The position numbers were made by a program, and so were the translations under genes. Shown piece after piece: positions 1-64,000 of a stretch of DNA of 64,000 bases. This DNA comes from an uncultured Gemmata sp. (GTDB taxonomy: Bacteria > Planctomycetota > Planctomycetia > Gemmatales > Gemmataceae): positions 62,001 through 126,000 of the forward strand of contig CALDUT010000001.1 of the NCBI GenBank assembly GCA_937924775.1, read 5' to 3'. Each line of letters begins with the position of its first letter. The first letter of the stretch is position 1. The notes beneath the pieces were generated by a model. It did no database searches and was not told where the DNA came from. It saw only the letters and a list, made by a program, of their open reading frames with translations.

Positions 1-803
1 TAAACCCGCAATAGCCGGTTGGTTTTATCCGGGCGAGGGTGTTCCACGGCCGGTTCACGGTAGGGGTAAAATGGTTTCTCCGTTTTGAAGGACATGCGGA
101 TGGGCCGCAGGGTGTGATCCAAGTAATCGACCGGCAGTTTCGCCCGATTCTCCGAGGTCCCTTTGGCGATCTTGAAGGCGGTGATACACCACTGATCGTT
201 CACATACTTGCTGAGCCACGGTTCGATCCCCGGGGGGGCTTCAAAGCCGTTTTTCGCCAGCCATTTTGCGAGTTCCTGTTGACCGCGTTCCGGCCCATCG
301 CCTTCGCCGGACCGGAAGTACAGCACCGCGACATCGAAATCCCCCACCCGTTTCTGCTCCAGCACCTCCACTTCGCCTTCGGGGGCCCGGAACTGACCGT
401 GCGTAGCCCCCAGGGTCACGTCGCGAAGGACAGGGGTGGAAGCGAACGGGCACTCTGGCAAGAACGGTTTGATAACTTCTTTCACCTGTTCGCGATACTC
501 CACTTTCGGCGCGGTGATCGCTTCCAACTCGTGGAACAAGTCGTCATAGACAACATCCAAATCGGGGGGGGTAGGCGTGGGTACCAGGAAGCCGAAACTG
601 TAGCTGCTGCTGTGGAAGTTGGCACTGCGGATGAAGTGTTCGGTTTTCGTTTTCTCATCCCAAACAATGAACGCTTCCTCATGAGCGATAGCCACGCGTT
701 GATTCGGGGGCAGAACAACCGCGCAGCCGCGGACATCTACCGGGATCGATGCCAGTACAGCGACGGCCACAACTACCAGAATTGCCAGTGCGAGAGGCTT
801 CAT
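1..803 (-). CDS. DUF2330-domain secreted protein, 3' end cut by window edge
   Basis: Reading leftward from ATG at 803 the frame stays open to base 1, giving at least 267 residues. The first about 20 residues form a hydrophobic signal sequence (MKPLALAILVVVAVAVLA). The mature part begins at a cysteine (RGCAVVLPPNQ) and continues with VWDEKTKTEHFIRSANF and FGFLVPTPTPPDLD, which matches the start of DUF2330 proteins; their function is unknown. The ATG overlaps the TGA of the upstream small gene by four bases, so the three genes to the right are translated in series. The C-terminus, often a membrane anchor in this family, lies outside the window. Family call is by motif recognition only. Confidence 0.8.
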   Translation of the reverse strand, partial: MKPLALAILVVVAVAVLASIPVDVRGCAVVLPPNQRVAIAHEEAFIVWDEKTKTEHFIRSANFHSSSYSFGFLVPTPTPPDLDVVYDDLFHELEAITAPKVEYREQVKEVIKPFLPECPFASTPVLRDVTLGATHGQFRAPEGEVEVLEQKRVGDFDVAVLYFRSGEGDGPERGQQELAKWLAKNGFEAPPGIEPWLSKYVNDQWCITAFKIAKGTSENRAKLPVDYLDHTLRPIRMSFKTEKPFYPYREPAVEHPRPDKTNRLLRV

Positions 804-1000
804 GGATTCTCCGAGTTGAGCCGGATGGGGAGAAGCAACGGTTCATGATCCACATCGTCGCCGTGGCAGCCATGGGCCCACAGCGGAATCAGCAATAGCG
901 CAAAAGCGACAAACAACCCAACGGCGGACAGCCGCCAACGCTGGTTGGTTGGGGGGGGCTGGAGCGGAGGTTGGGTCAGATCCAACACGGTAGTGTTCAC
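800..1000 (-). CDS. Small single-pass membrane protein
   Basis: A 66-residue protein with a GTG start at 1000 that overlaps the TGA of the hydrolase gene, while its own TGA overlaps the ATG of the DUF2330 gene. This double four-base overlap is the main evidence that it is real. The N-terminus is polar and proline rich (TQPPLQPPPTNQRWR), followed by one hydrophobic helix (LSAVGLFVAFALLLIPLWAH) at about residues 24-43 and a short acidic tail. No family recognised. By position it could be a membrane partner of the DUF2330 protein or of the hydrolase; that is inference. Confidence 0.65.
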   Translation of the reverse strand: MNTTVLDLTQPPLQPPPTNQRWRLSAVGLFVAFALLLIPLWAHGCHGDDVDHEPLLLPIRLNSENP

Positions 1001-1944
1001 GGGGTGGGTTTCAGATGAGTATCCAGAAATTTTAGGGAGTCATCGATCGTCCGGGTGAGGGTTTTCCCATTCCAGCCGTGGCCGGCTCCCCGGATGGGGA
1101 TCAGTTGCGCGGAAGCCCCAGCCTCGCGAAGTTTTTTCAGCAAATTTTCGGAATGCACAATCGGGACGATCAAATCGAACGTCCCGTGGAAGATCAGCAC
1201 CGGGGGCGCGTCTTTGGTGACATAGCTGAGGGGGGAAGCTTTTTGATAAATTTTGATGTCTTTTTTGCATTCTGGCCCGAATACCGGAACCATATAGCTT
1301 TCCTCCAAACCCGGGCTATTGGCGTATAAACTCAAATCGGTCGGGCCAAAGAAATCGACGACGCACTGCACTCGCGCGCTTTCCTTCAGGTTTCCCCCCT
1401 CATCCCAACCCTCGACGTGGTCGACCAAGCCCAACAGCAACGCCAAATGCCCACCCGCGGAGAACCCAACCGCGGCGAATTTCTCCGGGTCGATGCTCCA
1501 TTTCTGGGCATCAGAGCGCAAATACCGTACCGCGGCCCGGACATCCTGAATTTGGGCTGGGAAGCGGTGCTTGGGAGCTAAACGATAACTGACCGAGGCC
1601 GCGACATAGCCCCGGCGAGCGAATTGTTCCATGACACTGGGGGTGGATTGACCGTTCCCATCGCGACCCCCAGTGGAAAGATCGCGACGATGGCCGGTTT
1701 TCCACGCTCCCCCGTGCAATAGCACCACACACGGAAACGGGCCGCCAATTGTGGGCCGGGCCAAGTCGAGTTCGAGCTTTTCTTGGCCGTGGGTGGCGTA
1801 GTGAATATCACGGCTGATCGTGACCGCCCGCCCTTCAGCGGACGAACGCGTCGGTTCCTGTGGCGGTGGGGCCATTGGAGCTGAAATACCCACCGTTGTG
1901 GCCAAAGCAGCGGTCAAAAGGCCGAGGAGCAGTTTCCCCATCAT
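997..1944 (-). CDS. Secreted alpha/beta hydrolase (BD-FAE/esterase-lipase type)
   Basis: About 315 residues when started at ATG 1944 (MMGKLLLGLLTAALATTVG), which puts a signal peptide at the N-terminus; a GTG at 1986 would add 14 polar residues and is less likely. The fold signatures are the oxyanion-hole motif LLHGGAWK, the nucleophile elbow GFSAGGH, an acid region (GTFDLIVP) and the catalytic histidine region GAGHGWNG. The family hydrolyses carboxyl esters such as acyl groups on polysaccharides; the substrate cannot be told here. It is the first gene of a run whose next two members overlap by four bases each (small membrane protein, DUF2330 protein), suggesting a common envelope role. Confidence 0.85.
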   Translation of the reverse strand: MMGKLLLGLLTAALATTVGISAPMAPPPQEPTRSSAEGRAVTISRDIHYATHGQEKLELDLARPTIGGPFPCVVLLHGGAWKTGHRRDLSTGGRDGNGQSTPSVMEQFARRGYVAASVSYRLAPKHRFPAQIQDVRAAVRYLRSDAQKWSIDPEKFAAVGFSAGGHLALLLGLVDHVEGWDEGGNLKESARVQCVVDFFGPTDLSLYANSPGLEESYMVPVFGPECKKDIKIYQKASPLSYVTKDAPPVLIFHGTFDLIVPIVHSENLLKKLREAGASAQLIPIRGAGHGWNGKTLTRTIDDSLKFLDTHLKPTP

Positions 1945-2122
1945 TTGATCACCCGTGAAAATTCTTCTGTGAGTAAAATTTCTCACTCCTATGTCGCGGC
2001 CGTTGCCGCGGTTGATTGGTCCTAGGGCCTATGCTGTCCCGGAAATTGGCGTTCGTCCAGAAGTAAGCTACAGTCGAGTAAGTTGTTGCCCTTCGTTAAC
2101 GTTGTTTCATCAGGTTGGCAGA

Positions 2123-2911
2123 ATGAACTCCCTTGTCATATGCCCCGGGTGCGGCTTTCGCGGTCGGCTGCCTGAGGGGTTGAGCCAGTTAAAAACGATC
2201 GTTTGCCCCCAATGCCGAACCGAAGTGGCCGTTCAGCAGTTGCAATTAACCGCCACCTCGGTCGACGATGCTTCCTACCCCATTTGGGTCGACGATCCGC
2301 CGCAGCAGCCCACGTCCCCTCCCGATCCGGCCCTTCCTCCGCATCAACCGTATACCGGGGAGTTCATGAAAGAGGAGGCGGCACGCTTCTCCCAATATGT
2401 TACCGCCCGCCTGAGCGAGTTGCACCGGCGACGCTTAGAGATGGCCGAAGCTGAAAATCGCTTCGAACTGATGACGATGGAACGGAAACAAGACCTGGTC
2501 CGCCATCGGGAGGCCATTTTGGCCGAACGTGAGGCTTTGCGCGATCGCGAACAAGCCTTGCAGGCAAAAGAAGAAATGCTCGCCGCGCGCGAAGCCGCGT
2601 TGGCCGCACGCGAAGCCGAATTGGCCGCACGCGAAGCCCGCGTGGCTCGTTCCGAAGCCCGGGCCGCCGACATCGACCGCCGCATGGCTGAATTGCGGGC
2701 CACCATCGACACCCTTGATGCCCGCCGCGCAGCCTTGGCCGAAGAACGTGCCGAACTCGATCGCCGCGCGGAAGCCCTCGACAAGGCCGAACTGGCCATG
2801 CACCGCCGCACCGCCGAACTCGACGAACTCGACGAACGGCTGCGCATGGAACAAGAAGAGTTCGAATTGCTCAAAGAGCAATTCTTCGCGTCGCAAACGC
2901 AGTCCGAATAA
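2123..2911 (+). CDS. Zinc-ribbon plus long coiled-coil protein
   Basis: 262 residues from ATG 2123; the upstream open frame to 1991 lacks coding character, and MNSLVICPGCGF is a typical zinc-ribbon start. Residues 8-32 hold CPGC and CPQC (four cysteines, one treble-clef or ribbon). A proline-rich linker (about 55-80) leads to a charged Glu/Ala/Arg-rich coiled coil from about 85 to the end. Within it four 21-base units (2570-2653) encode heptads of the type EAELAAR. No enzymatic motif is seen. A scaffold or nucleic-acid-associated role is possible but not shown. Divergent from the hydrolase gene to the left. Confidence 0.75.
   Translation: MNSLVICPGCGFRGRLPEGLSQLKTIVCPQCRTEVAVQQLQLTATSVDDASYPIWVDDPPQQPTSPPDPALPPHQPYTGEFMKEEAARFSQYVTARLSELHRRRLEMAEAENRFELMTMERKQDLVRHREAILAEREALRDREQALQAKEEMLAAREAALAAREAELAAREARVARSEARAADIDRRMAELRATIDTLDARRAALAEERAELDRRAEALDKAELAMHRRTAELDELDERLRMEQEEFELLKEQFFASQTQSE
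2570..2653 (+). repeat. Four tandem 21-bp units encoding coiled-coil heptads
   Basis: Starting near 2570, 2591, 2612 and 2633 the sequence repeats in 21-base steps; the second and third units are nearly identical (GAAGCC..TTGGCCGCACGC). Each encodes one heptad with Glu, Ala, Leu and Arg, so the repeat extends the coiled coil in register. Such a perfect multiple of seven codons can expand or contract without a frame shift. Confidence 0.8.
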
Positions 2912-3020
2912 TCCGTTCCGCTGTGGGTGAAATACCCAACGCCCCTCAGCGGCGGTCGCGGGAGAATCGCTCACGTGGCGTGGCCGCAGCGCGGGTGGGT
3001 TTGGGGGGAAAAAGGAAATA

Positions 3021-3045
3021 CGCCCGCTAGTTGCCCCAGCGGGCG
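3021..3045. terminator. Hairpin between convergent genes
   Basis: CGCCCGCT (3021-3028) pairs perfectly with AGCGGGCG (3038-3045) across a 9-base loop. It lies 110 bases after the coiled-coil gene and 63 bases beyond the stop of the LEDR/FG-GAP gene on the other strand, so it may serve either. There is no T-run. Confidence 0.45.
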
Positions 3046-3107
3046 CAACGTCTCAGCACATAGATAGTTCACCCACTGTTTCCGTTCCAAAATCTCCACG
3101 GTTTTTC

Positions 3108-5243
3108 TCAGGCCACGAAAACCCCCAAGGGGTAGCTACGCTCGAAGGCGTAGAACCCGAACATGGGTAACCCCGTGAAACCATGGAAGACGCGGGTGTC
3201 GGACGTACCGCCCAAAGCGCTCACCAGAATATCCGCGCTGCCATCGCCGTTGACGTCGCGAGCGGCCACACTCACCCCGCCGCGGTAAATAAGCGGGAAT
3301 GTCGTGAAGTTGCGGATCTCCTGCCCCGTAGCACCACTGTACACCTTCACATGCGAGGCTCCCCGCGCCGTGCCAGTGATAATGTCCGCGACGCCATCCC
3401 CGTTGACATCCCCGGTGGCCACATTGAGGCCTCCCCAATACGGCCGATGGACGATAATACTGTGTAGCACAGACTGATTCACCCCACTGAACGCCTTCAG
3501 ATGCGCAGGGCCCGTGGCGGTACCAGTCACAATATCCACGATACCATCCCCGTTCACATCCCCCGTGGCCACAGTGATGCCGCCGGCAAAGCCGCTATAG
3601 GCGTAGAAACTCAACAACTCGGCTCCGGTGCGGCCGCTGAAAGCTTTCACATGGGAAGCCCCCCACGCGGAACCGACGACAATATCCGCCACGCCGTCGC
3701 GATCCAAATCCCCGGCGGCTACTGTCAGCCCCCCCTGGAAGGCGGGGTCAAAAGCGTAAAAGCTACGAATTTCTGCCCCAGTGCGTCCATCAAATACCTT
3801 CACATGCGGGGCGCCAAAAGCCGGCGCAGTAATGATGTCGGGGTGACCATCACCGTTGATATCACCCACCGCGACCCGGACCCCGCCGAACATTTGGTTG
3901 CCATAGGGATAGAAACTAAAACGGACGCTCCCATCGGCATTGAGAACCTGCACCCGGCCATCACCAAATCCCGAGCCGAAAACGTGGCCCAACGGTTGGG
4001 TCGGGAGAGCCGGCGACGTCCCCGGGGCCGTGTCGAGAATTGTCAGTGTCGCCGTCGATTGCGGACCAATCACCGTACCCAAGGAGGGCTGCGACAACCG
4101 CAGCAGAACCGTTTCCGCCGGTTCACTCACATCATTCCCCAGCAGGGGAATGTGGAGCGTGGCCGTTGTTTGCCCCGGCGCGAAGCTGACGGTGTGAGAC
4201 GAACCGATGAAATCCGCACCTTCAGTCGCCGTCCCGCCCACCACATTCACAACCACCAAGGCGGGATAAGTGGCGTTCCCCCCTCGCATCAGCGTGATCA
4301 TCGCGTTCTGGTCACCTTCCGCCGCGGTGAATTCCGCCTGGGCAAATTGCACGGTACTGGCCATGGTGGGGCTGATGGCCAAACCTTGCACCGGTTGCGG
4401 TAAGGCCCCCAGCGGCCTGGCCGCCCCGTTTTGCAAGTCGACCTGATAGAACTGGGGAATACCATCCACTTGCAGGGCCGCAAACCCAATCCCGAGGTTC
4501 GCAGTGGAAGGAATGGCGAAGCCGTCGGCCCGGTTGAAGCTCAGCGGGATACTATCGACGGTCAGCGGCGTTGTCGCGATGGGGAACGTGGAGTGACTTG
4601 GCGATTGGAGCACGAGGGAATCACGGGCCGCATCCAACGTATACAGCACCGGGTTGGTACCGCTCAGGGCATACGCGGCCGCTCCAAAATATGGTGAACC
4701 GATGGACATATTGTTCACCAGACTATCGGGGTTGATGCCCGGAATATTCATGGGCATCCCCAGATTGCCATCGACCGGGGCCCCGGTCGTTGGTTGAACG
4801 CGGAAGGCGAGGCCGTTGTCCGTCACGACCCGCAAGTCGCCGGTGTTCGGATCGAAACGGACACCGTAACCGATCGCGCTGGGATCAGGAAAATCAACCG
4901 CGGCTCCAACCGCGTCCACAAAGGCGATGCGACCCGGTAATCCCACGGGTGCCGCCACACCGCTTTCCGGTACGATCGTGTACAGTGTCGCGGTGTTGGC
5001 GGTGGCATTCACCCCTAAACCCAACAGTTGCTGCGTGGCTGGTTGAAAATCAATCCCCACCAGCGTTTCCTGGGCGTTCAGCCCCGTGACCGGAATCGGC
5101 GTCGCCGCGCTGGGATTAGCGACATCGAAGGCGAGTAAGCTATGGTCACTGAGTGCGAAGCCTGTGGTCGGAACCGCCCGATCTTCCAATGTTTCGCACT
5201 GTAACGCCACACGCGACGATGGCGAAGGAACCGATGCGCTCAT
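3108..5243 (-). CDS. LEDRxVP-motif extracellular FG-GAP/Calx-beta/DUF4394 protein
   Basis: 711 residues from ATG 5243, preceded by GAGGGG six bases upstream; the frame further upstream is not coding-like. The N-terminus MSASVPSPSSRVALQCETL is followed by LEDRAVP at about residues 20-26, a motif seen at the start of many large Gemmataceae surface proteins. Then come a DUF4394-like region (about 30-290, repeating substrate-value and time phrases such as GIDFQPATQQLLGLG), a Calx-beta domain (about 295-410, TAAEG..VSEPAETVLLRL) and at least five FG-GAP/VCBS repeats with calcium-loop motifs (GDINGDGHPDI, GDLDRDGVADI, GDVNGDGIVDI, GDVNGDGVADI, RDVNGDGSADI). It is probably exported and Ca-binding, in adhesion or matrix. 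No catalytic motif seen. Confidence 0.9.
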   Translation of the reverse strand: MSASVPSPSSRVALQCETLEDRAVPTTGFALSDHSLLAFDVANPSAATPIPVTGLNAQETLVGIDFQPATQQLLGLGVNATANTATLYTIVPESGVAAPVGLPGRIAFVDAVGAAVDFPDPSAIGYGVRFDPNTGDLRVVTDNGLAFRVQPTTGAPVDGNLGMPMNIPGINPDSLVNNMSIGSPYFGAAAYALSGTNPVLYTLDAARDSLVLQSPSHSTFPIATTPLTVDSIPLSFNRADGFAIPSTANLGIGFAALQVDGIPQFYQVDLQNGAARPLGALPQPVQGLAISPTMASTVQFAQAEFTAAEGDQNAMITLMRGGNATYPALVVVNVVGGTATEGADFIGSSHTVSFAPGQTTATLHIPLLGNDVSEPAETVLLRLSQPSLGTVIGPQSTATLTILDTAPGTSPALPTQPLGHVFGSGFGDGRVQVLNADGSVRFSFYPYGNQMFGGVRVAVGDINGDGHPDIITAPAFGAPHVKVFDGRTGAEIRSFYAFDPAFQGGLTVAAGDLDRDGVADIVVGSAWGASHVKAFSGRTGAELLSFYAYSGFAGGITVATGDVNGDGIVDIVTGTATGPAHLKAFSGVNQSVLHSIIVHRPYWGGLNVATGDVNGDGVADIITGTARGASHVKVYSGATGQEIRNFTTFPLIYRGGVSVAARDVNGDGSADILVSALGGTSDTRVFHGFTGLPMFGFYAFERSYPLGVFVA

Positions 5244-5476
5244 GGCGACCCCTCGACAATAAGAGTTTCGCCATGCTTCATCGGAAAAATCCTCCCGATC
5301 CACGAGGAAACTTTCCGAAAAAACTCCCACAAGGTGAAGTCGGCTCCCACGATGGCCGAAGCTAGGGAATTTGGAGAAACGCCAAACTGACGCAACTTGA
5401 CTCCGCGTCGCGGATGCCCCCGTTTCAAGTTTCATTCATCCCTTCATCCAGGCTATTGCCCGGCCCGGGTGCGCGT

Positions 5477-7048
5477 CTATTTTTTGGCCCGGCGGAAGTC
5501 TTGTTCCAGAAACTTCATCGTTTCGACTTCCCCATCGGTACCAAGGCGGAACAACACCTCGAAGGTGGCCCGGTCGAGCGAGAGGATTTCGTCGGAGGGA
5601 GCCACAGGAATGGCGGTGAAGGTATCGTAGTGGTGATGTTCGAGGCGGAATTCCAGTTTACCCCAACGAATCATCAGATGACCGTTCTCAAAAACCACCT
5701 CCGCGCGGTCGTAAGCCGGTTCGGTGTAAGTGCCGACATAAGACCGCAGGGGTAAGCTCGGCTGCGTATCGGCCTTGCGGTTGGCGTCGCGTTTTTTCCG
5801 TTCGGCGACGATGTTGGCATCCAAAGCGGCGCGGTACGTTTTGTAGAAGCTGATCCAATCTTCGACCGATAGGCCCAGGAACAAATCGAGCAGGCATTTC
5901 GTCACCGCTTCCGGGACATATGAGGGCCGCAAGTTGCAAACGACAAAAACACCCAGATTCCGCTCCGGCACGAAGATGCATTGGGAGCGAAAACCGGTCA
6001 GCGTTCCGGCGTGCGACACACAGTTGAACCCGCGGTAATCATGAACGAACCAACCCAGGCCATAATGCGTGAAGCGTGTGGCGATCGGAGGGAATAACCC
6101 CATCAGTGGGCCTTCCACCTTCACCAGCATCTGCGCGGTGCGAGTTTCCATCAGTGAGCGGGTGCTGATCAGTTGCCGACGGTCGTACTTTCCCCCATTC
6201 AGTTGGAATTGAAGCCAGGCGGCCATGTCGCGGGCGGTGCTGTTGATGCTGCCGGCCCCACCGGTGTGGTCGATTTCGTCCCATTTGACCGGCGTGATCG
6301 TTTTATCGAGGCCGTAGTAATGGCCTGCGGCGTGGTTATCCGCGGTGAAACCCTCTTTCCAGGTACCGCTACTCCGCGACATCCCCAAAGGCTCGAAAAT
6401 GCGGGATTTGATCGCTCCGGCCCAATCGCGGTTGTTCAATTTTCCGACAATCACCCCCGCGGCGATGAATGGCACGTTGGCGTACTCCCAGCGTGAACGG
6501 AACGAACTGGCCGGTCGGCCACGCCCCCAGCGGCGAATCAGTTCCTCGGTATCGCTGGTCAGTGCCGACCACAAATAATCGTGCCGCGGCATGCCGGTAC
6601 GATGGCAGAGCAGATCGCGAATGGTCACGTCGCGATCGGCCAATTCGTCGGAGAGCCGAAAATAGTCGAGGTGATCGCGTACTTTATCGTCCCAGTTGAG
6701 TTTCCCTTCATCGACCATCATCGCCAAAGCGGTGGCGGTGAAGGCTTTCGTGCATGAGGCGATGGGGAAGATCGTATCCGGCGTCACCGGATCTTTTTTC
6801 CCTTTCTCGCGAGCACCAAACCCTTTGAGGTAAATCACCCGGCCATCCTTGACGATCGCGACGGCTGCCCCGGGCGTATCGAAAGCCTCTAACGCCCTTT
6901 CGACGATGAAATCCACCGGTCGGAAATCGAACAACCGGAAGGGCAACGGCCGCGGGATTGGGAAATCTACCGGTTGGACGTCGAAGGCCGCGGCCTTCAG
7001 CGGTATTGCCCCCAGCAAGCAGGCGCAAGTGAGTAGGTAACGGATCAT
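5477..7048 (-). CDS. Serine hydrolase, beta-lactamase/class C PBP family, with DUF3471-like tail
   Basis: 523 residues from ATG 7048, with GGAG six bases upstream and a signal peptide (MIRYLLTCACLLGAIPLKA). The Pfam Beta-lactamase (PF00144) fold is marked by SCTK (nucleophile Ser and Lys, about residue 98), YANVPF (Tyr of the YxN motif, about 190) and HAGTLTGF (HxG motif, about 345). The segment after about 420 (SYVGTYTEPAYDRAEV..) looks like the C-terminal DUF3471/lipocalin-like domain common in these enzymes. Members include D-amino-acid peptidases, esterases and PBPs; the substrate is not predictable. It faces away from the sugar operon on the right, separated by 140 bases. Confidence 0.9.
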   Translation of the reverse strand: MIRYLLTCACLLGAIPLKAAAFDVQPVDFPIPRPLPFRLFDFRPVDFIVERALEAFDTPGAAVAIVKDGRVIYLKGFGAREKGKKDPVTPDTIFPIASCTKAFTATALAMMVDEGKLNWDDKVRDHLDYFRLSDELADRDVTIRDLLCHRTGMPRHDYLWSALTSDTEELIRRWGRGRPASSFRSRWEYANVPFIAAGVIVGKLNNRDWAGAIKSRIFEPLGMSRSSGTWKEGFTADNHAAGHYYGLDKTITPVKWDEIDHTGGAGSINSTARDMAAWLQFQLNGGKYDRRQLISTRSLMETRTAQMLVKVEGPLMGLFPPIATRFTHYGLGWFVHDYRGFNCVSHAGTLTGFRSQCIFVPERNLGVFVVCNLRPSYVPEAVTKCLLDLFLGLSVEDWISFYKTYRAALDANIVAERKKRDANRKADTQPSLPLRSYVGTYTEPAYDRAEVVFENGHLMIRWGKLEFRLEHHHYDTFTAIPVAPSDEILSLDRATFEVLFRLGTDGEVETMKFLEQDFRRAKK

Positions 7049-7188
7049 AACTTCTCCCGGTTTCAACACTTCCGTTATCATAGCGAAATTCACAACCAGA
7101 TACGATAGTCGGGATCCAACTCGGCCTTGCAGGGGGGCCTACCGCGTGGGTACAGTTGGGTTCTTCGCAAAACTCTGGTGACCCCAGG

Positions 7189-7968
7189 ATGGCACAGATC
7201 ATGCGTGCAGTCATTCTCGCCGGGGGGCTGGGAACCCGGTTGGCCGAGGAAACCGAGGTACGGCCCAAACCAATGGTCGAAATCGGTGGCCGGCCGATTC
7301 TGTGGCACATTATGAGCCATTACGCGGCCCACTGGGTCACCGAGTTTGTGATCGCGTTGGGTTATAAAAGTGACGTCATCAAGCGGTTTTTTGTGGAATA
7401 TACCCGCTACATCGGCAGCCTGTCGGTGAAATTGGCCGACGGAGCCGTTCAGCATCATGAACCAGTGGGCGTGGATTGGACCGTTCATCTGATCGATACT
7501 GGCCTGGAAACCAACACCGGGGGCCGCGTCCGTCGTGTCCGCGATTGGGTGAAAGATGGCACCTTCATGCTCACCTATGGGGACGGCGTCAGTGATGTAG
7601 ATATCCAGGCCCTGCTGCGTTTTCACCGCCAGCATGGCAAACTGGCGACAATCACGGCGGTGCGGCCGCCGGCCCGCTTTGGGGAGCTGAAGTTCGACGG
7701 TGAGCTGGTCGCCGCGTTCAACGAAAAACCGCAAACGGGGGAAGGATGGATCAACGGCGGTTTCTTCGTTCTCGAACCGGCGGTCATCGACTTCATCGTC
7801 GGCGATAGCGATAGCTTCGAGAACGATGTTCTGCCGCGTCTGGTGGCCCAGCGGCAACTGGCGGCCTACCGGCACGACAAGTTCTGGCAATGCATGGACA
7901 CACTCCGCGATAAGCGACAACTGGAAGCACTCTGGCAAGAAGGCCGGGCACCCTGGAGGGCGGCATGA
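7189..7968 (+). CDS. rfbF: Glucose-1-phosphate cytidylyltransferase
   Basis: Transfers CMP from CTP to alpha-glucose 1-phosphate, giving CDP-glucose, the entry step for CDP-deoxysugars. The nucleotidyltransferase signature [20 protein letters not shown] sits at residues 9-28, followed by [10 protein letters not shown], the YGDGVSDVD metal and sugar-binding segment, and GWINGGFFV. At 259 residues it matches the family length. The start at 7189 is preceded by GGTGA at a seven-base distance; ATG 7201 (MRAVILAGG) is an equally plausible start. First gene of a six-gene operon; its stop overlaps the next start by four bases. Confidence 0.93.
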
Positions 7969-8954
7969 GCGAATTCTGGCGTGATCGACCAACACTCGTG
8001 ACCGGCGGCACCGGCTTGGTGGGAACGTGGGTGCTGCGCCGCTTACTCCGTGCTCAGGCGGAGGTCGTCTGCCTGGTCCGCGATTGGGTTCCCGAGAGTG
8101 AGTTTGTCCGCGGTGGCCTCGTGCAGCAGGTGAAGACCGTCCGCGGTGATGTCCGCGATCAGGCTCTGCTCGAACGTATCTGCGGCGAGTACGAAATCGC
8201 CACGGTGATTCACCTCGCCGCGCAAACACTGGTCCCGGTGGCCAACCGCAACCCGGTGGCCACCTTCGAAAGCAACATCGCCGGAACGTGGGCCCTATTG
8301 GAAGCTTGCCGCCGCAGCCCCACCGTTCAGCAGATTGTGGTGGCCTCGTCCGACAAAGCGTATGGGGAAGCCGAACAGCTGCCTTACCACGAAGCGACAC
8401 CGCTGCGCGGGCTATTCCCATATGATGTGAGTAAAGCGTGTGCCGATCTGATCGCCCAAAGCTACGCCGCCACTTACCACCTACCCGTGGTCATCACCCG
8501 CTGCGGCAACTTCTACGGACCCGGCGATCTGAATTGGAATCGCATCGTGCCGGGGACGATTCGCTCTATTCTACGCGGCGAACGCCCCGTGATCCGCTCC
8601 GACGGCACGCTCATCCGCGACTACTTCTATGTGGAAGACGGAGCCGCGGCCTACCTGCTGTTGGCCGAAAAACTCGCCGCAGACCCCACCCTCCGTGGGG
8701 AAGCCTTCAACTTCTCCAATGAAATTCAACTGACCGTCGGCGAGCTGGTCCAGAAAATCCTCGTGTTGATGGGGTCGAATCTGGTACCCGATATCCGCCA
8801 TCAGGCCACGCAGGAAATCCGTCACCAATATCTCAGTGCCGCCAAGGCTCGCCGCCGACTGGGCTGGCGACCACTTTATACACTGGACGAAGGTTTACGG
8901 CTGACGATTGCCTGGTATTCGTCATTTCTAGCTGCTCCGAGGGCTGCTGCATGA
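7965..8954 (+). CDS. rfbG: CDP-glucose 4,6-dehydratase-like SDR enzyme
   Basis: 329 residues, extended short-chain dehydrogenase fold. GGTGLVG (14-20) is the NAD-binding loop, SSDKAYG (128-134) and YDVSK (153-157, Tyr and Lys) are the active-site motifs, and [19 protein letters not shown] is the typical sugar-nucleotide segment. The SSDKAYG form and pairing with RfbF point to CDP-glucose 4,6-dehydratase, which makes CDP-4-keto-6-deoxyglucose. It overlaps the genes on both sides by four bases (ATGA). A dTDP- or GDP-specific relative cannot be excluded from sequence alone, but the upstream cytidylyltransferase argues for CDP. Confidence 0.88.
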
Positions 8955-10186
8955 ACACCACCTCGGCTTGTCGATCCTGCGGGCAGGCACCGCTGCAGAC
9001 GGTGTTGTCGCTCGGCTATACCCCGTTGGCCAACGCCTTGCGGGACGACAACTCCCCGAGTCGCCCCGAACCGACGTTCCCGTTGGAACTGGCGGTCTGC
9101 GACCATTGTTCCCTCGTCCAACTGACGACCGAGGTTCCCCCGGAGGTCCTGTTTCGCGAATACGTCTACTTCTCGTCGTATTCAGAAACGATGTTGCAGC
9201 ACGCGGCCCAGCTGGCCCAGGCGTTGATACGCGAGCAACGATTGGGGCAGACAAGTCTGGTGGTGGAAGCGGCCAGTAACGATGGTTATCTGCTGAAAAA
9301 CTACCGTGCTGCCGGTGTGCCGGTGCTGGGCATCGAACCGGCCCGCAACATCGCCCAGGTGGCCATCGACCAACACGCCATCCCCACCCGCAACGAGTTT
9401 TTCAGCCGCGATCTTGCGACACAACTCGTCCGCGAAGGCCTGCGCGCCGACGTCTTCCACGCCCATAACGTTCTGGCCCATGTCCCGGATTTGAACAGCT
9501 TTGTCGCTGGCATTCATACCCTGCTGCAACCCACCGGTGTGGCGGTGATCGAGGTGCCCTATGTCAAAGACATGCTCGATCAGTGTGAATTCGACACGAT
9601 TTACCACGAACACCTGTGTTACTTCTCGCTCACGGCCCTGCAGGAATGCTTCCGCCGCCATCGTTTGATGATCCACGATGTGCTGCGCGTGCCGATTCAC
9701 GGCGGCAGTTTGCGGCTCTACGCTTCTCCGGCCGAAAGCGCACCCGCCGTTTCGCCCCGAGTGGAAGCACTGTTAGCCGAAGAAGCCCATTGGGGCGTCG
9801 CCACCCTCGCACCGTATCAGGCCTTTGCGCAAAAGGTGCAGACGATCCAACACGACCTGCGGCAGTTCCTCCAGCAACTCAAAGCCGCTGGCAAACGCAT
9901 TGCCGCGTATGGAGCCTCGGCCAAAGGGAGTACACTGCTCAACACCAGTGGTATCGGGGCTGATGTTCTCGACTTCGTGGTCGATCGCAGCCCGGTGAAA
10001 CAGGGGAAGTACACCCCCGGGACGCGGTTGAAAATCTACGCCCCCGAGAAACTGCTCGAAACCCAGCCCGATTACACGCTTCTTCTGACGTGGAATTTCG
10101 CCGAAGAAATCCTGCAGCAGCAGGCGGAGTACCGCCGCCGCGGCGGGAAGTTCATCCTCCCGGTTCCCCAAGTGCGGGTGGCGTGA
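8951..10186 (+). CDS. NDP-hexose C-3 methyltransferase (TylC3/TcaB9-like)
   Basis: 411 residues, the usual family length. The N-terminal zinc module has cysteines at 7, 10, 50 and 53. The SAM-binding segment [15 protein letters not shown] follows at 105-119. The motif YHEH at 219-222 has the Tyr, Glu and His spacing described for TcaB9 (Tyr222/Glu224/His225). The C-terminal domain ([14 protein letters not shown], about 305-318) is the Methyltransf_14 type that binds the sugar nucleotide. Known members methylate C-3 of 4-keto-6-deoxy sugars, giving branched sugars such as L-mycarose. In this operon the substrate should be the 4-keto-6-deoxy CDP-sugar made by the preceding gene. Confidence 0.88.
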
Positions 10187-10190
10187 GGGC

Positions 10191-10727
10191 ATGATGCGCA
10201 TCACTCCGACGAAACTGCCGGGTGTCTTTGTCATCGATATCGAACCGCACGGGGATGAACGCGGTTTCTTCGCCCGAACCTATTGCCACAAGCAATTCGC
10301 CGCCCAGGGGCTCTGCACGCAGTGGGTCCAGTGCAACGTGTCCTTCAACGCCCGGGCCGGAACTTTACGCGGCCTGCACTGGCAAGCCGCCCCACACGAG
10401 GAAATCAAGCTGGTGCGCTGTACGGCGGGAGCGGCCTACGATGTGGTCGTCGACTTGCGGGCGGCTTCCCCCACCTATCGTCAGTGGGTGGCGGTTGAAC
10501 TCAGCGCAAGCAATCGCCGTGCGGTGTACATCCCCGCCGGCTGTGCCCACGGTTTTCAGACACTCGTGGACAATACCGAGTTGTTCTATCAAATGTCCGC
10601 GTTTTATGTCCCGCAGGCGGCACGCGGAGTGCGTTGGAACGACCCAGCCTTGGCGATTGAATGGCCGGCTTGTGACGCGCGCATCATCGCACCACGGGAT
10701 CGCTCCTTCCCGGATTGGCCATCATGA
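10191..10727 (+). CDS. rfbC: dTDP-4-dehydrorhamnose 3,5-epimerase family protein
   Basis: 178 residues, full length for RmlC cupins. Counting from 10191, His63 lies in TLRGLHWQ, Tyr133 in ELFYQMS and Asp170 in APRDRSFPDW; these correspond to the catalytic base, the acid and the supporting Asp of RmlC. PAGCAHGFQTL is the second cupin motif. The reaction is epimerisation at C-3 and/or C-5 of a 4-keto-6-deoxy sugar nucleotide, which would set an L-configured or altered product. The name reflects the family; in this operon the substrate is probably CDP-linked and C-methylated. Four bases separate it from the upstream gene. Confidence 0.88.
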   Translation: MMRITPTKLPGVFVIDIEPHGDERGFFARTYCHKQFAAQGLCTQWVQCNVSFNARAGTLRGLHWQAAPHEEIKLVRCTAGAAYDVVVDLRAASPTYRQWVAVELSASNRRAVYIPAGCAHGFQTLVDNTELFYQMSAFYVPQAARGVRWNDPALAIEWPACDARIIAPRDRSFPDWPS

Positions 10728-11617
10728 AGCGACTCCTGATTACCGGTGGTACCGGGTTTCTGGGTCAGCCCTGTGCGACTCTGGCCCGTCCGCATTTCGA
10801 CACGGTGCAGGCCGTTGGTCGGGCAGCGGGCGATGTACTCAATGCCGCCGCAGCGGTTCATCTGATCGAGGCGCTGCGACCGACGCATTGGCTGCACCTC
10901 GCTTGGGTCGCGACGCCAGGTGTGTATTGGCATTCGCCCGAGAATTATCGGTGGGTGGACGCTTCCCAACGACTATTGACCGCCTTTGCCCGCTGCGGCG
11001 GGCAGCGCGCGGTGCTGGCCGGGAGTTGTGCCGAATACGATTGGCGTTCAGCTGCCATCTGCCACGAAGACCAAACACCCAAGCGGCCGCACACTCCTTA
11101 CGGGCGCTGCAAATTGCAATTGGGTGAGTGGGCGCTCACTCTGGGGCGCGCCCGGGGCCTTTCCGTGGCGTGGGCCCGGTTGTTCTGGATGTATGGGCCC
11201 CGGGAACATCCGTCCCGATTGGTGCCCTCGGTGGCCTGTGCGCTACTCACCGGCCGGCCCGCAGCGTGTTCCCAAGGCACCCAGCAGCGGGATTTCCTGC
11301 ATGTTCACGATGCGGCCGCGGCGTTGGTCCGCGTTCTTGAGAGTGACTTGACTGGGCCAATCAATATCGGTTCGGGGCGGCCCATCGCGGTGCGGACGGT
11401 GATTGACGCGGTGGCCCAGGCTGCGGGGCGGTCCGAACTTGTTCGCTTCGGCCATCGCGCCACACCCGCCGACGAGCCGCCACTTCTGGTGGCTGATATT
11501 ACCCGGCTACGCGATGAAGTCGGCTGGCAACCGCAGATCGATTTGGTTACCGGAGTGCAAGAAACTGTGACGTGGTGGAAACACCAACTCAACTCAGGAG
11601 TGCAAAAATGCGGTTAA
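10724..11617 (+). CDS. NAD(P)-dependent sugar-nucleotide reductase/epimerase
   Basis: 297 residues from ATG 10724, which overlaps the previous TGA. The extended SDR fold is shown by TGGTGFLG (7-14) and the active-site pair in TPYGRCKLQLGEW (Tyr and Lys). WMYGPREHPSRLVPS and RDFLHVHDAAAALV are sugar-nucleotide SDR segments. In this setting the likely job is reduction of the 4-keto group to finish the deoxysugar, like TylC4 or RmlD-type reductases. An epimerase role is possible. The next gene starts ten bases before this one stops. Confidence 0.82.
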   Translation: MKRLLITGGTGFLGQPCATLARPHFDTVQAVGRAAGDVLNAAAAVHLIEALRPTHWLHLAWVATPGVYWHSPENYRWVDASQRLLTAFARCGGQRAVLAGSCAEYDWRSAAICHEDQTPKRPHTPYGRCKLQLGEWALTLGRARGLSVAWARLFWMYGPREHPSRLVPSVACALLTGRPAACSQGTQQRDFLHVHDAAAALVRVLESDLTGPINIGSGRPIAVRTVIDAVAQAAGRSELVRFGHRATPADEPPLLVADITRLRDEVGWQPQIDLVTGVQETVTWWKHQLNSGVQKCG

Positions 11618-12375
11618 CCATTGACACAGACCGTCGGACCCTCACCGTGGAGCAGCAGGCCGCCACACACGAATACCCGCTCGACTCCCCCGAGGCCTTT
11701 CGCTTCATCAGCGACCAATGGCTCACCGTCGGTTGGACGCAGAAATACACCTATGGTTTCACATGGCTGGGCCGCCCCATCATTCAACTTCCCGAAGACC
11801 TCATCCGGATTCAAGAACTCATTTACCGGGTGCAACCGGATGTCATCCTGGAAACCGGGGTGGCCCACGGTGGGTCGCTGATTTTTTACGCGAGTTTGTG
11901 CAAAGCCCTGGATCGCGGCCGGGTCATTGGCATCGACATTGAAATTCGCCCGCACAACCGTCGGGCGATCACGGAACACCCACTGGCGCAGTACATCACG
12001 CTGATAGAAGGTAGTTCGATCGATCCGGCCATTGTGACCGAAGCCTACCGGCAGATCCGCCCCGGTGAGCGGGTGTTGGTGATACTCGATTCATGCCATA
12101 CCAAAGCGCATGTCCAGGCCGAGTTGGAAGCCTACTCGCCACTGGTCGGCCCAGGTAGCTATATCGTGGCCACCGATGGCATCATGGCTGCAGTGGCTGG
12201 CCGGCCCGGTTCCAAGCCCGGCTGGGAGTGGGACAACCCCGCGGAAGCCGCCCGCGAGTTTGCTGCCGCGCATCCGCAATTCCGTATCGAAGAACCTGGC
12301 TTCCTCTTCAATGAGGGGAAAATCCAACAATACGTCACGCACTGGCCCTCGGCCTATTTACGACGCACTGCGTAG
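11608..12375 (+). CDS. CmcI/rhamnosyl O-methyltransferase-like protein
   Basis: 255 residues from ATG 11608, with CAGGAG seven bases upstream. The Pfam CmcI family (called cephalosporin hydroxylase) is recognised by ILETGVAHGGSLIFYASL at about 82-99 (SAM-binding loop), GIDIEIRPHNRRAI, VLVILDSCHTKAHVQ and GSYIVATDG. Family members outside cephamycin clusters are mostly sugar O-methyltransferases, for example in mycobacterial glycolipids. As the last gene of the deoxysugar operon it probably methylates a hydroxyl on the finished sugar or glycan. The annotation as a hydroxylase would be misleading here. Confidence 0.85.
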   Translation: MRLTIDTDRRTLTVEQQAATHEYPLDSPEAFRFISDQWLTVGWTQKYTYGFTWLGRPIIQLPEDLIRIQELIYRVQPDVILETGVAHGGSLIFYASLCKALDRGRVIGIDIEIRPHNRRAITEHPLAQYITLIEGSSIDPAIVTEAYRQIRPGERVLVILDSCHTKAHVQAELEAYSPLVGPGSYIVATDGIMAAVAGRPGSKPGWEWDNPAEAAREFAAAHPQFRIEEPGFLFNEGKIQQYVTHWPSAYLRRTA

Positions 12376-12452
12376 AGCGAATTCGCGGCTCCTTCGGGTA
12401 AAAACCCTGGAGAACTCACCCCCTCTCCAGTCGTGCGGTGGCGTGATTCCCT

Positions 12453-13937
12453 TCACGAAACGCGAGGACCGAAGCGGCTGAGGAGCCGCCGCACGGCACG
12501 CCATGGCCGCTTCAACGACCAGCGGGTTTCCCGCTCCAGCTGCTGGTGCAGATGCTGCACTTCAGCGTGGGTGGTTTTGAGGCGGTGATCCAGTTGGTGA
12601 ATGATGGCTTCGCGCTCGTCGCAAACATTCTTGAGCAATTTCACCTCGGCCAACAATTCACTGGAAGTCCGGTGCAATTGCTGAATGAGGCGCTCTCGCT
12701 CATGGCAGATGACTGTCAGCTCGGCCACTTGGCGAGCCGCGGCAGTGTGTTCGGTACCCGTGCAGTAATGGATAGGTTGGCGGCGATAGTGCAGTACCTG
12801 TTCACACAGTCGAGCGGCCGCGGCCACATCCGCAACGCCAAAGTCTGCAGTATCCAGGTGCAGATCGGTCCCATCGAAACCGAGTTGTGCGGGCCGCAGT
12901 TGTACCGGCGGCGGCGGATGGTACGGGGCGTGCGCGAATTCGCGATCGAACCAGGATTGGAGGTGGGCATCGTCGGCCAGCGATTCCCGAATGCAGGCCA
13001 GCGCCGCAGGCCAATCAGCTTCGGCGACCCGAGCGCCATAAACGCATGCTCGGGTCAATTCCTGCCGGTCAAGGGTCACATCCAGCTCAGGAAATAGCAC
13101 CCGCTTGGCGAACGCGAAGGAATCGGCGACCGGCACTTGCGGGAACACGGGCAAATCGGGCACACACGGTTCGTGGCGAAGACCACAGCGGGCGTTGAGT
13201 TCGTGAAATTCCTGATCAATGGTCGATCGCCCGCGGTTGAACAGCGTGGCAATGCCGTTGCTGGCATGGGATTGTCCTGAAATGGTCATCGGTACGGTAG
13301 TGTACCAGTAGCGTTGGCTGATAGAGGCGATGGCGAAACCGGAATACACATCAGGGATTGGGTGAGGGAATATCCGCCCCACCCGCCGACGTAATTCATC
13401 GAGAACATCCCGCCGGACCGCGGCATTGTACAACATCGGTAATTCGGTGTAAAAGGCTTCAAATCGTGCAACCTGCCGAATGATTTCGAGGCCATCCCGT
13501 TCGCACAGAACGGTTGTCATCGGTATTCGCAGATAGTCGCCTTGCCCCGAAAGGGCGATGGTTGGCCAGGTGTAATATGCAGGCGACCAGCGTAAGGCTT
13601 TGATATCATGGGTGTTGGCCAGGCGGTCCAGCTCGGGCAATGCGTGCGGCAACAGGCCATCGTCATCCCCGATGACGAGAACATAATCGCCGCGCGCGTG
13701 AGATATGGCGTATTCCCAATTCACGCTCATCGCGACCGGTTCACGAGTTCGGACATAGTGAATTTTGGGGGAAGCCAGCTCATCCACCACGGCCTTCGTC
13801 GCCGGTGAACTGTGGTTGTCCGAAACAATGATCTCATAGGCCTCGTAGTCCTGATCGAGGCACGTCTGCAAGGCGTAGCGGAGGGTTTCGGCTCGCTCAC
13901 GCGTGGGGATGACGACGCTGAAACGCACGCCCGACAT
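12453..13937 (-). CDS. Family 2 glycosyltransferase with C-terminal coiled coil
   Basis: 494 residues from ATG 13937, with GAGGAG eight bases upstream. The GT-A fold begins at FSVVIPTRERAETLRYAL and has the metal-binding DDD at 91-93 (VIGDDDGLL). After the catalytic half, residues about 400-480 are a charged coiled coil with heptads (CHERERLIQQLHRTSSELL, LKNVCDEREAIIHQLDHRL). The end is basic (WSLKRPWRAVRRLLSRFG), as in peripheral membrane glycosyltransferases. It converges on the sugar operon, 77 bases away, and could use its product as donor; this is inference from location. Confidence 0.85.
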   Translation of the reverse strand: MSGVRFSVVIPTRERAETLRYALQTCLDQDYEAYEIIVSDNHSSPATKAVVDELASPKIHYVRTREPVAMSVNWEYAISHARGDYVLVIGDDDGLLPHALPELDRLANTHDIKALRWSPAYYTWPTIALSGQGDYLRIPMTTVLCERDGLEIIRQVARFEAFYTELPMLYNAAVRRDVLDELRRRVGRIFPHPIPDVYSGFAIASISQRYWYTTVPMTISGQSHASNGIATLFNRGRSTIDQEFHELNARCGLRHEPCVPDLPVFPQVPVADSFAFAKRVLFPELDVTLDRQELTRACVYGARVAEADWPAALACIRESLADDAHLQSWFDREFAHAPYHPPPPVQLRPAQLGFDGTDLHLDTADFGVADVAAAARLCEQVLHYRRQPIHYCTGTEHTAAARQVAELTVICHERERLIQQLHRTSSELLAEVKLLKNVCDEREAIIHQLDHRLKTTHAEVQHLHQQLERETRWSLKRPWRAVRRLLSRFGPRVS

Positions 13938-13955
13938 GGCCTGACTCCTCTGAGC

Positions 13956-13977
13956 CGAATTCCCTGAAAGGAATTCG
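13956..13977. promoter_or_regulatory. Hairpin in the leader of the glycosyltransferase gene
   Basis: CGAATTCC (13956-13963) and GGAATTCG (13970-13977) form a perfect 8-bp stem with a 6-base loop, 19 bases upstream of the glycosyltransferase ATG at 13937 and just before its GAGGAG. It could affect ribosome access or be an operator; no more can be said. Confidence 0.3.
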
Positions 13978-14192
13978 CGGTAACTGTGAATCGGGCTAAG
14001 GCCGCGCGTCTGTAACAAGTGCGTGAGTTCGAAACAACCCCAACTCGCGAAAGTCTCCGTGTGGCTGGGGCAACCCTTTGAACCGCGGGGGATTTCCAAC
14101 GGTTCAATAGGAGCGCGACAACAACCAACTTCACGTTGGCTCGCTGATGGGTCGCCTCGGCGGGAGATCAGGGAAGGCTGGCGAATCGCGTT

Positions 14193-15344
14193 CTAACCGC
14201 GGGCGACCTCCACCCATTTGCCGGCTTTGGCCGATTCGAGAACGGCATCGAGAACGGCTTGCGTTTCGAGAGCATCGCGGAACGTTGGGCCTTGAGGGGT
14301 GCCGGTTTCCAATCCTTGGATGAAGTCCGCGACTTGGTGGGTGAAGCTGGCATCGTAGCCGATCGCCAGACCGGGCACCCACCATTTGTCCATGTAGGGA
14401 TGATCGCCGCCATTATCCGTGACGTGAATACTCGACCAGCCTCGCAGTTTACCTTCGACGCGATAATCAAAAACCTGCAAGCGGTGCAAATCGTGCAGGT
14501 CCCAGAAAAGCGACATATTCTCGCCGTTGATCTCGAACGTGTAGAGAGCCTTGTGCCCGCGGGCGTAGCGGGTACTTTCAAAGTTCCCCAATGAACCGTT
14601 CGCGTAGCGGCACATGAAGGTGCAAGCATCATCGATACCCACCTTCTCGACTTTGCCGGTGAGATTGTGGAAGCGTTCCTTCACGAAGGTTTCTGTCATG
14701 GCGCAGACACTGGTGAGGCTGCCATTGAGCCAAATACTAGTATCGATGCAGTGCGCCAGCAAATCGCCGCTGACACCGCTGCCGGCCGCGGCGACATCCA
14801 GCCGCCACAGCCCCTGCCCACCTTGGGGCAGATCGGCTTTGATTGTCCAATCCTGCAAGAACTTGGCGCGATAGTGAAAGATACGGCCGAGCCGGCCTTC
14901 GTCGATGAGCTTTTTGGCCAACGAAACGGCGGGAATGCGCCGATAGTTGTACCACACCATGTTGGCCACTTTGGCCTTCTCCACCGCGGCGACCATTTCC
15001 CGCCCTTCCGCGGCGTTCATAGCCAGCGGTTTTTCACACAGAATCATTTTGCCATTGGCGGCGGCCGCCAATGCGATCTCTTTGTGCAGATTGTTGGGGG
15101 TGCAAATGTCGATGACGTCGATGTCTTTCCGTTCCACGAGTTTACGCCAATCGGTTTCGATCGATTCGTAACCCCATTGGTCGGCAAACTTCTTCACTTC
15201 GGCCGCGTTGCGGGCACAAGCGGCTTTGAGAACAACTTCATGATTGGACGGGAAGAACCGCCCGACTTGCCGGTATGCATTCGAGTGAGCCCGGCCCATA
15301 AAACCATAGCCAATCATGCCGACCCGCAGTTGTTGTTTCGCCAT
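14193..15344 (-). CDS. Gfo/Idh/MocA-family oxidoreductase
   Basis: 383 residues from ATG 15344 with GGAGG seven bases upstream. The Rossmann fold is marked by [13 protein letters not shown] near residues 9-21 and the conserved [14 protein letters not shown] segment (about 94-107) whose Lys binds substrate and cofactor. [15 protein letters not shown] precedes it as usual. The C-terminal half has the alpha/beta domain with [11 protein letters not shown]. There is no signal peptide, so it acts in the cytoplasm. Members oxidise sugars, inositols or sugar nucleotides with NAD(P); the substrate is not identifiable. It may share a transcript with the beta-lactamase-like gene 69 bases upstream. Confidence 0.9.
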
Positions 15345-15413
15345 AACCAAGCCTCCAGTGAGTGAAAGCCTCCGACGATCGGAAACACTATCCGCAGATG
15401 ATACACACCGCGA

Positions 15414-16298
15414 TTACTTTTTCACGGGGGTGAAGTGATCGTACACCTGTTGGCCAATGGTGGCGATGAGAACTTCCGCGGCGTTCGAGAAAGTCCAGCT
15501 TTTATCGGCGTTGTCGTCGGTTAGTACGCAGACGGCCACCGGGCCGCTTTTGAGGTAGATGATGCCAGCATCGGTGCGGGCCGCGTTCACGGCTCCGGTT
15601 TTGTGCGCGACGATGGTGCCAGGCGGCAATAGCCGCGGTAGTTTGGCTGTGTCGTCACAGGCTTTCAGGTGACCGAGCATCTCCTGGCAGGCTTGCGGAG
15701 AAACGATCTTTCCGGTTTCGATCAACTCCAAAAGCTCGATCATTTCCCGGGCGGTGGTGCTGCCCAAGCCGTAGCGTTTGGTGGCTTCCGGGTCGATACT
15801 GGTGGTGCTGCCTTTGAAGACTTTCGCGTTCACGAGGGTGTTCTTGAAACCGAGTTTCTGCATGCGAACGTTGGTGGAAGGCAGGCCGATTTGGTCGAGG
15901 ACCATGTTGGTGGCCGTATTATCGGAGAAGACGATCATCAGCCGGATAGCGTCTTTGAGAGGAAAGCTAGTTCCGGCGGAGAAATGCGGCGTTAGGATGC
16001 CGCTACCGGGGACTTTGTCGTCGGCGGTTAGTGTCAGTTTTTTGTCCATGTCTACCGTCTTATCGTGGGCCTGCCAATAGGCTTCGACCATGATCGGCAG
16101 TTTGATGAGGCTGGCGGTAGGCATCCGTTCATCAGCATTATGGAAGTAGGTTTCCCCGGTTTTCAGATGTTTGATTGCGACCGCGACTTTTCCCTTGTGG
16201 GCTTTGACCAGGGGGGTAATCCGGGTGTCCAAATCGCTGGCTAGAAGGTTCGCGGTTGGGCCGAAGTAGGCCAGAGCCATGAGAAATCCTAAGCGCAT
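15414..16298 (-). CDS. Class A beta-lactamase-like serine hydrolase
   Basis: 294 residues from ATG 16298, with GGAG eight bases upstream and a signal peptide (MRLGFLMALAYFGPTANLLA). The penicillin-binding fold motifs are SLIK (Ser-x-x-Lys, about 63-66), SDNTATN (SDN motif, about 125) and HKTGAVN (KTG motif, about 232). Size and order fit class A beta-lactamase-related proteins (PF13354). The omega-loop region (KGSTTSIDPEATKRYGLG) has no ExxLN, so the Glu166 that deacylates beta-lactams in true class A enzymes is not evident. It may be a beta-lactamase with a shifted Glu or a peptidoglycan peptidase. Confidence 0.85.
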   Translation of the reverse strand: MRLGFLMALAYFGPTANLLASDLDTRITPLVKAHKGKVAVAIKHLKTGETYFHNADERMPTASLIKLPIMVEAYWQAHDKTVDMDKKLTLTADDKVPGSGILTPHFSAGTSFPLKDAIRLMIVFSDNTATNMVLDQIGLPSTNVRMQKLGFKNTLVNAKVFKGSTTSIDPEATKRYGLGSTTAREMIELLELIETGKIVSPQACQEMLGHLKACDDTAKLPRLLPPGTIVAHKTGAVNAARTDAGIIYLKSGPVAVCVLTDDNADKSWTFSNAAEVLIATIGQQVYDHFTPVKK

Positions 16299-16423
16299 GG
16301 TGATATCTCCGGAGTGAATAGGTCACCGGCGCTTCCGTGGAAGCGGCGGAAGTCTTGCCGGTCGAGGACTACCTGTAATCACGGCTAGGTTATGCGCGCG
16401 GCTGAGCTGAGGAATGGTGAAAC

Positions 16424-17170
16424 TCAGGCAGCTCGGGCCGCTTCAATGAAGCGGGTGAACAACCGGGCCATGCCCGGTTGTATTTCTGTGAGTTCTTCTG
16501 GGTGCCACTGGACGCCGATCAGGTATTGCTCACCGTTACCTTCCACACCTTCGATGATGCCATCGGGAGCGTGGGCGGTGGCAATCAGGTTCGGGGCCAG
16601 CGACTTGATCGCTTGGTGGTGCATGCTGTTGACCGGCACCACACATTCGCCCAGAATTTCGCGCAGACGCGAGCCGGGCCGAACGGCCACATCATGCACC
16701 AAATACTTGCGACTGGGCTGCTGGGGGGTGGGGAAGTAATCGTGCTTCAGCGTCGCGGGAACCTGCGCGGCGACATCCTGATACAACGTTCCCCCACACG
16801 CGACATTCAGTATTTGAATGCCCCGGCAGACCGCGAACACCGGCAACTGGTGCTCGAGTGCGTAGCGAAGAAGTGCGATCTCCACCGCGTCACGGTCCGG
16901 GTCGGTAATACCGCACAGTGGGGTTTTCTCTTCGCCATAACTGCGCGGATCGACATCGACTCCCCCGGTGATGAACACCCCATCAAGCCGGCGGAAAATT
17001 TCCAACAGCGTGTCAGGATCGTGGGGCAGGAGAGGAATAAGCCACGGAACCGCACCGACTTTGCGAAGTTCCTCAACGTAGCTATGACCCATCAGCCAAC
17101 AGTTTGGCCGTTCGCCCACAATACCGGGAAGGGTTTGCGTCGCAATCCCGATCACGGGGCGGTGTGCCAT
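16424..17170 (-). CDS. Gamma-glutamyl-GABA hydrolase-like (C26) class I amidotransferase
   Basis: 248 residues, matching PuuD and relatives. The nucleophile Cys115 lies in VFAVCRGIQ; His223 and Glu225 in VQWHPEEL complete the triad. GVFITGGVDVDP (about 64-75) and NSMHHQAI (about 181-188) are family motifs. The enzyme hydrolyses gamma-glutamyl amide bonds in the cytoplasm; the natural substrate here is unknown. A divergent paralogue that has lost the cysteine lies 190 bases to the right, so the two may share a promoter region. Confidence 0.9.
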   Translation of the reverse strand: MAHRPVIGIATQTLPGIVGERPNCWLMGHSYVEELRKVGAVPWLIPLLPHDPDTLLEIFRRLDGVFITGGVDVDPRSYGEEKTPLCGITDPDRDAVEIALLRYALEHQLPVFAVCRGIQILNVACGGTLYQDVAAQVPATLKHDYFPTPQQPSRKYLVHDVAVRPGSRLREILGECVVPVNSMHHQAIKSLAPNLIATAHAPDGIIEGVEGNGEQYLIGVQWHPEELTEIQPGMARLFTRFIEAARAA

Positions 17171-17360
17171 TGTTCACTTCTCCACCATTCCAATTATGCG
17201 CAATCAATTCGCTGAGTCAAATCATAAACATGATCCCGAGGGGGCGTCTATCGGCTTTTTGAAATTGGTCTTGTATTCGGTTTTCGCCTCCAGTTAGACT
17301 TCACTTCCGTTGGTGGGAGGCAAGACGCCGCCCCGTATGGTCAGGGAGGACTCGCCAAAG

Positions 17361-18161
17361 ATGCCCGCGCGTACCAAAGAGAGCAAAACCAAGGAGAAAA
17401 CCCCGGCCCCACAACCCAGCCGCCCCCTCATTGCCGTCAATGCTGATGTGGTGATGCCGAAAAACGGTACCCCCTTCGCCAAACTCAACCTCGGCTATAT
17501 CGACGCGATCATGGCGACCGGTGGCTTCCCAGTCATTTTGCCTCCTCTCCGCAAAGAGAATCTGCCAGATATTGATCTTCTACTCAATCAGTGTGCGGGA
17601 ATCATTCTGACCGGCGGGGCAGACATGGACCCACGTCGTAACGGTCAGGCCCTGACCGCCGCGGTCAACCCCATGCCCGCTCGCCGCGAAGACGTCGATC
17701 GCTACCTGCTGAGCAAAATTTTCGAACGCAAAATGCCCGTTTTGGGAATTGGCGTCGGCATGCAGCAACTCAACGTCTTTGCCGGTGGCACCCTGTATCT
17801 TCACCTCCCCACTGATAATCCCAAGGCGATGATGCATTATGATCAGATGGGCGCACCGCACCGCCATATGGTGTTGGTGGAGCCCGGCACCCGTCTCGAC
17901 GACATCTACGGCGCGCAAGAACTCCGCGTCAACAGCATGCACCACCAAGCGATCAACCAACTCGGCAAACGTCTGCGGGTGGCCGCCAAAGCACCCGATG
18001 GTGTGATTGAAGCGATTGAATCGACCGACCCCAATTGGTTCTGCGTCGGTGTACAATGGCACCCGGAAGCAGAAACCGCCAGTGCCTTGGATGTGCAAAT
18101 CTTCGAGTGTTTCGTACAAGCCGCCGTGCGCAATCTCGATCCGGCTTTGGTCGCGGCGTGA
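17361..18161 (+). CDS. Cysteine-less paralogue of the C26 amidotransferase
   Basis: 266 residues from ATG 17361 (GGAGG about 11 bases upstream; the in-frame TTG at 17310 and ATG at 17337 lack a site). A basic Lys-rich N-terminal tail of about 20 residues precedes the fold. It aligns with its neighbour throughout: GIILTGGADMDP, PVLGIGVGMQQLNV, NSMHHQAI, VQWHPEAE. The catalytic Cys is replaced by Gly131 (VCRG becomes IGVG), whereas His233 and Glu235 remain. It should therefore not hydrolyse gamma-glutamyl bonds and may bind substrate, regulate, or form a heteromer with the active neighbour. Confidence 0.88.
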   Translation: MPARTKESKTKEKTPAPQPSRPLIAVNADVVMPKNGTPFAKLNLGYIDAIMATGGFPVILPPLRKENLPDIDLLLNQCAGIILTGGADMDPRRNGQALTAAVNPMPARREDVDRYLLSKIFERKMPVLGIGVGMQQLNVFAGGTLYLHLPTDNPKAMMHYDQMGAPHRHMVLVEPGTRLDDIYGAQELRVNSMHHQAINQLGKRLRVAAKAPDGVIEAIESTDPNWFCVGVQWHPEAETASALDVQIFECFVQAAVRNLDPALVAA

Positions 18162-18169
18162 GCGGCACC

Positions 18170-18189
18170 TGTCACAGAAGATTGTGACA
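18170..18189 (+). terminator. Stem-loop after the cysteine-less C26 gene
   Basis: TGTCACA (18170-18176) pairs with TGTGACA (18183-18189) over a 6-base loop, nine bases after the stop, followed by an A-rich stretch. A weak terminator or transcript end structure. Confidence 0.4.
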
Positions 18190-18319
18190 AAAGCGACAAA
18201 GTTATTCGGCCGTGACCGAACCGGCGACCATCGAGTGCTCCGGTCGCCAGCCTAGCTCCAAAACGGGATCGCCTCATCGTCTCTTCCGACTTTCCCCCCT
18301 AGCTGCGTTCTCAATTCCT

Positions 18320-19519
18320 ATGCCGCGTGTACTCCTTGGCCTATCCGTCGGTTCAGGTTTAGAAGGAGTGGACGCGGTTATCGTGCGGGCCGAGGGGCTT
18401 GGTTTGGAGTTACTTCCGCGGGTGCTGGCAGCGGTGCGTGTGGTATTTCCCCCGGCTGTGCGGGATTGGATTGCTGCGGCCCGGACTACCACCGTGACGC
18501 TCCCCAGCGAAATTTTACGCACGGTGGCTGAAACAGCCATCTTTGCGGCACGGCAAGTGTTAGGCCGAGCGGCCGTATCGTCGCGGGATGTCTTTGCCGC
18601 CGGCTTCCTCGAACCGGGGCGGCCCCTCTCGCCGCTGCCAGTTCACTGGCCTGAAGTCGCGGGTCGCGTCGCCGATCAACTGGGTATTACAACGTTTCAC
18701 GGTTTTCCTGATCGCGACCGCATGGCCGGTGGCTCAGGGCGGCTCATCACCGCGTTAGCCGATTATTTGCTCATCCGCGAGACCCAAGAGACGCGATTAC
18801 TGATTCATTTGGGAGCGGTGGCCGCCGTGGTGTTAGTTCCAGCGCGAGGCACAGTTTCCACAACCTTCGGCTTCGAGATCGGCCCCGGGAATCAATTGCT
18901 CGATGCCATGCTCTTTCACGGCACTCGTGGCAAGGAATTCGTCGATGCCGGGGGCAAAAAGGCCGTGCAGGGGAAATGCCTGGAACCGCTCCTCACGCGG
19001 TGGCTCGAACATCCCCATATCACCCGAGTTCCCCCCAAGGCGGTGCATCCTGACACGTTCGGACGAAGCTTTCTGTTAGCGGCCTTCGAGCAAGCCCGCG
19101 AATGCCGGGCGAGTTTATCCGATCTTTTATGCACCGCGACACACTATATTGCCAAAGCCATCGGCCAAGCGACCCGATGGCCGGCTCTTCAGCCGCAAAC
19201 AGCTCGGCGGGTGGTCCTTTCTGGCGGTGGGGTCCGCAACGGTTTTCTCTGGCAGTTGGTGGCTCAGCAACTGGGGGTAACAGTCGAACGTGCTGATAGT
19301 ATTGGGCTTCCGGCTTTGGCCCGCAACGCCGCGGCTGCAGCGATTTTGGCGGCTGTCACGAGTGATGGGATCGCGGGCAACCTGCCGGCGCTGACTGGGG
19401 CTGCCACAGCCCAATTGCTCGGCCACATCTGCCCCGGCGATCATCGCCATTGGAGTCGGTGTTGTGCCTGGATGGCCGAACACTGGAGCGATTCGGTCCG
19501 GGTGTATCGCGTGGCTTAG
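18320..19519 (+). CDS. anmK: Divergent anhydro-N-acetylmuramic acid kinase
   Basis: 399 residues from ATG 18320 (MPRVLLGLSVGSGLEGVDAV). The N-terminal motif corresponds to GLMSGTSLDGVDA of AnmK, but reads SVGSGLEG, with Glu15 in place of the motif Asp. GFPDRDRMAGGSGRL (about 133-147) is the counterpart of FRxxDxAAGGQGAPL and keeps its Asp. FGFEIGPGNQLLDAML replaces GFDTGPGN. VVLSGGGVRNGFL is the C-terminal ATP-site motif. AnmK converts 1,6-anhydro-MurNAc and ATP to MurNAc-6-phosphate in cell-wall recycling. Neighbouring N-acetylglucosamine kinase on the opposite strand fits that pathway. The motif changes leave substrate choice open. Confidence 0.82.
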   Translation: MPRVLLGLSVGSGLEGVDAVIVRAEGLGLELLPRVLAAVRVVFPPAVRDWIAAARTTTVTLPSEILRTVAETAIFAARQVLGRAAVSSRDVFAAGFLEPGRPLSPLPVHWPEVAGRVADQLGITTFHGFPDRDRMAGGSGRLITALADYLLIRETQETRLLIHLGAVAAVVLVPARGTVSTTFGFEIGPGNQLLDAMLFHGTRGKEFVDAGGKKAVQGKCLEPLLTRWLEHPHITRVPPKAVHPDTFGRSFLLAAFEQARECRASLSDLLCTATHYIAKAIGQATRWPALQPQTARRVVLSGGGVRNGFLWQLVAQQLGVTVERADSIGLPALARNAAAAAILAAVTSDGIAGNLPALTGAATAQLLGHICPGDHRHWSRCCAWMAEHWSDSVRVYRVA

Positions 19520-19621
19520 GGGTTGAACTACCTGCGACCCACCGTCGCTATGGGCTGCAAGGAGCCGGTGAAATTGTCCTAAAGCCAATGTTTTCAGTAT
19601 TTTACGGAAATTATTCGGCGC

Positions 19622-20575
19622 TCACGGCTTAGCTGTTGCAACCCCTAACAGCCGGCGGGCCAGCACCACCGCGCCGACCACCGGATCATCGACCAAACCC
19701 ACGGTACCCGGAACTACACCGCAGGCCTTCAGTTCGTGGAGAAACTGCTGTCGATAGGCTTCACTTTCTAGAACCAAGCCCCCGGCTAATGCCAGAGGCA
19801 GTCCGTGCGGGTCAAGCCCGCTCAGTCGCACGGCCCCGGCGGCAGTTTGGGCCAATTCCCGAGCTTCAGTGGTGAAAATGTGTTGGGCGACAGGGTCGCC
19901 AGCGGCGGCGGCCTTCAGCACCACAGGGGCCAATCCCGCGATATAGGTTTTATCCCAACTGCCGCGGTAAACTGCCGGGATGAAATCCCGCGGATCGGTT
20001 GAACCGAGCTGTTCAAGGAAGGCCGTCAGAAGCACGGTGGCTTGTCCGACCCCATCGGCCGCTCGGCAGGCCGCACGCAGGCCACGCAGGCCGATTTGGA
20101 AGGCGCTGCCTTCGTCGCCCAGCAAATAACCCCATCCGCCGGCGCGGGCGTCGCGGCCGTGCTGATCGAGCGTGAAGGCGATCGAACCTGTACCCGCGAT
20201 AACGGCTAACCCCCATCCCTCGGGTGTGCCGGCCGCGAAGAGCAACGTGGCGTCGTTGGCGATCGTGATTTGCTCGGCCAATTGAACCAGATCGGCCCAG
20301 CCCCGGATCACATCCAGCCCCTCCTTGCGATCCACACCCGCCAGCCCCAAAGCGGCGGCCGTTACCGGACGGCGGGGAAGTTTGGCGGCACGAAAGGCGC
20401 CGGCGACGGCCATATTCAGCTCACGCAGAGCCGTCGTTTCGCCCACGGCTTGAATGTTTGAGGGTCCTGCTTCGCCCCGCCCCAGGGGTTCACCCGTCTC
20501 GGCACGGGCCAGTACCGCGATCGTTTGCGAAGCCCCACCATCAATACCTATCACCAATCGGCTTGCATCCGGCAT
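19622..20575 (-). CDS. N-acetylglucosamine kinase-like protein (BadF/BadG family)
   Basis: 317 residues of the ASKHA fold. IGIDGGASQT (residues 9-18) is the phosphate-1 motif, VTAAALGLAGVDR, ITIANDATLLF and VIAGTGSIAF follow, and GGWGYLLGDEGSAF is the glycine-rich segment typical of GlcNAc and glucosamine kinases in this family. It would phosphorylate GlcNAc with ATP in the cytoplasm. It starts 12 bases after the S9 peptidase stops, so the two are probably cotranscribed, and it converges on the AnmK-like gene 102 bases away. Together they suggest amino-sugar salvage. Confidence 0.85.
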   Translation of the reverse strand: MPDASRLVIGIDGGASQTIAVLARAETGEPLGRGEAGPSNIQAVGETTALRELNMAVAGAFRAAKLPRRPVTAAALGLAGVDRKEGLDVIRGWADLVQLAEQITIANDATLLFAAGTPEGWGLAVIAGTGSIAFTLDQHGRDARAGGWGYLLGDEGSAFQIGLRGLRAACRAADGVGQATVLLTAFLEQLGSTDPRDFIPAVYRGSWDKTYIAGLAPVVLKAAAAGDPVAQHIFTTEARELAQTAAGAVRLSGLDPHGLPLALAGGLVLESEAYRQQFLHELKACGVVPGTVGLVDDPVVGAVVLARRLLGVATAKP

Positions 20576-20587
20576 AGCGTGTGCCTG

Positions 20588-23002
20588 CTATTTTTCGTTC
20601 TTGGCGTTTTTGACGTAGCGATCGAACCACGCGATCTGTTCATACAAAACGTGGCCGATCGACTCGCGGGCGACATAACCGTGGCTTTCGTGGGGGAGAA
20701 CGACAAGGCGGACGGTGCCCCCGTGGGCGCGAACGGCCTGGTACATGCGTTCACTTTGTTCGGGGAAGGTTCCGGGGTTGTTGTCCGCGGCCCCGTGGAT
20801 CAACAATAACGGGGCTCGGATTTTGTCCGCGTGATAAAACGGCGACATTTTCCCATAAACCTCGGGGGCTTCCCAGAATGTTCGCCGTTCGTTCTGGAAA
20901 CCGAAGGGCGTAAGGGTGCGGTTGTAGGCCCCACTGCGGGCAATGCCAGCTTGGAAGAGGTTCGAATGGGCCAGCAGGTTCGCCGTCATGAAAGCACCAT
21001 AGCTATGGCCCATGACTCCGATACGGTCACGGTCTACGCCCAATTCTGCGGCCTTCTCTATAGCGGCCCGGGCATTGTCTTGCAACTGCTCGACGAAGGT
21101 ATCATTGGCTGTTTCCGGGGGGCCGACAATCGGCATCGACACTTCCAGCACGGCGTACCCCTGTGTCAGGAAGAACAGATGCGAAGCACCGCTGACGCTG
21201 GTGAAGCGGTGAGGTGACCCGCTGACTTGCCCGGCGGTATCGGCGGAGGCGAATTCGACGGGGTACGCGTAAAACACCGCAGGGACTTTCTGACCGGCCT
21301 GATAATCCGGCGGATAGTGCAGCGTGAAGGAGATGATGGTTCCATCGCCGCGCTTGGTAGTCACCAGTTGCTTCTTCGCCTTGCGCAACTCGGGTGCGGG
21401 GTCGGTATTGTGGGTCAAGGCTTTCTCATGAACTCCGTCGCGGTAGAAGTAATTCGGCGGTTGGCTCGGCGATTCCCGGCGGATGATCAGCTTCGTTCCC
21501 GCGGCATTCAAGACCCGCACCACCTCTTCATACACGCCTTCAGCGCAGTGGAACAGCCGCTCTGTTTTACGGGTTTTCAGGTCGTATTTATCGAGGAAGG
21601 GGCGGTCGCCTTGGGGGGAAGCGCCATCGCCGCGTAAAAAGAAGGTATCGCCAGCGGGATCGCCTGCGGTGCGAATGACCGTGTGGCCGCTGGGCAATAC
21701 CCGCATGAAGGGTGATCCGGGGTCCCCGTAGCGATCTTGGATGGAGCGTTCCCACAGCAACTTGGGTTCGCTGCCCAGTAGCGGAGTGGTGGATGCCAGA
21801 AACGTACGGCTCCATTTGCGCTCACGATCGTAGTCGCGGATGAGCATGCGGTTGCCGTGGGGAAAAAAATCGATTCCGGCAAACCGGTGTTCGAGTTTCA
21901 ACACTTCGGTACCGTGAATGTTGCCTTCGGCGTTGGCGGTGAGGATGGCTTCGCGGTGGGGAACTTTTTTCTTGGGGTCACCGTCGTCCTGCGCTTCGAC
22001 CCAAATGAGCGTGTGCGGCAGGGTGGGGATCCAGCGGACCGCCCGCGGCCCGGTGGGTACTCCCTCGATGGGCACTTTGTCTTGGAGGGGCAATTCGGCC
22101 ACTGTACCGCTTTTGGTACCTTTGTCCGTGCGATAAACTTCGATGGCCCGGGGGAACGCGGAATACGGTAGCAGGTAGGAGAAGGGCCGCTGGATGCGGG
22201 CTACGAGGATGAAACGACCATCCGGCGACGGATCCGAACCGATCACCATCATGGGTTTGCCGATGGGCTGGATGGTCGGCTTATCTGGTGCGCCGCTTAC
22301 AATCGCCAATTGGGTGGTGGCGTAGTATTCGAATAACGCGGCATCGTGTTCATTCTTCAGAAGGTCTTGATAGGTGCGTACCGGGGCGGCCTTGCCGCGG
22401 CTTTCTTGGATGATGGGTCCGCGTGGGGCCGCCGGGGCCGCAGGTGGTTCTCCCCAACCCTCGGGGATCAATTGAACGAGCAGTGAACGGCTATCGGGCA
22501 TCCACTGCATGGCGTCCCCGAGTACGGCATTCAGCCGTAACCCCTTGACTTTACAGAGTTTCAGTTCCGTAACGTCGCCAAGCCACAGTTCAATTCCCCG
22601 GTCGGTGGTGTTTGGCAGGGCGAAACGTTTGCCATCGGGTGACCAATGCGGAAACCCACAACGCGCGCCTTCGGGAAGCGGAATCGGTCGGGGCTCGCCG
22701 CCGGTCACTGGCAGGAGGGACAGCCCAGTAACCCGGGGAGGCCGTGCAGGGCTATGCGTTTGGGGGTTCAACCGCACCCCGGCTAACCGCAACATCGGGG
22801 CCGCGAGTTCCTCGATGGCGGGATAACGGTGGGTCTCAATCAGGAGGATATGCTCGCCCGTGGGGCTGATGGAGAGTGTGGGCGGTGCGGGAGCATCGAG
22901 AATGGCCGCGACGGAGGGGGGGGGGTGCTGGTAAACTTCTTGAGCAGACGTTTCGAGTGGGAAGACCACCGCGAACACTCCACAGACAACGAAACGAACC
23001 AT
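20588..23002 (-). CDS. Secreted S9 family (prolyl oligopeptidase-type) peptidase
   Basis: 804 residues from ATG 23002, with GGAGGG five bases upstream and a signal peptide (MVRFVVCGVFAVVFPLETSA). The N-terminal beta-propeller half contains WD-like segments (RCGFPHWSPDGKRFAL, VIGSDPSPDGRFILVA). The C-terminal alpha/beta hydrolase carries GHSYGAF (Ser about 667), an Asp in GAADNN (about 740) and a His in PHESHGY (about 774), the catalytic triad. It resembles the secreted glutamyl-endopeptidase-like subgroup. A run of ten C on the coding strand (22916-22925) lies just after the signal peptide. Likely role is oligopeptide degradation in the periplasm. Confidence 0.9.
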   Translation of the reverse strand: MVRFVVCGVFAVVFPLETSAQEVYQHPPPSVAAILDAPAPPTLSISPTGEHILLIETHRYPAIEELAAPMLRLAGVRLNPQTHSPARPPRVTGLSLLPVTGGEPRPIPLPEGARCGFPHWSPDGKRFALPNTTDRGIELWLGDVTELKLCKVKGLRLNAVLGDAMQWMPDSRSLLVQLIPEGWGEPPAAPAAPRGPIIQESRGKAAPVRTYQDLLKNEHDAALFEYYATTQLAIVSGAPDKPTIQPIGKPMMVIGSDPSPDGRFILVARIQRPFSYLLPYSAFPRAIEVYRTDKGTKSGTVAELPLQDKVPIEGVPTGPRAVRWIPTLPHTLIWVEAQDDGDPKKKVPHREAILTANAEGNIHGTEVLKLEHRFAGIDFFPHGNRMLIRDYDRERKWSRTFLASTTPLLGSEPKLLWERSIQDRYGDPGSPFMRVLPSGHTVIRTAGDPAGDTFFLRGDGASPQGDRPFLDKYDLKTRKTERLFHCAEGVYEEVVRVLNAAGTKLIIRRESPSQPPNYFYRDGVHEKALTHNTDPAPELRKAKKQLVTTKRGDGTIISFTLHYPPDYQAGQKVPAVFYAYPVEFASADTAGQVSGSPHRFTSVSGASHLFFLTQGYAVLEVSMPIVGPPETANDTFVEQLQDNARAAIEKAAELGVDRDRIGVMGHSYGAFMTANLLAHSNLFQAGIARSGAYNRTLTPFGFQNERRTFWEAPEVYGKMSPFYHADKIRAPLLLIHGAADNNPGTFPEQSERMYQAVRAHGGTVRLVVLPHESHGYVARESIGHVLYEQIAWFDRYVKNAKNEK

Positions 23003-23119
23003 CACTGCCCTCCTTTCAACTGTTAAGGCAGTATACTGACTCCGGTATTCCCGTTGGCATTGGGAGCGATCCCAAGCCGGGCGGGAAAGCGGACGCGTCC
23101 TCTCACCTTTCACCATACC

Positions 23120-24145
23120 ATGAAACACGTACGTTTTCTCACACTTTGGTTGCTCGTGACCATTCCCGCAGGGGTCGGGGCGGACGACAAACCCATCGTC
23201 TTGGAGGGAGGCGAGGGGGTTGGCAAGGGCCAGCATATTGTGCTGATCAGCGGCGATCAGGAATACCGGTCGGAAGAGGTCATTCCGCAGTTGGCGAAAA
23301 TTCTGGCTAAGCACCACGGTTTCCGCTGTACGGTGCTATTCACGGTGGACCCGAAAACCGGTATCCTCAATCCCAACATCCCCCACATCCCCGGTTTGGA
23401 AGCGTTGAAAACCGCGGATTTGATGGTGATTTTTACCCGTTTTCTCAACTTGCCCGACGACCAACTCCAGCATATCGCGGATTATCTCGACGCGGGTAAG
23501 CCAGTTGTCGGTTTGCGAACCGCCACCCACGCCTTCAACGGCATTCCCGCGACCAGTCGCTATGCGAAATTCAACAACAGCAGCACGGTCAAAGGTTGGG
23601 AAGGCGGCTTCGGGAAGCGGGTTTTGGGTGAAAAATGGGTAAACCATCACGGTAAGCACGGCGTCGAGGGAACCCGCGGCATCATCGCACCCGGCCAGGA
23701 GAAGCACCCCATTCTCCGGGGCATCGAACCGGGGAGCATCTTCGGCACCACCGATGTCTACACCGTCACATTGCCCCTCCCCGGCGATAGCACCCCATTG
23801 GTTTTGGGCGAAGTGACTGAAACCCTCAAACCCGATTCCAAAGCGGTGAGCGGAAAGAAGAACGATCCGATGATGCCCGTGGCCTGGACCAAAACCTACC
23901 TAAGCGACAGTGGCCGAACGGGCCGCGTGTTCACTACCACCCTGGGCGCGTCGCAAGATTTCGCCTTTGAAGGCACCCGGCGTTTGATCGTCAACGGCTG
24001 TTTCTGGGCGGTCGGGCTCGATAACAAAATCCCGGAGCGAACCAATGTCACACTCGTCGGGGAATTCCAACCAACGCGGTTCTACTTCAAAAAACCGGAA
24101 GAGTGGACGAAGAATCCCATCCGGCCCGCAGACCTGTTCAAATAA
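23120..24145 (+). CDS. Secreted ThuA-like domain protein
   Basis: 341 residues from ATG 23120, chosen because MKHVRFLTLWLLVTIPAGVGA is a clear signal peptide; no strong ribosome site is visible. The domain (residues about 35-290) shows the ThuA class-I-amidotransferase-like fold: HIVLISGDQEYRSEE, ADLMVIFTRFLNLPDDQL and GKPVVGLRTATHAF. The position of the amidotransferase cysteine is not conserved, as usual for ThuA. These proteins are very common in planctomycetes near glycan genes, but their biochemical role is uncertain. Divergent from the S9 peptidase across 117 bases. Confidence 0.85.
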   Translation: MKHVRFLTLWLLVTIPAGVGADDKPIVLEGGEGVGKGQHIVLISGDQEYRSEEVIPQLAKILAKHHGFRCTVLFTVDPKTGILNPNIPHIPGLEALKTADLMVIFTRFLNLPDDQLQHIADYLDAGKPVVGLRTATHAFNGIPATSRYAKFNNSSTVKGWEGGFGKRVLGEKWVNHHGKHGVEGTRGIIAPGQEKHPILRGIEPGSIFGTTDVYTVTLPLPGDSTPLVLGEVTETLKPDSKAVSGKKNDPMMPVAWTKTYLSDSGRTGRVFTTTLGASQDFAFEGTRRLIVNGCFWAVGLDNKIPERTNVTLVGEFQPTRFYFKKPEEWTKNPIRPADLFK

Positions 24146-24157
24146 TGCACCAATCCG

Positions 24158-24208
24158 GGTGACCACGAAACCGGGGGAGGCTCGCTCCGGTTTCCGCTGG
24201 GGGTCACC
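24158..24208. terminator. Compound hairpin between convergent genes
   Basis: GGTGACC (24158-24164) pairs with GGTCACC (24202-24208), and inside it GAAACCGG (24167-24174) pairs with CCGGTTTC (24187-24194). It begins 13 bases after the ThuA-like stop and covers the last codon of the convergent small gene, so it probably ends both transcripts. Confidence 0.5.
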
Positions 24209-24458
24209 ATCCTAACACGTTCCGCAGTTGTTCCACCCCCCCCGCGAGGGCTGCCGACGCGGTGGGGTAGATCGCCTTGGGGTCGTCGTAGCGTTTGCCG
24301 TTGTTGGTTTGGATGACGGCACAACTGAACTGGCCTGCAGCGGGCCGTACCTCGAGTTTGTACAGCGGTTTGCCGTCGAGAATCACCCAGGTGATTTCGG
24401 GGCGGATCCCCGGTTGGAGGGAGCCGCCGCGGGCTTGTAACCAATCCGGTGTGGTCAT
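24204..24458 (-). CDS. Small hypothetical protein
   Basis: 84 residues starting MTTPDWLQARGGSLQPG, with GAGGAG about ten bases upstream. Predicted alpha/beta, with TWVILDGKPLYKLEVRPA and QFSCAVIQTNNGKRYDD and a C-terminal helix; no signal peptide or membrane helix. No family recognised. It lies 36 bases after the MFS transporter gene on the same strand and may be cotranscribed. The codon pattern and site support a real gene. Confidence 0.6.
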   Translation of the reverse strand: MTTPDWLQARGGSLQPGIRPEITWVILDGKPLYKLEVRPAAGQFSCAVIQTNNGKRYDDPKAIYPTASAALAGGVEQLRNVLGW

Positions 24459-24494
24459 TCCCGTCGCATCTCCTCGTAGGGCCCGAGCGTGGGA

Positions 24495-25904
24495 TTATTC
24501 GGGCAGTGGTTGATCTTTCGTTTCTGGTAAAAACAGTAGCGAAAAAATGCCGATCAGGAAGATACCGCACATCGTGACACTGGCATAGCGGAACGGTTCA
24601 ACGCCTTCAGTTCCGAACAATTTCGGCAATTCCCCGGCAACGAACAGCCCCCCTGCGGCCACCACCCGGCCGGCGTTGTAGCAGAACGACGTTCCGGTGC
24701 TACGGAACTTCGTGGGGAACAGCTCCGGCAGGTAGATCGCGTAACCGCCGAAAATGGCCAATTGGAAGAACCCCATCATCGGGATCATCCAAAAAATGTC
24801 GGAGCGATCATTGAGGAATAAGAACGTCGTGGCCGTCGAGATCATGGCCAGAATGAAAAAGAGGGCGAACGTGGGCCGACGCCCCAGAAGACCCGTGACC
24901 CAACTGAAGGCGAAGATGCCAAAGAACGCCCCAGCGTTTTGCACCAGCGAGGTCACGCCGCGCCAATAGCTGATTTCCCCTTTGAGCGTGTCGCCGGTCA
25001 GCCCTTCGGCTTCGAGGGTCGATTGCAAGGCCAGTTGGACCAACCGGGGCGAGAAGAAACCAATGCCCCACAAGCCGATCACCCCGGCCCCGGTCAGGAA
25101 GAGGGCCGCGAACAACCGGCGGTTCCACGGAGCTGTGGTGAAGATGCCCGTGAGCGTGCCGAAAAACGCCTTCCAGGGTGAAGGCCGCGCCCCGGTTTGC
25201 TCGGCGATACGCATCGCGATCCACTTCTCGGGTTCCCGCAATGTGAACTGCACGATGACGAGCAAAATCCCAGGAAGAATCCCGATGAGAAACATCACCC
25301 GCCACGGCGTCAGCCAGCCATCTTCCGGGAAGACCCCGGCTTTCTGGAGCGAGCCCAGGTACATGTTGATCAAGGCCGCGGCACAGTTGCCAAAGACACT
25401 GGAAGCCTGGAACAACCCCAAGGCGTAGGGGCGGGCGTTGTCCGGTACCGTTTCTGCCAAGAGCACCACCGCCGAGGCGAACGCCCCGCCAACCCCCAGT
25501 CCTGTCAATAGCCGGTAGAGCATAAAGTCCCATTCGCTGATGGACAATGCACTCAGACCGGTGAAGATCGCGTAAAGCCCGATGGTGGCGGTGAGCGTCT
25601 TCACCCGGCCCAAGCGATCCCCCAGAACGCCAAAGCCAATCCCCCCTACACCCCAGCCAATAAGGAAAATCGCCGTCGCCCACGTTCCCATCGCGCCGAC
25701 TTTCGGGTCGTTGGCCGGCAGATGCATCAGGGTGGCTAAAGCAGGGTCGCGGGCCAGCACAAACAATTGCTGGTCCATGCAGTCCAGATCCCACGCCAGA
25801 CAACAGATAATGAAAACGAACCAGTGATAAGGGGTCATGTCTCGCAAACTAGCCCAGCCAGTTCGCGGAGCGATCGGATAGGGGTAGGCAGGTGGATTGG
25901 ACAT
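24495..25904 (-). CDS. MFS transporter
   Basis: 469 residues from ATG 25904 (MSNPPAYPYPIAPRTGW); no clear ribosome site. About twelve hydrophobic helices, with the major-facilitator loop motif GDRLGRVKTL between helices 2 and 3 and a second copy, GLLGRRPTF, in the C-terminal half. The PETKDQP ending and YLPELFPTKFRSTGTSFCYN resemble the sugar-porter and aromatic/sugar-acid symporter groups. It should be a proton-coupled importer of a small organic acid or sugar in the inner membrane. The substrate is unknown. Confidence 0.88.
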   Translation of the reverse strand: MSNPPAYPYPIAPRTGWASLRDMTPYHWFVFIICCLAWDLDCMDQQLFVLARDPALATLMHLPANDPKVGAMGTWATAIFLIGWGVGGIGFGVLGDRLGRVKTLTATIGLYAIFTGLSALSISEWDFMLYRLLTGLGVGGAFASAVVLLAETVPDNARPYALGLFQASSVFGNCAAALINMYLGSLQKAGVFPEDGWLTPWRVMFLIGILPGILLVIVQFTLREPEKWIAMRIAEQTGARPSPWKAFFGTLTGIFTTAPWNRRLFAALFLTGAGVIGLWGIGFFSPRLVQLALQSTLEAEGLTGDTLKGEISYWRGVTSLVQNAGAFFGIFAFSWVTGLLGRRPTFALFFILAMISTATTFLFLNDRSDIFWMIPMMGFFQLAIFGGYAIYLPELFPTKFRSTGTSFCYNAGRVVAAGGLFVAGELPKLFGTEGVEPFRYASVTMCGIFLIGIFSLLFLPETKDQPLPE

Positions 25905-26039
25905 AATCGTGATCCGCGCACAGGGGGGGGAGGACATCGTTCAGAAACATTACCCGCGAATTGCTTTGCAGGCTAGTATTTCCGCAACTTCGAGGCAACT
26001 GATATGATGAAATCTTCCTGATTCATCCGGATTGGCGTG

Positions 26040-26879
26040 ATGAACCACGCAGTTGACGCCAGCGTATTCCCACTGTCGGTGGGCTTCTTGGGAGCCGGCC
26101 AGATGGCTACGGCGTTAGCCACCGCCTGGGCGAAGGCCGGTTGTCTTGATCGCGAGAAATCCCGGGCGGCCGATCCGCTCGCGGCGGCCCGCCACAAATT
26201 CCATACCGCCACCGGGATTGCCGTGATGGAAGCCAACACCACCGTGGTGGAAACATGCGATGTACTGATTCTTGCGGTCAAGCCGCAGGCCGTGGCGGCT
26301 GTTTTGGCCGAAGTGCGGCCCCGGATTCGTTCCCACCATTTGTTAATCTCGATTGCCGCCGGCGTTACGCTCCAGCAGCTGGCCGCAGGCTTGGGCGAAA
26401 CGACGCGGCTGATTCGGGTGATGCCCAACACGCCTTGCCTGGTCGGGGCCAGTGCCAGCGGCTACGCCATGGCCCCCACGGCCACCGGCGCGGATAGCGA
26501 AGTGGTGGAGAAACTCTTTGGGGCCGTGGGGGTGGTTTATCGCGTTCCCGAACACCTGCTCGACGCGGTGACGGGCCTGAGCGGCAGTGGCCCGGCGTTT
26601 GTGTATGTCTTGATCGAGGCCTTGGCCGATGGTGGTGTCAAATGTGGGCTGCCCCGGAATGTCGCCGTGGCTCTTGCGGCCCAAACCGTTTACGGTGCGG
26701 CGAAAATGGTTCTGGAGAGCGGGCAACACCCCGCTGTACTCAAGGATGCCGTGGCCAGCCCCGGGGGAACCACCATCGCCGGCTTGCACGCTCTCGAACG
26801 AGCCGCATTCCGAGCCGCGGCGATGGATGCTGTGGAGGCGGCCACCCGCCGTGCGGAACAACTCGGTCAAATATCATGA
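26040..26879 (+). CDS. proC: Pyrroline-5-carboxylate reductase
   Basis: 279 residues from ATG 26040 (a GTG at 26037 is directly adjacent). Last step of proline synthesis: NAD(P)H-dependent reduction of 1-pyrroline-5-carboxylate. VGFLGAGQMATALATAW (about 12-28) is the Rossmann motif, VMPNTPCLVGASASG and LDAVTGLSGSGPAFVY are P5CR signatures, and ASPGGTTIAGLHALE is the C-terminal signature. Full length. guaA starts 30 bases later on the same strand, so the two may be cotranscribed. Confidence 0.95.
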   Translation: MNHAVDASVFPLSVGFLGAGQMATALATAWAKAGCLDREKSRAADPLAAARHKFHTATGIAVMEANTTVVETCDVLILAVKPQAVAAVLAEVRPRIRSHHLLISIAAGVTLQQLAAGLGETTRLIRVMPNTPCLVGASASGYAMAPTATGADSEVVEKLFGAVGVVYRVPEHLLDAVTGLSGSGPAFVYVLIEALADGGVKCGLPRNVAVALAAQTVYGAAKMVLESGQHPAVLKDAVASPGGTTIAGLHALERAAFRAAAMDAVEAATRRAEQLGQIS

Positions 26880-26909
26880 ACCCGCCTGCCCGGAGACATC
26901 GACGGCCTT

Positions 26910-28454
26910 ATGACAAACGAATTGGTCCTCATCTTCGATTTCGGCTCCCAGTTCGCCCAATTGATCGCACGGCGGGTCCGGGAACAGAATGTCTTCTGCC
27001 AAATCGTCCGTCACGATATTTCGCCCCAACGGGTACGCGAACTGAACCCGAAAGGGATCATCCTGTCGGGGGGGCCGGCAAGCGTCTACGAACCCGTGGC
27101 CCCACGGTGCGATCCGGCCATCCTGCAGTTGGGTATTCCGATTCTTGGCATCTGCTATGGCATGCAACTGATTTGCCACTTCCTCGGTGGGGTGGTGGGC
27201 AGCGCGGCCCACAGCCGCGAATACGGCCGGGCCACTCTGACCGTTCACGATCGCAACACCATGTTTCAAGGCTATCCCACGGAATCTATCGTGTGGATGA
27301 GTCACGGTGATCAGGTTCAAAGTGTCCCGGCGGACTTTGAAATCCTCGCCTCAACGGAGACCTGCCCACTGGCCGCGGTCAAGCACAAAACCCGGCCCCT
27401 GTTTGGTCTGCAGTTCCACCCTGAAGTGGCCCACACGCCGCATGGTGGCCAGATTTTGGCCAACTTCCTCCGCGATGTCTGCGGTTGTACCGGCTCGTGG
27501 AAGATGACCGCGTTCATTGATACCACCGTGCGTGAGATTCGCGCCAAAGTCGGCAATAAGCGGGTGATCTGTGGCTTGAGCGGCGGGGTCGATTCGAGCG
27601 TCTGCGCCGCCCTTCTGGTCAAAGCGATCGGTCCACAAGTCGCGTGTATTTACGTTGATAATGGCCTGATGCGGGAAGGCGAAACCGAACTCGTCAAACA
27701 TACCTTCCGCGACTGGTTCAAGGCCGATCTGCATGCCGTCGATGCCAAGGACCGCTTCCTGGCCGCCCTTAAGGGCGTCACGGATCCCCAGGAGAAACGG
27801 CGGATCATTGGCAAAATCTTCATCGATGTCTTTAAGCAGGAAGCGCAAAGTATTCCTGATGCGCAATTCCTCGCCCAAGGGACGCTCTACCCCGATGTTA
27901 TTGAAAGCGGTGGCACGCCGGATGGGCCTGCCGCCACCATCAAGTTGCATCACAATGTCGGGGGATTGCCCGCGGAACTCGGCTTCGAGTTGATCGAGCC
28001 CCTGCGCGATCTGTTCAAAGACGAAGTGCGGCGGCTGGGCTTGGAACTCGGTTTGCCCGAGGATGTTGTGTGGCGGCATCCGTTCCCCGGCCCGGGGCTG
28101 GCTGTTCGGTGTTTGGGCGAAGTCACCGAAGAGAAACTCGCCACCCTCCGCAAGGCCGACAGTATCTTCCTCGAAGAACTTCGCAAAGCCGGATTATACC
28201 GTAAAACAGCCCAGGCCTTCGCTGTGTTGCTGCCGGTGCAGAGCGTCGGCGTGATGGGCGATGGCCGCACTTACGAAAATGCTATTTGCCTTCGCTGCGT
28301 CCAAACCGACGATTTCATGACCGCGGATTGGTCCCGTTTACCCGACGACTTGCTTGCCCGCGTGGCCACCCACATCATTAATAAAGTGAAGGGTGTCAAT
28401 CGCGTGGTATACGATATTAGCAGCAAGCCCCCGGCCACGATTGAATGGGAATGA
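26910..28454 (+). CDS. guaA: GMP synthase (glutamine-hydrolysing)
   Basis: 514 residues, complete. It aminates XMP to GMP using glutamine and ATP. The N-terminal class I amidotransferase has Cys82 in LGICYGMQ and the [10 protein letters not shown] triad segment. The ATP-pyrophosphatase domain carries the P-loop GLSGGVDSS (about 223-231). The C-terminal dimerisation domain has [12 protein letters not shown] and [16 protein letters not shown], the conserved end. A housekeeping gene, cytoplasmic. Confidence 0.98.
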
Positions 28455-28483
28455 CGAATCGTTCACTCTGGAAGGAATTCATC

Positions 28484-28735
28484 ATGCGCGTCGACATCTG
28501 CACCCGGGAAGACGAAGCCACGCAACTGGCGCTGCTCGACGCGCTAGCCAGCCTCGGGGCGCGATCCGAGGCCGATTCGCCCCTGGAAGTGCCGCTGCCG
28601 CATGGCTTGCACCGCTTCAACGTCGGCTTCGACACTCTAACGGTCTTTGCCGATGCATGGCTGGTTGATCTCGAAGGCCCCGATGAACTGGTCAACAAGG
28701 TTTTGGAGTTAATCGCCACGGCGGGGCGCGGTTAA
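28484..28735 (+). CDS. Small hypothetical protein downstream of guaA
   Basis: 83 residues from ATG 28484, with GGAAGGA upstream; the in-frame start at 28445 would lie inside guaA. Sequence begins MRVDICTREDEATQLALLDAL and continues with an alpha/beta pattern, then a C-terminal helix (PDELVNKVLELIATAG). No family recognised. It lies 29 bases after guaA on the same strand. Confidence 0.65.
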   Translation: MRVDICTREDEATQLALLDALASLGARSEADSPLEVPLPHGLHRFNVGFDTLTVFADAWLVDLEGPDELVNKVLELIATAGRG

Positions 28736-28770
28736 CTCGACATCCCCCCTCACTCGTGGAGGCTCACCTC

Positions 28771-29184
28771 ATGATGGCTTGGCCCACTGTGATCTGTGGA
28801 GCATTACTGGTGCTGGTTGGGATCGTGGGATACGGCACCTCCGAAGTCCAGCCACCGTCGATGACAGCGCTAATTCCGGCGTTGTTCGGAGCCGCTCTTA
28901 TTGTCTGCGGAGTTTTGGCATTCAACGATAAACTCCGCAAACACGCGATGCACCTGGCCGCGGTCATCGGCCTTTTGGGGCTTGCCGGTGGCTTCATGCC
29001 GTTGATTCGCCAAATCAGCAAAGGCGATGGTTTTGACCCCTTCAAAAAGTCGGCCATCGCGGGGGAACTCATGATCCTCATTTGTGCCGTGTTTGTCGGC
29101 ATGTGTGTAAATTCGTTCATTCAGGCGCGAAAAGCACGCAAAGCGGCGGAGGCGGCGGAACCCGCGAGTTCACCGGCGGCCTGA
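28771..29184 (+). CDS. Small integral membrane protein
   Basis: 137 residues from ATG 28771, with GGAGG eight bases upstream. Four hydrophobic segments: TVICGALLVLVGIVGYG, ALIPALFGAALIVCGVLAF, HLAAVIGLLGLAGGFMPL and ELMILICAVFVGMCVNSF, with a positively charged Ala-rich tail. Resembles small planctomycete membrane proteins of unknown function. Thirty-five bases downstream of the preceding small gene. Confidence 0.7.
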   Translation: MMAWPTVICGALLVLVGIVGYGTSEVQPPSMTALIPALFGAALIVCGVLAFNDKLRKHAMHLAAVIGLLGLAGGFMPLIRQISKGDGFDPFKKSAIAGELMILICAVFVGMCVNSFIQARKARKAAEAAEPASSPAA

Positions 29185-29238
29185 TTCACGCGACAATCCC
29201 GACCCCGCGGGCGGCTGCTGGCCGAAACGCCGCGGCCG

Positions 29239-30153
29239 TCACTTCTTCGCCATCGCGTCGAGCCACTTCGACACAACGACACAATAGTACACACCGCTCA
29301 TGGTTGATTTATCGCCGGGTTGGGTGGCATAGCCGCCATCGGCATTGCGGTGTGCGTCGATGAACGCCCGAAGCTTCTCGAGGTTGGCCGGTTGCGACTT
29401 CAAGAGCATCAGCGCCCGCATGACGCGATATGTCGTTTCGATGTCGGACGTCTTAGCATCTTTCTTACCCCAGCCGCCATCATCCCGTTGGCCTTCCTGA
29501 AGTCCCTTTGCGATGTGTTTCTGGTCTTCCGGGTGAATCTTTGCCTCAAGCCGCAGCAACAGAGCCGCCACGGAACCCAGTTGGCGAGCCCCGCCGTCTT
29601 GCGGGTCGAGGAAGCCACCAGCATGGGCTAATTTCGGCCCATCGACGAGCCACGGTTTCAGATCGAAGGGGCAATCCTTTACACCCCATGCCTCAACCGC
29701 AGCCGCCGCGATGCGGATCTCTTCAAAGGTTTTGGCATTGTTTTTCAGATACTGCATCGCTTTGGCGAATTTCTCTTTCGGGATACCCAGCTCCACCGCG
29801 GCCATGACGCCGACGCTGGTGAGCGTGACATCGGAGGCACCGCCGGGTTCTGCGAAGCCGCCGCTTTGCGGGTCGTAGCACGTCAGTACGAAGGCCGCGT
29901 GTTTCTCTTTGTTGGGGATTTCGGCCCCCAGATATTTGAGGGCTCGGACTGCGCCGCTGGTGGCCCGGAGCCCGGGTTGTGGTACCGCGTCGAGGTTCGG
30001 GTCTTGCGGGGCGAGGTAGAAACCGCCGTTGGGATCTTGGAGGTTGGTGATCCACTGAATGGTTTCTTGCTTCTGCTTCGCGGTCAGTTGCGCAAGCGCC
30101 ACCGACGGGAGCAGAAAAACAACGAGCAGAGAACCTGGCAGAAAACGTTGCAT
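29239..30153 (-). CDS. Secreted prenyltransferase/squalene-oxidase repeat protein
   Basis: 304 residues with GAGGAG six bases before ATG 30153 and a signal peptide (MQRFLPGSLLVVFLLPSVALA). It is an alpha/alpha-toroid built of repeats with the QxxxGGF/W pattern: LQDPNGGFY, DPQSGGFAEP, QRDDGGWGK and NADGGYAT. The fold is that of geranylgeranyl-transferase beta subunits and terpene cyclases, but no DxDD motif is seen and it is exported, so it is not likely a cyclase. Planctomycetes carry many such proteins of unknown role. Confidence 0.82.
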   Translation of the reverse strand: MQRFLPGSLLVVFLLPSVALAQLTAKQKQETIQWITNLQDPNGGFYLAPQDPNLDAVPQPGLRATSGAVRALKYLGAEIPNKEKHAAFVLTCYDPQSGGFAEPGGASDVTLTSVGVMAAVELGIPKEKFAKAMQYLKNNAKTFEEIRIAAAAVEAWGVKDCPFDLKPWLVDGPKLAHAGGFLDPQDGGARQLGSVAALLLRLEAKIHPEDQKHIAKGLQEGQRDDGGWGKKDAKTSDIETTYRVMRALMLLKSQPANLEKLRAFIDAHRNADGGYATQPGDKSTMSGVYYCVVVSKWLDAMAKK

Positions 30154-30225
30154 GGAGTACTCCTCAACATGAAATCGGAGCCGTTGGTTCGTGTCAGATG
30201 CCCGAATCGGTTCATCAGTGAGTGG

Positions 30226-30747
30226 CTACGTTTTCGGGCGGAAGGCTTTCACCACGGTGTCGTTGGTGGTCAAGTACGGTCCGCCGATAAGGTCGATGCA
30301 GTAGGGAATCGCCGGCATGACGGCCAGCAGGCATTCGCGAATGGCCGCCGGCTTACCTGGTAGGTTGACGATCAGCGTTTTGCCGCGAATGCCGGCAGTT
30401 TGTCGCGACAGAATCGCTGTTGGTACACTGCGGAGCGAAACGGCCCGCATCAGTTCGCCGAAGCCTGGAAGCATTTTTTCGCAGACGGCTTCTGTGGCTT
30501 CGGGTGTCACATCGCGTTTGGCTGGCCCGGTGCCGCCGGTGGTCACGATCAGGCAGCAGCCTTCGTCGTCGGCCATGGCCTTGAGCGTGGCTTCGATTTG
30601 TTCTTGTTCGTCCGGGATCACCAGATAGTGCGGTTGCCATTCGCAGCTGAGCATTTCTTGCAAGCAGTCGCGAATCGCTGGGCCGCTTTTGTCTTCGTAC
30701 ACCCCGCTGCTGGCCCGGTCGGAGATCGTGAGGATACCGATACGCAT
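30226..30747 (-). CDS. mogA: MogA/MoaB-like molybdopterin adenylyltransferase
   Basis: 173 residues from ATG 30747 (MRIGILTISDRASSGVYEDK). It adenylylates molybdopterin before molybdenum insertion. The MoCF fold has the TTGGTGPAKRDVTPEAT motif at about 73-89 and the segment LPGKPAAIRECL. Length and order fit MogA. No other cofactor genes lie nearby, so it is a stand-alone copy. It may be cotranscribed with the repeat protein 72 bases downstream. Confidence 0.88.
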   Translation of the reverse strand: MRIGILTISDRASSGVYEDKSGPAIRDCLQEMLSCEWQPHYLVIPDEQEQIEATLKAMADDEGCCLIVTTGGTGPAKRDVTPEATEAVCEKMLPGFGELMRAVSLRSVPTAILSRQTAGIRGKTLIVNLPGKPAAIRECLLAVMPAIPYCIDLIGGPYLTTNDTVVKAFRPKT

Positions 30748-30879
30748 GACACACTCGCGGAAATCGGATTCCAAGAAGAACTGCGTCGATGACGACGCGA
30801 AGAGTAGTATAACTCCCCCTGGCGTGCCGAGGCAGGCAGTCTCGGGAGCCGATTCGGAATTCTCACCCCCCCCCGACGT

Positions 30880-32088
30880 ATGCGAACATGGTCTTTTTCC
30901 TCCGCCGGTACGTTATTTTTTGGCCGCCAGGCGGTTCGCGTGCATCTGGCGGAAGCGTGCGAACGGCTGGCTGCGAAGCATGCGTTCATCGTGACCGATG
31001 GGGTCCTCGTTACCGCCGGTGTGCTGGCCCAGACGACGGCATCGCTCACCTGTGGGAATGTCCGTTACACCACGTTTGAGCGTGTAACACCCGAACCCCC
31101 GGTGGAACTGGTGCGGGAGTGCATCGCAGCGGCCCGCGACTGTAACCCCGACGTGGTCATCGGTCTGGGCGGGGGCAGCAACATGGACACTGCGAAGCTT
31201 GTGGCGATGATTCTCGCTCATGGGGGCGATCCGCTTGATTACACCGGCGATTGTCGCGTGCCGGGGCCAGTTCGCCCGCTGATTGCTATTCCCACCACCG
31301 CGGGCACCGGTTCGGAAGTCTCGGCGGCGGCCGTTTTCACCGATACCGCGAACCACATCAAAGTTTCCTGTCTCAGTCCATTCTTGCGACCCAGCTTCGC
31401 CATCGTCGATCCGCTGTTGACTGTCAGTTGTCCACCGAAGGTGACTGCGGATTCGGGTATCGATGCTCTCACCCACGCCATCGAAGCCTTCTGCGCGGTG
31501 GACAACAACGAGTTCCGATTACCCAGTGGCGAACGCACTGTTTATCAGGGGAAAAATCCTCTGGCGGATGCCATGTCGCGTGAAGCGATCACCCTGATCG
31601 GCAAGTATTTGCGCCGGGCCGTGCAAAACGGTAACGATCTCGAAGCCCGCGACGGTATGGCCCTGGCCGCGACTCTCGGCGGCTTGGCTTTTTCCAACGC
31701 CGGAGTCGCACTAGTTCACGCGATGGAATATCCTGTGGGTGGGGCTGTTCATGTTTCGCATGGGGCTGGCAACGGGTTGTTGCTGCCGTATGTGATGGCC
31801 TTCAACAAACCCGCGGCCCGCGCGACGTTGGCCCAACTGCCCGCGTTGCTCGGTTCAACTAGCCGCATCGACGACGAGGACGCCGCCGCCACCGAAGCCA
31901 TCCACCTTGTAGCGAAACTCCGGGCTGATATCGGCATCCCCACCCGCTTACGCGACCTCGGCGTAACCGAAGACATGCTGCCGGGTTTCGCCGCCCAGGC
32001 GTTCGCCATCAAACGTTTGATGCGTGTCAACCCCCGGATACCGCAATCCGCAGAGGAAATTCTCGGCATTTACCAAGCGGCGTTCTAA
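30880..32088 (+). CDS. Iron-containing alcohol dehydrogenase
   Basis: 402 residues. Group III Fe-ADH fold: GLGGGSNMDTAK (NAD loop, about 95-106), PTTAGTGSEVS (138-148) and metal ligands Asp195 and His199 (GIDALTHAIEAF), His280 (HAMEYPVGG) and His294 (SHGAGN). It would interconvert an alcohol and aldehyde with NAD(P)H. The ATG at 30880 has no ribosome site; a run of nine C (30866-30874) occupies that place. The gene for a GT39-like membrane protein follows after eight bases, so they are probably one transcript. Confidence 0.93.
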   Translation: MRTWSFSSAGTLFFGRQAVRVHLAEACERLAAKHAFIVTDGVLVTAGVLAQTTASLTCGNVRYTTFERVTPEPPVELVRECIAAARDCNPDVVIGLGGGSNMDTAKLVAMILAHGGDPLDYTGDCRVPGPVRPLIAIPTTAGTGSEVSAAAVFTDTANHIKVSCLSPFLRPSFAIVDPLLTVSCPPKVTADSGIDALTHAIEAFCAVDNNEFRLPSGERTVYQGKNPLADAMSREAITLIGKYLRRAVQNGNDLEARDGMALAATLGGLAFSNAGVALVHAMEYPVGGAVHVSHGAGNGLLLPYVMAFNKPAARATLAQLPALLGSTSRIDDEDAAATEAIHLVAKLRADIGIPTRLRDLGVTEDMLPGFAAQAFAIKRLMRVNPRIPQSAEEILGIYQAAF

Positions 32089-32096
32089 GCTTGGGC

Positions 32097-33743
32097 ATGA
32101 CGGTTCGCTCTGCTATAGCTATTGCTGCCGCTAGCGCGATCGTTGCGGGGTTTTGGTACCGCGGCGAACGATTTCTTGCGCACAACGGACCCACCTTCGA
32201 CGAAGCCGTTCACCTGACCGCCGGTTATGCCTACTGGACCACCGGTCATTTTCACCTCAATCGCGAAGATCCGCCACTGATGAAGCTGTTGTGGGCGCTG
32301 CCGGTTGTGCGGCGCGATGCTTCGCGTTACCCGGCCACAGTGGCTGCGGCCAGCAACGACGATCACTGGCACGTAAGCACCGCTTTGATGTACCACTCTG
32401 GTGTTCCCCCGCACGAATTGCTGAATCCGGCACGACGGGTGAACCTGGCCTTCGGTTGTGTCGGAGTGTTGCTTGTGGGGTGGTGGGCGTACCGGTTGTG
32501 GCATTCGCGCTTCGCCGGCGTGGGGGCTGCGGCTTTCGCTGCCAGCGATCCGAACTGGCTGGCGCTGGCGTGCGTTCTCAGCACGGATACTGGTTTGGCC
32601 GTTTTTACCCTGTTGGCGTGTTATCTGTTGTGGGAATACACAGCGAAGCCAGCCCCCGGCCTTGTGTGGGGGATCGGCATTTCCTTGGGTTTGGCGTTGG
32701 CCACGAAGTTTTCCGCGGTGGCACTGGTGTGCGGGCTGGTCGCGGCGGCGTTGGTTCATGGCCTGCGGAGTGGCCGGCTGGCACTACCCAACACCCCGGC
32801 CAACAGACCCACGCTGATGGCCGGTTGGGAGTTCGCATTCCGCATTGGCACCATCGCATTTCTGACCCTCGCGTTCACGTATGGCTTCGTTCAGTTCGAT
32901 CACTGGGGACGCGGGCTGAAGTTCCAGCTGACACGTTCCGAACACGGCGACGGCATGATGTACCTTCTGGGGGAATTGTCGCGCAGTGGATGGTATCACT
33001 ACTTTCTGGTGGTTGTGCTGGCGAAGCTGCCACTGGGCCTGCTGGCCGCGTTGGGTTTGGCTCTGGTCCGCGAGTCGGTATTTCGTAGTTCGCGGCTCGT
33101 GTTTGTCATCGTTCCTCCGCTGGTGTTTTTCGCTCTAGCATCGTATTCGCGGGTGAATCTTGGCCTTCGCGTCGTGTTGCCGGTGTTACCGTTTCTGTAT
33201 GTATTGGCCGCGGGACTGGCAGCGAATGCCTGTTGCCGATGGACTGGGCGAGCGCTATTAGCGCTGTGCGTAGCATGGTGTGCTGCGTCGGCGATCCGCA
33301 GTGATCCGTACGCGTTATCGTACTTCAACGAGTGGGCCGGTGGTTCGCGGGGCGGAATACATATTGCGGCCGATTCCAACCTCGATTGGGGGCAGGGGCT
33401 GCCAGCCCTGCGCGACTACTTGCAAGCTCAACACCTCGACGCAATCTATCTGTCGTACTTCGGGACCGATCGGCCGGAAAGCTACGGCATCCGCTTCCAA
33501 GCGCTACCAACCTACGGTCGTGTCGGCTCTCCCGGGGGTGAAACCATTCCTCCGCAGGCCCCACGGCACGTCGTCGTTGTGAGCGCCAACAACCTGCTGG
33601 GTATTTACCTCAACGAACCATCGACGTTTGCCTGGCTGCGTCCACGCGAACCAATTGCGATTGTCGCAGAGTGTCTGTACGTTTACGACGTCACCGGGGA
33701 TGCCGAAGCGTTGACACACCTGCGGCAATTGACAAGTCAGTGA
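32097..33743 (+). CDS. GT39-like (ArnT/PMT-type) membrane glycosyltransferase
   Basis: 548 residues from ATG 32097. After a signal-anchor helix it shows TFDEAVHLTAGYAYW and REDPPLMKLLWALP, the DE motif and first-loop pattern of polyprenol-phosphate-sugar transferases. About nine to eleven hydrophobic helices follow up to about residue 410, then a periplasmic C-terminal domain. Such enzymes move a sugar from a lipid carrier to a protein, lipid or glycan on the outer side of the inner membrane. Acceptor is unknown. Confidence 0.82.
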   Translation: MTVRSAIAIAAASAIVAGFWYRGERFLAHNGPTFDEAVHLTAGYAYWTTGHFHLNREDPPLMKLLWALPVVRRDASRYPATVAAASNDDHWHVSTALMYHSGVPPHELLNPARRVNLAFGCVGVLLVGWWAYRLWHSRFAGVGAAAFAASDPNWLALACVLSTDTGLAVFTLLACYLLWEYTAKPAPGLVWGIGISLGLALATKFSAVALVCGLVAAALVHGLRSGRLALPNTPANRPTLMAGWEFAFRIGTIAFLTLAFTYGFVQFDHWGRGLKFQLTRSEHGDGMMYLLGELSRSGWYHYFLVVVLAKLPLGLLAALGLALVRESVFRSSRLVFVIVPPLVFFALASYSRVNLGLRVVLPVLPFLYVLAAGLAANACCRWTGRALLALCVAWCAASAIRSDPYALSYFNEWAGGSRGGIHIAADSNLDWGQGLPALRDYLQAQHLDAIYLSYFGTDRPESYGIRFQALPTYGRVGSPGGETIPPQAPRHVVVVSANNLLGIYLNEPSTFAWLRPREPIAIVAECLYVYDVTGDAEALTHLRQLTSQ

Positions 33744-33889
33744 CACTTGTTCGGCAATCAACGGCTTTTTTCGATCATCACACATCGTTTGGCGAATCGT
33801 GACCATAGCTTATCTGACAAGCCAGAGATGCCGAGCACTGTGCGAGAGAAGTCTATACATTACCCTGGCATCGAAAGGAGGCGGACAGC

Positions 33890-35239
33890 ATGTCGTCGAT
33901 TTCCGATTTGCACCGGGTTGTCATCATCGGTGGGGGCTTCGGAGGTTTGATCGCGGCCCGATCGCTCAACAAAACGCCTACCCACGTCACGCTCATCGAC
34001 CGGCGCAATTTTCACCTCTTTCAACCACTGCTGTATCAAGTGGCCACCGGTGGGCTGTCGCCGGCCAACATCGCGGCCCCCCTGCGGGCGATTTTGCGAC
34101 GGCAGCGGAATACCACCGTGTTGATGGGCGAAGTGACCGGCTTTGATCTGGAGCGTAAGGAAGTTCGGCTGGCCGACGGCGGCCGCATCCCGTTTGATTC
34201 GCTGATCGTGGCTGCCGGTTCCACCCATCATTATTTCGGGCATGAGGAGTGGGAAAAGCTCGCCCCCGGCTTGAAGACGATTGAAGACGCCACCGAGATT
34301 CGCCGCCGCGTTCTTTTGGCCTTTGAAAAAGCCGAACGTGAAACCGATCCGCACGAGTTGCAGCGGTTGTTGACGTTTGTTGTGGTCGGCGGTGGCCCCA
34401 CCGGGGTGGAGATGGCCGGAGCAATTGCCGAATTGGCCCGGCACACTCTGCGCGCCGATTTCCGGAACTTCAATCCGGCGAGCGCGCGGGTCATCCTGGT
34501 GGAAGGACAGAAGCGGGTGCTGTCGGCATTTCACGAAAGCCTCAGTGCCAAGGCGAAAACCGCACTGGAGGAGTTGGGCGTGGAAGTCTGGCTGAATTAT
34601 CATGTGACTGCGATTGAACCTGATCATGTGATGGTGACTCCTGAGGGTGGCCAGGGTGAACCACGACGGATCGACACCGCGACCGTCGTTTGGGCGGCTG
34701 GTGTGAAAGCGTCGCCGTTGGGGAAACTTCTCGCGGAGGCGGTCGGCCTTCAAACCGATCGGATGGGCCGCGTACCGGTGAACCCCGATTGCACGATCGA
34801 CAATCGGCCCGACATCTTCGTCATTGGCGATTTGGCCAATTGCCCCGGCCCTGACGGTCGACCACTACCAGGGTTGGCTCCCGTAGCGATGCAGCAGGGC
34901 GAGTATGTGGCGAATGTGATCGTGCGTCGATTACGGGGAGAAAGCCCCAAGGGGCCGTTCCGTTACTTCGATAAAGGCATGATGGCGACGATTGGTCGCG
35001 CGCGGGCGGTGGGAGAAAGTTTTGGCATCAAATTCAGTGGGTATGTGGCGTGGTTAGCGTGGTTGTTCGTTCACCTCCTGTACATCACCCGTTTCGAGAA
35101 CCGGGTTTTGGTGCTGTTGCAGTGGTTTTGGAATTATGTCACGCGCAATCGCACAGCCCGGCTGATCACCAACGAACCCGCAACGGGATCGATGGGGCCT
35201 ATGACGCGTACTCTGGCGTCGCACGCCGCGGGCACTTAA
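33890..35239 (+). CDS. ndh: Type II NADH dehydrogenase (NDH-2)
   Basis: 449 residues with a strong AAAGGAGG site nine bases upstream. It transfers electrons from NADH to quinone without proton pumping. FAD-binding VVIIGGGFGGL (about 10-20) and NAD-binding VVVGGGPTGVEMAGA are followed by VWAAGVKASP and IFVIGDLANC. A hydrophobic C-terminal stretch (AWLAWLFVHLLYITRFENRV) gives the membrane attachment typical of NDH-2. Its stop overlaps the convergent gene by four bases. Confidence 0.92.
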   Translation: MSSISDLHRVVIIGGGFGGLIAARSLNKTPTHVTLIDRRNFHLFQPLLYQVATGGLSPANIAAPLRAILRRQRNTTVLMGEVTGFDLERKEVRLADGGRIPFDSLIVAAGSTHHYFGHEEWEKLAPGLKTIEDATEIRRRVLLAFEKAERETDPHELQRLLTFVVVGGGPTGVEMAGAIAELARHTLRADFRNFNPASARVILVEGQKRVLSAFHESLSAKAKTALEELGVEVWLNYHVTAIEPDHVMVTPEGGQGEPRRIDTATVVWAAGVKASPLGKLLAEAVGLQTDRMGRVPVNPDCTIDNRPDIFVIGDLANCPGPDGRPLPGLAPVAMQQGEYVANVIVRRLRGESPKGPFRYFDKGMMATIGRARAVGESFGIKFSGYVAWLAWLFVHLLYITRFENRVLVLLQWFWNYVTRNRTARLITNEPATGSMGPMTRTLASHAAGT

Positions 35240-36435
35240 GGCCGGTGGCGTGGTGATGGAGCGATTTCGACCGGTGCAGGCGGTTCCTTCGTTTCGTACA
35301 TCAGATCGAAGTAGAAACATAGGTTCCGCAATTCGTCCAGTTTTTTCAGTTCAGGCGGACCCAGGAGTGTAGCCGTAGCATTCCAATCGACCGCATGCTT
35401 GCGTGCCATGCCGTGGGCTTTGGCGTAATGGCCAGCTTGTAATAATCCGATGGCCTCCGCTTGGGCTGTTGCATGCGCGTGTTCGAACAGCTGCCGGCGA
35501 CTATCGAGGAACCGCTGGTCTGTGGTGTCAAGCGTGGGTAGCTCCAGCAGTTCGCGTTCCAGTTCTCGCCAAAAATAGCTGCGTGGGGCCTCCCCAGTGA
35601 GGCGAGCTTGGGTGACCCGGTCGAGCTCTCGCTGGACTGAACGAGCCACCCAATCCGCTTCGGCTCTTAGCAACTGGCCGCGGATTTCCGGGAATGCCTG
35701 TACGAGGTTGTGGCGTTCGATGGCCGAGCGTTCAAACGCCGACCAATCCCTGGCCGGTAGTTGCAACAGCTTATCACAGTGATGCTCAATCGCTCGCTGC
35801 AACCATGCTCGTGAAGCCGTCGCCAGTTCGTCTTTCGCTTCAGGGTAAATTCCGCTCAGCCAGAGGGCCAGAGTGTCCCATCGCAGAAGCGTGGCGACAT
35901 CATCCGGTGGCGTTCGCTCATAGAGCGTTTTCAGTTCGCTGGCCACGCCGGCGAGCCATTGACGATGGGCCGCCAGCAAATCCGCGGCAAGCTGGGGATA
36001 TTGCGCCTGAAGATTGCGAATTTCGAGTAACCCGTTGGTGCGGTCGAATTCGTCAACTGTGGGTCGATTCAGTTGTTCATGATATTGAGCCACCGCTTGC
36101 ACGGCTTGGTGCAGCGATAATGAGCCGGGCGCTATGGAACAGGGCACGTACCACCATGCCATGGCCGCACCGGCCAAGCCCAGTAGCACAACCACACCAC
36201 GCCGCGTGCGGGCCAGTTGCCCCCACCCGGCCAGCAATCCTGCGATCGCTAAGGGGATAACAGCGACCAATGCCCGCGTCAGGTGGAAGTCGGCCCCCCA
36301 ACCGGCCCAATAGAAGGTTTGCCAGATTGTCAGAAGACCGCCGATCATTACTGCGGCGGCCCTGGCCAGTGGGGCGTAAGGGTGAGGCAAGGCCGAGTCG
36401 ACCGTGGACCGCAAGCCGGATGGCGAGAATGTCAT
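35236..36435 (-). CDS. Hypothetical membrane-anchored helical protein
   Basis: 399 residues; GGAGATGAGACG lies just before ATG 36435. Residues about 25-100 hold three hydrophobic helices (AVMIGGLLTIWQTFYWAGW, ALVAVIPLAIAGLLAGW, GVVVLLGLAGAAMAWW). The rest is a long alpha-helical, Leu/Arg/Glu-rich domain without Cys pairs or catalytic motif. No family recognised; helical-repeat scaffold is possible. Its last four bases overlap ndh on the other strand. Confidence 0.7.
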   Translation of the reverse strand: MTFSPSGLRSTVDSALPHPYAPLARAAAVMIGGLLTIWQTFYWAGWGADFHLTRALVAVIPLAIAGLLAGWGQLARTRRGVVVLLGLAGAAMAWWYVPCSIAPGSLSLHQAVQAVAQYHEQLNRPTVDEFDRTNGLLEIRNLQAQYPQLAADLLAAHRQWLAGVASELKTLYERTPPDDVATLLRWDTLALWLSGIYPEAKDELATASRAWLQRAIEHHCDKLLQLPARDWSAFERSAIERHNLVQAFPEIRGQLLRAEADWVARSVQRELDRVTQARLTGEAPRSYFWRELERELLELPTLDTTDQRFLDSRRQLFEHAHATAQAEAIGLLQAGHYAKAHGMARKHAVDWNATATLLGPPELKKLDELRNLCFYFDLMYETKEPPAPVEIAPSPRHRP

Positions 36436-36511
36436 CGTCTCATCTCCATCATGCGCAATCGTTGGCCAAAAGCAAATGATCTGGACAAAATTTCACAAAA
36501 ATTTTTCAAGT

Positions 36512-37306
36512 TCAGTCCGATTTTTTGTTCTCAGGTTTTTTCCCTTCCAGGGGCCGAATTTCCCGTAGCCAGATGTTGCGGAACTTGACCGGGTTGCCGT
36601 GATTCTGCAAGCGGATGGGCTGTTTGACCGGGTGCTTTTCGTAATACTTCGCTGGGCGATCGTAATAGGTACCGCCTTGCAATTCAAAGTGGTTATGAAC
36701 CACGACACCGTTGTGAATCACGGTCACATACCCCGGGGTTAGGACTTTGACCTCTGGAGATTGTTCGTCGAAGCGCGGGGCGGTGAAGATGATGTCGTAG
36801 GTTTGCCATTCGCCGGGTTTACGGCAGGCATTGACCATGGGCGGGCTTTGCTTGTAGATGGCGGCGCATTGACCGTCGAAGTAGGTTTTGTTGTCGTAGG
36901 AATCGAGGATTTGCACTTCGTAGCGGTTGGCGAGAAATACACCGCTATTGCCGCGGCCTTGGCCGCTGCCGCGGACTACCTCGGGCGTGGCAAATTCCAG
37001 GTGGAGTTGATAATCACCGAAAGACTGTTTGGTGACAATGTCGCTGCCGCGCACGACGGCGTAACCGTCTTTCAATTCCCACTTATCGCCATTGTGCCAC
37101 TGAGAAAGGTCTTTCCCATCGAAGAGGATGATGGCATCGGAGGGCGGGTTGCTGGTGGTGGCTCCCGGCGTCACGACAGCCGGTTCCGGCCAGATGATGC
37201 CGCTTTTGTATTCGCGCTGAGCCAACGCGGTCATCATTCCCAGCACGGCAAAGAAACCGACCACACACGCGGCTACCAAAACAGTCCCAACCCGAACGGT
37301 TTTCAT
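36512..37306 (-). CDS. Secreted DUF1080 (3-keto-disaccharide hydrolase-like) protein
   Basis: 264 residues with AGGAG before ATG 37306. The N-terminal helix ([21 protein letters not shown]) is a signal or anchor. The DUF1080 jelly-roll is recognised by [45 protein letters not shown] and [14 protein letters not shown]. The family acts on 3-keto-glycosides or binds glycans and is greatly expanded in planctomycetes. Its substrate is unknown. Confidence 0.92.
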
Positions 37307-37460
37307 CGCATTCTCCTGGAACGTCAGTTTAAGATGGTGAAATTGTCGATCTCAGGATGCGGGAAGGCAATCACAAACTGCTGGACGTCTACCGACCTTA
37401 AGCCGGGGTGGGGTCTGTGGTAACATTCACTTGTTTCCGTATCCGAATAAGAAAACAACG

Positions 37461-38183
37461 ATGTGTGCGCGGGTCAGTCTGATTACCACAAATACCGAAA
37501 TCGCGGATCTCTTCGGTTTGGCCTACGATGTGAGCCGACTACGGCCGACGGATGCGCTGCGTGTGAATGTCGCCCCTGGGATGATTATTCCGGTTATTCG
37601 CGTGATGCATGGCCGCCGAGAACTGGCGGAATTGCATTGGGGATTTGTGCCCCACTGGAACACCCAGCCCAAGCCCACAGGCTACGCCAATGCCCGGGCG
37701 GAAACCGTGGCCGAGAAGCCCGCCTTTCGGGATGCGTTTCGCTACCGGCGCTGTTTGATTCCGATCAATGGGTTCTTTGAGTGGCAGAGAAACGGTTCTA
37801 TGAAGCAACCGTATTTTTTCCGGTCTGCTGGCGGCGGGCTGTTGGTCTGCGCGGGCATTTGGGATCGGTGGGCGCATCCCGGGGGCGTGGTGGAAACTGT
37901 CGCGATTCTGACAGTGCCGGCGAATGAACTGATCCGCCCCCTGCACGACCGCATGCCGGCCATACTGAGTGAAGGTCACTTTGGCGTGTGGCTTGATCCG
38001 CGGGAATCGCGACCAGAAAAACTCCTGCCCCTGTTGACCCCCTACCCGCCTGAGCGGATGGAACGCTGGCCTGTCAGCCGGCGCGTGAATTCTGTGAAGG
38101 CAAACGGTTTGGACTTGTTGACGCCGATTACGCTCCCACCTCCGGGGGAACCCTCTCAGCCCCGGCTCTTCGACGTCGCCTGA
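37461..38183 (+). CDS. SOS-response-associated peptidase / abasic-site shield (YedK/HMCES)
   Basis: 240 residues from ATG 37461; this start exposes Cys2 (MCARVSL), the residue that forms the thiazolidine crosslink with abasic sites in single-stranded DNA. An earlier ATG at 37431 would bury it. NARAETVAEKPAF, CLIPINGFFEWQ and PLHDRMPAIL are the active-site segments (Asn, Glu, His). Members protect stalled forks. Gly3 of the usual MCGR is Ala here. A long inverted repeat follows the gene. Confidence 0.92.
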   Translation: MCARVSLITTNTEIADLFGLAYDVSRLRPTDALRVNVAPGMIIPVIRVMHGRRELAELHWGFVPHWNTQPKPTGYANARAETVAEKPAFRDAFRYRRCLIPINGFFEWQRNGSMKQPYFFRSAGGGLLVCAGIWDRWAHPGGVVETVAILTVPANELIRPLHDRMPAILSEGHFGVWLDPRESRPEKLLPLLTPYPPERMERWPVSRRVNSVKANGLDLLTPITLPPPGEPSQPRLFDVA

Positions 38184-38205
38184 GGGCGATCAGGGGATAC
38201 AAACG

Positions 38206-38256
38206 CACGAAACGAGCGAACCTCGCCACGGCCTGCTGGGATTCGCTCGTTTCGTG
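38206..38256. terminator. 15-bp perfect inverted repeat, bidirectional terminator
   Basis: CACGAAACGAGCGAA (38206-38220) is perfectly complementary to TTCGCTCGTTTCGTG (38242-38256) with a 21-base loop. It lies between convergent genes, 22 bases after the YedK stop and nine before the stop of the gene on the other strand. No T-run, so a bidirectional factor-assisted terminator or a mobile-repeat remnant is possible. Confidence 0.6.
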
Positions 38257-38265
38257 AGAGAGCCG

Positions 38266-39141
38266 TCACTTTTGGATCTCAGCCCGCATCTTGCGCACGT
38301 TGTCTTGCACCGCGGGGGGCAGTTTGGCCCGCAGATAGTTCGGGGCCCCAAACCAGCCGGCAGGCTCCTGATAAATGACGTGCTGTTCGATGAAGAGCGC
38401 CCCTTGAGGTTCCTGGAGCTTGGTGATTTTGACGTACATCGCGGCTCCCGACCACGGTTGCGATTCCCCCACTTTCAGCTGCCCCCCTTGTTTGATGAGA
38501 GGACGCCATTCGTTGGGAAATTCTTTGTCGCCATTGAAGCGGGGATCGATTTCGGCGGCGGCCAGAACCGATTCCTCAGTGCGGCTCCAAATGGCGTGGC
38601 CCGTCACCTTGATGCGGACTTTATCGAGGAAATCGAATTCCACGAAACCGTAGCTTTCCCGGTTTTCGTTGTTTTTTGCAATGCTCAGGCCACGTTTTTG
38701 CAGATCGGCTGGCTTCAATTCGCCGCCGCTACTGCCGGCTCCTTTGTTGGCATTCATGATGCGTTCGAGGAACCGGTCGTCTTCGAGTTTCTTGAAGTCG
38801 CAGTAGACCACGAACCAAACACTGACGGCCCGGGCCGGGTTGTTGGGGTCGCTATCCGCAAGGTCTTCGATTTTGATCATTTGCGGGGCCACCGTCGAGT
38901 TGCGGGTGAACTGATCGTAGGTGTAGTTTTTCTCGATCAGTTTGTTGATGGCCGCGGTTTGTTGAGCGGCCGTGAGACCATCGGATAGTGTGGGCAGGGG
39001 CAATCGGGCCTTGGCTTTACCGCCGACATCCAGCCCTTCGTGTGTCAATTTTTTGTACAGCTCGTTGAGGTTTTCATGCGAGGAACCCGTGGGGGCTGGC
39101 GTGGGTGTGGTTGCAAGGAGCGTTAGCAGCAGAGGGTACAT
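38266..39141 (-). CDS. Secreted hypothetical protein
   Basis: 291 residues from ATG 39141, with AAGGA about ten bases upstream. N-terminus MYPLLLTLLATTPTPAPTG is a short signal peptide. The rest is a globular alpha/beta protein with KVKARLPLP-type and FVVYCDFKKLEDDRFLERIM segments; no cysteine motif. It contains KVRIKVTGHAIWSRTEES and YLRAKLPPAVQDNVRKM. No family recognised. It lies 52 bases after the next gene on the same strand. Confidence 0.65.
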   Translation of the reverse strand: MYPLLLTLLATTPTPAPTGSSHENLNELYKKLTHEGLDVGGKAKARLPLPTLSDGLTAAQQTAAINKLIEKNYTYDQFTRNSTVAPQMIKIEDLADSDPNNPARAVSVWFVVYCDFKKLEDDRFLERIMNANKGAGSSGGELKPADLQKRGLSIAKNNENRESYGFVEFDFLDKVRIKVTGHAIWSRTEESVLAAAEIDPRFNGDKEFPNEWRPLIKQGGQLKVGESQPWSGAAMYVKITKLQEPQGALFIEQHVIYQEPAGWFGAPNYLRAKLPPAVQDNVRKMRAEIQK

Positions 39142-39193
39142 AGGCAGTCGTCCTTGAGGTCCGAGGAATGGGCACTGAACAAATCTTGGACAG

Positions 39194-40147
39194 CTAGGGA
39201 AGCAGTTTCCGCAGGGCAGTTTCGAGGCGGAACGCCTCGTCAGCAGTGAAGCGGGTTTGTCCGGCGAGTTTCCGAATGGGTTCGGGGATGGTCACTTCCA
39301 AGCGGTGAGGCGGTAATTCTTCCACACCGAAGGCTCGTTCGTTGGGAATACCCAGCGGGAATTCGTTCAAATCCGGTACTAACTCAACTTCATCAATAGT
39401 GTTCGGGTGAAGGAGGACCGCACGTGTGAGGTCGGCACACTGGCCATTTTCCAAACCCAAACGCCATGCGAGAACCTCCATCGTCCCCGTTTGCGGGTGA
39501 ACCAGCAATGCATAGCGGAAGCGCAAAGCGTAATTGCGCTCCCCGCAGCGGAACGTGACCGGCGTATCAACTAATGCAAATGTTGGGCCCAGCACAACCA
39601 CCCGCGATTGTTGCTGCACCCGATAACCGGTCGTGAGCGTGATGGCCTGAATCGGGTCAAGCTGGATACCCAGTCGCTCGGCGCTCTCGACCGTCAATAC
39701 GGTGTCGCGGCCATGGACGTTCGCACCCAAGCCCAGGCCAATCGCCCGCAACCGGTAGCGGCTGTGGCCAGCCTGCTGTTCTTTCACCACATCGGCTGTG
39801 AACACGGTGAACATCCACGATACCTGCCGGACAAGCCCTTCTCGCCCCACAAACGGATTCGTGGGAAGCTTCGCGATTTCGCTGGGCTTCACCCGGGGTA
39901 GGCTTTTGATAATCAGATGCGACCACCCCGCCGGCGGGGTATCCTCAACAACCGTTCCCGGGGCAATCGCCTCCGGCTGCGTCATGCTCAGGTCATAATC
40001 ATTCAACCATGCCGGCTCATCCGGAGGGGGTACGAGTGATTCCACCACCTCCGGCTGCCACAGCAGACGAATCGCCAAGGTTCCAACGAACACCACAATC
40101 ATTAACCCGACCACCACCAGCACCGCAATTCGCTCACCACGCATCAT
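39194..40147 (-). CDS. Membrane-anchored hypothetical protein
   Basis: 317 residues (ATG 40147, or 40144, which better suits the GAGGTG site). One N-terminal helix (IAVLVVVGLMIVVFVGTLAIRLL) anchors a soluble domain rich in beta strands. It contains FTADVVKEQQAGHSRYRLRA and GANVHGRDTVLTVESAERLG. Nothing like a kinase, protease or pore is seen. No family recognised. Same strand and 52 bases before the secreted hypothetical gene, so possibly cotranscribed. Confidence 0.65.
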   Translation of the reverse strand: MMRGERIAVLVVVGLMIVVFVGTLAIRLLWQPEVVESLVPPPDEPAWLNDYDLSMTQPEAIAPGTVVEDTPPAGWSHLIIKSLPRVKPSEIAKLPTNPFVGREGLVRQVSWMFTVFTADVVKEQQAGHSRYRLRAIGLGLGANVHGRDTVLTVESAERLGIQLDPIQAITLTTGYRVQQQSRVVVLGPTFALVDTPVTFRCGERNYALRFRYALLVHPQTGTMEVLAWRLGLENGQCADLTRAVLLHPNTIDEVELVPDLNEFPLGIPNERAFGVEELPPHRLEVTIPEPIRKLAGQTRFTADEAFRLETALRKLLP

Positions 40148-40660
40148 GACACCTCAAAAAAGCCTGGACCGCTTTGATCCCACAATTCCGAGGCATCAAT
40201 CGCGCGGCCGAGCTGTTAATATCGCAGGAAAACGACGCGCAGGCATCGGACGCGTTCTGCAAATCTTCATCGGCTCTTCTCCCAACGGTCGTCTCCACCA
40301 GGTTTTCCCACGGCACCCAATGTGATATAGCCGGCACTATTCGCTACAACCGTTAAATTCAGCACGCGGATGAATTTGCCAAAAGCAAATGGATTTTTTT
40401 TTCTTGTAGCCGGTTATGATCCCGCTAAAAGTAAAACCAGTAAACTTTGCTGACAATGAAGAATTTAAGGAAGGCCAAGCCGAGTTCAGGTATCAGTGAG
40501 AAAAATCGCGTGTTAGTAAAAGATTTTCCCATAAATTCTTCGATTTACGTGCAAAATCCAGTAGACATCAAAATCAGTTTTCGAAATACTATTGATCGGC
40601 CAGAATTGCTCTCAACAAAGTTTTGTGTTCTACCCTCAACACCTTGGTGAGGATAACCCC
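40148..40660. other. AT-rich 513-bp intergenic stretch
   Basis: Divergent region between the anchored hypothetical protein and the small LExRxxP gene. Base composition is visibly lower in GC than its surroundings, with poly-T (about 40393-40401) and many A-rich stretches. A 65-codon open frame (40456-40650) has no site or family similarity and is not called. Probably promoters and a long leader for the small gene. Confidence 0.5.
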
Positions 40661-40909
40661 ATGACTTTCCGTGCTCAGTTGTCGCTGTTTGCTCTCGAAT
40701 CGCGGGAAAACCCCGGGGATCTGTTCACGATGGGGCCCTTGGGCGAGATTGCGCCGCCGCAAGACTCCACCGACCCGCTCTTGGATGACCCGGCTGTCGT
40801 AGGTACCTCAACTGAAAACAACGCTTACTATTACGGTAACGGCTCCGAATGCCCTGATGTGCTGCTTGAGCTGTCGTCGCTCTTCAATCAGCCGATCGTC
40901 CAGTGGTGA
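40661..40909 (+). CDS. Small acidic protein with LExRxxP motif
   Basis: 82 residues from ATG 40661, preceded by GGTGAGGA. It begins MTFRAQLSLFALESRENPGD. LESRENP resembles the LEDRxxP signature found near the N-terminus of large secreted Gemmataceae proteins. The remainder is acidic and low in complexity (DSTDPLLDDPAVVGTSTEN), with AYYYGNGSECPDVLLELSS near the end. No family recognised. A perfect hairpin follows the stop at 38 bases. Real by site, terminator and motif; role unknown. Confidence 0.65.
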   Translation: MTFRAQLSLFALESRENPGDLFTMGPLGEIAPPQDSTDPLLDDPAVVGTSTENNAYYYGNGSECPDVLLELSSLFNQPIVQW

Positions 40910-40946
40910 TGATCGGTTGCATGCAGATGGATTATCACGAACACGG

Positions 40947-40970
40947 CCCCCCCGGATCATTCCGGGGGGG
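40947..40970 (+). terminator. Strong 10-bp hairpin terminator
   Basis: CCCCCCCGGA (40947-40956) and TCCGGGGGGG (40961-40970) form a perfect stem with the tetraloop TCAT. It sits 38 bases after the small gene and 34 before the stop of the convergent kinase gene. There is no T-run, but it is very stable. Confidence 0.7.
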
Positions 40971-41003
40971 TCTGGCTTTGAGGAGGCTAGTGACGCTAAA
41001 TTC

Positions 41004-43967
41004 TTAGCGGATCAAGACTTGCGCGGCCCGGCGAATCTCTTGGAACTCGGGCGTGTCCCGCATCGACTGCCAATCTGGGTGATGGCGTAAACTTTCCAGA
41101 TTGGTATATCCGTTCCGCACGGCATTCCGCAAGTACTCCAAGGCTTTCGCTCGAAACTCGGGATGATGCCGCGCGCTGAGTGCATACACCGAGGCTGCTT
41201 GGTAGAGAATGTCGGGATCATTTGAAAGCGTCAAAGCTCTTTGGATCGCCTGGTGCGCTGCGTCCACCTCGCCTAAGCGTGCGAGAACCACAGCATGGTT
41301 GGCATGCCCCAACGCTAAATCCGGGTACAGTTGCACTAACCGGGTGGTGATCGGTTTGGCCGCAGCCGTGTCGTTGAGCCTGTCGGCGTGGAGGTGGGCT
41401 AAATTCATGAAGGCCGGTAGTGACCGGGGGTTGCGTTCCAAGGCTTTTTGGAAGTCAGCGATCGCGGCTTGTGGGTTATCCCCCATACGATACCAGCCGC
41501 GGGCCAGAAACTCTTCCTCCGTTTGCGGAACAACATTCTGGATGGCGGTGGTGTCCGCGGTGGCCCCGGCGGAATCGCCGAGTTTGTCCCGCACTTTGGC
41601 CCGGATAAATCGCACCAAAGTCGCTGGGGCCCCCAAATCCAAGGCCCGCGTCAAATCGGCATCGGCCGCACGTAGAAGGTTTTGAGTTCGCTCGTCGTCA
41701 CCGCGGGGGGCGGATGCGGATAACGCAAGGCGATACTGTTCGGACGCGCGACGCAGATAAGCATCGGCGAAGTCGGGGTCGATGGCTATCGCTTTCGTGA
41801 ATTCCGCTTCCGCGAGTGCGGATTTCCGCGTCTGGGCGTAAATGATCCCGCGTTGGTAGGCCGGGCGGGGATCATGGGGTAAGAGTGTGCTGGCCACATC
41901 GTAACGTTCGATCGCTCGATCGTACTGGCCAAGCTGTTGCCGGCAGAAGGCGAGGCTGAACTGAGCCGCGGCATGCTGCGGTTGCTGCGCGATCACCCGT
42001 TCCAGCAGGGGAATGGCGCTGGCATAGCGGGCCCGGTGGATCAGTAATACGGCTTCTAAGAACCGGGAACGCGGATCGTCGCTGGTTGCCAGTTCTTCGG
42101 GGGTGGCTTGGAATCGTTCGCCCACCAAGGGGGCCAACAGCAGGGCTTGCTGGTCCAAAACCGCAGGCCGAATTCCCGCGTCGAAGCATTCTTGCGCGGC
42201 TGCATTCAGTTGCCACGCCTTGGCGAATAGCGTAGCTCGTTCGGTTTCGCCCCGCCCTTGAGCTTGTTGCCATTTGGCTTGAGCCAGCAGGAGCATCAAT
42301 TCGCCCAAATGGCCGACCAATTCCCGCTGTTCGGCGTCGGGAAGGGCTCGGATCGCAGGCCGCTGCCGCCAGTTGCGGTCTTCGGGCAATCCGTAGGCCG
42401 CGAGCAATTCGCTAGCGTTTTGAATTCCTCGTTCGCGGGTGGGGGTGTTGTGCAGGAGGGTGAGGTCCAGCCGGATCGTGTCGAGGGCGGCTTGGGTTTG
42501 GTGGGCTTTTTGGGTGGCTTCGTGCCGGGTATTGTCGGCCGCATAATTGATCGCGGTGACACCGGATCCCAAAGCGAGCGCGATTGTTCCAAGGGCGACG
42601 AACTGCAACGGTAGACGGGGATTGCGCCGCCGCCATTTCGAGAACCGCTCACGAAGCGAGACTTCACGGGCATACTTGAGAGGAAGATTCTCCAGATGGC
42701 GTTCAATATCGATCCGGAGTTCTTCAGCGCTTTGATACCGCTGGCCTGGTTCGGGGGCTAGCAATTTCCGCACAATGGCTTCTACCGCGGGAGTCACCCA
42801 CGGATTGCGTTGGCGAATCGACGGGGGCCCCTTCTTCCGGAGGGCAATCATGGAGTCGATATTGCGGATACTGTTGGTGGACGTTGGGAACGGAACTTCC
42901 CCGGTCAGCATTTCGTAGGCCATCACGCCGAGGCCGTACAGGTCGGTCCGCTCATCAATCACGGCCTGACCCCGGGAACGCATGTCGATGAGTTGTTCGA
43001 TCGCCATGTAGGGCATCGTCCCGCCGACATGGTCGCGCTGGGGGTTGGCGGTATCAAACGAGAGGTTGAAATCCAACAGCATCGGTTCGCCGGTATCTGC
43101 CAGCAGGACGTTGGCGGGTTTAATGTCGAGGTGGAGGATACCGCGTTGGTGGGCATGGCTGAGCCCGGCGGCCAATTGGGCCAAAACCTGGAGCGTGGCG
43201 ATGGGATCGCCAATGATCGGTGGCGGTTCGGCCGAATCCCAAGTCCAGATGGGCAAAACCGTGGAACGACCTTTTGAATCGGTAGTACTGACTTTCGAGG
43301 ATAGAGTCTTAGATTCTAAGGATGTTGTTCGGGCGGCGCGAGCCGATGTGCTTTTCCGACCACCTGAAAAAGCGGGTGGATCGGTACGATAGGCGCGAAT
43401 CAAGTCGGCGATGGTGATGCGCCCCAGATAGGGCATACAAATCACTTGCGTGCCGTCGGCATCATGAATGGAGTAAATCGGGACGATATTGGTATGTTGC
43501 AGGCGGGCGAGGCGTTCTGCTTCCCGGGTGGGTCGGTGCGTGATCTTGAGAGCGACCTGCCGGTGGGCGAGGCTTTCCTGTTCCGCCAAATAGACCCGGG
43601 CAAATGCTCCGCGGCCCAACTCGCCGATCAATTTGAATCCCAGAATCGTCTCGCCAATCCGCGGGTGGCGGTGAGATCCCCCGACATCGAAGGTGTTCCG
43701 ACTATTCCATTCAGAAGCGGAATGGCTTAAGGCCATGGGTAAGGGTGTGGTGGCCAGTTGCCGAGCAGCCGGGGACGGTAGGGCGTCGACCGCCACGGGG
43801 AGTCGGAACGTGGCCGGGGCTTCGTCCCCGGTGGCGGCAGAGGGTACGCTGCCCTGGGGAGTCGTTGGAACGCCCGGCCGCTTTGGTGTTTCCGGTCCGG
43901 GTACAATCGCAGTGTTGGGCACGATAGCACACGCCACAGGCGACGGGCAACCTGCGTGTTGACCCAT
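41004..43967 (-). CDS. Membrane Ser/Thr kinase with TPR sensor/scaffold region
   Basis: 987 residues. A Pro-rich tail (1-100) precedes a Hanks-type kinase: GELGRGAFARVYLA loop (115-128), VALKI with Lys141, HLDIKPANVLL with catalytic Asp281, and DFN (299-301) where DFG is usual. Residues about 200-245 are a Ser/Thr/Arg-rich insertion before the alpha-E region (SGGRKSTSARAARTTSLESK), possibly autophosphorylated. A transmembrane helix at about 453-475 is followed by a TPR region of several repeats (AAAQFSLAFCRQQLGQYDRAIE type). Planctomycetes have many such kinases. An alternative start at Met78 cannot be excluded. Confidence 0.9.
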   Translation of the reverse strand: MGQHAGCPSPVACAIVPNTAIVPGPETPKRPGVPTTPQGSVPSAATGDEAPATFRLPVAVDALPSPAARQLATTPLPMALSHSASEWNSRNTFDVGGSHRHPRIGETILGFKLIGELGRGAFARVYLAEQESLAHRQVALKITHRPTREAERLARLQHTNIVPIYSIHDADGTQVICMPYLGRITIADLIRAYRTDPPAFSGGRKSTSARAARTTSLESKTLSSKVSTTDSKGRSTVLPIWTWDSAEPPPIIGDPIATLQVLAQLAAGLSHAHQRGILHLDIKPANVLLADTGEPMLLDFNLSFDTANPQRDHVGGTMPYMAIEQLIDMRSRGQAVIDERTDLYGLGVMAYEMLTGEVPFPTSTNSIRNIDSMIALRKKGPPSIRQRNPWVTPAVEAIVRKLLAPEPGQRYQSAEELRIDIERHLENLPLKYAREVSLRERFSKWRRRNPRLPLQFVALGTIALALGSGVTAINYAADNTRHEATQKAHQTQAALDTIRLDLTLLHNTPTRERGIQNASELLAAYGLPEDRNWRQRPAIRALPDAEQRELVGHLGELMLLLAQAKWQQAQGRGETERATLFAKAWQLNAAAQECFDAGIRPAVLDQQALLLAPLVGERFQATPEELATSDDPRSRFLEAVLLIHRARYASAIPLLERVIAQQPQHAAAQFSLAFCRQQLGQYDRAIERYDVASTLLPHDPRPAYQRGIIYAQTRKSALAEAEFTKAIAIDPDFADAYLRRASEQYRLALSASAPRGDDERTQNLLRAADADLTRALDLGAPATLVRFIRAKVRDKLGDSAGATADTTAIQNVVPQTEEEFLARGWYRMGDNPQAAIADFQKALERNPRSLPAFMNLAHLHADRLNDTAAAKPITTRLVQLYPDLALGHANHAVVLARLGEVDAAHQAIQRALTLSNDPDILYQAASVYALSARHHPEFRAKALEYLRNAVRNGYTNLESLRHHPDWQSMRDTPEFQEIRRAAQVLIR

Positions 43968-44423
43968 CGCCAGGAGTGGAATCGACCCTCCCTAGCCGAC
44001 CTCGAAATACACCCACGAAGATGCGCATCAACGCACCTCACCATTTCGTCCTAGCACAGAAACCTCGACGAGGGAAAAAATTGCTCCAGAATCCTGAGCC
44101 TGTTTGTTTCATGCGATCGAAAAAAAACACTGCGAATCGTGTGCCAGCAGAAAAGCTTCGATGAGCCAAGAAGGCGAATTGCACACCGACCACAAACTTT
44201 TGATGCGACCAAGCCGCCCAACCTCAAGGCCGGTAACCACGTCCACGTAGCTGAGAGGCTTCGCGGACTTCGTATGGGGATCATCTGGCTGTGGCTAGAG
44301 CAGGGGTCGGGTCAAACGTCTCGGAGCTGGACTTCTCAAGGCCATTGATCCTCGCATGGTCCGGCGGGCTAGTGTTATGGAGGAGCTTCGCTACAGTCTC
44401 TCTTGTTTCCCCATTTTATCCTG
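43968..44423. other. 456-bp gap without a recognised gene
   Basis: Lies between the kinase start and the DUF2891 stop, both on the minus strand. Only short open frames without ribosome sites or family similarity were seen, and no tRNA-like cloverleaf. It presumably holds the kinase promoter and the end of the DUF2891 transcript. Confidence 0.5.
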
Positions 44424-45527
44424 TCATTTGGACGCAGGTACCGACAGCATCCAGACCGCGAACGAGGCCAACCAGTGTTCCCCGGCATAATCCCCGCTGG
44501 CGACATGCTGCAGGCCGGCTTCGGCGTGCCGGGTGGCCGATGCGGCGAGGCGGGGCCGGGCCGGGTCGTCAGGGGGTAATGCGGTGAGAATGCCGCGTAA
44601 ACACCAGGCCCGGCTGAGGTTGAGCCCATCGAGGTGAACCAGTTGGGGATCACTGCGATCGGTCACAGTCGCCGGTGTAAAGAGAGTCGCCGGTTCTCCC
44701 TTGGCCGCGCCGGGGAGAAACTTGTGGAACCATTCGCGGAATTCGTGGGCCGGCAGCACGCGACGCATCAAATCGGCTACGCACAGGCTGGGGGAGAGGA
44801 AGTCGGCTCCGTCGGGTTCCCACCGCGCCGGGGCGTCGGTATCGCGGCCAAAGTACGTTTTGGCGCGTTCCTCGATCAATTCTTGCAACTTCTTATTACC
44901 GACGGTTTTCGCGTAATCGTGAGCAAAGGTCAACCCGAAGGCTGTGTTGGAATGAACACCGGCGCGGATGGGGTAGGTCTGCTTGGGGAAATATTCGATG
45001 TAACGGTCGGCAATCAATTCAGCTAACGGTCGAAGATTCGCGGACCACTTCTGGGCGTCGTTGTCGTCCCAGGTATGCAGTTCTTCAGCCAGTTTCAAAA
45101 GCCACGACCAGCCATAAGGCCGCTCAAACGATTTGGCTTCGGGACGCCGGAAATATTCAACCTCAGCACGGATATTAGCTGCAGTCAAGTGATCGTTGAG
45201 GACGGCGCGGATGTCTTCGGCCTCGGGTAAGTCGGGATAGGTGCGGAGGACGCGAACCAGCATCCAGTGCCCATGAACAGCCGAATGCCAATCGTAACAG
45301 CCGTAGAAAGCCGGATGGAGGGCTTTGGGAGTTTTGGCGTCGTTGGCATCGAGCAGCACATGCCCTGGTTTGTTGGGGAATTCTTTCTTGGCTCCCCGAA
45401 GGGCCAGTTTGGCGAAGGCCGAGGCCTGTTCGCGCGTCAAGGTTACCGCCGCGGCGGGCGGTTCAGCAGCAGGCATAACGACCAGACCAAGGAGGGATGC
45501 AACAACAACCAAAACCCCGCGTATCAC
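44424..45527 (-). CDS. Secreted DUF2891 protein
   Basis: 367 residues with a GTG start at 45527, chosen because AGGAG lies nine bases upstream and a signal peptide (MIRGVLVVVASLLGLVVMPA, with M for GTG) follows at once. The family is recognised by HPAFYGCYDWHSAVHGHW, ERPYGWSWLLKLA, HSNTAFGLT and WEPDGADFLSPSLC, with conserved His/Trp/Glu in an alpha/alpha-barrel-like fold. Function is unknown. It is 167 bases downstream of the caspase-like/S41 gene on the same strand, with a strong hairpin between. Confidence 0.85.
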   Translation of the reverse strand: MIRGVLVVVASLLGLVVMPAAEPPAAAVTLTREQASAFAKLALRGAKKEFPNKPGHVLLDANDAKTPKALHPAFYGCYDWHSAVHGHWMLVRVLRTYPDLPEAEDIRAVLNDHLTAANIRAEVEYFRRPEAKSFERPYGWSWLLKLAEELHTWDDNDAQKWSANLRPLAELIADRYIEYFPKQTYPIRAGVHSNTAFGLTFAHDYAKTVGNKKLQELIEERAKTYFGRDTDAPARWEPDGADFLSPSLCVADLMRRVLPAHEFREWFHKFLPGAAKGEPATLFTPATVTDRSDPQLVHLDGLNLSRAWCLRGILTALPPDDPARPRLAASATRHAEAGLQHVASGDYAGEHWLASFAVWMLSVPASK

Positions 45528-45643
45528 AACTCTTCTCTCCTGGAAAACCCAATGTCTTCCATCGGGTGACAGCTCCTGGGGGTGAACGGAAGGGTTTGGC
45601 GGTGAGAGCACGTGTTCACCACGGAAGCCAGCCGAAGGGAACA

Positions 45644-45685
45644 GTCCGTCGCGGGGTTCACGACACCCTGAACCTCGCGACGGAC
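45644..45685 (-). terminator. 17-bp stem after the S41/caspase-like gene
   Basis: The left arm (45644-45660, starting GTCCGTCGCG) and right arm (45669-45685, ending GCGACGGAC) pair over 17 positions with one G:T wobble and an 8-base loop. It begins ten bases after the stop codon of the protease gene. A strong terminator candidate without T-run. Confidence 0.6.
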
Positions 45686-45694
45686 AGGGCCTTG

Positions 45695-48304
45695 CTAGCG
45701 TTTGTTCTTGACCAATTCCTTGAGGTGTTCGTAGGCTTTTTGGAGCTGCTTATCTTTGGTCAGATCGACAGTGGGCGGATTTTGTCCGGCAGGGGGGATA
45801 ACCGCCAGATCACGAACGTATTCGTTCCATTCGACGCGTTCTTCGCGGGTGAGTTTGACCTCGAAGCCCGGGTCGGGTTTGACACCCCATTCATCCCGTT
45901 TCTTCAGTTCGGGGTCTTGCTCCGCAGCGACTTTGTCGATATTACGGCCGCTGGGCGGGTAATACCGGCCTTCAGTGTACTTCAGCCGACCGGTGGTCGG
46001 TTTGTACTCTTTCACCCCTTGAACGCTGCCTTTCCCGAAGCTGCGTTCGCCCACGATTGTGGCCCGGCCGTGGTCTTGCAGGCAGGCGGCCAGAATTTCA
46101 CTGGCACTGGCGCTGTAACCGTTGATGAGAACGACCATAGGGTAGCTCTTATCCCCGTCGATGCGGCCGCTGTAGGTGGTGTTTTCCGTTTGATCGCGGT
46201 AGCGGGTTTTGACAATCGGTTCCCGGCCCACGAACAACGCGCACATTTCAATGACCGCGGCCAGCGATCCGCCACCGTTGTTCCGCACATCGAGAATGAG
46301 GGCATTGAGGCCCGTTTTCTTCAGAGAATCCAAAGCCCGTTTGAGATCGGGATACGTTCCTTGATTACCGATAGTGTACAAGAAACTTTCGATGCGAATG
46401 TAGCCGATCTTCAAATCCGGATCCAGGTAATACGACCATTCCATGTTGTCTTTGCGGACCACACCGTGGATGGTTTCGACCATCACAAAATCCCGCAGGA
46501 TGCGGAATTCTTTGGGTTGTTTTTCCCCGTCGCGTTCGACAATCAGTGTCACCGGGGTTTTCTCTTTGCCGGTGATGAGTTTGACCGCGTCATCGGTTTT
46601 CATGCCCTTGGTGGAGAAAACCCGTTGGGCATCGGGCGGCAGCGGATTGCCGAGTTTGTCCACTTCGAGCCGGACTTCGGTGATGTGGTCGCCGGCTCGA
46701 ATGCCGGCCTTGAACGCGGGGCTGTGCAGAATCGGGCTGACGACCAACAGGCAGTCCTTGACCGCATCGCGGCGGATGATGATGCCCACTCCTGGAAAAC
46801 GGCCTTCGAGCTGCTTGGAGAAACTGAGCCACTCTTCGCGGTCCAGATAGAGGGTGTGCGGATCGTTGAGGCCCTGGAGCATGGCCCGCAGGGTGATGTC
46901 GGCGGCTTTGTCGCCATCGAGGTCTTCGCGTTTGCCCAGACGCATGCGGGCTTCCTGGAGAAGCTCGATCAGGCGGGTGTCGGCGAGTTCTTTGGGCGAT
47001 TTGAGGGCATCGGCCAGATCCGCCGGCAGCGGTTCATCCGCTTCCTGGTAGAGGCCGCGCAGCCCATAAGCGACCAGCTCCCCATGCGAAATGGGACGGA
47101 TGTATTCCATCGCCACTTGTCGGACCGCGGGCAGAACCTGCCGGACGTAGCGTTCGGCGTCGTCGGGGGCCAGTTTGAGGCTATCCAGCAGCGTTTTGCG
47201 AGCGGTTTCCAGCCGTTCGATGCTGCCACCGTCGGCAAGTTTTTGGTATTCTTTGCGGAGATTTTGTTGCCATTGCAGTTTCGGCATGCGCGAGAGTAAA
47301 CCATGCGCTTCCTTGGCGAGTTCAGCCGGAAGTTGCCCGGCTTTCGCCAAGGCCTCGATCGCTTCCAAACGTTTGCGAACCTTATCGGTTTCCGCGGGGT
47401 TACGTGTGACCCAGAATTTGCTGGTCAGCCCGCCGGCCATAAAGGGCGAAATCTCTTTTTCCTTATCGGTTTTGCCATGCTCCCGGGCGGCATTGGGGAT
47501 TTCTTTCTCCAAATACGCTACCAACTCTTTGACCGTCACCAGCCCGTCGGGTTCGTAGCCTTCGTTGTAGGGCGGTTGGTCGGCTTTCCCGCCCAGGCCC
47601 GCGGCCAGCACGGTGTAGAACAGGCCATGCTGGCCGATGGTCAGGGCATCCTGGTTGGGCAAATGGCCATAGACGATGAAACGGTTGGGCGGGGCCATGG
47701 CCGTGTCGTCCTCTTTGTCGCCAAAGAGGAGTTTGGCGTATTCGAGGATGTTGGGTTCGACGATCTTCTCGCCGCCGGCATCGATGCCACCTTTGTATTG
47801 CACGTCCATAAACATTGCGACGTTTTGTTTTTTCAGCTTTTTGAATGCGGCTTCGAGGTCGCTGACGACCAGGGCCGTTTTCGCCCGTTCCTTCACCGTG
47901 CTGTCGGTGGTGAAGAAGCAGGGTTTATCCGCTGTCGAGGTTCCGCGGCCGAAGAAAGCGATTAGCAGCAGATCATTCGGCCCAGTCGAGGTGATGGCAG
48001 TATCGATGGCCTTCACGATGGCCTCGCGTGTCGCTTGAGCCGATAACAGCAGCGTGGCCCGGTTGGCGGGGATCCCCAGATACTTGGGGTCGATGAGCAT
48101 GGCATGAAGGGCTTTGGCGTCAGCTTCGGCGGTGGGGCGGGGCGAAATCGCGGGATCGGTGAATTCTCCCACGCCGATGACAACGGCATAAGGTCCTTGC
48201 GGTTTACCCGGATCGCCTGGAGTTTCGGCAGCCCGTAGGGGTTGGAATCCGATGGCGAGCCATAACACGCACGCCCAAGCCAACAACCTCACACGCGTCT
48301 TCAT
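45695..48304 (-). CDS. Caspase-like (inactive) domain fused to S41 C-terminal processing protease
   Basis: 869 residues from ATG 48304 with signal peptide MKTRVRLLAWACVLWLAIGF. Residues about 38-210 match the peptidase C14 p20 fold (YAVVIGVGEF, ADAKALHAML, NDLLLIAFFGRG, MDVQYKGG). The catalytic His would be Arg120 (GRG for GHG) and the Cys would be Gln169 (DVQYKG for DACHSG), so this half is probably inactive. After a helical linker, a PDZ domain (about 500-560) and a C-terminal S41 protease follow with SASASEI (Ser733) and SFGKGSV (Lys758), 25 residues apart as in CtpA and Prc. A secreted tail-specific protease, probably in the periplasm. The p20 half may recognise substrates. Confidence 0.9.
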   Translation of the reverse strand: MKTRVRLLAWACVLWLAIGFQPLRAAETPGDPGKPQGPYAVVIGVGEFTDPAISPRPTAEADAKALHAMLIDPKYLGIPANRATLLLSAQATREAIVKAIDTAITSTGPNDLLLIAFFGRGTSTADKPCFFTTDSTVKERAKTALVVSDLEAAFKKLKKQNVAMFMDVQYKGGIDAGGEKIVEPNILEYAKLLFGDKEDDTAMAPPNRFIVYGHLPNQDALTIGQHGLFYTVLAAGLGGKADQPPYNEGYEPDGLVTVKELVAYLEKEIPNAAREHGKTDKEKEISPFMAGGLTSKFWVTRNPAETDKVRKRLEAIEALAKAGQLPAELAKEAHGLLSRMPKLQWQQNLRKEYQKLADGGSIERLETARKTLLDSLKLAPDDAERYVRQVLPAVRQVAMEYIRPISHGELVAYGLRGLYQEADEPLPADLADALKSPKELADTRLIELLQEARMRLGKREDLDGDKAADITLRAMLQGLNDPHTLYLDREEWLSFSKQLEGRFPGVGIIIRRDAVKDCLLVVSPILHSPAFKAGIRAGDHITEVRLEVDKLGNPLPPDAQRVFSTKGMKTDDAVKLITGKEKTPVTLIVERDGEKQPKEFRILRDFVMVETIHGVVRKDNMEWSYYLDPDLKIGYIRIESFLYTIGNQGTYPDLKRALDSLKKTGLNALILDVRNNGGGSLAAVIEMCALFVGREPIVKTRYRDQTENTTYSGRIDGDKSYPMVVLINGYSASASEILAACLQDHGRATIVGERSFGKGSVQGVKEYKPTTGRLKYTEGRYYPPSGRNIDKVAAEQDPELKKRDEWGVKPDPGFEVKLTREERVEWNEYVRDLAVIPPAGQNPPTVDLTKDKQLQKAYEHLKELVKNKR

Positions 48305-48675
48305 CAAAGCATCCTCAATTTGCGGCCGTCGCTGGCCCATCGTATGTTCTGATGTATTGTCCCGAATGGGCCGATGACGTCAACCGCAGTTGCACGCCGG
48401 AGAGTTTCAGGGGGGTATGTCGGGCAAGCCGGCGCGACTTGCCACAGTCACGGGAACTTGCGCCGGCATTTATCCCTATCCCATCATATCCGACGAACCA
48501 ACACTGGAATACTGACGCTGCGGTCTTTCACGGCCAGACGGGTCTTGTGGAATGGTTCATTTCTCTGGCATCATTGAGCGAGAAACCTTGACCGGATGGA
48601 TTTTGCGACAGGAATTGGCACATCAAGACCATCGCATCCCACGGGGCAGCAATCTTTTCTACCGACATCGCAGGA
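48305..48675. other. 371-bp gap without a recognised gene
   Basis: Between the S41/caspase-like start and the stop of the YiiX-like gene, both minus strand. No supported gene. It contains an 8-bp inverted repeat (GCCGGCGC at 48428-48435 with GCGCCGGC at 48460-48467). Probably the promoter and leader of the protease gene. Confidence 0.45.
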
Positions 48676-49548
48676 CTACGGATTTTCGGGTACATTCCAG
48701 CTTGTCCAGCGTGCGGGGGGATCCCACGCGGGGGCGAGTTTGAGGTGTTTGTTGAGGTAGAAATTGGGAGAACGATCCATGAAGAGATCTCGAGGATAAG
48801 TGGCGGAGGGTCGCGTCGTTTCCGGGTCGAGAAGTCCCGCGTAAACGCATGCTTCGCACACCAATTCGCTACAGAAGTATCCGCGGCGCTCCAAACCCTG
48901 GGGTTTGCCGACGAAAGCGGTTCGGAGTGGTCCGCGCGAACGGAACGGGGTCAATTGCCCGGCGAGGCGGCCGAGGGCGAAGTCCCGTTCGTTGACTGCC
49001 ATGGCGAATTCGGTGAGCCGGGCGGATTGTTCCGCGGTCAGAGGCACCGCGCGACGGCGAACCCAGACCCGGCCTTCCTGTTCGTAGCTCAGCATGTGGG
49101 GCAGAGCCTCCAACACACGGCATTTGAGCGTGTCGTGGGGTCCGCCTTCGAGAATGCCCATTTTCCCATCGGGCATCTGGAAGACGATCATCGAGTGGGT
49201 GGGGTGGCTGGTGCCTGCCAACCGGTGCATGGCCAACCAGAAACGAGAACCGTCGGCACTCAGGATAATGTCGCCCGGTTGGGGCGTGTAGGGACGAGCG
49301 GGCCCGCGGAGAACCGCGTCTTCACAATACGACGGCTGCCAGAGATATGACCCGCTTGGAGCCGGTTGGCCACGCCCCGGCAGGGCCAGCTCGGCCACTT
49401 TGGCACGCATCCGTTCCGCCGGTTGCCAGATCGGCGGCCAACGCTTTTCGCGGACGTAAGGCGGAGAACTCGGGGGCATTGTGGGATACAGCGAAGTGGA
49501 CGTGTCGGCCCCCAGGGCGCAGAGCGTCAGCACGCAAATCGGCGTCAT
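48676..49548 (-). CDS. YiiX/YaeF-like permuted papain-fold protein
   Basis: 290 residues with GAGGAG about nine bases before ATG 49548. A short N-terminal hydrophobic segment may be a signal peptide (MTPICVLTLCALGADTSTS). Family cues are PGDIILSADGSRFWLAMHR (about 90), HPTHSMIVFQ with a His, and RRGYFCSELVCEACVYAG near the C-terminus with the conserved Cys. YiiX-type proteins are permuted NlpC/P60 cysteine hydrolases acting on peptides, lipids or amides. The substrate is not predictable. Divergent from the metalloprotease gene. Confidence 0.78.
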   Translation of the reverse strand: MTPICVLTLCALGADTSTSLYPTMPPSSPPYVREKRWPPIWQPAERMRAKVAELALPGRGQPAPSGSYLWQPSYCEDAVLRGPARPYTPQPGDIILSADGSRFWLAMHRLAGTSHPTHSMIVFQMPDGKMGILEGGPHDTLKCRVLEALPHMLSYEQEGRVWVRRRAVPLTAEQSARLTEFAMAVNERDFALGRLAGQLTPFRSRGPLRTAFVGKPQGLERRGYFCSELVCEACVYAGLLDPETTRPSATYPRDLFMDRSPNFYLNKHLKLAPAWDPPARWTSWNVPENP

Positions 49549-49793
49549 GCCGGCCTACTCCTCAACGACAAGCCGTTGAAAATCCGCTTATGAAGTTATC
49601 GAACGTCACATCCAGACGGCTTCGCTGCGGCTCTCGGGAGTCTGGAGGCGAGGAATCAGGCCGGTTCCCATCGTTCCGATTGTAACGACAAGAAAGGGAA
49701 GTCTTTTCAGCTCGGATAATCGATTTTGTTGCGCCAGGCCATAAAATATACCTAAATATCCCACTTTGTTGTTCATCCCGATCAGGTGTCCTC

Positions 49794-52289
49794 ATGCGTA
49801 CCCGCGTCTTATGGAGTGTTGGTTGGATCGCCACGCTCGCCTTTCTGGCCGCGTCAGCCACTCCGTCCTTAATGGCGCAACAGCCGATCCTACCCAAGGG
49901 CCTACCCAAAGCCGGTGAGCTGAAGAAATACGACGATGTTATTACCAAAGACTTCAAAACCCAACCGGGGGTGTTCGCTGTTCATCGCCATGAGGACAAA
50001 GTCTACTTTGAAATTCCCCAAGAAGCCTTAGGGCGGCTGTTTTTGTGGTATGCCGAAGTCGCCAAAGGCCCGGGGGGCAACAGTTGGGGCGGAGCGACGC
50101 TGGGCCACACGGTGCTGAAGTTTGAGCGTCGCGGGAACAAGATTTATGTGTGGAAGGTGGGTTTTGCCAAGCGTTCGGATGGCAAAGCAGTGCAAGCCTC
50201 CGTGGAGGCCGCGGCGACAGATTCGATCGTCGCGGCTTTCAACGTGGAGTGCGAAGGGAAAGACCGCTCCGCGGTGATCAACGTTTCCGAGATTCTCATC
50301 AGTGGGCTACCGGATTTGCCGCTCAACCGGGCCGCCGGTGGAGGCGGAGGTACCCCTGATCCCAGCCGGTCGTATTTGAACGAAGTTCGGGCATTTCCGA
50401 CAAACATCGAATCGCGAGCCACAGTCACGTTCCGCGGCGGCGGAGCTGGTGGAGGACTTCCTGGTATGCCGCCGAGTTTGGGAGGGGGGCCTGCGACCCG
50501 CAGTGCCACCGCGGTGATTCACCAAAGCCTGGTGATTCTCCCGGAAACGCCCATGATGGGCCGGCTGTTCGATCCACGGGTGGGATACTTCACAGAAGAA
50601 TTCACCGATTATGCCCACCCGAAACAATGGGCCGTCAACAAGCAGTACATCAACCGCTACCGGCTAGAAAAGAAAGACCCGAAGGCTGAGGTGAGCGAAA
50701 CAGTCAAGCCGATTGTTTTCTACTTGGCCAACGAGATTCCCGAAAAATGGCGGCCCTATCTGAAAAAGGGAGTCGAAGATTGGCAGCCGGCGTTTGAAAA
50801 GGCGGGTTTCAAGAACGCGATCCTCTGCAAAGATGCCCCCTCCCGGGCTGAAGACCCCAATTGGGACCCGGAAGACGCCCGTTATAACGTCATCCGTTGG
50901 GTCGCTGAGCCGGTGGCCAACGCGATGGGGCCGCATGTTCACGATCCGCGTTCCGGAGAAGTCATTTCGGCCCACATCATCTTCTGGCACGATATTGTCA
51001 AACTGGTCCAGATGTGGTATTTTGTCCAGTGTTCAGCACTGGACCCTCGCGCCCGGAAGTTCCCTCTGCCCGATGAACTGACCGGCGAATTGCTCCGCTA
51101 CGTCGCGGCCCATGAAGTCGGGCATACCCTCGGTTTGCGGCACAACCACCGGGCCAGCCAGGCCTACAGCATCAGCCAACTGCGGGATCCGCAGTTTGTG
51201 GCGAAGTATGGGAATGTTGCATCGATCATGTCGTATGGCCGCTATAACTACGTCGCCCAACCGGAAGACAAGATCGATGTGAAACACCTGATTCCCGGCT
51301 TGGGGCCCTACGATTTCTTCGCGATCGAGTGGGGTTACAAACCGATTCCCAACGCCAAAACCCCGGAAGACGAAAAGAAAACGCTCGATGAATGGGCGGC
51401 CAAACAGATCGACAATCCCTTCCTGCGGTTCGGTGGAGAAGATGGCCCCGCGCGGGTGGATCCCACGGTGCTGACCGAAAACATCGGCAACGACCCCGTC
51501 CAGGCCACCGCCCTGGGGCTGAAGAATCTGGACCGCGTGATGGATCACCTGCTTCCTGCGACCACTGAAAAAGGCGAAGACTTCTCACTGTTGGAAGAAG
51601 TCTACGGAGAAATACTCAGCCATCGGGCCCGTTGGTTGGGGGCTGTGGTCAAGCAAGTGGGGGGCGTGGTCGAATACCGTACCCTCGGCGGCCGCGGTGG
51701 CGAAGCCTTCGTTCGCGTCCCCAAAGAGAAACAGAAGGAAGCAGTGAAATTCCTCCTCGATCACGCCTTCACAACACCCACGAAATTGCTCAACCCCGGG
51801 ATTATCAACCAGTTCAAATACACTGGAGCCGCGGCGGGCATTGCCGCCCAGCAACGCCAATTGCTCGCGTCGCTACTGTCGGCCGACCGCTTGGCCCGCC
51901 TGGCCGACGCGGAACTACTGGCTCCCGACAAGGCCTACACCGTGATGGAATTGCTCAGCGACTTGCAAGAAGGCCTCTTTGCCGAGCTGAAAACCGATGC
52001 GCCAAGGATCGACCCACTGCGGCGGCAACTCCAGCGAGCGTACCTCGACCTTCTGAAGGCTGAGTTCCAACCCCCAGCCGCAGCGCCGCCACCGGGCAAT
52101 ATGCCCGCGGTGGGCGGAAGTGGTTCGCGCCTAGCCAGCGAACTGCGGGCTGTGGCCCGGCTGACCCTGGCTCAACTCGCCAAACAGTTGGAGCAAGCCA
52201 AGTCGAAGACGACAGAGCCGCTGACGCTGGCCCACATCACCGATTTGGCCAGCGAGATTCAAGCCCTTCTCAGCCCTGAGAAGAAGTGA
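49794..52289 (+). CDS. Secreted zinc metalloprotease (DUF5117/DUF4953)
   Basis: 831 residues from ATG 49794, with CAGGTG upstream and signal peptide (VGWIATLAFLAASATPSLMA). The DUF5117-like N-terminal beta region includes KVYFEIPQEALGRLFLWYAEV. The zincin motif HEVGHTLGLRH starts at His440, with the third ligand in the same motif. ASIMSYGRYNYVAQPEDK is a Met-turn candidate. A helical C-terminal domain (about 560-831, DUF4953-like) closes the protein. An extracytoplasmic zinc endopeptidase of a type frequent in planctomycetes. Gly-rich insertions (GGGGGTPDPS, GGGAGGGLPG) are present in the propeller-like part. Confidence 0.9.
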   Translation: MRTRVLWSVGWIATLAFLAASATPSLMAQQPILPKGLPKAGELKKYDDVITKDFKTQPGVFAVHRHEDKVYFEIPQEALGRLFLWYAEVAKGPGGNSWGGATLGHTVLKFERRGNKIYVWKVGFAKRSDGKAVQASVEAAATDSIVAAFNVECEGKDRSAVINVSEILISGLPDLPLNRAAGGGGGTPDPSRSYLNEVRAFPTNIESRATVTFRGGGAGGGLPGMPPSLGGGPATRSATAVIHQSLVILPETPMMGRLFDPRVGYFTEEFTDYAHPKQWAVNKQYINRYRLEKKDPKAEVSETVKPIVFYLANEIPEKWRPYLKKGVEDWQPAFEKAGFKNAILCKDAPSRAEDPNWDPEDARYNVIRWVAEPVANAMGPHVHDPRSGEVISAHIIFWHDIVKLVQMWYFVQCSALDPRARKFPLPDELTGELLRYVAAHEVGHTLGLRHNHRASQAYSISQLRDPQFVAKYGNVASIMSYGRYNYVAQPEDKIDVKHLIPGLGPYDFFAIEWGYKPIPNAKTPEDEKKTLDEWAAKQIDNPFLRFGGEDGPARVDPTVLTENIGNDPVQATALGLKNLDRVMDHLLPATTEKGEDFSLLEEVYGEILSHRARWLGAVVKQVGGVVEYRTLGGRGGEAFVRVPKEKQKEAVKFLLDHAFTTPTKLLNPGIINQFKYTGAAAGIAAQQRQLLASLLSADRLARLADAELLAPDKAYTVMELLSDLQEGLFAELKTDAPRIDPLRRQLQRAYLDLLKAEFQPPAAAPPPGNMPAVGGSGSRLASELRAVARLTLAQLAKQLEQAKSKTTEPLTLAHITDLASEIQALLSPEKK

Positions 52290-52299
52290 GAACCCCGGG

Positions 52300-52326
52300 C
52301 CGCGGGCATGAACCGCTCGCCCGCGG
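52300..52326. terminator. First of two hairpins after the metalloprotease
   Basis: CCGCGGGC (52300-52307) pairs with GCCCGCGG (52319-52326), 11-base loop, ten bases after the stop. Confidence 0.5.
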
Positions 52327-52335
52327 CGAATGCCA

Positions 52336-52377
52336 ATACGCCCACACTGCCCGTGTCTGTCGGTGGTGTGGGCGTAT
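52336..52377. terminator. Second, 12-bp hairpin between convergent genes
   Basis: ATACGCCCACAC (52336-52347) is perfectly complementary to GTGTGGGCGTAT (52366-52377). It lies 31 bases from the stop of the convergent zinc protein gene. Together with the previous hairpin it should separate the two transcripts. Confidence 0.6.
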
Positions 52378-52408
52378 GTCTTAAGTCATTAATTGTCTGA
52401 AGTTTATA

Positions 52409-52849
52409 TCAGGCGTGGGAGTGTACCTTTTTGAAATGCTCCGCGACTTTTTCCATCATCACATGCCAGCCGCAATCGTCGCAGGGGGGAATGGTCGGGT
52501 AGCATTTGGCACAGTAGAGGGGCCCCCCTTTGAGGAATTGCTCGATACGGTCTTTGTCGCTGGCCGGCAGGCTCTCCGCTGAGAGAGGAAAGGACACCGC
52601 CGTTTTGCATTTCTCACAAGGGCGGGTCAGGTTATGCTTGATGACGTCCGCAAAGTGGGTGTGAATGCCTGAGGGAACCACCCCACTGCCAGTACACAGC
52701 GGGCATGTCATGTTGAATTGTGCCAGAATCGCCCGGCGGATGAATTCACTTTTATTGGGAAGTTTGTCAAGAAACGCGGCTAGTTCATCTTCGACCTTAA
52801 AAGCGACGATTTGGGACTTTTTTTCATCCTTTTTTTTGTCTTTGGCCAT
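52409..52849 (-). CDS. Ribbon-helix-helix-like protein with multiple zinc knuckles
   Basis: 146 residues with GAGGGT five bases before ATG 52849. A Lys-rich N-terminus leads to SQIVAFKVEDELAAFLDKL and SEFIRRAILAQF (12-45), which has the strand, two helix pattern of ribbon-helix-helix DNA-binding proteins. Four Cys pairs follow: 49/52 (CPLC), 78/81 (CEKC), 113/116 (CAKC) and 123/126 (CDDC), plus His138 and His143. This suggests two or more zinc sites. Likely a DNA-binding regulator; target unknown. No signal peptide. Confidence 0.75.
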   Translation of the reverse strand: MAKDKKKDEKKSQIVAFKVEDELAAFLDKLPNKSEFIRRAILAQFNMTCPLCTGSGVVPSGIHTHFADVIKHNLTRPCEKCKTAVSFPLSAESLPASDKDRIEQFLKGGPLYCAKCYPTIPPCDDCGWHVMMEKVAEHFKKVHSHA

Positions 52850-52926
52850 GGAATACCCTCGTGAGCCGCGTTTTCGCTCATCATAGATACGTCATACATT
52901 CTTCGCAAGCCGGTTCGAATGTGACG

Positions 52927-53247
52927 CTACTTCTTCCGGCCCGGCATTTTCGCTTCGATCAATTCTCCGTCTTGGACCGTAATATCGAGCTTCAGAACAC
53001 CTTGGGCTTTGGGGTTGGTCAATCCATCTACAGCTTTCTCATACGGGACATCTTTGGTGGCCCCGGTTTTCTTGTCCACCGCGATGAATTTCGTTTTCTC
53101 CGTGATTTTGTAACTTCTTTCCGCTACGCCGTCCGTCACGATGACACGCTTCGCCTCTTTGTCGAAACGGATGAGCGTGACCTCCGCGGCGATGGCCCAT
53201 ACAGTAAGGAGAAACAAACTAGCAAAGGCTAACAATCGAATGATCAT
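52927..53247 (-). CDS. Small secreted hypothetical protein
   Basis: 106 residues from ATG 53247, with GAGG before it; upstream in-frame sequence is not coding-like. Signal peptide MIIRLLAFASLFLLTVWAIAAE. The mature part is a small beta domain (EVTLIRFDKEAKRVIVTDG, YKITEKTKFIAVDKKTG) with many Lys. No Cys or catalytic motif. Seventy-seven bases upstream of the zinc protein, same strand. Confidence 0.65.
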   Translation of the reverse strand: MIIRLLAFASLFLLTVWAIAAEVTLIRFDKEAKRVIVTDGVAERSYKITEKTKFIAVDKKTGATKDVPYEKAVDGLTNPKAQGVLKLDITVQDGELIEAKMPGRKK

Positions 53248-53427
53248 AATAACCTCATTGCAGACCAGCGGGGGATTTCGTCGCTCCAAAGGAATCGTAC
53301 CGACGCGGGTAGCCGTTGGCCCCGGCACGGCTGAGGGGTCATACCGCCGGGGTGGGTGTTCCACTGCCGTTGGCCAGTTCTAAGTGATATGATCGACATA
53401 TCCCGGGAGCGATTCTGAGGTTTCTCT

Positions 53428-56124
53428 ATGATAACCGCTTCGCGTTGGTGTGGGTGGTCGCGGTGGGCTGTGGGTCTGGGGGGACTATTGGCGTTGGCTT
53501 GGGGGGCGGCGGGCCAATTCCCCCCCGAAGAGGAAGACCCTCAGGGGGGCGTCAAAAAACGGATTATTGTCGATGACGACGACCCCAACAACCCCGGTGC
53601 CACGGTCGGGACACCACCACACCTGCGGCTTGATGAACTACTTTATGCCGCCCAAGAGGCGAAACATCCCGTCATCAAAGAACTTTATCAAAAGCATACC
53701 GTGCCTTTCGACCGGTTGTACACCAAAGGTGGCAAGGGGGCTATTCGGCCCATCGAACACGCCCGCGGCGGGCCAATTCCGGAAATAACGGTGATTCTAC
53801 TGAATGCCGACGGCCAAGAAATCGGTCAAGCGGTGGTCAATAGCAGCATTGTTCGCCGCGTGGATTATTTTGAGGAAATTGTCGTCACGGAAGCAAATAA
53901 GTTATTATCTTACAAGCCTTTAGGAACAACGCCGGGGCCGGATGGGCTGACGGCGACCGACCAGGTCGCGGCCGCCGAGAAGCTGCTGGCCGCTGCCGTG
54001 CGGTTCCACGATTTTTCCCGCGAACGGCTGATCCGCAAAGGCAAGGGGTGGGACGAAATTCGCAAGCCATTGGCCGATCGTCTGCGGGAAGTGCGTTTAC
54101 TGCAGTTGAAAACCGCATTGGCGGCCAACGATTGGCCCACGGTACGCGAGGCGGGTCAACGTTTGTTGAAGGCCTACCCGCGTGATCCGGTGGTAGCCTC
54201 GGAAGTCGCCGCGGCTCGGATCGGGGAAGCGCAGCGGCTGTTGGCCAGCGACCAACCCACGGAACAAATTAAGGCCCGGGAAATTCTCGATGAATTCGAA
54301 GCCCGTTATCCCGGCGGCGGCAGCGAAACGATTAAAGAGATTCGCAAGAAGCTGACCAGTTTGGCCCAGGAGGCGTTGCGGACCGCGCAGGCGAAAAGGA
54401 AAGCCGGCGATCTCGCGGGGGCGGCCCAGGCGCTCGATCGGGCCGCGGCCCTCGATCCGACGCTGCCCGACTTGCGGGAAATGCTTCGCGAACTCAAAAG
54501 CGGCTACCAAACGCTTTATGTCGGCGTGCGCGAGTATCCGGTGTGGATGTCGCCCATGACGGCACGTTTGGATAGCGAAAAACAGGCTGTCGAACTATTG
54601 TTTGAAGGTTTGCTGAGCGAAGTGCCAGATGGCCACGGCGGCGTCCATTATCGCCCGGGGGCCGCGGTCGCAATGCCCGCGGTCGTACCCGGTGGTCGGG
54701 AGGTCACCTTGCGCTCGTTCGAACTCGATGCTTCCGGCCGATTCGGCTTCGAGTCGCACGATGTGGTCGAAACCGTCAAATTCATGCAAAAATACCAGCA
54801 CACCTGGAGCGGATATGTTTTACCGTGGATGGAGGAACTCCCTACCCCCATCGATACCACCACGCTGCGGATCAACTTCCGTCAGGGGCATCCCGATCCG
54901 CGGGCACTTCTGACCTTCAAACTGCTGCCGGCCCGGTGGCTGACCGCTAACCGCAAAGATCCGGATGATGCGGTTTTTGCCGAAAGTCCTTTCGGGACAG
55001 GACCTTACCGCCTCTACAGCACCTCCAAAGCGGGGGGAAATACGCACCGAGAGATGGTCTTCATCGACAATCCCCTCTACAGCCGCTGGCGGGACCGGGC
55101 CGACCTGCCACACATCCGGGAAATTCGCTTCGTGGAGACGTCGAAAGTTCCCAATCTGGTGGAGTGGTTTCAACAAGGCCGCCTTCACATCCTGACCGAT
55201 GTCGCTACAGCCGACCTGGATCAATTCCTCAGCCCGGCGGCGAATCTCACCAACATTGTGCAGGCCTACACCGCCGAGACGAATCGCCGCATCTACATGC
55301 TGGCGGTCAATCACCGCCGGCCGTACTTGCAGAATACGCTGCTCCGCCAAGGCCTTTCCATGGCGATTGACCGGGAAGCCATTCTCGACGCGGTGTTTCG
55401 TGCCAAAACGAAGTTCCACACCGCCCTCACCGGGCCGTTTCCGGCCAAGTCGTGGGCCACGCCCCCAGGCCCCAGCGGCAAACCGATTCCCTTACTCAAT
55501 CGCGACGGGGCCTTAACTCGCCTCCAGACATATTTGGCGGATAATAGTACACGCGATACCGTCACACTGTCCTATCCGGCCGAGGATGCGCAAGCGACCC
55601 AAGCCTGTCAGATGATCAAAACCCAGGTGGAAAGTCTCTTCAACGACCTGCCCGGGCGTAAACTGACCCTTCAACTCGAAGCCGTGCCCAAACGCGATCT
55701 GATTTTGCGCGTGGAAGAGGAACACCGTTACGATTTAGCGTATGTCCCGTTTGAATATCCCGATGATTGGTACCCCTTCGGCCTTGGGGCGTTCCTCGAT
55801 TCTACGGCCACCGGCCGCGGCGGGCGCAATTGGCTCGGGTTTGGCAAACATTCCACCGATGAAGGGGATACACGCTTGGAAATGTTATTACGCGACCTGC
55901 GGGGATATCGGGATTTCCAACAATTGCTGACAAAAACGGCCGAAGTTCACAAACTTTTTAATGAAACGATGCCGTTTATTCCCCTCTGGCAACTCGACCG
56001 GCATTTGTTGGTGCATAACCGCGTGCGAATTTACACCGGGTTAACCGATCAGCCTGTCAGCCCCCGCGTACTCAACCCGACCACGCTCTTCCAAGGAGTC
56101 GCTTATTGGCGCATTCAGGAATAA
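53428..56124 (+). CDS. Orphan family 5 extracellular solute-binding protein with helical N-terminal half
   Basis: 898 residues from ATG 53428. N-terminal hydrophobic signal (AVGLGGLLALAWGAAG) is followed by an acidic linker, a region with TPR-like helices (about 180-350, AKRKAGDLAGAAQALDRAAALD) and, from about 365, an SBP_bac_5 domain: VELLFEGLLSEVP, FGTGPYRLY, LLRQGLSMAIDREAI, EEHRYDLAYVPFEYPDD. Such domains bind oligopeptides for ABC import, yet no permease or ATPase gene is adjacent. The fusion is longer than a usual binding protein (about 540 residues). It could be a periplasmic sensor or use a distant permease. Confidence 0.82.
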   Translation: MITASRWCGWSRWAVGLGGLLALAWGAAGQFPPEEEDPQGGVKKRIIVDDDDPNNPGATVGTPPHLRLDELLYAAQEAKHPVIKELYQKHTVPFDRLYTKGGKGAIRPIEHARGGPIPEITVILLNADGQEIGQAVVNSSIVRRVDYFEEIVVTEANKLLSYKPLGTTPGPDGLTATDQVAAAEKLLAAAVRFHDFSRERLIRKGKGWDEIRKPLADRLREVRLLQLKTALAANDWPTVREAGQRLLKAYPRDPVVASEVAAARIGEAQRLLASDQPTEQIKAREILDEFEARYPGGGSETIKEIRKKLTSLAQEALRTAQAKRKAGDLAGAAQALDRAAALDPTLPDLREMLRELKSGYQTLYVGVREYPVWMSPMTARLDSEKQAVELLFEGLLSEVPDGHGGVHYRPGAAVAMPAVVPGGREVTLRSFELDASGRFGFESHDVVETVKFMQKYQHTWSGYVLPWMEELPTPIDTTTLRINFRQGHPDPRALLTFKLLPARWLTANRKDPDDAVFAESPFGTGPYRLYSTSKAGGNTHREMVFIDNPLYSRWRDRADLPHIREIRFVETSKVPNLVEWFQQGRLHILTDVATADLDQFLSPAANLTNIVQAYTAETNRRIYMLAVNHRRPYLQNTLLRQGLSMAIDREAILDAVFRAKTKFHTALTGPFPAKSWATPPGPSGKPIPLLNRDGALTRLQTYLADNSTRDTVTLSYPAEDAQATQACQMIKTQVESLFNDLPGRKLTLQLEAVPKRDLILRVEEEHRYDLAYVPFEYPDDWYPFGLGAFLDSTATGRGGRNWLGFGKHSTDEGDTRLEMLLRDLRGYRDFQQLLTKTAEVHKLFNETMPFIPLWQLDRHLLVHNRVRIYTGLTDQPVSPRVLNPTTLFQGVAYWRIQE

Positions 56125-56338
56125 CGACCGGGCGGGGAACACATCGTGACGGTCCTATCCTTCGGGCTAAGCCGATCGCACCAATCGCTCCGGTAGCGCC
56201 AGCCTCGACTCTGACAAGGCTGGCTTTTGTGGGGGACGGCGCGTTGCCCGCTTACGAGGAAATGGCAGAATTTCTCAAGTTGATTCAGGATGAACCCACT
56301 GGCAGCAAGTCGCTGTCGAATTCTGCGGGGACCAGGCG

Positions 56339-56743
56339 ATGGACCGGCGGTTCATTCTCATCCATCTGATAGCAGTTTCGGTCGCCGCTCTGGGCGGTTG
56401 CGCCTCGTGGCGTTGTGGCGATCGCACCGGGGGGTTGATCTTGCGGCGATCGGAGGTTCCCTGCCAGACCGCAGGCCAGCGGACTGGCTGTTTCGACGCG
56501 GTCACCGGCGAGCCGGTACCTTGCCCCCCTGATGTACCAGCCAGCGTGGTTCCTGGCAGGGGCGGGCCACTTCCGGCCCCTCCGCCGCCGCGGCTGGATG
56601 AACTGCACATGCCCGCCCCATCCGGCCTGATTCCCCCTCAGGCGGTCCCTGTGCCCGCTCCGCCTCCCACGCTCGACACCGGCTCTGGCATGCTGCCCTA
56701 TCCGAGCCAGCCGGGGGTTCCCGTGAAATCCCCCGGCAAATGA
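56339..56743 (+). CDS. Proline-rich lipoprotein
   Basis: 134 residues from ATG 56339. The lipobox is VAALGGC, with Cys21 as the acylated residue after a short signal (FILIHLIAVSVA). The mature protein is Pro-rich and low in complexity (GGPLPAPPPPRLDELHMP, VPVPAPPPTLD), with several Cys near the start. Function unknown; an envelope spacer is possible. A hairpin follows at 56811. Confidence 0.7.
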   Translation: MDRRFILIHLIAVSVAALGGCASWRCGDRTGGLILRRSEVPCQTAGQRTGCFDAVTGEPVPCPPDVPASVVPGRGGPLPAPPPPRLDELHMPAPSGLIPPQAVPVPAPPPTLDTGSGMLPYPSQPGVPVKSPGK

Positions 56744-56810
56744 CTTTCCCCGCCTGCAGATTATTCGCACCACCTGTACCATCGTTCACCCGGAGGGTGA
56801 CCCCACGCGG

Positions 56811-56841
56811 CGGTTGACGGGCACGATGCTCGTCAACCGCT
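56811..56841 (+). terminator. 10-bp hairpin after the lipoprotein gene
   Basis: GCGGTTGACG (56811-56820) pairs with CGTCAACCGC (56832-56841), 11-base loop, 68 bases after the stop. Confidence 0.5.
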
Positions 56842-57145
56842 TGGTGTCTTTGTCATCCCTGGGGCTACCGGCATGTTCTGGGTAATGCAACGGTTTCGTG
56901 AAATCGGGAGATTCCGCAGAAACAAGTCAATCCGGTGGACTCTCCGCGTCGATAAAAAAAGTGCCGGTGATGGTGACGGTGGAACCGCAGCGACACCGGC
57001 CCCCGGTGGTTCGTGCAGGGAAGCGGGCCATCGGTGTGTTTCACCCTCCCGTGCCACTGTCGGGTTCCAGCTGCGGTTTCTGGTGGCTGAATCCGGCAGT
57101 GGCCGTGAGTGGACTTCCGACCTTTAGCCAAGGATGGTTCCGGTT
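56842..57145. other. 304-bp stretch without a supported gene
   Basis: Two overlapping open frames on the plus strand (about 56873-57127 and 56898-57167) and several on the minus strand were inspected; none has a convincing start site or recognisable family. A small gene ending within the next lipoprotein cannot be excluded. Confidence 0.4.
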
Positions 57146-57340
57146 ATGCGTCGATATTGCGCGTTAATGGTAGCCTGTGCGGCTTTGGCGCTTGCACTGG
57201 GTTGCCGCCATGTGGGGGGAAAGTGCGATTGCGGGTACAACCCGGCCGATTATCCGATTCATCCGCCGACCAATCCGCATGCGTCGGCCCCGGTCCTCAA
57301 GCCAGCCCCGATGCCCGCTCCCACCCCGGGCGGAAACTAG
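57146..57340 (+). CDS. Tiny lipoprotein
   Basis: 64 residues from ATG 57146 (an ATG at 57134 adds four residues). Lipobox LALALGC, Cys20 acylated after MRRYCALMVACAALALALG. The mature peptide has HVGGKCDCGYNPADYP and a Pro-rich tail (PAPMPAPTPGGN). Similar in plan to the lipoprotein 400 bases upstream. Function unknown. Confidence 0.65.
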   Translation: MRRYCALMVACAALALALGCRHVGGKCDCGYNPADYPIHPPTNPHASAPVLKPAPMPAPTPGGN

Positions 57341-57352
57341 GAGTAACCTCAC

Positions 57353-57388
57353 GACCCACTTCGAGATACGGATGTTTTGAAGTGGGTC
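57353..57388 (+). terminator. 10-bp hairpin followed by ATTTTA
   Basis: GACCCACTTC (57353-57362) pairs with GAAGTGGGTC (57379-57388), followed by ATTTTA. Thirteen bases after the tiny lipoprotein stop; an intrinsic-terminator-like arrangement. Confidence 0.7.
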
Positions 57389-57438
57389 ATTTTATGGAAG
57401 GTTTCGTTAGGCGACGGCGAAACGATTGCTGGTGGGGG

Positions 57439-58866
57439 CTACGGCACCGGTGGGGTTTTGGGGTGCAGTTTCATGCGGTTTTCGTATTCCGTGGAGAGCA
57501 CATCCTTGACGATCCCACGGCGAATGAGTTCTTTTTCGGGGATTTCCCCAAGGTCTTTGGTATCGCGAATCCACTGGTCTAGTGCTGCTGACATTTCTTT
57601 TTTGATCTTTTGAATTTCCACGGAATCCGCGTCGGCCAGATTGCGAACTTCGTGCGGATCGTTGTCGAGGTCGTAGAGTTCTTCCCGGGGTTTGGTTCGC
57701 GACCAGAAGAGTTTTTGCGTGGCGTTGAGCTGGCCTTCGAAGGCGAGACGCCGCCAGTCTTTCATGATGGGCATTTCATCCAAGTAATTGATGTATTGGA
57801 AGTAGGGTAAGTCGGGTTCGAAATTACGGATGTAGCGATAACGCTCGCTGCGGACTGTGCGAATGCGGTCGTAGGCTTCGTCCATACGATCGCGGGCACC
57901 GAAGACGTAGGCGGGGGCAGGTTGCGTTTTCTCGCCCAGAAAGACGCGGCCAACCATATGCGGCGGTGCTTTTCCCCCGGCGATGGTGATAAGCGTGGGG
58001 GCAATATCCAGGAAGCACACGAGGTCTTCCCGCACGGTACCGGGTTGGATCTTCCCTGGCCAGCGGACGATGAAGGGCACCCGCAGGCCGCTATCATACG
58101 GCCAACGTTTGGCCCGGGGTAATCCGGCTCCGTGATCGGCGAAGAAAATGACAAGGGTGTTATCACTCAGTTTGTGATCGTCGAGGAATTGCAACACGTC
58201 GCCAGCGATATAGTCCATCGCGGTGATGTTGTCGTGATATTTGCCGACACATTCGCGGACCGCCGGGGTATCCGGATAGTACGGCGGCAGATGGAGCTTG
58301 GAACGGTCGCGAATTTCTTCGGGTTTCAGACGGGCAATATTCTTCTTGTACTGAGCTTCGGACGCCCGGGCCTGACTTTCGTGGGTCACGGTGATGTTGT
58401 AGACCGCGAAAAAGGGCTGTTTCAGTTTTTCTGGGTGTTTCGTCCAGTCTACGGTGACATCCGACCATCCGGGGGGGGGATCAAAGTTGAAGTCGGTTTT
58501 GCCAATGCCGCCACCGTGCGGCCAACAGATGGTGTAACCGGCTTTACGGAGATATTCGGTGTACATGGGTGGTGCGGTCACCAATTTCGATCGCATGTGG
58601 TGGCTGCCGATCGTGGTCGGGTATTGCCCGGTGATGAGGCCACTCCGCGACGGGGCACACACCGGGGCATGCGTGAAGGCCCGGGTGAAGCGGGCCCCTT
58701 GGGCAGCAAGTTTATCCAAGTTCGGGGTGATCGCATCGGGATCACCGTAACAACCCAGGTGCGGGGAGATGTCTTCGCAGGTCAAGAGCACGATATTCGG
58801 CTGATCCGCAGCGAATAAGGACGAGCCCAGACCGCTGATGGCCACCAGGCAGAGCAGTAAGCGCAT
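57439..58866 (-). CDS. Secreted sulfatase
   Basis: 475 residues from ATG 58866 with GAGGAG eight bases upstream and signal peptide MRLLLCLVAISGLGSSLFAA. Type I sulfatase: PNIVLLTCEDISPHLGCYGD contains metal ligands, and CAPSRSGLITG has Cys70 in the CxPSR motif that is converted to formylglycine. Further motifs are VIFFADHGAG and the ELYDLDNDPHEVRNLA C-terminal segment. It hydrolyses sulfate esters or N-sulfates of glycans; the subgroup resembles heparan N-sulfatase-like S1 enzymes, but substrate is uncertain. Modification needs a formylglycine-generating enzyme elsewhere. Confidence 0.93.
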   Translation of the reverse strand: MRLLLCLVAISGLGSSLFAADQPNIVLLTCEDISPHLGCYGDPDAITPNLDKLAAQGARFTRAFTHAPVCAPSRSGLITGQYPTTIGSHHMRSKLVTAPPMYTEYLRKAGYTICWPHGGGIGKTDFNFDPPPGWSDVTVDWTKHPEKLKQPFFAVYNITVTHESQARASEAQYKKNIARLKPEEIRDRSKLHLPPYYPDTPAVRECVGKYHDNITAMDYIAGDVLQFLDDHKLSDNTLVIFFADHGAGLPRAKRWPYDSGLRVPFIVRWPGKIQPGTVREDLVCFLDIAPTLITIAGGKAPPHMVGRVFLGEKTQPAPAYVFGARDRMDEAYDRIRTVRSERYRYIRNFEPDLPYFQYINYLDEMPIMKDWRRLAFEGQLNATQKLFWSRTKPREELYDLDNDPHEVRNLADADSVEIQKIKKEMSAALDQWIRDTKDLGEIPEKELIRRGIVKDVLSTEYENRMKLHPKTPPVP

Positions 58867-58934
58867 GACAATCACTCCTCACGACACACCACCCACAACC
58901 ACCGGATGGTCCAATATAGCTAGATTCAAAGCTG

Positions 58935-59417
58935 CTAGGTAGACCCGGGGGAGGACCGAGCGATCCGGTCCTCCGCAGACCAGGCGCGAACCGTCCACCA
59001 CAGCCACGTGCCACACGCCAGCCATTGCAGCGTACTCACCCACAAATACACCCGGTGAACGGGATAAAACGGGGGACGCACAAGCACCATCCGCCGGTGG
59101 TCGTCCATGAAGGCTTCCAGAAGCTGATGCAAGTAAAATAGTAAAAATTGGCACACCAGCACCACGGCCCACGCCCACCACCGGCACGTGGTCCGGCGAG
59201 GCTGGGGATCGCGACTAAAAGCCAAGTCGAGGGCCAGCAGCCCCACCCCGACAAGTCCCACCCAGTTCAGGGCATCCGTCACACGAGCGGTGACAGCCCC
59301 TTGCCTGGCAGCCCCCCACAGTTGCGTTCCCGCGGGAACCACAAACGCCGCGTAGAACACGAACCCACCTTGCCAAACCAAAAGTGCTTGCAACACCAGG
59401 AACCGGCAGGCGGTCAT
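58935..59417 (-). CDS. Integral membrane protein paired with a PepSY protein
   Basis: 160 residues from ATG 59417, which overlaps the TGA of the PepSY gene and follows GGAGGGG. Four hydrophobic helices: FLVLQALLVWQGGFVFYAAF, WVGLVGVGLLALDLAF, AVVLVCQFLLFYLHQLLE and VYLWVSTLQWLACGTWLW, with basic loops. No family recognised with confidence; the arrangement suggests a partner of the PepSY protein in electron or metal transport across the inner membrane. Confidence 0.7.
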   Translation of the reverse strand: MTACRFLVLQALLVWQGGFVFYAAFVVPAGTQLWGAARQGAVTARVTDALNWVGLVGVGLLALDLAFSRDPQPRRTTCRWWAWAVVLVCQFLLFYLHQLLEAFMDDHRRMVLVRPPFYPVHRVYLWVSTLQWLACGTWLWWTVRAWSAEDRIARSSPGST

Positions 59418-59944
59418 TTCCCCTCCGGCAGCGATGGCTTCCGCCGCCACTTCACCCAATGTGGTAACACGAACAGATACAGTCCTGTCCACCACAGACT
59501 CAGGACGATCAACGCGACGGGGAGAAAAGCATAGAGCTTGACCGAATCATGGAACCAACTGCCGTCGTGCAGGCTTTCGATCACATCCGAGCGACGGTAG
59601 GCGACTTGCAAAACTTCCGCGCTTTGGAAATCGACTTGAACCTCGTAACGGTTCTTGCATTGGACTTTCACAATGCCGTCTTTCGGTCGTACATCGATGC
59701 GATCAATATCCGCCCAAGCGGTCACTTCCGCCTCCGGCACCGCCTGCACGGCTGCCAGGATAGCATCGAAACTCACCCGCGGTTCGCGACCGTGGCCTTT
59801 CTTCGTCACCGGTTGCACCCACGGCAGTTCTTTCTTCAGTTGCAGCAAAATCCCTGTTATGAGAACCAACAGGAACGGAGCCGCGATGATCACTGCGCCC
59901 CAGCGGTGCAATTTCCGAAAAACGACGCGCGGATTCCAAGCCAT
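59414..59944 (-). CDS. PepSY-associated transmembrane protein
   Basis: 176 residues. N-terminal RKLHRWGAVIIAAPFLLVLITGILLQLKKELPW is the first helix typical of PepSY_TM proteins (quoted here as its opening, RKLHRWGAVIIAAPFLL). A periplasmic domain of about 100 residues is followed by a second helix (LPVALIVLSLWWTGLYLF) and a basic end. The family is linked to ferric-siderophore reduction and respiration-related functions. It is translationally coupled to the membrane protein downstream. Confidence 0.8.
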   Translation of the reverse strand: MAWNPRVVFRKLHRWGAVIIAAPFLLVLITGILLQLKKELPWVQPVTKKGHGREPRVSFDAILAAVQAVPEAEVTAWADIDRIDVRPKDGIVKVQCKNRYEVQVDFQSAEVLQVAYRRSDVIESLHDGSWFHDSVKLYAFLPVALIVLSLWWTGLYLFVLPHWVKWRRKPSLPEGK

Positions 59945-60089
59945 GGCAGCCCATCAGGATGAAGACGACCATTCTTTTTCTGATTGTCGGTGGCGATGAA
60001 GTCGTGGTCAATCTTGGAAACAATTGGACAGGACAGTACTCAGCCGATTAGACTCCATGCTCGAGGCGTACGGACTCTAGGAGGCATCG

Positions 60090-60437
60090 ATGGTCATTTT
60101 GTGTGTTAGCTTGGCCGTGGGGCAACCGAATTTCCCCTTGGAGCCGCCAAGCGATGCGGCGGTGATTGCGGCACTGCCGAAAAGCCCGCTTCCGCTCATC
60201 GAGATCGTCCGCCGCGACGCGATTTCCCTCACTCAGGCCACTCCCGGGGCGATCCAGATCGGGCCACGGCTGTTCTACCCGCTGATGGGGTACGGCCAGT
60301 TAGTCGAAGTGACCTGGAAGTGCGAAGTTTCGTTCCGGGAGCGAATCCGTCTCCGTTTTCCGTTCACCGTGGAAATGACGGTCACACGCCAGCAGATCGT
60401 GGAAATCCCTTCATCCACAATCATGCCAGCACCATAA
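60090..60437 (+). CDS. Small secreted hypothetical protein
   Basis: 115 residues from ATG 60090, with AGGAGG six bases upstream, a strong site. N-terminus MVILCVSLAVGQPNFPLEPP suggests a short signal peptide. The rest is a beta-rich segment (LVEVTWKCEVSFRERIRLRF) with a single Cys. No family recognised. It lies 145 bases from the divergent PepSY gene. Confidence 0.65.
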   Translation: MVILCVSLAVGQPNFPLEPPSDAAVIAALPKSPLPLIEIVRRDAISLTQATPGAIQIGPRLFYPLMGYGQLVEVTWKCEVSFRERIRLRFPFTVEMTVTRQQIVEIPSSTIMPAP

Positions 60438-60536
60438 CCGTACGCGTGCGCAACCAGCGAACGCGGTTTGTTTTGGCGTGCCCGAAGGTTTGAGGACAGC
60501 CTTCCGCCTAACGACATACCGCAGGCGGCCGGTAAT

Positions 60537-61559
60537 TCAACTGGTCTTCGTCGTCGGTACTGGTGGCAGCCCCAACACCTCCACGGGTTGCACGCCATGG
60601 GGTGTGTGAGCTTCCATACGGGTACCGGGCGTTTGATGCTTCCACTTCAAGTACGCTAGCGCAATGGGTGCTTTCAGCCGCGGGGAGTAGCCACTGGAGG
60701 TGACGAGACCGACCTCTTGGCCGTCGTGAACGATTTTACTCCCTGCAGGAAGTGGATCGCCGGCGAGAACTTTCAAGCCAAGAAACGCCCGGTTGATGTG
60801 CCCGGCTCGGTCGCGAGCCATCACGATCGGTTCTTGCCCCAGGAAGCAGCCTTTGGTGTAACAGATCGCCCGCGCGACAAACCCGACTTCCATGACAAAG
60901 CGGTTCTCGTCGATATCAGGGCCAAAGATCGGTGTCCCCGCTTCGATGCGGAGGATCTCAAACGTCTCCGGTGTTCCATCTATAGCTCCGGCGGCCAGAA
61001 GCATACGCAGGATTCCCTCGGCCCGGTCCGTGCGGGCCACAATATCGAAGCCGGGGAAGCCGAGCTGGTCGCGCCGCCGAATGTGACCAGTGGCATTTTG
61101 GCCGAAAGTTCGCTCCATGTGGGCGAATTCGGGCAATTCGGGGACTGCTTCGCCCAAAGCGCGGGCGAGTAGGTCCGGTGCTTGGGGGCCGGCCAGGTGG
61201 AATTGGGCGAAGTCGTTGGTGCGATCCGCGATTTCCACCTGCTCGGAGATGAGGTAGCGGTCGAGATATTGCACCAATTCTCTATTGCGGCCCGGGGTAG
61301 TCTCCACCCACAGGGCGTGTTGCCCATCGCCGAGGCGGATGTGGTAAATCCACGTTTGGAATTTCACTTTCGCCCGCGGATCGCAAAAGTAGGCTTCGCA
61401 ACCGCCGCCCAGCGGGAGATTCTTGATGTCATTGGTGCTGAGATTACTCAGAAACATCGGGGCATCGGGACCGGTCAACACCAGCTTGGCCACCGCCGAC
61501 CGATCGAAGAGAGCCGCGGTGGTGATCGCGGCCGTGTAATCCGGCGTCTGAGATTCCAT
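60537..61559 (-). CDS. ygfZ: YgfZ/GcvT-domain iron-sulfur maintenance protein
   Basis: 340 residues from ATG 61559 (MESQTPDYTAAITTAALFD). A T-protein-like (GcvT) folate-binding fold with the YgfZ signature TKGCFLGQEPI (Cys about residue 238) and TLRIEAGTPIFGPDID-type segment before it. YgfZ helps maturation or repair of certain Fe-S enzymes using folate. Forty-three bases downstream of the LarA-like gene on the same strand, so probably cotranscribed. Function in planctomycetes is inferred from the family. Confidence 0.88.
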   Translation of the reverse strand: MESQTPDYTAAITTAALFDRSAVAKLVLTGPDAPMFLSNLSTNDIKNLPLGGGCEAYFCDPRAKVKFQTWIYHIRLGDGQHALWVETTPGRNRELVQYLDRYLISEQVEIADRTNDFAQFHLAGPQAPDLLARALGEAVPELPEFAHMERTFGQNATGHIRRRDQLGFPGFDIVARTDRAEGILRMLLAAGAIDGTPETFEILRIEAGTPIFGPDIDENRFVMEVGFVARAICYTKGCFLGQEPIVMARDRAGHINRAFLGLKVLAGDPLPAGSKIVHDGQEVGLVTSSGYSPRLKAPIALAYLKWKHQTPGTRMEAHTPHGVQPVEVLGLPPVPTTKTS

Positions 61560-61602
61560 GGCCCGACTCGTTGGGTTGGGAGAATGACTGAACGCGGACA
61601 CT

Positions 61603-62799
61603 TCAATCCAGGTTCACAGTTGTTTTATGCGCATCGGGAATGAGTAGCACATGCTGGCTACTATCAATCAGTCGTTGGACCTGCTTGGGTGTGTGAATCG
61701 GGGTGGCGAAGAGTTCTTCGGCCACCTGATCGGGGTAACCGCTGGCCAAAAAGAGACTGGCGCGACGTGCGGCGAAGGCCCACAAAGCGGCGGCGGCCCA
61801 ATCATCGGGTTTCTCGGCGGCCAGCGTTTTTTTCGCCGCTTCGGGGCCCTCAAGCCGACGGAGAATTTCAGCTCCCGGCCCTAGGGGCGGAGCCGCGGTG
61901 GTCAATAGACCGATCCGGCCACCAGCTTGCACCACTCGGGCTGCTGTCGCGAGTGCTTTGGCCAGGTCCAGGAACGTGATTCCGGCCGGATCGCCACTGA
62001 TCGCGGCAATAATGGTGTCCGGTTGGCGGTGGATCGTGCCACGCCAGCGGGCGTCTTGCTGGCGAATGGCTTCGGCACCGCTGGCCAGTAAGCCGGCGAT
62101 CACCGCATGAATTCGGTCGCCGGAATCTTCGATCACTTGAACGAAAAAGGGTGTGCCCAAAAGCCACGCAATCTCGGCCGCTTCGCCTTCGACCAGTTGT
62201 GGATGGCCGGTGGTGAATTCACCAGCGAATGCTGCCCGCGTCTGGTGGTTCGAGAGGGCTGGGAAGATCGCGGCTTCTGCCCCAGCGTAGCCGGTGTGCG
62301 GATCGAAACGCCGCCCCGTCAGCAGGATGACGAAATCCGCTTCCACCACCGAACGGTTCAGATACAACCGACGCCCGGCTTTGGTTGTGGCTAAATAGGC
62401 ATGCTTGCAGGCATCATTCGGATCGTGGATTTCCGTGGTGATACCGGCGAATTCCGCGGGCATGTCACGAATCCATCCCTCCGGTGATCCGGGGGGAGAA
62501 ACAACAGTGACCGCCTGGGGGGGGATACCCACTCGACCCAAATAGCGGATCACTTCGGCCAGCATTTCGGCTAAGTGCGGCAAACGCGGCTCGATGACGA
62601 TAGCGATCCGGTCGTCGGGCGTCAGGGCTCGGCGGAGGGGTTCGAACTGATAGGGATTCTCCAAAGCGGCTTCGATCAACTGGGCGGGGGTGCGGTCGGT
62701 GGGCGCGTAGGGTTTCTGATGCAGCCGAACGGCTTGGGCCGCGGTCAGCGTCAACCGCCACGGCTCCCCACCCACGATCAATTCCACGGGTGTGGTCAT
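61603..62799 (-). CDS. LarA-like (DUF2088) protein lacking the nickel-cofactor lysine
   Basis: 398 residues from ATG 62799, which has GAGG eight bases upstream; ATG 62805 would sit directly on that site. The LarA N-terminal domain is recognised by LRRALTPDDRIAIVIEPRLP, EMLAEVIRYLGRVGIPPQAV and RRFDPHTGYAGAEAAIFP. In lactate racemase the last segment reads H..GYSGGxK, where Lys carries the nickel-pincer cofactor; here that place is Ala, and no nearby Lys replaces it. So it is unlikely to be a nickel-pincer racemase. The partner gene downstream encodes YgfZ. Confidence 0.82.
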   Translation of the reverse strand: MTTPVELIVGGEPWRLTLTAAQAVRLHQKPYAPTDRTPAQLIEAALENPYQFEPLRRALTPDDRIAIVIEPRLPHLAEMLAEVIRYLGRVGIPPQAVTVVSPPGSPEGWIRDMPAEFAGITTEIHDPNDACKHAYLATTKAGRRLYLNRSVVEADFVILLTGRRFDPHTGYAGAEAAIFPALSNHQTRAAFAGEFTTGHPQLVEGEAAEIAWLLGTPFFVQVIEDSGDRIHAVIAGLLASGAEAIRQQDARWRGTIHRQPDTIIAAISGDPAGITFLDLAKALATAARVVQAGGRIGLLTTAAPPLGPGAEILRRLEGPEAAKKTLAAEKPDDWAAAALWAFAARRASLFLASGYPDQVAEELFATPIHTPKQVQRLIDSSQHVLLIPDAHKTTVNLD

Positions 62800-62901
62800 A
62801 GGCATTCCTCACGACAGTTGTCCATTATACACTGCCGGAGCTTCCGGGTTTCATCCTGGGCCGCGGTCGCGTAGAATGCGATAGCGGAAAGGAGATCAAC
62901 C

Positions 62902-64000
62902 ATGACCTCTCCCATGGCGTTCGCCCCAGTGGCCGGTCGGTTGCTCATTGGTGGCCAATGGTTGCCCCCTCGGGACGACTTCCCCAGCCGCAGCCCGGCC
63001 GATCTCGATATGGTGATCGGGACGTTCCCCCAGGCCAGCCCAGATGAAGTGCAAGCAGCCATTGAGGCGGCCCGGGCCGCCTTTCCAACGTGGCGGCGCA
63101 GCTCCCGGATTGTGCGGGCAGAAGCCTTCGACCGGTTGGCGCAACTCATCAAACGCGACACCGACGCGCTTGCGGAATTGATGGCCCGTGAATGCGGCAA
63201 AAACATCACCGAATGCCGAGCCGAGGTTGTGGAGGGTCTGCACATGGTGCAGTACGTTTTCGGCAAGGGGCGTGAAGGCATTTATGGGGACGTTGTCGCT
63301 TCGGAAATCCCGGAAAAGGATGCCTATGTCCGTCGCAAGCCGTGGGGCGTCGTCGCGGTCATCACACCGTGGAATTTCCCCTTTGCCGTGCCCTTGTGGA
63401 TGCTCGGCCCCAGTTTGCTCGAAGGCAATACCTGTGTTTTCAAGCCCAGTGAAGAAACCGCGGCTGTCGGGCAGCGGCTCATCGAGCTGTTCCTCGAAGC
63501 CGGTTTTCCTCCGGGAACTGTCAATCTTCTCCACGGTTCCGGCGCCGTCGGTGAAGCGATTGTCCAAAATCCCGGTGTGAATGTAGTATGCTTCACGGGG
63601 AGTTATGCCGTTGGTCAGCGGATCCAGGAAATTTCCGCGAGTATTCCCAATCGTATTGTCGCGGCAGAAATGGGCGGCAAGAATGCGGTGATTGTGTGTG
63701 ACGATGCCCGCTTCGATTTGGCCGTCAATGCGGGCATCCTGTCGGCCTTCAAAACCACCGGGCAACGGTGTGTGTCCGCAAGCCGGATCATTGTTCATGA
63801 ATCGCTCCTGGATCGTTACGCGAAGGCTTTCACCGAACTGGCGCAACGCCTTCGCTTTGGTGAACCGCTAGACCCGAAAAATTTCGCAGGTCCACTCGTA
63901 AACCGGCAGGGGGTCGAGAAGGTTCTGAGCTACAACGCCTTGGCCCGGCAAGAGGGGGTGAAAATCCTCCTCGATGGGACCGAATGCGGTAGCAAAGGCT
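62902..64000 (+). CDS. Aldehyde dehydrogenase family protein, 3' end outside window
   Basis: At least 366 residues from ATG 62902, with AAAGGAG before it. ALDH superfamily: VAVITPWNFPFAVPLWM (Asn in TPWNFP), VFKPSEETA (Lys), VVCFTGSYAVG (NAD loop), AAEMGGKNAV (Glu general base) and TGQRCVSASRI (catalytic Cys). It oxidises an aldehyde with NAD(P). The N-terminal phrase LLIGGQWLPP is typical. The C-terminus is cut by the window edge, so substrate class (for instance P5C or succinate semialdehyde) cannot be told. Divergent from the LarA-like gene. Confidence 0.92.
   Translation, partial: MTSPMAFAPVAGRLLIGGQWLPPRDDFPSRSPADLDMVIGTFPQASPDEVQAAIEAARAAFPTWRRSSRIVRAEAFDRLAQLIKRDTDALAELMARECGKNITECRAEVVEGLHMVQYVFGKGREGIYGDVVASEIPEKDAYVRRKPWGVVAVITPWNFPFAVPLWMLGPSLLEGNTCVFKPSEETAAVGQRLIELFLEAGFPPGTVNLLHGSGAVGEAIVQNPGVNVVCFTGSYAVGQRIQEISASIPNRIVAAEMGGKNAVIVCDDARFDLAVNAGILSAFKTTGQRCVSASRIIVHESLLDRYAKAFTELAQRLRFGEPLDPKNFAGPLVNRQGVEKVLSYNALARQEGVKILLDGTECGSKG

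Follow-up and report, generated by a model that had tools for sequence, protein, structure and literature searches.

Most examined genomes of one planctomycete order encode an S41 protease that carries, at its front, a caspase-like domain devoid of the catalytic His–Cys dyad. The copy described here lies on the minus strand (48304 to 45695) of the window, i.e. the whole 64,000-nucleotide stretch of DNA that was analyzed; its product is 869 residues long and begins MKTRVRLLAWACVLWLAIGF. A profile search found the domain in 90 of the 102 genomes of the order, with a best E-value of at most 9e-76 in each of them, and the dyad is absent from all 91 distinct domains of the order that we aligned. 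To judge from its named relatives (Gemmata, Gemmataceae), the order is presumably Gemmatales. The parts of the protein are ordinary; what is unusual is their union and the strict retention of both the dyad loss and the fusion. Since most genomes of the order code for this combination of a dead caspase-like domain and an apparently intact protease, the dead protease fold is probably kept as a control part.

The gene (45695–48304) specifies, in order, (i) a signal-peptide-like N-terminus (residues 1–25, 48230–48304), with a basic KTRVR segment, the core LLAWACVLWLAIGF and then QPLRA; (ii) the caspase-like, C14 p20-type domain (residues 38–312, 47369–48193), recognized by Pfam, NCBIfam and its predicted fold; (iii) a mostly helical inter-domain region (residues 313–455, 46940–47368), whose helices appear in a low-confidence full-length model; (iv) a PDZ region (residues ~509–592, 46529–46780); and (v) the Peptidase_S41 core (residues 632–797, 45914–46411). 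Translation could also begin at an in-frame ATG at 48340, which would lengthen the product by 12 residues; we favor 48304, since in six relatives a Met occupies the corresponding position and is followed by a similar sequence (e.g. MKARVWLLG). By a crude hydrophobicity scan, which looked for an 11-mer with a mean Kyte–Doolittle value of at least 1.5, such a hydrophobic segment lies no more than 45 residues upstream of the caspase-like domain in 90 of the 91 distinct relatives, compared with 17% of random slices. From this N-terminus, already read as a signal peptide in a preliminary description of the sequence, we infer that the protein is exported and periplasmic. The gene neighborhood was rejected as a clue: the window and its near-identical relative L037 have their flanking genes in common and, within the ~6 kb available on each side, L041 and L042 show no flank match except a weak kinase-type one in L041 (27% identity), the remaining loci in this comparison carrying little flanking sequence.

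The N-terminal domain has a caspase-type, C14-like fold, in agreement with the p20-type fold first proposed for it. Residues 36–312 alone match Pfam PF00656 (C14) with 32 bits, above the cut-off of 21.4 (E = 1.3e-7); this 277-residue domain extends past p20 into the following region. The NCBIfam model caspase_w_EACC1 (NF047832) matches the isolated domain with 57 bits (E = 1.9e-15), below the curated 140 bits that mark membership of the EACC1-associated caspases, and matches residues 40–170 of the whole protein with E = 1.5e-14, again below the cut-off of the model. The same model matches all of 57 diverse isolated members of the family, of which Pfam C14 matches 43 and misses 14 at E ≤ 0.01. 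In a whole-protein Pfam scan of the window's protein, S41 alone passes the cut-offs and the caspase domain goes unreported; among full-length close relatives, such a scan sees C14 in four of seven. Searched against the PDB, a profile of the 57 members finds metacaspases (best E = 2e-5), and the family GxG aligns with the metacaspase GHG in both alignments displayed. An AlphaFold2 model of the domain, built from seven sequences (pLDDT 73.7, pTM 0.81), is matched by Foldseek to metacaspase-4, Geobacter GSU0716, MALT1 and caspases. The best Foldseek match, metacaspase-4, has E = 1.2e-8 and a TM score of 0.55 but an rmsd of 11.7 over its own alignment; VIA-align superimposes the model on metacaspase-4 with Z = 20.0 and an rmsd of 2.8 Å over 212 aligned residues, and on GSU0716 with Z = 17.7. 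Because the fold is present and the dyad absent, we file the domain as a C14 homologue and not as a C14 peptidase. A joint model of the caspase-like and S41 domains was discarded as too poor (full-length pLDDT 58, pTM 0.37).

As noted in the preliminary description, GHG has become GRG and DACHSG has become DVQYKG: residue 120, where the catalytic His would be expected, is an Arg (AFFGRGTS; 47945–47947), and residue 169, which corresponds to the catalytic Cys, is a Gln (FMDVQYKGG, DVQ for DxC; 47798–47800). Among the 91 distinct domains, position 120 is occupied by Arg (36), Gln (33), Glu (9), Asn (7), Ser (5) or Ala (1), never by His, and position 169 by Asn (37), Gln (16), His (16), Ala (9), Asp (7), Ser (4), Thr (1) or Tyr (1), never by Cys. 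Gln/Asn (23) and Arg/Gln (16) are the commonest of the replacement pairs. Nor does an intact dyad appear nearby in these relatives: none has a His within four columns of position 120, and the two that have a Cys at position 168, one column off, have Asn at position 120. The residues next to the dyad are nearly invariant (Gly121 and Asp62, 91/91; Asp167, 90/91). The alignment comprises 99 rows, 91 of them distinct, namely 92 of the 98 fused-type places found at E = 1e-20 or better among the matches listed, six named-contig copies and the query. Outside it are G447, at a contig end, and five further copies (G472, G474, G475, G476 and G487) that all have Gln/Asn at the dyad; G487 is broken by an in-frame stop and a contig end, while the other four have the S41 Ser and Lys in frame. 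The dyad loss is not an alignment effect, because the same profile and alignment method give His and Cys in 55 of 70 homologues without S41. In this 70-row set, where "without S41" means that none was found in the available open frame and which contains one protein twice (L006, L210) and some near-copies, three further rows combine His with a gap in the Cys column, and at least one of the two residues is missing from 12.

The C-terminal half, in turn, looks like an S41A C-terminal processing protease with its residues apparently intact. It matches Pfam Peptidase_S41 with E = 1e-46 and TIGR00225 (prc) with E = 6e-81, above the cut-off, and its best solved relatives are carboxyl-terminal proteases (9jr1, E = 5.9e-41). 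Ser733 (SASASE; 46106–46108) and Lys758 (FGKGSVQ; 46031–46033), which we take to be the S41 nucleophile and general base, are present in the window, as first described, and in all of the 88 distinct relatives that have this part; Gln762 is kept in 85 of the 88. The S41 columns are missing from the other three, i.e. L075 and L091 (frame change) and L079 (contig end). The PDZ match of the window's protein is weak (best Pfam E = 0.00053, below the cut-off); PDZ_6 is found at E ≤ 0.01 in all seven close relatives, the window's protein included.

A search for the same fusion, as the preliminary description had proposed, established that fusion and dyad loss are conserved together across the order. 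At E = 1e-4 the domain is found in 92 of the 102 genomes, two of which, G409 (7e-5) and G416 (5e-6), have weak matches only; 10 of the 12 genomes that lack a strong match are less than 90% complete. Beyond the order, the class (397 genomes) and the phylum (392 genomes) were searched as samples, with at most six candidates scored per genome. The next best match in the class is G493 (E = 1.2e-41), from a second order; in all three genomes of it that were covered, a caspase-like domain and S41 share one reading frame (L178, L180 and L237), with the S41 motifs kept and a PDZ above the cut-off. The third, L237, lies in G496, which the profile missed at E = 1e-15 and which was found with the L178 protein as query. 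The residues at the dyad places of these three depend on the alignment: Ser/Cys in L178, Ser/Ser or Ser/gap in L180, and Arg/His or Arg/gap in L237, where, in addition, a His occupies the column that follows position 120. The Cys kept in L178, a single sequence, suggests that the dyad decayed stepwise. The two matches that follow G493, both in G361, are caspase–WD40 proteins with an intact dyad. Outside the class, 20 regions from the best 25 matches contain no S41, and the full-length query, run on the phylum sample with two candidates scored per genome, covered nothing but S41 in the matches listed outside the window's genome.

The fusion is old. In a quick tree of the caspase domain (29 first-order fusions, three second-order ones and 55 homologues without S41; dyad columns excluded, no bootstrap), all fused domains lie to the same side of a branch supported at 97% (SH-aLRT). 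In the S41 tree, for which the program flagged long branches, the first-order fusions share one branch (97%) and the three second-order fusions adjoin long free S41 rows (81%); since this tree places the latter apart, the idea that the fusion arose only once draws mainly on the caspase tree and on the architecture that all have in common. Judged from substitution rates, the caspase-like domain is under purifying selection and is held rather than drifting. The dN/dS ratios of the caspase part, linker and S41 part are, respectively, 0.046, 0.069 and 0.010 for the window and L037, 0.067, 0.227 and 0.049 for L047 and L048, and 0.044, 0.093 and 0.037 for L056 and L058, so that the caspase part lies below the linker and above S41 in each of the three pairs. 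Two pairs with few changes gave 0, 0.055 and 0.010 (L050/L051) and 0.039, 0.033 and 0.015 (L110/L112), the linker being slightly lower than the caspase part in the last. Some pairs differ widely at synonymous sites (dS up to 1.7), which makes all these values rough.

We favor, with some reserve, the view that the protein is an exported protease of the S41A type whose caspase-like front domain is kept as a non-catalytic binding or gating module acting in cis. By parsimony, the dyad would have been lost before the order radiated, and the domain would have been retained since then as a non-catalytic module. The dead periplasmic domain would act in cis on the S41 unit, most likely through its old cleft, where the acidic residues of S1 and, in modified form, an EF-hand-like loop are kept and which would bind a peptide or an ion; once bound to its ligand, it would present substrates to the PDZ-controlled protease or gate it, as LbcA does for Pseudomonas CtpA. 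Delivery or gating by the dead domain, which the preliminary description had put forward, we infer from the architecture, from purifying selection and by analogy with the control of other C-terminal processing proteases. The latter (S41A: CtpA, CtpB, Prc) resemble the fusion in their PDZ and S41 core, their Ser–Lys pair and their export-type N-terminus; we know of none with a caspase-like domain. According to four papers, what usually activates them is either a substrate bound to the PDZ domain or an adaptor (PMC12749690, PMC6686036, PMC11021448, PMC8764530), so that a fused adaptor or gate would be the most economical reading. The working analogy is the CtpA–LbcA pair of Pseudomonas aeruginosa, in which, going by the opening lines of the abstracts, a binding partner controls the protease; LbcA is a separate lipoprotein, whereas the partner proposed here would be fused and caspase-like.

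Residues of the putative cleft bear on how such a module might work. Two acidic places of the S1 pocket are kept: Asp62 (48119–48121; Asp in 91/91) and Asp167 (47804–47806; the Asp of DxC, in 90/91), which presumably correspond, by motif and register rather than by superposition, to Asp95 and Asp211 of TbMCA2. In the sections available of PMC4357240 and PMC6426788, the latter are the acidic S1 residues involved in the recognition of basic side chains by metacaspases. Asp62 and Asp167 are equally kept in the dyad-bearing homologues (53/55 and 55/55), and their conservation may be structural. Two arginines mark the fused proteins: Arg56 (48137–48139), found in 55 of 57 fused rows and 87 of the 91 distinct domains and replaced by Leu in 49 of the 55 rows with His and Cys, and Arg140 (47885–47887), found in 54 of 57 fused rows and 87 of 91 distinct domains and replaced by Leu in 30 of those 55. 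By register rather than by superposition, Arg56 seems to sit where animal caspases have their S1 arginine. In the predicted model, Arg56 precedes the first helix and Arg140 follows the third strand, stretches of a kind that help form the clan CD substrate cleft (PMC4357240, in the part available); both may alter or plug the S1 pocket.

The EF-hand-like loop (residues 249–260, GYEPDGLVTVKE; 47525–47560) has Gly instead of Asp at its first ligand position, while some homologues without S41 have a canonical loop (e.g. DGNGDGVVTAFE). A relaxed pattern that also permits Gly at position 1 is found in 84 of the 91 fused domains versus 0.05% of shuffles; in the 55 rows without S41, the strict pattern is found in 16 and the relaxed one in 24. 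An intact calcium loop was rejected, the first-ligand Asp being missing from all 91 fused domains, and calcium binding by the modified loop is only a lead. In the excerpts available of a review, orthocaspase activation is suggested to be calcium-independent (PMC5756287). A clear-cut conserved cleft was rejected as well, because the entropy per element is mixed: compared with a domain mean of 1.86 bits, L1 has 1.72, L3 1.58, L4 1.91 and L5 2.31 bits, so that L4 is at the average and L5, which in clan CD enzymes belongs to the substrate cleft, varies more than that. Conservation within the domain is highest in the loop 238–257 (mean 1.04 bits).

These data leave room for two further readings, each of which we regard as possible yet doubtful. 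In the first, a tentative and more specific one, the exported caspase fold would be an in-cis ligand sensor, whose cleft, on sensing basic peptides or calcium, opens the tail-specific protease. In the second, the dead domain would bind no ligand and serve as a mere scaffold for the oligomer geometry, the stability or the folding of the protease. C-terminal processing proteases do vary in their oligomeric assembly (PMC12749690, text available in part), the cleft loop L5 is variable, and the conserved loop 238–257 connects two helices and could be structural; against the scaffold, the fused-specific Arg56 and Arg140 in cleft-forming regions (PMC4357240, accessible text) fit a changed binding site, if weakly.

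Among the loci read, at least 10 genomes of the order also carry dyad-bearing homologues, which raise the question of a decoy that would bind and restrain active caspase homologues, whether the cell's own or a competitor's. In animals, c-FLIP is a decoy that restrains caspases. For the fusion we consider this improbable: it has an export-type N-terminus, and the one other caspase-like match that the protein query gave in the window's genome at E = 0.001 also lacks the dyad, part of the candidates having been scored by the profile.

It is still less probable that the caspase-like domain is catalytic through other residues, or that S41 is the dead part. Polar residues do fill most of the old sites (Arg, Gln, Asn or Glu at position 120; Asn, Gln or His at position 169), but both positions vary, with entropies of 1.96 and 2.23 bits compared with the domain mean of 1.86, and because 17 residue pairs occur across the 91 domains, no substitute dyad is fixed; the invariance of the S41 Ser and Lys (88/88) and the near-invariance of Gln762 (85/88) argue against a dead S41. 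Finally, an artifact, with an N-terminal domain unrelated to caspases or a fusion created by faulty assembly or annotation, has hardly any probability left: the whole-protein Pfam scan does miss C14, but the isolated domain exceeds the Pfam cut-off, the NCBIfam model matches 57/57 members, the fold matches agree, and the same continuous open frame recurs in dozens of assemblies.

Among known proteins, there is a close likeness with pseudo-orthocaspases, with which the fusion shares a C14-type p20 domain with the His–Cys dyad replaced and both acidic S1-pocket Asp residues kept, the latter equated by motif (PMC6426788, in the portions available). The same portions state that 8.6% of bacterial orthocaspases lack the dyad, that 90% of pseudo-orthocaspases come from Alphaproteobacteria and Cyanobacteria, with YS as the commonest pair and TPR or unassigned C-termini, and that the N-terminus of the YS variant is TAT-like, comparable to the export-type N-terminus of the fusion. 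Unlike the YS proteins, the fused family has no Tyr at the His place, displays 17 pairs in 91 sequences and has an S41 partner. Only 64% of planctomycete sequences keep the dyad (PMC3501461, accessible part), and neither the main text of that paper nor that of PMC6426788 contains the term "S41". Other bacterial caspase architectures, some of them from Gemmata, are described in PMC8195603, and further ones in PMC7159879; in the text available of each, "S41" matches three times, always in reference DOIs. In what is available of PMC10723553, an unrelated paper, both domain names are merely listed among peptidase genes. Thus, the "new architecture" of the preliminary description stands in that no caspase-like/S41 fusion is reported in the openly licensed literature searched, among the matches listed, which leaves its absence from print unproven; it does not extend to dead caspase homologues as such, which were already known (PMC6426788, sections available).

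Separase, too, combines a dead caspase-like domain and a live protease domain in a single polypeptide; there both domains are of the caspase clan, whereas the live partner of the fusion is a serine protease.

Across most of an order, a dead caspase-like domain is thus tied to one protease of an assayable type. Material for comparison exists in the dyad-bearing homologues and in a partly degraded sister group, one member of which has the Cys. Because the protease partner can be assayed, the fusion is present order-wide and such homologues are at hand, the question of what a dead caspase does in a bacterium becomes directly testable. The case also exposes a blind spot of annotation, since a whole-protein Pfam scan passes its cut-offs for S41 alone. 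If the ligand-sensor reading were true, the fusion would equip most cells of the order with an inbuilt device for envelope control.

The neighbourhood of the fusion includes, on the same strand and upstream of it, a gene (window 48676–49548, minus strand) whose match to the C92 papain-like family is marginal (E = 0.38), and, at 49794–52286 on the plus strand, a gene for a zincin with a signal-like start that matches DUF5117, DUF4953 and DUF5118 (best E = 4.1e-105). Among the loci compared, the zincin gene near the fusion is common only to the neighbourhood of L037, the near-identical relative of the window locus. Antisense to the protease half of the fusion runs an open frame of 600 codons (window 45497–47299, plus strand); such antisense open frames were found repeatedly in the relatives too, and codon usage is their most likely cause. 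In two genomes, the fusion is broken into two overlapping frames (L075 in G397 and L091 in G418, contig C303), which may reflect a sequencing error or a real frameshift.

A canonical EF-hand-like loop is present late in the domain of some caspase homologues from planctomycetes that lack S41; a relaxed pattern detected it in 24 of 55 such rows and a strict one in 16 of 55. The place matched to this loop in the window fusion lies at 47525–47560. In the literature searched, orthocaspases and the EF-hand are mentioned together in one paper.

The genome from which the window comes encodes another, distinct degenerate caspase-like protein (L210:693–3623, minus strand, corresponding to contig C18 of G000 near 149254–149640), with an open frame of 977 amino acids, an arginine at the His place and a glutamate at the Cys place. 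The dyad places are likewise Arg/Asp or Arg/Glu in L139, L140, L141 and L143, loci from other genomes of the inferred order Gemmatales. Finally, a caspase-like/S41 fusion of the second order (L178 in G493) displays a serine at the His place, the Cys still being present, and possibly represents an intermediate stage of dyad loss.
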